From contig JAOQAA010000498.1 in assembly GCA_025963815.1 (NCBI GenBank), positions 1 to 22,105 on the forward strand: 22,105 bases of DNA, read 5' to 3'. The number at the start of each line of letters is the position of its first letter. Position 1 is the stretch's first letter. Positions 1 to 22,105 of this stretch are shown here, piece by piece. The notes beneath the pieces were generated by a model. The model worked only from the letters and a program-made list of their open reading frames with translations, was not told the DNA's origin and did no database searches. This stretch comes from Capsulimonas sp. (GTDB lineage Bacteria > Armatimonadota > Armatimonadia > Armatimonadales > Capsulimonadaceae). The position numbers and the translations under genes are program-made.

Positions 1-428
1 TCGATAATAATGACGCCCTTCGGATCGAACAGATACCCGACGCTGCCGGATTCTCCGAGCCGTCCGCCCGTTTTGGTAAAGTAGGAGCGAACGTCAGAGA
101 CGGTCCGCTGCTTGTTATCCGTGAGGCACGCGACCAGGATGGCGACGCCGCCGGGGCCGTATCCTTCGTAGGTCATTTCTTCGTAGGATGCGCCCTCGAG
201 TTCGCCGGTTCCGCGCTGAATGGCGCGCTTGACGTTATCGGCGGGCATCGACGCCTCGCGGGCTTTCGCCATGGCGTTGCGCAGCGTGATGTTGGTGTCG
301 GGGTTGCCGCCGCCGGCTTTCGCCGCCACAATGATTTCCCGGGCGATCTTCGTAAAGATCTTCCCGCGGTCGGCATCCATCTTGCCCTTCTTTAGGCGGA
401 TATTATGCCATTTACTATGTCCAGACAT
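1..428 (-). CDS. yebC: YebC/PmpR family transcriptional/translational regulator, 3' end outside window
   Basis: The reading frame begins at the ATG complementary to 426-428 and runs off the left edge, so about 142 of the usual ~240-250 residues are present. The N-terminus [19 protein letters not shown] is the signature of the YebC family. It is followed by [39 protein letters not shown] and [10 protein letters not shown], all family hallmarks. Members are cytoplasmic proteins described as DNA-binding regulators (PmpR) and, more recently, as ribosome-associated factors that relieve stalling at proline stretches; which applies here cannot be told from sequence. A ribosome-binding site (AAGAAGGTGA) sits just upstream of the ATG, and a promoter lies at 481-510. 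In some bacteria yebC lies near ruvC/ruvA; the downstream neighbour here is outside the window. Confidence 0.96.
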
Positions 429-480
429 ACACTGTCACCTTCTTGAACGATATTCTTCGCATTTGGTTTCGCGTGATTCT

Positions 481-510
481 ATTATAGTACGAACCGATGG
501 GATTTGGCAA
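481..510 (-). promoter_or_regulatory. Sigma-70-type promoter for yebC
   Basis: On the minus strand, TTGCCA (complement of 505-510) is separated by 18 bp from a perfect TATAAT (complement of 481-486). Predicted transcription starts near 474, giving a leader of about 46 nt before the yebC ATG. Confidence 0.7.
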
Positions 511-523
511 CCGTGCGGGAGAG

Positions 524-619
524 ACCTATCCCCCACCGAAGTAAACTTCGGCCTCCCCCTTTCCCAGCAAGGCCCTTCGAGCGGGAATGGGGGTGTTTGT
601 AATTATATTCCAGGCGAGT
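524..619 (+). repeat. Two-hairpin intergenic repeat, copy A
   Basis: This is a 96-bp element from ACCTAT to GGCGAGT. It has a C-rich lead; hairpin 1, a 6-bp stem CCGAAG/CTTCGG around TAAA (533-548); hairpin 2, a C-rich arm (CCCCCTTTCCC) pairing with GGGAATGGGGG around an AGCAAGG-containing loop; an AT-rich stretch; and the terminal box TCCAGGCGAGT (609-619). Homology with copy B continues through GTTCCGTTTTGT to 631 and into a GAGGAG motif. It lies between the divergent yebC and GxGYxYP genes. Copies B (3121) and C (3369, inverted) share the layout and near-identical length. The 429-714 gap otherwise holds only the yebC promoter. Confidence 0.8.
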
Positions 620-714
620 GTTCCGTTTTGTGAGAGGAGTAAATGTGGAGTGAGAGAGGTAAACTGGCGAAGAGTTTGGTTTCGTGGGAGCTTTTGTACG
701 GAGGTCTGTTCGGA

Positions 715-3141
715 ATGAAGAAACGATGGCCATTGACGGCCGTTTTGCTTTTGTCTTCGACGGCGTTCTCGGCAATCGGCGCGAGGGCCGCAGATCCGCC
801 GGCGAGTGCGCCCCGCGCGGCGGTTATGCTGCAAACGGATATGCCGGTCACGGATCTGCTTGGGCGGGTTTCTCCCCGGCAGATCGCCGCCGATCTTACT
901 GCGGCGGGCGTCCCCACGGACCTTCTGGACGTCAGCGCGCTGGCCGATCCCGCGAAGCTGAATATTCAAAACTACGCCGTTGTTGTGACGCCCTATGGCA
1001 ACTTCTTTCCCAAAGAAGCGTTTGCCAATCTTCGAGCCTTTCACCAATCGGGCGGCGGTTTCGTTTTAACCGGCATTCCGTTCACACATCCGGTGGTGCG
1101 TGTGAAGGACAGCAAGGGAAATTGGACATGGTCGGACATGGGGCACGACCCGAATGCGGCGCTGTTCGGCCCGGACGGCATCGGCGTCGGCGGTTTCGCG
1201 GAGCCGTCGGGGATCGATATCAGCGTCTCGCCGCGCGATCCTCTCGGCCTGAAAGATCTCTTCGGCCCAGCCAGACCCAGTTCCGTCCAGACGCTCGATC
1301 CCACGACGCTGCCCGCCGAAGATCAAGTCATCCCCATCCTCGTATCGGGAACGCGCCCGGCTGCCGCGATGATCGTGCATCACGATGCGGCGTTCCAAGG
1401 CGCGGTGGATATCTGGACAACCCACCCGGATATCGGTAATCGGGATGCTTATTTTACGGAACAGATGATGGAACGCGGCGTCGTCGCGATTCTTGCGCAG
1501 AAGAAACTTCTCTCGCCTGAACGCACGGCCGCCGTTCTGACGAGGATCAAGAATGTTGCCCCGCCAAAGCAATACACAGGACTAAAGCTGCCGACGCCGC
1601 CCCGGCCCTATGAGACGTATCAGCCGCGCAGCAGCGCGCCCGCCGAGCATCTCTATGTTGCTGACGTGCGCCAGTCGGCGTCGGACGAACGTCTGCTGCT
1701 CAGTACGCTCCAGGGGATCGTCAATCGCAAACAGCCGCGCATTTATCTGATCTTCCGCGATAGCGATGAGTTCTGGCTCCAGCAATTGCAGGCGCAGGGG
1801 ACCACGGGCGCGCCCATCATGACGGCGGACCCGCTTTCACTGCTGACGACTTTCCAAAAAGATTACAAAGGCGCGGTCGTCACCGATCCGAACGTCTATG
1901 TCAGCCCTCATGTCGCCGTGGATATCGCCGGCCTGGAAGACCAGATCGTCGCAAGCCCGGACCTGGCAAAAAAACTGAATCTGAAGATCAAGACGGATTT
2001 GCGCGGCAAGTTCAAAGACGACGCCGACGCCTATCGCTATGTCCGTACGAAGCTCTTGCGCCGCCTCAACCCTTACCTGTCCATTTCCCTGGACGCGCCG
2101 CTGGACACGGGCGCCATTGATCAGATCGTCGCCGGGCGCGGGCAGGCGCTTTGGGTAACAGGCCCGAGAGAGCAGGACAAGCCCGGCGCCAACGGGCGCG
2201 CGGAGCTGATCGAGATCGAAGCTATCTTCGCCAAAATGCCGCTGAACTCCGTCGTGCGCGGCTACTGGTACGCCGGCGACAGCAACGGCATCGGCGAAGG
2301 CCCCGGGGTCTCCCTGGCGTCGCGGTTCGGCAAGGTCACCATCGTATCGGACAACGTCTCCAACTTCAGCGTCTTCAGCGGGGCGCCCGCCAAGACCTAC
2401 AAGCAAACGCACAAGCCCGCGCCGACGCTCGATCCCACGAAGGTGTATGTGGCTGTCACGATCTCCGATGGCGACAATCTCTGCACCTGGGAAAATAACT
2501 TCCAGGAATACTTCAACGATCCGCTGCACGGAACATTCCCGATCGGCTGGGGCATGGGGCCGACCCTGCTGGATGTCGCGCCGAACATGGTCCAATGGTA
2601 TTACGACCACGCCACCCCGAACGACGAGTTCTTCTGCGATGTCAGCGGTATCGGATATATCTATCCGCCCGACTGGGCCACAGCGCTCAAAGACCGCGAC
2701 GACGCCCTGACGTCGTTCTTCGGCTGGACCGCGAAGTATATGGACAAGCTGGATCTGAAGACGATCCGGCACATGAACGTCCAGCCGGCCGACATCGGGG
2801 AGATGGGCGTTCATCTCCCGAACACCAAGTTCTTCGTTCCTGATTACGGCTACGCTGGCGAAAAGGGTTACGACGCGATGACGTACCCACTGCCCACCGG
2901 ACAAACTGTCTTTCGCACGGTCACCGGCGGTAATCCGCGCGAAATGGCCGCTCAGATCAAAGAACGGGTGGGGGATCGGCGCCCGGCGTTTGTGAACGCC
3001 TTCATTGTGAACTGGGGAACTCACCTTGGGGATATTAAGAAGAGGCTGGATGAGTTGGGACCGAATTATGTGGCGGTGACGCCTTCACAACTGAATGAGC
3101 TGTATTTGAAGGCGCGAGTGACCTATTCCCCCGCGCTTTAG
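715..3141 (+). CDS. Secreted GxGYxYP-family protein (putative carbohydrate-active enzyme)
   Basis: The 808-residue protein begins with a clear signal peptide (MKKR, a hydrophobic core, then a likely cut after the ARA near residue 25), so it is probably exported. The N-terminal ~280 residues resemble a glutamine-amidotransferase-like fold (hydrophobic strands, a GGGFVLTG turn). The second half carries ISDGDN at about 583-588 and the name-giving GIGYIYP at about 645-651. GxGYxYP proteins are putative glycoside hydrolases by association with polysaccharide-use genes; no reaction is established that I can cite. An in-frame ATG at 643 also has a GAGGAG upstream, but that motif belongs to the repeat shared with copy B and would add 24 residues before the signal peptide. 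The ATG at 715 has its own GGAGG 10 nt upstream and is preferred. The last six residues (TYSPAL) and the stop lie inside repeat copy B. The gene appears monocistronic. Confidence 0.85.
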   Translation: MKKRWPLTAVLLLSSTAFSAIGARAADPPASAPRAAVMLQTDMPVTDLLGRVSPRQIAADLTAAGVPTDLLDVSALADPAKLNIQNYAVVVTPYGNFFPKEAFANLRAFHQSGGGFVLTGIPFTHPVVRVKDSKGNWTWSDMGHDPNAALFGPDGIGVGGFAEPSGIDISVSPRDPLGLKDLFGPARPSSVQTLDPTTLPAEDQVIPILVSGTRPAAAMIVHHDAAFQGAVDIWTTHPDIGNRDAYFTEQMMERGVVAILAQKKLLSPERTAAVLTRIKNVAPPKQYTGLKLPTPPRPYETYQPRSSAPAEHLYVADVRQSASDERLLLSTLQGIVNRKQPRIYLIFRDSDEFWLQQLQAQGTTGAPIMTADPLSLLTTFQKDYKGAVVTDPNVYVSPHVAVDIAGLEDQIVASPDLAKKLNLKIKTDLRGKFKDDADAYRYVRTKLLRRLNPYLSISLDAPLDTGAIDQIVAGRGQALWVTGPREQDKPGANGRAELIEIEAIFAKMPLNSVVRGYWYAGDSNGIGEGPGVSLASRFGKVTIVSDNVSNFSVFSGAPAKTYKQTHKPAPTLDPTKVYVAVTISDGDNLCTWENNFQEYFNDPLHGTFPIGWGMGPTLLDVAPNMVQWYYDHATPNDEFFCDVSGIGYIYPPDWATALKDRDDALTSFFGWTAKYMDKLDLKTIRHMNVQPADIGEMGVHLPNTKFFVPDYGYAGEKGYDAMTYPLPTGQTVFRTVTGGNPREMAAQIKERVGDRRPAFVNAFIVNWGTHLGDIKKRLDELGPNYVAVTPSQLNELYLKARVTYSPAL

Positions 3142-3215
3142 CGCGTTTCCCCCTTTTCCCAGCAAGGGGCTAAAGCCCGGGAAAAGTGGTGCTGATAATT
3201 ATAATCCAGGCGAGT
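3121..3215 (+). repeat. Two-hairpin intergenic repeat, copy B (overlaps stop codon)
   Basis: This is a 95-bp copy with the same order of parts as copy A. ACCTATTCCCC is followed by hairpin 1 (CGCGC-TTTA-GCGCG); hairpin 2 (CCCCTTTTCCC pairing with GGGAAAAGTGG, around an inner GGGCT/AGCCC stem); an AT-rich stretch containing TATAAT; and TCCAGGCGAGT (3205-3215). Near-identity with copy A continues to about 3227. The TAG stop of the GxGYxYP gene (3139-3141) falls inside hairpin 1. Confidence 0.8.
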
Positions 3216-3273
3216 GTTCCGTTTTGTTTGAGGAGAGTTTCCAGATAAGAAATTCTTCGTAGTCCACGACAAG

Positions 3274-3369
3274 ACTCGCCTGGACCTCAGTTACGAACGC
3301 CCTTTTTCCCGCCCGAAGGGCCTTGCTGGGAAAAAGGGAATCGAGCTTTAGCTCGACGGGGGAATAGGT
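3274..3369 (-). repeat. Two-hairpin intergenic repeat, copy C (inverted relative to B)
   Basis: Read on the minus strand from 3369, this 96-bp copy gives ACCTATTCCCCC, hairpin 1 (TCGAGC-TAAA-GCTCGA), CCCTTTTTCCC pairing with GGGAAAAAGGG around an inner GCCC-TTC-GGGC stem, a degenerate spacer, then TCCAGGCGAGT. It begins three bases after the stop codon of the minus-strand gene 3373-3744. Together with copy B it makes a ~250-bp imperfect inverted repeat filling the gap between two convergent genes. Confidence 0.8.
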
Positions 3370-3372
3370 TCC

Positions 3373-3744
3373 TTACTCGCACTGCTCCGAAATAATAAGC
3401 CGCTGAAGTTCTTTCAATGAATAGGGGTCGATGTCGATCTCGGGAGCGGTCGGGGGGGCATCGTTGGCCGTTGGCCCGGCGGCGTCGCTGGCGATGCAGG
3501 CGGCATAGCGGCGCACGGCTTCGATCTGCGCCTGCACCTGCGCCATTGCGTCTTCCGGAGCCCCGGCCGTCTCGCCGGATGCGGCGGCCTGAGCGAGATC
3601 TTCGCACAGCGTGCAGATCTGCTCGATACTGACCGCCAGTGATTGACTGGTCTCTCGCCAGAGCTTGATCTGCGACAGATCTTCCTGCCGCCGCGACTCC
3701 CGACCCTGCTTGCGCCCGCGCGATAACCATTCCATGGGAAACAT
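3373..3744 (-). CDS. Small hypothetical protein
   Basis: I do not recognise a family. The preferred start (MFPMEWLSRGRKQ) has AAGGAAG about 8 nt upstream and gives 123 residues; upstream in-frame starts lack this site. The protein has a basic N-terminus (SRGRKQGRESRRQ), then a long amphipathic helical stretch (about 25-90) containing CTLC, an Ala/Pro-rich linker (TANDAPPTAPEIDID), and a short C-terminal helix (LKELQRLIISEQCE). There is no signal peptide or membrane segment, so it is probably cytoplasmic. Codon use is GC-rich at third positions, consistent with coding. It is convergent with the GxGYxYP gene and divergent from the DUF202 gene. The CxxC is single, so a zinc site is not supported. 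Confidence 0.6.
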   Translation of the reverse strand: MFPMEWLSRGRKQGRESRRQEDLSQIKLWRETSQSLAVSIEQICTLCEDLAQAAASGETAGAPEDAMAQVQAQIEAVRRYAACIASDAAGPTANDAPPTAPEIDIDPYSLKELQRLIISEQCE

Positions 3745-3846
3745 TGTGAGACTTCCTTCTGCCTTGCTTTGCCGCTTCCCGCGGCGATAGTTCCATTGTC
3801 GGAGTGTGATCCGCCTGACCAAAGAGGGGAGAGGAAAAACCAGTAT

Positions 3847-3876
3847 TTGAACGGGCCGCGCTTCCTATGCTACACT
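3847..3876 (+). promoter_or_regulatory. Promoter for the DUF202 gene
   Basis: TTGAAC (3847-3852) is followed 18 bp later by TACACT (3871-3876), which is preceded by TG in extended -10 position (TGCTACACT). Transcription would start near 3883, leaving a leader of only about 10 nt before the first possible start. Confidence 0.55.
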
Positions 3877-3892
3877 GGCATTAACGCCGGTT

Positions 3893-4282
3893 ATGATGGA
3901 TACACAAAGCATGAACTCTCCCAAAGTGACCGAGCACTTAGCCAACGAGCGGACATTTCTCGCCTGGGTGCGCACGGGCATCGCGCTGATGGGCTTTGGT
4001 GTACTGATCGTCCGCCTGCGCTATTTCGAGCTGCAATTGTCGTCCATTGGGGCGCCCCCGCACCATCCCTCACACGGCCGCGCCACGCTGCTCGGCCTGC
4101 TCTTTGCCGTCTTCGGTCTCCTCGCCGTGATGTTCTCGGCGATCACCTACTCAAAAACCCGAGCGATGATCGACGACGGCAACTACCAGCCGCCTAGCCG
4201 CATCGTCATGACCTGCGTCGCCGTCCTGTCCGTCCTTGGGATCGGAACCGTAGCCTATCTGCTCACACTGGGCGACTCTTAG
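3893..4282 (+). CDS. DUF202 (YidH-type) inner-membrane protein
   Basis: The 129-residue protein has the DUF202 signature LANERTFLAWVRTGIALMGFG near the N-terminus. It has three hydrophobic spans at roughly 24-40, 60-83 and 104-124, separated by a short His/Pro-containing loop (GAPPHHPSH) and a polar loop (TRAMIDDGNYQPPS). The family is widespread in bacteria and fungal vacuoles (VTC1-like), sits in the cytoplasmic membrane and has no settled function. Possible starts are 3893, 3896 and 3911; none has a convincing ribosome-binding site, and the family motif begins soon after 3911, so the true N-terminus could be up to six residues shorter. It stands alone, with its own promoter upstream and a separate promoter downstream for the BlaI-like gene. 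Confidence 0.88.
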   Translation: MMDTQSMNSPKVTEHLANERTFLAWVRTGIALMGFGVLIVRLRYFELQLSSIGAPPHHPSHGRATLLGLLFAVFGLLAVMFSAITYSKTRAMIDDGNYQPPSRIVMTCVAVLSVLGIGTVAYLLTLGDS

Positions 4283-4317
4283 ATTTTCACGCATATCATT
4301 TTTCCTGAAAATAAGGC

Positions 4318-4346
4318 TTGACATTCGTCGTTTAGTATAGTAAACT
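4318..4346 (+). promoter_or_regulatory. Promoter of the blaI/blaR1-like operon
   Basis: A perfect TTGACA (4318-4323), a 17-bp spacer and TAAACT (4341-4346) form a strong sigma-70-type promoter. The -10 hexamer and start region are covered by two palindromic operators. Confidence 0.8.
4330..4345. promoter_or_regulatory. Putative BlaI-type operator O1
   Basis: GTTTAGTATAGTAAAC has perfect 5-bp arms (GTTTA/TAAAC) and lies over the spacer and -10 element, so a bound dimer would block RNA polymerase. Its centre is 27 bp from that of O2. Confidence 0.65.
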
Positions 4347-4356
4347 TAGTTCAGTC

Positions 4357-4372
4357 GTTTAGTTTACTAAAT
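4357..4372. promoter_or_regulatory. Putative BlaI-type operator O2
   Basis: TTTAGT-TT-ACTAAA is a perfect 6-bp-arm palindrome just downstream of the predicted start site. It shares TCGTTTAGT with O1 as a direct repeat at 27-bp spacing. Paired palindromes over a promoter are the known arrangement for BlaI/MecI autoregulation. Confidence 0.65.
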
Positions 4373-4395
4373 CTAGTCTGTTAGAGGGATGCGAT

Positions 4396-4785
4396 ATGGC
4401 CGATAAGCCACTGAAATTGGGCAAGGTGCAGCTGCGGATCATGCAGGTGCTTTGGGACGAGGGCGAAGTGACGGCGCGGCGTGTGACGGAGGTGCTGAGC
4501 GAGGTCGAGCCGATTGCGCACAGCACGGTGCAGACGCTGATGCGTACGCTGGAGGAGAAGGGCGCAGTTGGTCATGAGGTCCGGGATCGGACCTTTGTAT
4601 TCCGGGCGATTCGGCCTCGCGAGGAAGTGACGGAGACGGCGACACGCGATCTGCTGTCCCGGGTCTTCGGCGGATCTGTGTACGGGTTGGTATCACATTT
4701 GCTGACGCATGAGGAGGTGTCCTCGGAAGAGATCGGGCGTCTGCGTGAACTCATCGAGCGGGAAGGGCGGGAGGCGAAGCAATGA
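4396..4785 (+). CDS. BlaI/MecI/CopY-family transcriptional repressor
   Basis: The 129-residue protein matches the BlaI/MecI family in length and layout. The N-terminal winged helix (about 8-75) contains LGKVQLRIMQVLWDEGEVTARRVTEVL and the recognition-helix region STVQTLMRTLEEKG. The C-terminal ~50 residues would form the dimerisation arm, which is cleaved in the classical Bla system. It should bind the two palindromes at 4330-4372 and repress its own operon until the co-encoded M56 protease is activated. A GAGGG motif precedes the ATG. The stop overlaps the start of the next gene by 4 nt (ATGA), indicating coupled translation. The inducing signal is not evident; there is no beta-lactamase gene in the window, so the symbol blaI is not assigned. 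Confidence 0.92.
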   Translation: MADKPLKLGKVQLRIMQVLWDEGEVTARRVTEVLSEVEPIAHSTVQTLMRTLEEKGAVGHEVRDRTFVFRAIRPREEVTETATRDLLSRVFGGSVYGLVSHLLTHEEVSSEEIGRLRELIEREGREAKQ

Positions 4786-7322
4786 ACTCAGAAATGCTGT
4801 TTGAGCTGTGCCGGTCGGCGATCCAATCAGGGATCGTCCTGCTGCTGCAATCGTGCGCCGTGCTGCTGGCGGGGATGGGAATCGGCCGAGCCGCCCATCG
4901 CTTTGGTCCGTTTGTCCAGTCGTTTGTTTATCGCATGACGCTGGCGACTCTGGCGGTTTTGATCCTGACATCCGTATACGCCGCGCCTTCGATGCGCGTC
5001 CTTTGGCGGGTCTCATTGCCCTCGCATCACATCGCACAGTCCGCGCCTCTTTCGGTTGGTGCGCCTCCTTTGGCAAATGCTGTCCCGCCTATGCAAGGTT
5101 CGGAGACTGCCGCCCCTTCTTCCACCCCCGCCTCTTCCGTAGCGGGAGCCAATGTGGGGGGCGTTCCCGCGTCGGCCACTCAGAAGGCGGCTTCGGCTAC
5201 GAAGCCTTCGTGGACGGTGGGCGCCGAGCCGTATTTTGTGGGCGTCGCTCTTTGGGCTGTTGTCGCGCTTTTGCTGCTGGGACGGATTGCATATGGGCAG
5301 ATCGGTCTGGCGCTCCTTCGGCGTAATGGCGTATTGATTTCGACTGGCTCTGAAGCCGACATGGTGCTGGAGTTGTGCCGGGAGCGTTCCATCCGGACGC
5401 TACCTCTGCGGCTTGTTCCGGGAGTTCGGGGGCCGCTGCTCGCCGGGGCCTGGAGGCCGGAAATTTGGCTTCCCGAAGATTTCATCGGAGATACGGAGCC
5501 CAGGGTGTTGAAGGCGGTTCTGGCGCATGAGATTGCGCACTTTGAACGGTCCGACAACGCCTGGATGCTGCTGGCGAAGGTGCTGCGCGCCCTGATGTGG
5601 CCGCAAGCCCTGCTTTGGGCGCTGCGCGCCGAGATGGCGAAGAGTGCGGAGAACGCCTGCGATGCGCTGGTGGTCGATGGCGGATGCCCGCGTCACGAAT
5701 ACGCCGAATGCCTGCTGCTGCTGACCGAGCGCCTTGCGCCGTCGCGCTGGGAACGTTCGCTCGGCGCGAGCGCCGTCCCGTTCCGTTCGCAAATTGGCCG
5801 GCGTATTCAGACCCTGATGAGCGCATCTCAAGGGCTCCGTACGCCTTCAAAATGGATGAAGGCTGGGGCCACGGGCGCCGCCGTGGTCGCGATTGTCGCC
5901 GCGCTGTCTCTTGTCTCGTCCGGAGTTCGAAATCCTCTGACCGTCGCTGACATTGAGAAGAAGGAGACGCCATGGCCGGCCTCGCCAGAGTATCTGGCGC
6001 AGTTCACACTGGCGTCTACAGCTGGAAACAGAGCGGTCCCGGTAACGGTTGCGACGATCTATGGGAAATCGTGGCCGGAAAGCCCGGAAGCTCCTTCGAT
6101 TTTGTCTGATGAGGATCTCGATCTCCTGCGCCTCTGTAAAAAGAGCCAACTTTACAGCATGGGGTACACAACCGGGAGCGGACCCTCGATGCACGACCGA
6201 CAATATCTTGAGGATATTCTAGCGAAGCGCCCGCATTTCTTCTTCGCCGAATATATGATGGGCGTCTGGTGCGCAAAGAACGGCGACAAAACGGGTTACC
6301 AGAGCTGGCTGACTCGTGCTCTTGCCGATGCCCCCGTCGTGATTGCGGGCCGCATCCAATTTAACGATGGCCGCCCTGTTCCAGGTTTTACCTTCGCTCC
6401 CAACTTGGCTTACTTTTCTACCGCCAATTTTATGGAAAACCACAGTGACTACAATGATGCACAGCATCTTGGTTATCCGGAAGTAACAACGGATGCGCAG
6501 GGGTGTTTCTATTTGCCGGCGTTTCATGCGATTACGGAGGTTATGGGCTGGAGTATTGATGCATCCTCGACAGCTCCGCGCTCCTCCGCAGCTGTCGAAA
6601 CGGCGAAACAAATGGTGATGATGATGCCGCAATTTCCGTCACAGGGCGTCAATCGTTTCCGCGCTGCAGGCAAGATCGCGGTGCTGCCGCCAATGATCGT
6701 CCGGCCGTATATGGAGTGGCTTGCGCCGATCAATAAGGCGAACCAATCTATGGATCATCCCGCGAAGGTTCATGGCGCCGCGCTGAAGATCGCCTGGAAG
6801 CCTTATCCGGGCGCGGCGAGTTATGATGCGCAAATTGCGGAAGTCATTCGCCGAACTGATGGCTATAGCGCCACGGATATTGGATATGATACGAAAGAGC
6901 CGCACTTCCATGGTTCGAATGGGGCTGCCTCCACGGAGATTGTTCTAAATCTTGGCGGGAATGCGCCGACATTTCATCGGGGACGTATCTATCAAATCTC
7001 CGTCAGTCCTCGGGATGCTCAGGGGCGGCAGCTGTCCAACTCGCGCGATTACTACTTCCAGCCACTGGATGCTCTGGCGCCGCTGTCGATCAGTAAGGCG
7101 AATGTGCTGAAGACGTTCCCGTCCGGAACTGTCGTAGATTCCGTCACTCAAAGCGGTGATTTGACGACCATCCGTGGAACTATCCCGCATACGGTGAACT
7201 TGCAGACGGTGAGCGACCGCGACTTCTTCGGCAGGCGTCTGGACCATCTCGTGTCGCAGTCGCACTATGTTGGCGGCGTCGATCGGAACGATCTGAAGTT
7301 CGAGATCGCGTATAAGCACTAG
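4782..7322 (+). CDS. BlaR1/MecR1-like M56 metallopeptidase with an unusual C-terminal sensor region
   Basis: The 846-residue membrane protein has spans at about 14-36 and 47-68, a Pro/Ala/Ser-rich linker (~80-140) and a span at ~150-178. The M56 zinc-protease region carries HEIAH at 249-253 and the glutamate helix ENACD at 290-294; another span lies at ~361-381. This matches BlaR1/MecR1, whose cytoplasmic protease domain initiates removal of the BlaI repressor. The remaining ~460 residues (390-846), expected to be extracytoplasmic, show no penicillin-binding SxxK/SxN/KTG arrangement. Instead there is a VVIAGRIQFNDGRPVPGF segment like a carboxypeptidase-regulatory-like beta domain (~519-590) and a KIAWKPYPGAASYDAQIAEV stretch like a fibronectin-III or related beta-sandwich (~669-760). 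It is translationally coupled to the repressor. Ligand unknown. Protease assignment is strong; C-terminal domain names are inferred from motif style only. Confidence 0.88.
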   Translation: MNSEMLFELCRSAIQSGIVLLLQSCAVLLAGMGIGRAAHRFGPFVQSFVYRMTLATLAVLILTSVYAAPSMRVLWRVSLPSHHIAQSAPLSVGAPPLANAVPPMQGSETAAPSSTPASSVAGANVGGVPASATQKAASATKPSWTVGAEPYFVGVALWAVVALLLLGRIAYGQIGLALLRRNGVLISTGSEADMVLELCRERSIRTLPLRLVPGVRGPLLAGAWRPEIWLPEDFIGDTEPRVLKAVLAHEIAHFERSDNAWMLLAKVLRALMWPQALLWALRAEMAKSAENACDALVVDGGCPRHEYAECLLLLTERLAPSRWERSLGASAVPFRSQIGRRIQTLMSASQGLRTPSKWMKAGATGAAVVAIVAALSLVSSGVRNPLTVADIEKKETPWPASPEYLAQFTLASTAGNRAVPVTVATIYGKSWPESPEAPSILSDEDLDLLRLCKKSQLYSMGYTTGSGPSMHDRQYLEDILAKRPHFFFAEYMMGVWCAKNGDKTGYQSWLTRALADAPVVIAGRIQFNDGRPVPGFTFAPNLAYFSTANFMENHSDYNDAQHLGYPEVTTDAQGCFYLPAFHAITEVMGWSIDASSTAPRSSAAVETAKQMVMMMPQFPSQGVNRFRAAGKIAVLPPMIVRPYMEWLAPINKANQSMDHPAKVHGAALKIAWKPYPGAASYDAQIAEVIRRTDGYSATDIGYDTKEPHFHGSNGAASTEIVLNLGGNAPTFHRGRIYQISVSPRDAQGRQLSNSRDYYFQPLDALAPLSISKANVLKTFPSGTVVDSVTQSGDLTTIRGTIPHTVNLQTVSDRDFFGRRLDHLVSQSHYVGGVDRNDLKFEIAYKH

Positions 7323-7338
7323 GTTCTCTCATTGGCTG

Positions 7339-7347
7339 TGCTATAAT
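7339..7347 (+). promoter_or_regulatory. Extended -10 promoter of the alaS operon
   Basis: TGCTATAAT is an extended -10 with a perfect TATAAT hexamer (7342-7347). I see no good -35 at the expected distance, which extended -10 promoters tolerate. It lies 35 nt before the alaS ATG; no T-box or other leader structure fits in the gap. Confidence 0.65.
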
Positions 7348-7381
7348 GGTAGGCTAAGCACGCCTTTTTGGGAGATAACGA

Positions 7382-10018
7382 ATGCTCGGAAGTGAATTAC
7401 GCCGTCTTTATCTGGAATTCTTCGAGTCGAAGGGAGCGCTGCGGCTCCCTTCGGACTCGCTGGTTCCGGACGACCCGACCCTGCTGTTCACGTCGGCCGG
7501 CATGGTCCAGTTCAAGCCCTACTTCTTAGGGACTCAGACCGCCCCGCGTAACAGTGTGGCGACGGCGCAGAAATGTCTGCGCACTACGGACATAGAAGAT
7601 GTGGGCGACACCTCGCACTGTACGTTCTTCGAGATGCTCGGCAACTTCTCGTTCGGCGATTACTTCAAGCCGGAAGCCATCGCCTGGGCCTGGGAGTTTA
7701 TCTTCGACGTTCTGAAGTTGGACCTGGGCCGTATCCGCGTGACGGTATTCGAGACCGACGACGAAGCTTATGAGCTTTGGCGCAAAGTCGGCATGCCGGA
7801 GAACAAGATCTTTCGGTTCGACGAGCATTCCAACTATTGGCCGGCGGGCGTTATCTCCAAGGGACCGAACGGCCCCTGCGGCCCGTGCTCCGAGATCTTC
7901 TTCGACACCCAGCCGCACTTGCCCCCGACGCCCGACGGTGTTTGGGACGACAAGCGGTGGCTGGAGATCTGGAACCTCGTCTTCACCCAGTTTGACCGCG
8001 GCGAAGGCGGGACGCTGACCCCGCTTCCCAAGAAGAACATCGATACGGGAATGGGCCTGGAGCGCACGGCGGCGGCCATCGCCAACCTGCGCGGCCCGTT
8101 CGAGACGGACCTCTTCGCTCCGATCCTGCGCAAGCTGGAAGAACTTTCCGGCAAGAAGTATGGCGGCAGTGACGATGACAAAACGGACATCGCGTTCCGG
8201 CGCATCGCCGACCATGTCCGCGCGACGGCGTTCTGCCTGGCTGACGGCGTACTGCCGTCGAATGTCGGACGCGGCTATGTCCTGCGGCGTATTATGCGTC
8301 GCGCGGTGCTGGCGGGACGAACGACGCTGGGCCTCGACAAGCCGTTCCTCACGGAAATCATGCCGGTGGTCGTCGAAGCGCGCAAGGACGACTATCCCGA
8401 CCTGGAGGCGAAGCTCGAAACGATCCTGCGTTACGCCACGATCGAGGAAAGGCAGTTCCGGCGCACTTTGGAATCCGGCTCGGCCCGATTGAACGCGCTG
8501 CTGGAGAGCGAGCACACCAAAACGACACGCACCTTGAGCGGCGAGGATCTTTTCAGTCTGTTCACGACGTATGGCTTCCCGGTCGAGCTGACCACGGAGC
8601 TGGCGCAGGAGCACGGGCTGCAAGTCGATCAGGCGCGCTATGCCGAGCTTTGGGAGCAGCATCTGAAGATCTCCGAGGGCGGCAAGGAGCGCGAGGTCTT
8701 TATCGACAGCGTTATCCCCGAGCTGCGCCAGTTGGAGCATAAGACGACGCTGTTCGTCGGCTACAATGAGACGCTCACTCAGGCGGTGGTGCAGGCGATC
8801 GTCAAGGACGGCGCATTGGTCCAGTCGGCGTCCGAAGGCGAAAGCGTGCAGATCGTCCTGGATCAAACGCCGTTCTACGCGGAGTCGGGCGGCCAGGTGG
8901 GCGACAGCGGCTGGCTGCGCGGGGAGGACGGCGCGTTCGACGTGTTCGAAACCCGCAAAGACAGCGGCTACTGGTTCCACCACGGGCAGGTCGGCCATGG
9001 CGAGATCAAAGTCGGTGAGCGCCTGGACGTGCGGATCGACGAGGGACGCCGCGCGAACATCGAGCGCAATCACACGACGACGCATCTGCTGCAAAAGGCG
9101 CTCAAGGTCATCCTGGGCGATCATGTCCAGCAGCGCGGCTCGCTGGTCGGTCCTGACCGTCTGCGCTTCGACTTCTCGCATGACAAGGGCATGACGCCGG
9201 GAGAAATTCGGCAGGTGGAAGCTCTCGTCAATGAGAAGATTATGGACGACATCGAAGTGCGCACCTTCGAGAAGCCGATTGAAGAAGCAAAGAACATGGG
9301 CGCGATGATGCTGTTTGGCGAAAAGTACGGCGACATCGTGCGCGTCGTGCAGGCCGGAGATTACAGCGTCGAGTTCTGCGGCGGCACCCATCTCAAGCAT
9401 ACGTCGCAGGCGGGCCTGTTCAAGATCGTCAGCGAAAGCAGCATTCAAGCGGGCGTCCGGCGTATCGAAGCCGTCACGGGCAAATCGGCGCTGATGCGCA
9501 CGCTCGATCAAGAGCGATTGCTCAGCGATGCGGCAAGCCTCTTGAAGACGCAGCCGATGAACGTTCTGGCGTCCCTGGAAAAGCTTCAGGCCCAATTGAA
9601 GGATCGCGAGCGTGAGCTGGCCGTGCTGCAAAAGGCGGCGGCGGGCAATCAAGTCGAAAGTCTGATCGAGAACGCCAAGGAAATCAACGGTTTCCGATTG
9701 GTGAATGCCCAGATCGCCGGCGCGGACGCCGAGACGCTTCGGACACTGATTGAAGAGATCCTGAACCGTCTGCAATCGGGCGTCGTGATCCTCGGCAGTG
9801 GTGAAGGCGAAAAAGTTTCCCTGGCCGTCAAGGCAAGCAAGGACATGGTCGGGCGCGGCGTCCACGCCGGAAACATCGTCCGCGAAGCCGCCAAGATCGT
9901 GGGCGGCGGCGGCGGCGGCCGTCCCGAGTTCGCCCAGGCCGGCGGCAAGGACGCCTCCAAGCTCGCGGAGGCTCTGGCCACCGCCGAGTGCATCGCCCTG
10001 GAAGCAGCCGGCGCGTGA
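7382..10018 (+). CDS. alaS: Alanine--tRNA ligase
   Basis: The 878-residue cytoplasmic enzyme charges tRNA-Ala with alanine using ATP. The class II catalytic core is evident from ESKGALRLPSDSLVPDDPTLLFTSAGM-type sequence at the N-terminus, NFSFGDYF and GMGLERTAA. The editing domain carries the zinc/proofreading residues H564 and H568 (HTTTH) and C666 and H670 (CGGTH). C666 agrees with the number of the well-studied E. coli editing-site cysteine. A heptad-rich stretch at ~710-760 precedes the C-Ala domain with its glycine run GGGGGGRPEFAQAGG. Length is normal for a full editing-competent AlaRS. A GGGAG motif lies just before the ATG. It heads a co-directional run; its stop overlaps the start of the next gene (GTGA), so the membrane protein downstream is probably co-translated. 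Confidence 0.99.
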   Translation: MLGSELRRLYLEFFESKGALRLPSDSLVPDDPTLLFTSAGMVQFKPYFLGTQTAPRNSVATAQKCLRTTDIEDVGDTSHCTFFEMLGNFSFGDYFKPEAIAWAWEFIFDVLKLDLGRIRVTVFETDDEAYELWRKVGMPENKIFRFDEHSNYWPAGVISKGPNGPCGPCSEIFFDTQPHLPPTPDGVWDDKRWLEIWNLVFTQFDRGEGGTLTPLPKKNIDTGMGLERTAAAIANLRGPFETDLFAPILRKLEELSGKKYGGSDDDKTDIAFRRIADHVRATAFCLADGVLPSNVGRGYVLRRIMRRAVLAGRTTLGLDKPFLTEIMPVVVEARKDDYPDLEAKLETILRYATIEERQFRRTLESGSARLNALLESEHTKTTRTLSGEDLFSLFTTYGFPVELTTELAQEHGLQVDQARYAELWEQHLKISEGGKEREVFIDSVIPELRQLEHKTTLFVGYNETLTQAVVQAIVKDGALVQSASEGESVQIVLDQTPFYAESGGQVGDSGWLRGEDGAFDVFETRKDSGYWFHHGQVGHGEIKVGERLDVRIDEGRRANIERNHTTTHLLQKALKVILGDHVQQRGSLVGPDRLRFDFSHDKGMTPGEIRQVEALVNEKIMDDIEVRTFEKPIEEAKNMGAMMLFGEKYGDIVRVVQAGDYSVEFCGGTHLKHTSQAGLFKIVSESSIQAGVRRIEAVTGKSALMRTLDQERLLSDAASLLKTQPMNVLASLEKLQAQLKDRERELAVLQKAAAGNQVESLIENAKEINGFRLVNAQIAGADAETLRTLIEEILNRLQSGVVILGSGEGEKVSLAVKASKDMVGRGVHAGNIVREAAKIVGGGGGGRPEFAQAGGKDASKLAEALATAECIALEAAGA

Positions 10019-12045
10019 CCCGCTTCTGTCTGAACCTCCTCTTTATCGCGGCTCTGCTGCCCTGGACATCCCCCGTCCAGGCGCAGCAGGCCGCGGCCAC
10101 AGAACCGCGTCCACACCTTCTGATTGTGATAGCGGATCATCTGACGCTTGCTGATTTCCATCGTTCTGATTGCCCAAACCTCCTCGCCGCCACGCAATAC
10201 GGTCAAAGCGCGCTGATGTCCCCGGGACTTGCGCATGGCGCCGATCCGGTCTCGGATGTCTATGCAACATTTGGCGCCGGCGACACCATTCGCAAGGGGG
10301 AGATCCTTCAGGGATCACTGGCGGATACTCTGCGTGGCGCCCATATTTCATTCACGACGATCGGCGACGCGGATGGAGACGACACGGGAATATTTCGGCC
10401 TGTCGATCTCTTTCTCCCAGGCGCGCCTCATCTGACGGGCGGCTTTACGCGCGATCCACTCGCTCCTGGCGGTATGCGTTGTGACGCTCCGCTTCTCACT
10501 GATCTCTCAAAATCCGCGCTTCTAGTGAACGATCTGGTGGTCGTGCATGATGGCGATTTTGCTCGTTTGGAGCGCGAAAACAGGGCGGGTGTCTTGACTC
10601 CCGCCGCGTACGCCGCGCACCGCCGCCGCGCATTGATGCGCCTGGATCATTTTGCCGGAGAGGTTCAAGAGCCCAGTCCTTCGATTTCGAATAATTTTCC
10701 GGTTCATGTGTTTTTCCTCGTTCCTTGCGGGCCACTTGATTCGAACGGGCAATGGGATCGCCTGACTCCGTTCATCCGACTTCCCGGCAGAGGGCGTGTC
10801 CATCTTTTGACGTCGGACACTACACAGACAACGGGGATCGTCGCGGCGCGCGACATTGCGCCGACGATCCTGGCGGAATTTTCCCTTCCATTGCCGGTTA
10901 CCATGACTGGAGCGTCGATCCATGACGATGCCTCATGGACGATCCTGGAGCGTTTGGACCGTCTTACATATCTCAATCAGAAAATCCAGCTGCCGTTCTT
11001 CTGGGGGCTGGGCGTTTTGGGCGGCGGACTTGTCTTTTTCGCGGTTTGGTTTTATCTCGCCACTCGAATAGAGCCTCGTCCACTAGCGCGGCGCGTTTTG
11101 CAGTTCGGCGTGCGTATGCTCGCCGCATGGCCTTTAGCGTTGTTAATTGCGCCTTTGTCCGTCCCGCCTGTGCTTCCCGTTCAAACTCTGGCGCAATATC
11201 TGGCCTCAATTTTTCTCGTGACGGCGCTCATCGCCTTGTTACCATCGCCTGGCAAAATCGCCATAGCGACGGCTGGCGTACTGATCGTGGACGCTGCATG
11301 TGGAACTTTGTTAATATCGCAGTCGGCCCTCAGTGCTTATTACCTTTCGGGGATACGCTTTTACGGGATCGGCAATGAGTATATGGGCGTGCTGCTCGGC
11401 TCGGCGCTGATCGCGGCGGCAGTGCTGCCGAAGCCCGATGGTAAGCGCTGGCCTTGGGGATTGGCGTGGTTTGCGCTGGTCACGTTTGTGCTGTCGTTCC
11501 CTGAGTTTGGGGCGAAGGCGGGTGGGGCGATTACCGCTGTGCTGACGTTCAAAGTGATGTGGCAGAAGATGCGTGGCCGGCCGATCAAGGCGAAGCACTT
11601 GCTGGTAGGACTGGCGATTGGGGTGGGGGTTGTGCTGTTCTGGGGAATCGTGGGGCACTTTCTGGGGCTGCGGCGCACGCATATCGATACGGCGGTGGGC
11701 GCCCTGGAAGACTATCGGTTCGGGTATATTATGGGAGTCGCTCGGCGTAAAGCGGAGCTTGCTCTGCATGTTGCGCTGTATCCGGGAACGCTTTTGGGAC
11801 TCGCTGGGTTAGGAATTCTTGTCACGCTAGGCCGCTCGCTTCTGAAGCGCCCCTTGGGGCGGTTTTTGGAGACGCGTCCGGCGTATCGGGCGGTGCTGGA
11901 GGCGGGCGCGGCGGGCTGTATCGTCTGCGCTTTGTTTAACGACTCCGGTGTCGTGGCCGCCATTTTACTATTGATCACGATCGTTCTGCCCGTGCTGCAC
12001 GATCTGCTGGGAGAAGAACGTTGCGATTTGTCGCCCTCGACATAG
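10015..12045 (+). CDS. Polytopic membrane protein with alkaline-phosphatase-like N-terminal domain, function unknown
   Basis: I chose the GTG start at 10015, which overlaps the alaS stop as GTGA and is followed directly by a signal-peptide-like segment ending SPVQAQQ; an ATG at 9988 would add nine residues. The 676-residue product has an N-terminal soluble part (~30-325) resembling the alkaline phosphatase/sulfatase fold, with HLLIVIAD near the start, VHLLTSDTTQTTG and ARDIAPTIL late. The usual metal-binding set is not clearly complete. The C-terminal half has about ten hydrophobic spans with striking polar motifs: FYGIGNEYMG (~450-458), FPEFGAKAGG and NDSGVVAA (~642-649). These look like a conserved family of unknown role; I recall similar proteins in Firmicutes but cannot verify that here. 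It sits between alaS and ruvX and overlaps both. Confidence 0.8.
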   Translation: MTRFCLNLLFIAALLPWTSPVQAQQAAATEPRPHLLIVIADHLTLADFHRSDCPNLLAATQYGQSALMSPGLAHGADPVSDVYATFGAGDTIRKGEILQGSLADTLRGAHISFTTIGDADGDDTGIFRPVDLFLPGAPHLTGGFTRDPLAPGGMRCDAPLLTDLSKSALLVNDLVVVHDGDFARLERENRAGVLTPAAYAAHRRRALMRLDHFAGEVQEPSPSISNNFPVHVFFLVPCGPLDSNGQWDRLTPFIRLPGRGRVHLLTSDTTQTTGIVAARDIAPTILAEFSLPLPVTMTGASIHDDASWTILERLDRLTYLNQKIQLPFFWGLGVLGGGLVFFAVWFYLATRIEPRPLARRVLQFGVRMLAAWPLALLIAPLSVPPVLPVQTLAQYLASIFLVTALIALLPSPGKIAIATAGVLIVDAACGTLLISQSALSAYYLSGIRFYGIGNEYMGVLLGSALIAAAVLPKPDGKRWPWGLAWFALVTFVLSFPEFGAKAGGAITAVLTFKVMWQKMRGRPIKAKHLLVGLAIGVGVVLFWGIVGHFLGLRRTHIDTAVGALEDYRFGYIMGVARRKAELALHVALYPGTLLGLAGLGILVTLGRSLLKRPLGRFLETRPAYRAVLEAGAAGCIVCALFNDSGVVAAILLLITIVLPVLHDLLGEERCDLSPST

Positions 12046-12464
12046 GGGAAGTGCGGGTGGGCGTAGCCGTCTGCGACCAGCTGGAGATCGCCGCCTTCCC
12101 CGTCTGCACGGTGCGCCGGGTGGGGAACCTGAAGCGCGATGTGGCGGCGCTGGCCGCCGTGATCGCCGAGCAGGAGGCCGACGCTGTTGTGTGCGGCCTG
12201 CCGCTTTCGCTGGACGGCGAGGTCGGGCCGCAGGCCCAGCGCGTGCAGGGCTTTATGAAGGCCATGGAGCGCGCGACCGGGTTGAAGACGGTTTACTGGG
12301 ACGAAAGTCTGACCAGCGTGGACGCCCATGACGTGCTGATCGCGCAGGGCGTTTCCCGGGCGCGTCGCCGCGAGCTGGTGGATCAAATGGCGGCTGTTTT
12401 GATCCTCGACGGGTATCTGGAGCACCGGCGCATGACCGCCGCTCCGCGCGACGCCATTGTTTAA
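12021..12464 (+). CDS. ruvX: RuvX/YqgF family RNase H-fold nuclease (putative Holliday junction resolvase)
   Basis: The 147-residue protein starts at TTG 12021, with GGGAGAAG about 5 nt upstream, and overlaps the preceding gene by 25 nt. MRFVALDIGEVRVGVAVCD is the RuvX opening motif with catalytic D7. The other acidic positions are E95 in YWDESLTSVDAHD (usually DERLTT) and D121 in VDQMAAVLILDGYL. CGLPLSLDGEVG matches the family GLP-x-x-x-DG motif. Members are cytoplasmic nucleases essential in many bacteria, linked to 16S rRNA 5' end processing and to Holliday-junction resolution; which dominates here is unknown. Proximity to alaS upstream and mltG downstream follows an order common in Firmicutes and relatives. 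Confidence 0.95.
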   Translation: MRFVALDIGEVRVGVAVCDQLEIAAFPVCTVRRVGNLKRDVAALAAVIAEQEADAVVCGLPLSLDGEVGPQAQRVQGFMKAMERATGLKTVYWDESLTSVDAHDVLIAQGVSRARRRELVDQMAAVLILDGYLEHRRMTAAPRDAIV

Positions 12465-12500
12465 ACATTCTTTCCATTCGCTTCCACGCACGAAACTCTT

Positions 12501-13559
12501 ATGAAATCGAAACCTCGCCGTTCCCGCATCGGCCGCGCCGCCGCCTTCGCGGTGCTGCTATTCGTAATCGCGATCGTCGTCCTTGGCGGCTTCTTGATTG
12601 AAACTTCCCTGCTTAGTCCTCGCTCCACGACCGGCCCCGTTCGGACCGCCTACGTGACCGTACATCCCGGCATGACGGAAAAAGAGATCGGGGAGATGCT
12701 GGAGAAGAAGCGTCTGGTGCGGCGCGGGCTGGGATTTGTCGTGGCGGCGCGGCTGGGCGGTCTGTCGGGTAAGATGAAGTCCGGCCGCTATCAACTCTCA
12801 TCGTCGATGAAGCCGCAGCAGATGGCCTCGCTGATCTCCGAAGGCAAGACTGCGGCCGCGCCGGTGGTGATCCCCGAAGGATTCACGGCGGAGCAGATCG
12901 CGAAACGTCTGGCGGCGCGCGGTGATGTGGATGAAAGCGAGTTTCTGCGCCTCGCGCAAACCGATGGTCTTTCATTCCACGTGGACGGATTTACGCCGCC
13001 CAGCGCCAATCTCGAAGGTTATCTCTTTCCGGACACTTACGATATCCCCAAGGACATGAGCGCGCGGGACATCATTACGATGATGGTGCGGGAATTCGCC
13101 GATAAAGTCGTCGTTCCTCACAAGAGAGAATTCGCTTCCAGCAAGGTTTTGCGCGACACCGTCACGCTCGCGTCGCTGGTGGAGCGCGAGGCGGAAGTGG
13201 ACTCGGATCGCCCCTTGGTGGCGGCGGCTTTGAGCAACCGATTGAAGATCGGAATGCGTCTTCAGTGCGATGCGACGGTGCAATATGCGCTGCCGGGTCA
13301 CAAAGCGCGATTGTTCTATAAGGATTTGCGGGTAGAATCTCCGTATAACACATACCTGCATGCCGGTCTGCCGCCCACTCCCATCGCCAATCCCGGCGTT
13401 TCGAGCATCGAAGCGGCTCTGCATCCGGCGCAGGCGGACTATCTGTACTACGTCGCCCGTCCCGACGGCCGTCATATCTTTACGGCGACATTGGCGGACC
13501 ACAATCGCGCCGTGGCGCGGATGCGCGCGGAGCGCGCGGAGCGCGCTTCCCAGCTTTAA
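12501..13559 (+). CDS. mltG: Endolytic murein transglycosylase MltG (YceG)
   Basis: The 352-residue protein has a basic N-terminal tail (MKSKPRRSRIGR) and one membrane span (~13-33), followed by a LysM-like region with YVTVHPGMTEKEIGEML and SGRYQLSS. The catalytic YceG domain shows ANLEGYLFPDTY (~169-180), LASLVEREA with the likely catalytic Glu at 228, QCDATVQYAL, and SPYNTYLHAGLPPTPIANPG (~280-299). MltG cuts nascent glycan strands at the outer face of the inner membrane and sets peptidoglycan chain length. It begins 36 nt after ruvX; no good ribosome-binding site is visible before the ATG, and no better start exists. The length is typical. Confidence 0.97.
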   Translation: MKSKPRRSRIGRAAAFAVLLFVIAIVVLGGFLIETSLLSPRSTTGPVRTAYVTVHPGMTEKEIGEMLEKKRLVRRGLGFVVAARLGGLSGKMKSGRYQLSSSMKPQQMASLISEGKTAAAPVVIPEGFTAEQIAKRLAARGDVDESEFLRLAQTDGLSFHVDGFTPPSANLEGYLFPDTYDIPKDMSARDIITMMVREFADKVVVPHKREFASSKVLRDTVTLASLVEREAEVDSDRPLVAAALSNRLKIGMRLQCDATVQYALPGHKARLFYKDLRVESPYNTYLHAGLPPTPIANPGVSSIEAALHPAQADYLYYVARPDGRHIFTATLADHNRAVARMRAERAERASQL

Positions 13560-13588
13560 ACCACGCTTCGGCTATTTCAAGGATCCAC

Positions 13589-14263
13589 ATGGCCAAATTC
13601 ATGCAACTGCTGACTCCCACCTGGGTGGTGGAGTCGGTGAAAGATGTCGACCCCGCGGCGCTGAAAGCGCGCGGGATCACCGCGATCATTACCGATCTCG
13701 ACAACACTCTCGTCCCGTGGCGGCACTACGATATCGCCCCGGGCGTCATCGAGTGGCTGGCGAAGCTCGAAGTCGAAGGGATCAAGATCTGTATCGCTTC
13801 GAACACGCTCCATATGGAGCGGCTTCAGCAGCTTGCCGATACGATGGGCATCCCCTTTGTCGACCGGGTGCGCAAGCCGCATACGGGCGGTTTCCTGCGC
13901 TCCATGCAGGCAATGGGATCGACCCAGGAAAACACCGCAGTGTTCGGAGACCAGATCTTCACGGATGTTCTGGCCGGCAATCGACTGGGACTGAAGACGA
14001 TCTTGATCCGGCCGCCGCTGTCGCGTGAGGAGTTCTTCTCGACTCAAATGGTGCGTTATGTCGAGAATTATGTCATCCGTAAGCTGCGCGAGCAGGGACA
14101 GTGGCCGGCGGCGCGCAAGATCGCGGAAGTGCTGGAGTCCATGCCCGATCCCTCCACGCCTCAAGGCCGCACGATCGTCGCGTCGATTGTCAGCGTCCCC
14201 GTTCTGCTGCTCGGCGGCGCAGCGCTCTTTGCCTATACCGTGTGGCGGCGCAAGCGAAAATGA
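13589..14263 (+). CDS. YqeG-family HAD phosphatase with C-terminal membrane anchor
   Basis: The 224-residue protein has the HAD IIIA hallmarks of YqeG: TDLDNTLVPW (~35-44, nucleophile Asp), CIASNT (~72-77), RKPHTG with the conserved lysine, and FGDQIFTDVLAGN. It should be a cytoplasm-facing phosphatase; YqeG relatives include phosphatidylglycerophosphatase GEP4 in fungi, but the bacterial substrate is not settled. YqeG proteins are usually ~170-175 residues. This one adds ~50, ending in a hydrophobic span (~197-216, IVASIVSVPVLLLGGAALFAY) and a positively charged tail WRRKRK, predicted to anchor it with the tail in the cytoplasm. AAGGA precedes the ATG. Its stop overlaps the aroE start (ATGA), and yqeG-aroE linkage is known from Firmicutes. 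Confidence 0.9.
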   Translation: MAKFMQLLTPTWVVESVKDVDPAALKARGITAIITDLDNTLVPWRHYDIAPGVIEWLAKLEVEGIKICIASNTLHMERLQQLADTMGIPFVDRVRKPHTGGFLRSMQAMGSTQENTAVFGDQIFTDVLAGNRLGLKTILIRPPLSREEFFSTQMVRYVENYVIRKLREQGQWPAARKIAEVLESMPDPSTPQGRTIVASIVSVPVLLLGGAALFAYTVWRRKRK

Positions 14264-15114
14264 CACTCCCCATTTCGGGCCGCACGCGCGTTATCGGTGT
14301 GTGGGGTTCTCCCGTCTCTCACTCCCTTTCGCCGCGCATGCACAATGCGGCGCTCGCGGTTTTGGGCGTAGACTGGGTATATGTCCCTTATACCGTGCAG
14401 CCTGACCATGCGGAGGCCGCCGTGCAAGCGGTTCGCGCTCTCGATTTGGTCGGCGTGAATGTAACCGTGCCTTTGAAGGAACGGATCGCCCCATATCTGG
14501 ATCATGTGGACGAGGCGGCGGCCCGTATCGGCTCCATCAACACCATCAAGAACGACGGCGGCGTTTTGACGGGGTACAGTACGGATGGCGCTGGGTTTAT
14601 CCGCGACTTGCAGGATCTGGGCTGGCCCACAGAGAGGTTAAATGTTTATCTTCTGGGCGCGGGGGGCTCAGCGCGGGCGCTGGCTTACGCGCTGGCGGAG
14701 CGCGACTGCCATGTCGTGATCGCCAACCGCACCGCCGCCCGGGCGGAAGAGCTGGCGGAGTTAGTCAATCGCTACTTTCCTGGCTCCTCTACTGTTGCTC
14801 CCTGGGGCGGTACGGCGGGGGCCAAGATCGATTTGATGGTCAATACGACTTCGCTGGGGATGACGCCTCAGGTGGACGATGCGCCGGAACTGCCGACCGG
14901 CAACTTCACCGGCGTCCGTTACGTATATGATATTATCTATAACCCGGAAGAGACCCGTTTTTTAAGAGGGGCTCGGGAAGCGGGATGCAGCACTTCCAAT
15001 GGATTGGGAATGCTGGTGCGGCAGGGGGCGGCGGCGCTTGGGATCTGGCTGGAGCGGCCGATCGGCCCGGAGGCGCTGGCGGCGATGGAACTCGCGGTCG
15101 CGTCCCGAACGTAG
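14260..15114 (+). CDS. aroE: Shikimate dehydrogenase (NADP+)
   Basis: The 284-residue enzyme reduces 3-dehydroshikimate to shikimate with NADPH in aromatic amino-acid synthesis. The shikimate-binding SPVSHSLSPRMHNAA lies at 17-31, NVTVPLK with catalytic K73 at 67-73, and STDG with catalytic D109. The nucleotide-binding GAGGSARA is at 133-140, followed by ANRT, NTTSLGM (195-201), YNPEETRFL and NGLGMLVRQGA. The open frame extends upstream to 14101, but homology starts at the ATG at 14260, which overlaps the yqeG stop by 4 nt, so translation is probably coupled. It ends the co-directional run that begins with alaS; no U-tract terminator is visible after it. Confidence 0.98.
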   Translation: MTLPISGRTRVIGVWGSPVSHSLSPRMHNAALAVLGVDWVYVPYTVQPDHAEAAVQAVRALDLVGVNVTVPLKERIAPYLDHVDEAAARIGSINTIKNDGGVLTGYSTDGAGFIRDLQDLGWPTERLNVYLLGAGGSARALAYALAERDCHVVIANRTAARAEELAELVNRYFPGSSTVAPWGGTAGAKIDLMVNTTSLGMTPQVDDAPELPTGNFTGVRYVYDIIYNPEETRFLRGAREAGCSTSNGLGMLVRQGAAALGIWLERPIGPEALAAMELAVASRT

Positions 15115-15164
15115 AATGTAATCCTGGTAAACATACGGCGATTGAGAACAGTAGTTACGGGTAC

Positions 15165-15193
15165 TTGCGCTGATAATATCGATGTGATATAAT
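15165..15193 (+). promoter_or_regulatory. Promoter for the pil gene cluster
   Basis: TTGCGC (15165-15170), a 17-bp spacer and a perfect TATAAT (15188-15193) form a sigma-70-type promoter. The start near 15200 leaves a leader of about 200 nt before pilB. I could not fit a known riboswitch, including c-di-GMP classes, to the leader. The 15115-15403 gap otherwise holds only the palindrome at 15209. Confidence 0.75.
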
Positions 15194-15208
15194 AAGGCCA
15201 CGATCTAT

Positions 15209-15218
15209 ACCACGTGGT
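15209..15218. promoter_or_regulatory. Palindrome ACCACGTGGT near the pil start site
   Basis: A perfect 10-bp palindrome lies about 10 nt downstream of the predicted transcription start, a position suited to a repressor site. The binding protein is unknown, and a chance palindrome is possible. Confidence 0.35.
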
Positions 15219-15403
15219 CTTGAAAGTGTCTCAAATCCCAACTGCCTCGGCGTCTTGTAGGTGCTGCGTTTCTTTCTAAACATAGCTCTATTTTATTCTT
15301 TTCCCCATTCTCGCCGCGCCGCTTAATGTGTGCGTATGACGAGGATTTCAGTAGCTGAGCAGGACGGACAGGATGCGGGTGTTTGAGGAGGCAGGCTTTC
15401 GAA

Positions 15404-17308
15404 ATGGTTATGCAAAAAAAGAGCCTAGGTGAAGTGCTCGTCGAAAAAGGCGTGATCTCGCAGGAGCAGTTCCGGCAGGCGCGAGAAGTGCAGAAGAGCG
15501 CGCCGGGAGACCTGGGAAATATCATTCAGGACCTCGGTTTCGCTTCGGAACGAGACGTGACGAGCGCCCGCGCGGCGTCGATCAACATTCCGTTCTACGA
15601 CTTCTCACGCACGCCTCCGGACCCGGCGGCGTTGCGATCCGTTCCCGAGCATATTGTGCGGCGTTACGGCCTGTTTCCGGTCATGCGCGATTCGAGCAGC
15701 ACGCCCAACAAGCTGATGGTTGCGGTGAGCGATCTCCAGTCGAGCGAGCCGGGAATCCAGGACTTGCGTCTGGTGACGCGCTGTCAAGTGAAAGCGGTTC
15801 TCGCGACGAAAAGCGAAATTGAGGAGGCGATCAACCGCGCCTACTCGTCGCAATCCGCGAAGCCGATGAACGGCAACGGCGCGGTCGCTCCGGGCCGAGG
15901 CGCAAACGGACAGATCTCGGGTCTTCCGGACATCATCAAGACCGAAAACAGCGGCGTTCCGGCGATCCCTGGTGCGGAGGCGGAGAACACTCCAGCCGTT
16001 ATGGGCGCCAATGGCGTTCCGGCGATCCCGGAAGGGGAAAGCGCTCTGGCGAAGGCAATCGGCCTGGACCTGGGCAGCATGACCGGCGACCTGCTGGACT
16101 CGGAAGATGAGAACAGTGTCGAGAAGATGTCGGAGGAAGCTCCGATCATCCGTATCGCCCATGCGCTCGTTCAGGAAGCGATCCGGCAGAAAGCTTCGGA
16201 TATCCATATCGAGCCTGGTCAGAAGGGCGTGCGTATTCGCTATCGCATCGACGGCGTTTTGAACGAACAGATGACGGTTCCGAAGCACATCCAGAACCAG
16301 TTGATCGCGCGCTTCAAGATCATGGCGGATCTCAATATCGCCGAGCGCCGCGTTCCGCAGGACGGACGTATTCCGATCAAGCACGAGGGCAAGGACTTCG
16401 ACCTTCGCGTTTCCTGCTGCCCGACGTTCTTTGGCGAAAAGATCGTTATGCGTATTCTGGACAAGACGAGCGTTTTGCTGGGCCTCAACAAGCTTGGCTT
16501 CTCGCCCGACGTTCAGACGAAGCTCGAAGAAATGGTCTCGCAGCCAAACGGCATGGTCCTGACCACCGGCCCCACGGGTTCCGGCAAAACGACCACGCTG
16601 TATTCGATCCTGAACAAGATCAACTCGTCCGAGAAGAATATTATCACGATCGAAGACCCGGTCGAGTACCAGCTCGCCGGTGTTTCGCAGGTGCAGATCA
16701 ATAAGAAGGCGGGTTTGACGTTCGCCGCCGGTCTGCGATCATTCCTTCGCCAGGACCCGGACATCATCATGGTCGGAGAAATGCGCGACCTGGAAACCTG
16801 CCAGATCGCCGTGGAAGCGTCCCTGACCGGTCACCTGGTTTTGAGCACTCTGCACACCAATGATGCTCCTTCCGCTGTCATGCGACTTGCGGACATGGGC
16901 ATTGAGAACTATTTGATCGCCGCGACCGTTATTGGTATTATGGCCCAGCGCCTTTGCCGAAAGATCTGCTCGAACTGCAAGGCGCCGTACCAGGTGCCCG
17001 CAAGTGAGCTGGTCCGCTTCGGCCTGGTGGTCGAGAACGCCAATCAGATGGTGACCCTTTACCGGGGATCCGGATGTGAGGAGTGCCGGCATAAGGGCTA
17101 TAAAGGCCGAATTGGTCTTTACGAACTGCTGCAGATGAACGAAGAGCTCGCGGAGCTCGTCGTACGCCGCGCGCCGGTCGCCGACCTTCGGGAAGCGGCG
17201 AAGGCGAACGGAATGAAGGAATTGCGCGAGGACGGCCTCATAAAGATTCTAGACGGCCTGACGACACCGGACGAAGTCATGCGTGTCGTCTTCACCGCCG
17301 GTTTCTAA
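15404..17308 (+). CDS. pilB: Type IV pilus extension ATPase PilB (GspE/PulE family)
   Basis: The 634-residue cytoplasmic ATPase powers pilus assembly. The N-terminal MshEN/GspE-N-type region starts with SLGEVLVEKGVISQEQF, close to the c-di-GMP-binding MshEN pattern but lacking the leading Arg and later Leu. A linker of ~60 residues (about 145-220) contains GVPAIP twice. The ATPase domain has GPTGSGKT (389-396), IEDPVEYQ (Asp box), DPDIIMVGEMRD (Walker B) and GHLVLSTLHTNDAPS (His box). A zinc-type cysteine set follows (CRKICSNC from 518, then CEEC). A TTG at 15383 is open in frame, but its AGGAGG sits where the ribosome would bind for ATG 15404; ATG 15410 is also possible. It is first in the pil cluster, behind the promoter at 15165. 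Confidence 0.96.
   Translation: MVMQKKSLGEVLVEKGVISQEQFRQAREVQKSAPGDLGNIIQDLGFASERDVTSARAASINIPFYDFSRTPPDPAALRSVPEHIVRRYGLFPVMRDSSSTPNKLMVAVSDLQSSEPGIQDLRLVTRCQVKAVLATKSEIEEAINRAYSSQSAKPMNGNGAVAPGRGANGQISGLPDIIKTENSGVPAIPGAEAENTPAVMGANGVPAIPEGESALAKAIGLDLGSMTGDLLDSEDENSVEKMSEEAPIIRIAHALVQEAIRQKASDIHIEPGQKGVRIRYRIDGVLNEQMTVPKHIQNQLIARFKIMADLNIAERRVPQDGRIPIKHEGKDFDLRVSCCPTFFGEKIVMRILDKTSVLLGLNKLGFSPDVQTKLEEMVSQPNGMVLTTGPTGSGKTTTLYSILNKINSSEKNIITIEDPVEYQLAGVSQVQINKKAGLTFAAGLRSFLRQDPDIIMVGEMRDLETCQIAVEASLTGHLVLSTLHTNDAPSAVMRLADMGIENYLIAATVIGIMAQRLCRKICSNCKAPYQVPASELVRFGLVVENANQMVTLYRGSGCEECRHKGYKGRIGLYELLQMNEELAELVVRRAPVADLREAAKANGMKELREDGLIKILDGLTTPDEVMRVVFTAGF
15953..16029 (+). repeat. In-frame duplicated GVPAIP segment in the PilB linker
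   Basis: The 17-bp sequence GGCGTTCCGGCGATCCC occurs at 15953-15969 and again at 16013-16029, exactly 60 bp apart and in frame. Both encode GVPAIP followed by acidic residues, suggesting an internal duplication in a flexible linker. Confidence 0.7.
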
Positions 17309-17327
17309 CGTCCGTGCAGGTGTTTTT

Positions 17328-17373
17328 GCCCTCCCGCCATGCGGCGCGTCCGCGAGATAATCGGCGGGAGGGC
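17328..17373 (+). other. Strong stem-loop between pilB and pilT
   Basis: A perfect 11-bp inverted repeat (GCCCTCCCGCC at 17328-17338, GGCGGGAGGGC at 17363-17373) encloses a 24-nt loop that itself contains a GCGG/CCGC stem. No run of T follows on either strand, so it is not a standard intrinsic terminator. It fills most of the 93-nt gap before pilT and may act in mRNA processing, stability or partial attenuation. Confidence 0.7.
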
Positions 17374-17401
17374 TTACGCTTTATTAGAGGAGTAAGCAAT
17401 T

Positions 17402-18835
17402 ATGTCCGAGTCGATCGGCGGTCAGGGACAACAGCCGCCCTATAATCGGCAGCCGGGAGCCCCTCAGCCCGGAGCGCAGCAGCGTGGAGGATACACTCCT
17501 CCCCAGGCGCAGAATGGCGGCTATACGCCTCCGCAAGGGCAGCAGGGCGGCTATGCTCCTCCTCCGGGGCAGCAGGGCGGTTACGCCCCGCCACCGGGGC
17601 AGCAGGCTCCGCCGCAGCAGGGCGGCTATGCTCCGCCGGCGCAGCCGAACTATGCCCAGAACATGCCTGGCATCGATCAGATGCCCGCCCCCCAAGTGAA
17701 GAAAAAGCCGATCGATCAGGTTCACCTGGACGAACTGCTGGAAGTCATCATCGATATGGGCGGCTCCGACCTTCATATCGCCGCCGGCATTCCTCCTGTC
17801 ATCCGCACCAACGGCGCGCTTGTGCCGACGATGTATGAGAACTGCACTCCGCTGGACGTGCAGCAGATGATGTACGCTATTCTGACCGACGAACAGATCC
17901 AGAAGTTCGAAAGCACCTGGGAGCTGGACTTTTCTTATGCGCTGCAAAAGCGCGCCCGTTTCCGCGTCAATATCTACAAGGATAAAGGAAGCGTGGCGGC
18001 CTCGCTGCGTTTGATCCCGACGAAGATCCCGTCGCTCCAGGACCTGGGGCTTCCGGCGATTGTCGAGAAGCTCACCCATACCAAGCGCGGCTTGATCTTG
18101 GTGACCGGCCCGACCGGTTCGGGAAAATCGACGACGCTTGCGGCGATGATCAACCACATCAACACGAGCCGTTCGGAGCACGTCATTACGATCGAGGACC
18201 CGATCGAGTACTTGCATTCGCACAAGATGTCCGTCATCAACCAGCGTGAGCTGGGAATGGACACCAAGAGCTTCCCGAACGCGCTGCGCGCCTGTCTTCG
18301 TGAAGATCCCGATATCATCCTCGTCGGTGAAATGCGAGACCTGGACACGATGCAGCTCGCGATTTCCGCCGCCGAAACGGGTCACCTTGTCTTTGCGACC
18401 CTACACACCAACTCGGCCGCGACCTCCGTCGACCGTATCGTTGACGGCTTCCCGCCCGGACAACAGGGCCAGGTTCGCCTTCAGCTTTCGAATAATATTC
18501 AGGCCATCATCGCCCAGCAGCTGATCCCGCGCGCCAATGGCCAGGGACGCGTCGCCGTCCAGGAGATCATGATCGCCACCGCCGCTATCCGGAACCTGAT
18601 CCGCGAGGCAAAGGCGCACCAGATCACCTCGGCGATCCAAACCTCGGGTAATGTCGGAATGATTACGACCGACCAGGCGCTGCGCGATCACTACATGCGC
18701 GGCAATATCTCCTACGAAGCGGCGACATCACGTGCGCACAACCTGGACGAGCTGAAGAAAATGCTCGCCATTGACGCCAGCGAGAGCGCTTCGGGAGGAA
18801 GCGGGCCCGCCGGATATCAGCGGCCGCAGCGTTAG
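17402..18835 (+). CDS. pilT: Type IV pilus retraction ATPase PilT with repeat-rich N-terminal extension
   Basis: The 477-residue protein contains a complete PilT: DQVHLDELLEVIIDMGGSDLHIAAG (from ~105), GPTGSGKS (236-243), IEDPIEYLH, DPDIILVGEMRDLDTM, AAETGHLVFATLHTNSA and the diagnostic AIRNLIREAK, which supports PilT rather than PilB. PilT is normally ~345-365 residues and disassembles pili for twitching. Here ~100 residues rich in Gly, Pro, Gln and Tyr precede it, including five decapeptides of GGYAPPPGQQ type (29-83). A short Gly/Ser-rich tail (ESASGGSGPAGYQRPQR) ends it. GAGGAG lies 11 nt before the ATG. It follows pilB after the stem-loop and precedes pilC by 176 nt, where I found only doubtful -10-like sequences. 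Confidence 0.96.
   Translation: MSESIGGQGQQPPYNRQPGAPQPGAQQRGGYTPPQAQNGGYTPPQGQQGGYAPPPGQQGGYAPPPGQQAPPQQGGYAPPAQPNYAQNMPGIDQMPAPQVKKKPIDQVHLDELLEVIIDMGGSDLHIAAGIPPVIRTNGALVPTMYENCTPLDVQQMMYAILTDEQIQKFESTWELDFSYALQKRARFRVNIYKDKGSVAASLRLIPTKIPSLQDLGLPAIVEKLTHTKRGLILVTGPTGSGKSTTLAAMINHINTSRSEHVITIEDPIEYLHSHKMSVINQRELGMDTKSFPNALRACLREDPDIILVGEMRDLDTMQLAISAAETGHLVFATLHTNSAATSVDRIVDGFPPGQQGQVRLQLSNNIQAIIAQQLIPRANGQGRVAVQEIMIATAAIRNLIREAKAHQITSAIQTSGNVGMITTDQALRDHYMRGNISYEAATSRAHNLDELKKMLAIDASESASGGSGPAGYQRPQR
17486..17650 (+). repeat. 30-bp tandem repeats encoding GGY(T/A)PPxGQQ in pilT
   Basis: Four contiguous 30-bp units (17486, 17516, 17546, 17576) encode GGYTPPQAQN, GGYTPPQGQQ, GGYAPPPGQQ and GGYAPPPGQQ. 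After a 15-bp insert (APPQQ), a fifth unit at 17621-17650 encodes GGYAPPAQPN. The protein repeat is tighter than the DNA repeat, as expected for selection on sequence character or for an older expansion. Confidence 0.85.
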
Positions 18836-19011
18836 ATCGAACCGTTTGGAGCGAAATCCCGTTATTGAGTAAATAAATGGGACCGACTGGAAAATATACT
18901 GGGATTTTCGCGTCGCTTGCGGGCATAATTGAAGATGCAAGCAAGCGGGCTGCTCATAACGGGCAGGACGCGAATCCCCTGTGCCCCAGCTGTGAAGGGA
19001 GCGATTGAGAA

Positions 19012-20256
19012 ATGCCGACATATGCATATTCCGTCCGTGACGCGGCCGGCGTGCTGCGAAACGGAACCTCGGAGGCGGAAAACCCCGATGTCCTCGCGAG
19101 GCGACTGCGCGAGCAGGGCTTCGTTATCTCGGAGATCAAGCAGGCCCGCGCGAAGAAGGCGGGCGGCGGATCGTTTCTGGATAACCTTCAGCAGATCAAG
19201 CTGACCGAGCTTTCCATCATGTGCCGCCAGTTCTCGACAATGGTCGACGCCGGTGTTTCGCTGGTGCGCTGCCTTTCGGTTCTCGGCGAGCAGACCTCCA
19301 ACGCGCGCCTGCGCCGCATTCTTCTGGACATTCAGAAGGAAGTGGAGGCCGGACAGTCGCTGTCGCGCAGCATGGGGAAATATCCCAACGTTTTCAACAA
19401 CCTCTTTATCGGTCTTGTTCGCGCCGGAGAGGTTGGAGGCGTCCTGGAAGAGACTTTGCAGCGTCTGTCCACGTTCTTGGAAAAGGACGTTGAGCTGCGC
19501 CGCAAGGTCAAATCGGCGCTGACTTATCCAACGATCGTCGTCATCGCCGCCGTTGGCATCGTCGTCGGTCTGTGTACATTCGTCGTTCCGAAGTTTATTC
19601 AGCTGTTCAAAGATCTCGGCGTCAAGGAATTCCCGGCGCTTACTCTGGGTCTGATGGCTTTCTCCAACTTCCTCACTGGGAAATGGTACTGGTGTATCGC
19701 CATCGTGGTGGTCGGAAGGATGGCGCTGACGGCGTTTGTCAAAACGAAGTTTGGCAGATACGCCTTCGACCGATTGATGATCAAGATGCCCGTCTTCGGG
19801 CCGCTGAACCACAAGGTTGCCCTGGCGCGTTTTGCGAGGACGCTGGGCACGCTGCTGGTTTCGGGTGTTCCGATCTTGCAGGCGCTGGAAACGGTTTCTG
19901 GCACGGTCTCCAACGTCGTTATGTCCGACGCCATTATGGAAGCGCGTGCGCGCATCCGTGAAGGAGACCGAATCGGTGATCCGCTGATCAAGTCCAAACT
20001 GTTCCCTCCGATGGTCATCCATATGATCTCGATCGGCGAGGAATCGGGTTCGCTCGACGCCATGCTTGGGAAGATCGCCGACTTCTACGAAGATGAGGTC
20101 GATGCAGCGCTGGCGTCTCTGGCCGCTGCGATCGAGCCGCTGCTGATTTGCTTCCTGGGCGTCGCGGTCCTTCTCATTGTTCTTGGTATGTTCATGCCGA
20201 TGGTCGCTCTGATCCAAAGCCTCTCTGGCGGCGACGGTGACGACGGCGGTGAATAA
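19012..20256 (+). CDS. pilC: Type IV pilus inner-membrane platform protein PilC (GspF family)
   Basis: The 414-residue protein starts with MPTYAYSVRDAAGVLRNG, a standard PilC opening. It has two T2SSF domains (~70-193 and ~272-394), marked by FSTMVDAGVSLVRCL / VRAGEVGG and FARTLGTLLVSGVPILQAL / IGEESGSLD. Membrane spans lie at about 174-194, 220-241 and 376-398. PilC couples the PilB and PilT motors to pilin insertion and extraction. The length is normal. It ends in an acidic Gly-rich tail (SGGDGDDGGE). AAGGGAG lies upstream of the ATG. Its stop is 12 nt before the pilD start, so the two are co-transcribed. Confidence 0.97.
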   Translation: MPTYAYSVRDAAGVLRNGTSEAENPDVLARRLREQGFVISEIKQARAKKAGGGSFLDNLQQIKLTELSIMCRQFSTMVDAGVSLVRCLSVLGEQTSNARLRRILLDIQKEVEAGQSLSRSMGKYPNVFNNLFIGLVRAGEVGGVLEETLQRLSTFLEKDVELRRKVKSALTYPTIVVIAAVGIVVGLCTFVVPKFIQLFKDLGVKEFPALTLGLMAFSNFLTGKWYWCIAIVVVGRMALTAFVKTKFGRYAFDRLMIKMPVFGPLNHKVALARFARTLGTLLVSGVPILQALETVSGTVSNVVMSDAIMEARARIREGDRIGDPLIKSKLFPPMVIHMISIGEESGSLDAMLGKIADFYEDEVDAALASLAAAIEPLLICFLGVAVLLIVLGMFMPMVALIQSLSGGDGDDGGE

Positions 20257-20268
20257 GGGGAGCATTGC

Positions 20269-21321
20269 GTGAGTCTCTGGTTGTGGGTGGCTGTCGCCTT
20301 CCTTTACGGTATCGCCATTGGCTCGTTCTTAAACGTCGTGATTTGGAGGCTGCCGCGTGGCGGAAGCGTCGCCAAGCCGACCTGGTCCTATTGTCCCCAG
20401 TGCGAGAACCGGCTGGGGACTCTCGACCTCTTTCCCGTCTTCTCGTTCCTCGCGCTTCGACGCCGCTGCCGCTACTGCCGCGCGCCGATCTCCTGGCGAT
20501 ATCCCAGTATTGAACTGCTCACGGGGCTGCTGTTCGCGGCGGTCGCGTGGCGCTTCGGTGGGACTGCGGACACCATCTTCTATTGCCTCTTTGTCGCGGC
20601 GATGATCAGCGTGTTCTTTATCGACCTGGAGCACTTCATCATTCCCGACGGCTTGAACTGGTTCGCGGCGCTTGTTGGGTTCGCTCACAACGCCTTCGCG
20701 TTCTATTATCTCCACGAACAGGGACAGACCGGAAAGCTCTTCGACGTCCAAATGCCGGCTTCGCTCGCCGGAGCTCTCGGATACGGCGCGATCATTTACG
20801 GCATCGGCCTGGCCTCCTATGTCGTGATTGTCGCGCTGATCGATAAGAACAAGAGTTTTTTTGCGGCATTCTGGGAATATATCCGAGACAATGTGCTTGA
20901 TTGGATCTTTATCGTTGCACATTATGTCAGTTATATCATCCCGCCGCTTCGCCGCTTTGTCGAGCCCGCGCCTCCAACTGAAGGTTTCACCGCCGAAGAG
21001 ATCGAATCCGATGAAGAGGCTGGGGGAATGGGTGGGGGCGATGGCAAGCTCGCGGCGGCAATCGGCGCTAATCTCTATCTCGCGGCGGCGCTGCAATCCG
21101 CGCTCTTTGCCGTTGCGATCGGTGCGGCGATCGGCGTTGTGACAATTATTCAGCAGCGACGTAAGCTTGGGGGCCGGACAGCCATTCCCTTCGGCCCGGC
21201 GATGGTCATGGGCGCATTGATCGCCCTGTTCTTTGGAAATGACATTGTCGCGTGGTACGTCCATAACTTTTTGACCTTTCCCGGCAGCCCATTCTCCAAT
21301 ACACCGGGATTTTGGTGGTAA
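20269..21321 (+). CDS. pilD: Type IV prepilin peptidase / N-methyltransferase PilD
   Basis: The 350-residue membrane aspartyl protease cleaves prepilin leaders and methylates the new N-terminus. It starts at GTG behind GGGGAG. GSFLNVVIWRLPRGGS lies near the N-terminus and the zinc-type cysteines are C42/C45 and C67/C70. The catalytic Asp pair is D119 in FIDLEHFIIPD and D258 in GGGDGK (the family GxGDxK). IPFGPAM lies near the end. Most prepilin peptidases are ~250-290 residues. The extra length is an insert of ~65 residues (about 190-250), with a possible extra hydrophobic segment (DWIFIVAHYVSYIIPP) and an acidic loop, placed between the two catalytic aspartates. It follows pilC closely and precedes a pseudopilin gene. 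Confidence 0.96.
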   Translation: MSLWLWVAVAFLYGIAIGSFLNVVIWRLPRGGSVAKPTWSYCPQCENRLGTLDLFPVFSFLALRRRCRYCRAPISWRYPSIELLTGLLFAAVAWRFGGTADTIFYCLFVAAMISVFFIDLEHFIIPDGLNWFAALVGFAHNAFAFYYLHEQGQTGKLFDVQMPASLAGALGYGAIIYGIGLASYVVIVALIDKNKSFFAAFWEYIRDNVLDWIFIVAHYVSYIIPPLRRFVEPAPPTEGFTAEEIESDEEAGGMGGGDGKLAAAIGANLYLAAALQSALFAVAIGAAIGVVTIIQQRRKLGGRTAIPFGPAMVMGALIALFFGNDIVAWYVHNFLTFPGSPFSNTPGFWW

Positions 21322-21482
21322 GCAAAAAGGCTTTAAAAATCTTTTCGAAATCCGGGAACATAAACGCAGGCCGCGTCGTCAACCATAAGTTGCACTGTAA
21401 CTACACCCAGACAGCACGTTTCTCTGGCTCGTGGTTCCGACCGGTTTCTCTGCAAAGACGCAAGATCCTTTGGAATGAACGT

Positions 21483-22105
21483 ATGAAAAAATCGTGTCGT
21501 CAGACAAACCAAGCTTTCTCTCTCATCGAGCTCCTCGTCGTGATAGCCATCATCGCGCTGCTCGCCGCGATCATCTTTCCTGCGTTTTTTACCGCTAAGG
21601 AAAAGGCGCGGCAGACCGTTACCATATCCAATATGAAGGAAATATGGACCGCGTACGAACGATACCGCACCGACCACGGCCAGAAGCCTCCGGATGTGCT
21701 GTTTGCTTATGCATATGCAGGCGCCAACATGGCGTCCGTGAAGTCGGCGGTTCCGCAGGCAAATCATAGCGACTATCTCTCGGGGCTCTATCCACAGTAT
21801 ATTAATGATCCGACGAAATTCACGTGTCCGAATAACCAAGCGGATACAAGCTCCACGGTTTCGGCGACGGTAAATAAAATCAAGATCGACGGCACTCTGG
21901 ATCCTATCACGGTTTCATTTTATAAAGCGGACGCGTTCGATGTTTCTCCTAAGATTACGGGAGCCAACGCGACGGACGATAACACGATGATGGTGCGTTA
22001 CCAAAAAGCATGGACGCCAATCATTGGCCCGGCTGGCGCAGGCGTCTCCGCCGCGGATTATTCGCGACAGCCGTTTTTCAATTCGCCGCCGGGAGATACG
22101 TACGT
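21483..22105 (+). CDS. Type IV pilin-like / pseudopilin protein, 3' end outside window
   Basis: The frame starts at ATG 21483 and is open to the window edge (207 codons). The short basic leader MKKSCRQTNQA is followed by FSLIELLVVIAIIALLAAII, the class III prepilin signal. Cleavage would fall before F12, giving a mature Glu at position 5 (E16). The residue before the cut is Ala rather than the usual Gly. The helix continues FPAFFTAKEKARQTVTISNMKEIWTAYERYRTDHG, then a variable globular region with CPNNQ. It is a likely PilD substrate exported to the membrane or fibre; whether it is a major pilin, a minor pilin or a secretion pseudopilin cannot be told. The ribosome-binding site is weak. The 161-nt gap upstream shows no clear promoter or terminator. 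Confidence 0.88.
   Translation, partial: MKKSCRQTNQAFSLIELLVVIAIIALLAAIIFPAFFTAKEKARQTVTISNMKEIWTAYERYRTDHGQKPPDVLFAYAYAGANMASVKSAVPQANHSDYLSGLYPQYINDPTKFTCPNNQADTSSTVSATVNKIKIDGTLDPITVSFYKADAFDVSPKITGANATDDNTMMVRYQKAWTPIIGPAGAGVSAADYSRQPFFNSPPGDTY

Follow-up and report, generated by a model that had tools for sequence, protein, structure and literature searches.

Organization of the repeat locus

The window, a 22,105-nt stretch of DNA from Capsulimonas sp. (contig JAOQAA010000498.1), contains an ORF for a putative GxGYxYP glycoside hydrolase, whose final residues and stop codon (TAG, 3139-3141, in the left H0 hairpin) fall within a palindromic repeat. The first-pass annotation had described three copies of this repeat (524-619 on +, 3121-3215 on +, and 3274-3369 on −), and all three places and strands were verified. 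An exact search of the window gave three TCCCAGCAAGG sites; tolerating a single mismatch raised the number to four, compared with 0.43 in shuffled sequences. The repeat is real, but its unit had been misread as 96 bp. Copies 2 and 3 are opposed, with 58 bp between them, and together form a single 249-bp inverted-repeat element, of which each is one arm (Table 1). The same opposed-arm arrangement was found again across the source genome (G000; 69% complete, 734 contigs) and in a second genome of the same genus (G001). Copy 1 is a solo arm whose partner is missing. As read from the sequence, it is placed between divergent genes.

When 3120-3370 was folded as single-stranded DNA, its energy was −66.4 kcal/mol versus −33.7 ± 3.4 kcal/mol for shuffles (z = −9.7). 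Solo copy 1 folded alone gave a weak signal (z = −1.87; 9 of 200 shuffles equal or better). Rfam 15 covariance models at the gathering score found no match in the window. The earlier claim that no named family matches thus holds for Rfam, but the block plan resembles that of the BoxC/PIT/TM repeats.

Table 1 Features of the repeat locus (window positions).
Feature	Position	Strand	Remarks
Solo left arm	524-640	+	Copy 1 (524-619) and centre-proximal part to about 640, without right arm
GxGYxYP putative glycoside hydrolase ORF	643-3141	+	Start may be 715 (read from sequence)
Complete inverted-repeat element, family 1	3121-3369	.	249 bp; arms are copies 2 and 3
Left end block	3122-3132	+	CCTATTCCCCC; candidate third strand of intrastrand triplex
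Hairpin H0 left	3132-3145	+	CGCGC-TTTA-GCGCG
Hairpin H1 left	3149-3189	+	CCCCCTTTTCCC, bulge AGCAAG, inner hairpin, GGGAAAAGTGG
H1 left inner hairpin	3167-3178	+	GGGC-TAAA-GCCC
Inner arm box	3205-3215	+	TCCAGGCGAGT; pairing possible with 3274-3284
Centre	3216-3273	.	58 bp, separating arms
Inner arm box, right half	3274-3284	−	ACTCGCCTGGA on +
Hairpin H1 right	3300-3338	−	CCCTTTTTCCC / GGGAAAAAGGG, inner GCCC-GAA-GGGC
Hairpin H0 right	3341-3356	−	TCGAGC-TTTA-GCTCGA
Right end block	3358-3368	−	GGGGGAATAGG

Distribution of family 1

Many further copies of this repeat (family 1) are present in G000, which has 52 exact ACCTATTCCCC sites compared with none for the reversed-pattern control. Eighteen full elements were listed in G000, together with forms of about 100 bp and 38-44 bp, and 15 full elements were counted by hand in G001. 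Family 1 thus includes shortened forms and solo arms besides full elements. An IS3-like insertion is present in three G001 copies; apart from these, the elements read reach 322 bp at most. No convincing copy outside G000 and G001 was found among the 81 genomes searched. The exact core pattern gave 0 stretches in a contig collection that may leave out near genomes and that did not show G001, which has the pattern. Restricted to one genus among the genomes searched, family 1 looks like a spreading population.

Conserved blocks, covariation, and triplex motifs

The first-pass annotation had noted that the first stem differs among the three window copies and still pairs (CCGAAG/CTTCGG, CGCGC/GCGCG, and TCGAGC/GCTCGA), and that the second inner stem switches in step (GGGC/GCCC versus GCCC/GGGC); both observations were reproduced. 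Five measures of covariation were applied to the two small hairpins across 65 arms: three of them supported it (0/500 shuffles), and the other two gave values no higher than in shuffles. An H0 stem of at least 4 bp is missing in 14 of the 65 arms, some of which form a CTCGCTTAGGCTCG class. The proposal that structure rather than sequence is kept applies to the two small hairpins only; the CCCCTTTTCCC/GGGAAAAGGGG blocks, like CCTATTCCCC at the end, are conserved in sequence. Hairpins can also be corrected at the DNA level, and covariation alone is therefore no proof of an RNA.

CCTATTCCCC, CCCCTTTTCCC, and GGGAAAAGGGG can be read as a BoxC/TM-type intrastrand triplex whose loops would be H0 and the inner H1 hairpin. 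Such a triplex would account for the fixed sequence of the blocks as against the mere pairing of the loops. A looser test required three consecutive blocks to fit a class II purine-motif triplex and tolerated a single mismatch in each block. It was passed by all three arms of the window, by 31/37 arms of G000, and by 27/28 arms of G001; with the end block shuffled, 8/37 and 4/28 arms still passed. Perfect blocks were found in 21/37 G000 arms and 0/28 G001 arms. In a stricter motif search, none of the copies in the window matched, even when two mismatches were allowed in the third strand; the family-1 loops are the H0 and H1 inserts of about 17 nt, outside the 1-6 nt accepted by the published finder. 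Three loci of a second palindrome family, tested singly (L383, L392, and L400), failed the looser test.

DUF559 nuclease genes within the palindromes

In one family-1 copy of G001, 675 bp long, the position corresponding to the 58-bp centre of the window element is occupied by a gene for a DUF559 nuclease (Vsr/EDxHD fold). This copy has the same ends as the gene-less elements, as in MITEs and their larger, gene-bearing counterparts. Its protein scored 105.3 bits against PF04480 (DUF559; curated cut-off, 20.6), and the conserved acidic/His residues of DUF559, six of which are invariant in 12 of 12 sequences, are present in it. No gene-bearing copy of family 1 was seen in G000, at the completeness given above. 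In two other palindrome families of the genus, 35 and 5 pairs, respectively, lack a gene, and each family has a single copy with DUF559.

DUF559 genes elsewhere were enclosed by long inverted repeats at 24/65 and 23/64 loci (20/61 when the four G000/G001 loci that prompted the idea are left out of the 65), compared with 1/27 for the ParE control; most loci (41/65 and 41/64) were not enclosed at the threshold used. BoxC-like triplex motifs lay near 33/65 and 36/61 DUF559 genes and near 0/27 controls. The association recurs with differing arm sequences in many phyla. In E. coli, the DUF559 gene ycjD adjoins repeated DNA (a median of 13 places per genome); it was set aside as a clean example, being not enclosed and having intergenic regions that fail the triplex motif test. 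Open-licence PMC searches, with CCCTCTCCC among their topics, returned no publication that connects DUF559 with repeats of this kind.

On balance, we favor reading the repeat as a mobile, non-autonomous palindrome of miniature size (REPIN/MITE-like) with a BoxC-like plan, which would be mobilized in trans by DUF559. From its end block inward, each of the two opposed arms contains the hairpin H0, the bulged hairpin H1, and a box for inner pairing. The autonomous form would be a copy with the endonuclease gene at its apex. DUF559 may nick or cut the folded element, and repair may then deposit copies after stop codons, frequently in slots that hold palindromes, with no direct duplication of the target. 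There also seems to be a collapse of elements to short hairpins. Against this reading, the gene was found in only one family-1 copy, that of G001, and a homing-type nuclease accounts poorly for spread to new sites.

We consider it rather unlikely that the DUF559 genes are passengers, that is, homing-type genes settled in the centres of palindromes that are moved by another transposase or by hairpin replication errors. The single gene-bearing copy per family, the central position of the gene, and the kinship of DUF559 to the EDxHD homing endonuclease I-Bth0305I are consistent with such settlement, as is the finding that direct repeats of at least 4 nt at the element ends are no more frequent than in shuffles (1/22 and 1/19 elements; shuffled mean, 0.9). 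However, the recurrence of the association in many phyla with different arm sequences argues against it, and the family-1 elements read, IS3-like insertions aside, are too short for a transposase gene, although longer elements might be missing where contigs break off.

Genomic placement and insertion points

The 3′ end of at least one gene precedes 40 of the 43 distinct elements, and one is divergent. In the sister species, a different palindrome occupies the same slot at several sites. Together with the covarying stems, these placements would also fit bidirectional terminators or mRNA 3′ stabilizers kept by the host, with selection acting on RNA. Two of seven terminator-like sites in positions 1-4500 lie within arms (3357-3340 on − and 574-593 on +), but seven sites are not clearly above shuffles (4.8 ± 2.1). 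The one-genus distribution with its look of a spreading population, and the lack of terminator activity reported for PIT elements in the available part of PMC4666352, further make this explanation improbable.

The flank outside the end block reads KTARTC in G001 and KTMGNG in G000, partly representing stop codons, and was compared with the unpaired GTAG or CGTC tag at the foot of REP hairpins. At two sites (C383, L030 versus L178; C107, L022 versus L414), the element is absent in G001, but an end-like motif is there, namely the gene's own GGGGGAATAGG at C383 and GACCTATTCC at C107. Neither is thus a clean empty site, and the insertion points cannot be fixed from them. Separate GCGCTTCGCG hairpins as possible targets were absent from G001 (spacers, 4-34 nt); insertion into hairpin loops is accordingly not claimed.

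Of the three options first offered for the repeat, a mobile REP-like unit fared best, but its proposed link to a RAYT failed: none of the repeat's motifs, searched as exact matches within about 1.5 kb on each side where the contig allows, occurs at the 12 Y1_Tnp (PF01797) places (22 overlapping loci) of G001 and the 69%-complete G000. Terminal inverted repeats, shortened forms, and solo arms would suit a conventional MITE derived from a DDE transposon, or a RAYT-mobilized REPIN. With no target duplication in support of DDE-type insertion, and no repeat motifs at these Y1_Tnp places, such an origin is very improbable.

Comparison with known systems

The BoxC/PIT/TM repeats, as described in the portion of PMC4666352 at hand, are intergenic G/C-rich three-block palindromes, sometimes arranged as inverted pairs of unlike types, and resemble family 1 in plan; no mobility gene is reported around those of E. 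coli. Family 1 differs from them in its T-rich blocks, its hairpin loops of about 17 nt versus 1-6 nt in the published search, its 249-bp composite, and its nuclease-bearing form. REPs and REPINs likewise form opposed hairpin pairs between convergent or tandem genes and are thought to spread as non-autonomous units, according to the part of PMC3733652 available. Family 1 has the two inverted hairpins and spacer of a REPIN, but its arms are of about 96 nt with two hairpins each, no Y1_Tnp place has the repeat, and the nuclease fold is different.

Homing genes of the EDxHD type have been described in introns, in contrast to the DUF559 gene here, which is housed in a repeated palindrome. The structure 3r3p is named as a mobile intron protein. 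By its conserved residues, the protein of the 675-bp copy belongs with the DUF559/YcjD/EDxHD nucleases (3hrl, I-Bth0305I, and Vsr; PMC1189080, in part). In Thiomargarita, PF12784-type PD-(D/E)XK nuclease genes are reported, some containing homologues of a MITE; that case involves another nuclease family, and no series of gene-less and gene-bearing forms appears in the accessible text (PMC4853749).

CGTC REPs are left without a dedicated enzyme in the consulted part of PMC3733652. Here, a single genus has three families in which copies with and without the gene coexist, and the nuclease gene lies inside or beside palindromes. DUF559 is thus a concrete, testable candidate for the missing mobility factor of palindromes. 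More tentatively, DUF559 nucleases may define their own class of mobile element, in which rare gene-bearing copies of folded, often triplex-capable palindromes would mobilize gene-less ones across many phyla, BoxC/TM repeats included. If so, BoxC/TM repeats would gain the mobility factor that they lack.

A folded inverted-repeat element

The three 96-bp repeats described in the first-pass annotation were present in the window at the positions claimed. Copies 2 and 3 are the opposed arms of a 249-bp element, whose single strand was predicted to fold much more strongly (-66.4 kcal/mol) than shuffled sequences (-33.7 ± 3.4). Copy 1, a solo arm, extends to about 640 and folds weakly when taken alone. 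An ORF with GxGYxYP domains has its 3′ end inside the element, and its TAG stop is located within the loop of the left H0, the outer hairpin of the arm. The counterpart of this gene in G001, a genome of the same genus, has its own stop followed by a different hairpin.

Features located in the window and at other loci of the two genomes
Feature	Sequence	Positions	Strand	Remark
Copy 1	window	524-619	+	
Copy 2	window	3121-3215	+	left arm of element
Copy 3	window	3274-3369	-	right arm of element
249-bp element	window	3121-3369		
ORF with GxGYxYP domains	window	643-3141		
Penicillinase-repressor-like gene, then BlaR1-type M56 peptidase gene	window	4396-7322		
Repeat units of ~30 bp (GCAGCAGGGCGGCTATGCTCC)	window	17479-17637		within ORF 17402-18835
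127-bp copy	L037 (G000)	1444-1570		contains IS-end sequence similar to that of the IS3-like insertion in G001
Copy L098	G001	5646485-5646794		hairpin H1 of one arm is locally expanded, with five 15-nt units of the AGCAAGCTGCTTCCC type in tandem

Distribution of family 1

Further copies of the repeat were found in the genome of the window (G000; 4.77 Mb, 734 contigs, 69% complete), where a stringent core pattern gave 14 matches (reversed control, 0) and ACCTATTCCCC occurred at 52 sites (control, 0). The G000 loci listed included 18 full elements of this family (family 1), 229-322 bp in length, a copy truncated to 178 bp, shortened forms (102, 103, and 127 bp), and three mini copies (38, 39, and 44 bp). 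G001 (7.645 Mb, single contig) had 71 exact CCTATTCCCCC sites; by hand count, its pairs comprised 15 full elements (236-310 bp) and short pairs of 34-40 bp (six), 66 bp (one), and 100 bp (one), and there was also one 675-bp pair with a gene. Among 81 genomes searched including G000 (≤10 candidates scored per genome), convincing copies were obtained from G000 and G001 only; 77 gave no match, and two gave a match of just 20-22 nt. Within this set of genomes, family 1 is an interspersed element limited to the genus. The inner box was TCCAGGCGAGT in most G000 copies and TCCATTCACTC or relatives in G001 copies; two G000 copies (L046 and L047) were of the G001 kind.

Three G001 pairs (L159, L175, and L176) shared a two-ORF insertion of ~1.4 kb, located in a spacer or beside H0, that appears IS3-like from inspection of its ORFs. 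Further palindromic shells of differing sequence surrounded the copies at L089, L102, L157, L024, and L025, like nested dolls.

Covariation of the hairpins

The first-pass annotation had proposed, from three copies, that the stems covary. We aligned 65 arms of both genomes (A3) and named the structure to be scored ourselves. Paired cells (93.1% vs 82.8% in shuffles), cells changed on both sides of a pair (111 vs 40.9), and the covariation score (0.261 vs 0.111) all exceeded the shuffles (0/500 reached each value), and the score was at most 0.105 when the partners were slid. Neither pairs with double changes (7 vs 6.7) nor further pair types (18 vs 17.5) were in excess in A3. The proposal held by three of these five measures. 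Because the structure was derived from the same sequences and the arms are related, this covariation supports the structure without proving it. Stems of ≥4 bp, with several different sequences, were found in 51/65 arms for H0 and 57/65 for the inner hairpin of H1.

Genomic position and slot sharing

The position survey, with genes called by a simple script, gave 45 rows representing 43 distinct elements (two rows repeated an element with its outer shell): 19 between convergent genes, 21 tandem, one divergent, one inside an ORF, and one unassigned. Many started ≤30 bp from a stop codon. Direct repeats at element ends were as rare as in shuffles. Palindromic extension past the ends was enriched in G001 (5/19 vs 1.1; largest 4 in 500 shuffles) and not in G000 (2/22 vs 1.7).

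Eleven G000 sites had orthologues among G001 loci chosen for holding the end motif, a biased set. The element was full in both genomes at L018, L020, and L036, and at L038 it was full in G001 and truncated by the contig end in G000. Other sites (G000 vs G001) were full vs mini (L019/L170 and L031/L163), mini vs full (L049/L157), 178 vs 34 bp (L027/L129), 127 bp vs degenerate mini (L037/L162), arm vs mini (L042/L171), and full vs none (L030/L178). Seven more G000 left flanks, picked without regard to G001, were all present there (7/7). These G001 sites held a family-2 palindrome (one), a CCCTCACCCC-type palindrome (two), family 1 (one), a degenerate hairpin (one), a 10-bp end remnant (one), and, at the window's own site, an unrelated perfect hairpin. 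The right flank matched too at 5/7 sites; the window's site (L015) and L016 share the left gene only. Family 1 has shortened forms and shares its slots with other palindromes. The short forms may have arisen by collapse of elements.

DUF559 genes in the palindromes of the genus

One family-1 copy bears a gene: the 675-bp G001 copy has a 133-codon DUF559 gene at its center, with ordinary arms on either side. At E ≤ 1e-10, three DUF559 genes were found in G001 and two in G000. Four of these five loci, with both flanks readable, were inside inverted repeats of 39-126 bp that differ in sequence; the fifth was near a contig end. Families 2 and 3, each with one DUF559-bearing copy, had at least 35 close-arm pairs in G001 and at least 5 in G000, including a weak one (hand count; 40 candidates scored per genome). 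Seven family-2 copies and one family-3 copy were confirmed as gene-less by reading the sequence, and the remaining pairs were so classed by arm spacing. These totals cover families 2 and 3; L195 represents a fourth family.

An alignment of 12 DUF559 proteins (A2) had 20 invariant columns. By sequence, the profile matched 3hrl (1.4e-37) and 3r3p (0.0011), the latter carrying the name "mobile intron protein", and the predicted model (pLDDT 87.4) aligned best with 3hrl, I-Bth0305I, and Vsr. E. coli YcjD is related to Vsr according to PMC1189080. A shared fold indicates the type of nuclease, not a role in mobility. In the preferred reading, DUF559 would cut the folded element and drive its spread.

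DUF559 and palindromes beyond the genus

One script was applied to every DUF559 locus set and to ParE toxin loci, the sole control family, taken from Armatimonadota only (30 loci, 27 scored). The Armatimonadota matches listed included 74 DUF559 loci, 65 of which had 500 bp on both sides; four of the 65 had prompted the idea. The named-genome set was the best 80 of at least 564 relatives; 3 of the 80 duplicate Armatimonadota loci. DUF559 was associated with such palindromes across phyla; by record titles, hosts with a triplex motif nearby include Cyanobacteria, Chloroflexi, Bacteroidota, Proteobacteria, and Planctomycetes. In searches of the openly licensed literature, we found no published link of DUF559 to palindromic repeats.

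Palindromes and strict triplex motifs around DUF559 and ParE genes
Score	Armatimonadota DUF559	Named-genome DUF559	ParE control
Gene enclosed by inverted repeat	24/65	23/64	1/27
Enclosure in shifted windows	3/1101	6/1226	0/487
Hairpin ≥8 bp within 250 bp	45/65	55/64	7/27
Triplex motif within 300 bp	33/65	36/61	0/27
Triplex motif on both sides	14 loci	17 loci	
Triplex motif in windows >700 bp away	7/409	2/415	3/523

At the E. coli sapF-ycjD-fabI locus (L424), repeated DNA (median, 13 places per genome) comes after ycjD, the DUF559 gene. The greater part of a 2-kb query spanning this locus was present in 3362/5426 genomes, and efflux genes adjoin sapF in one inspected strain without it. On Pseudanabaena plasmid pPg_02 (L421), the domain is part of a very large annotated protein near BREX brxC and Uma2 genes; DUF559 is therefore also found in defence-like settings.

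Triplex reading of the blocks

Apart from a single T-to-A change, the nearly invariant end block CCTATTCCCC mirrors CCCCTTTTCC. Purine-motif triplexes place T or A over A:T and G over G:C. Judging from sequence, this mirror, with its T to A change on the G-rich strand, is compatible with these rules (triplex class II as named in PMC4666352). A 9-triad motif was perfect in 21/37 G000 arms and 0/28 G001 arms; with ≤1 mismatch per block, it was found in 31/37, 27/28, and the three window arms, and in 0/358 background pieces from the window. Three results count against the triplex reading. With the end block shuffled, 8/37 (G000) and 4/28 (G001) arms still passed. The stricter search used for DUF559 (exact pairing, more G) gave no match in the window's own copies. 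L382, L386, L413, and L416 of families 3 and 5 passed the motif test, and family-2 loci L383, L392, and L400 failed it. The family-1 blocks may form a triplex in cells. Family 1 has the same block plan as the published TM repeats, but its loops greatly exceed the lengths used in the published search, and therefore we did not apply the TM label to it.
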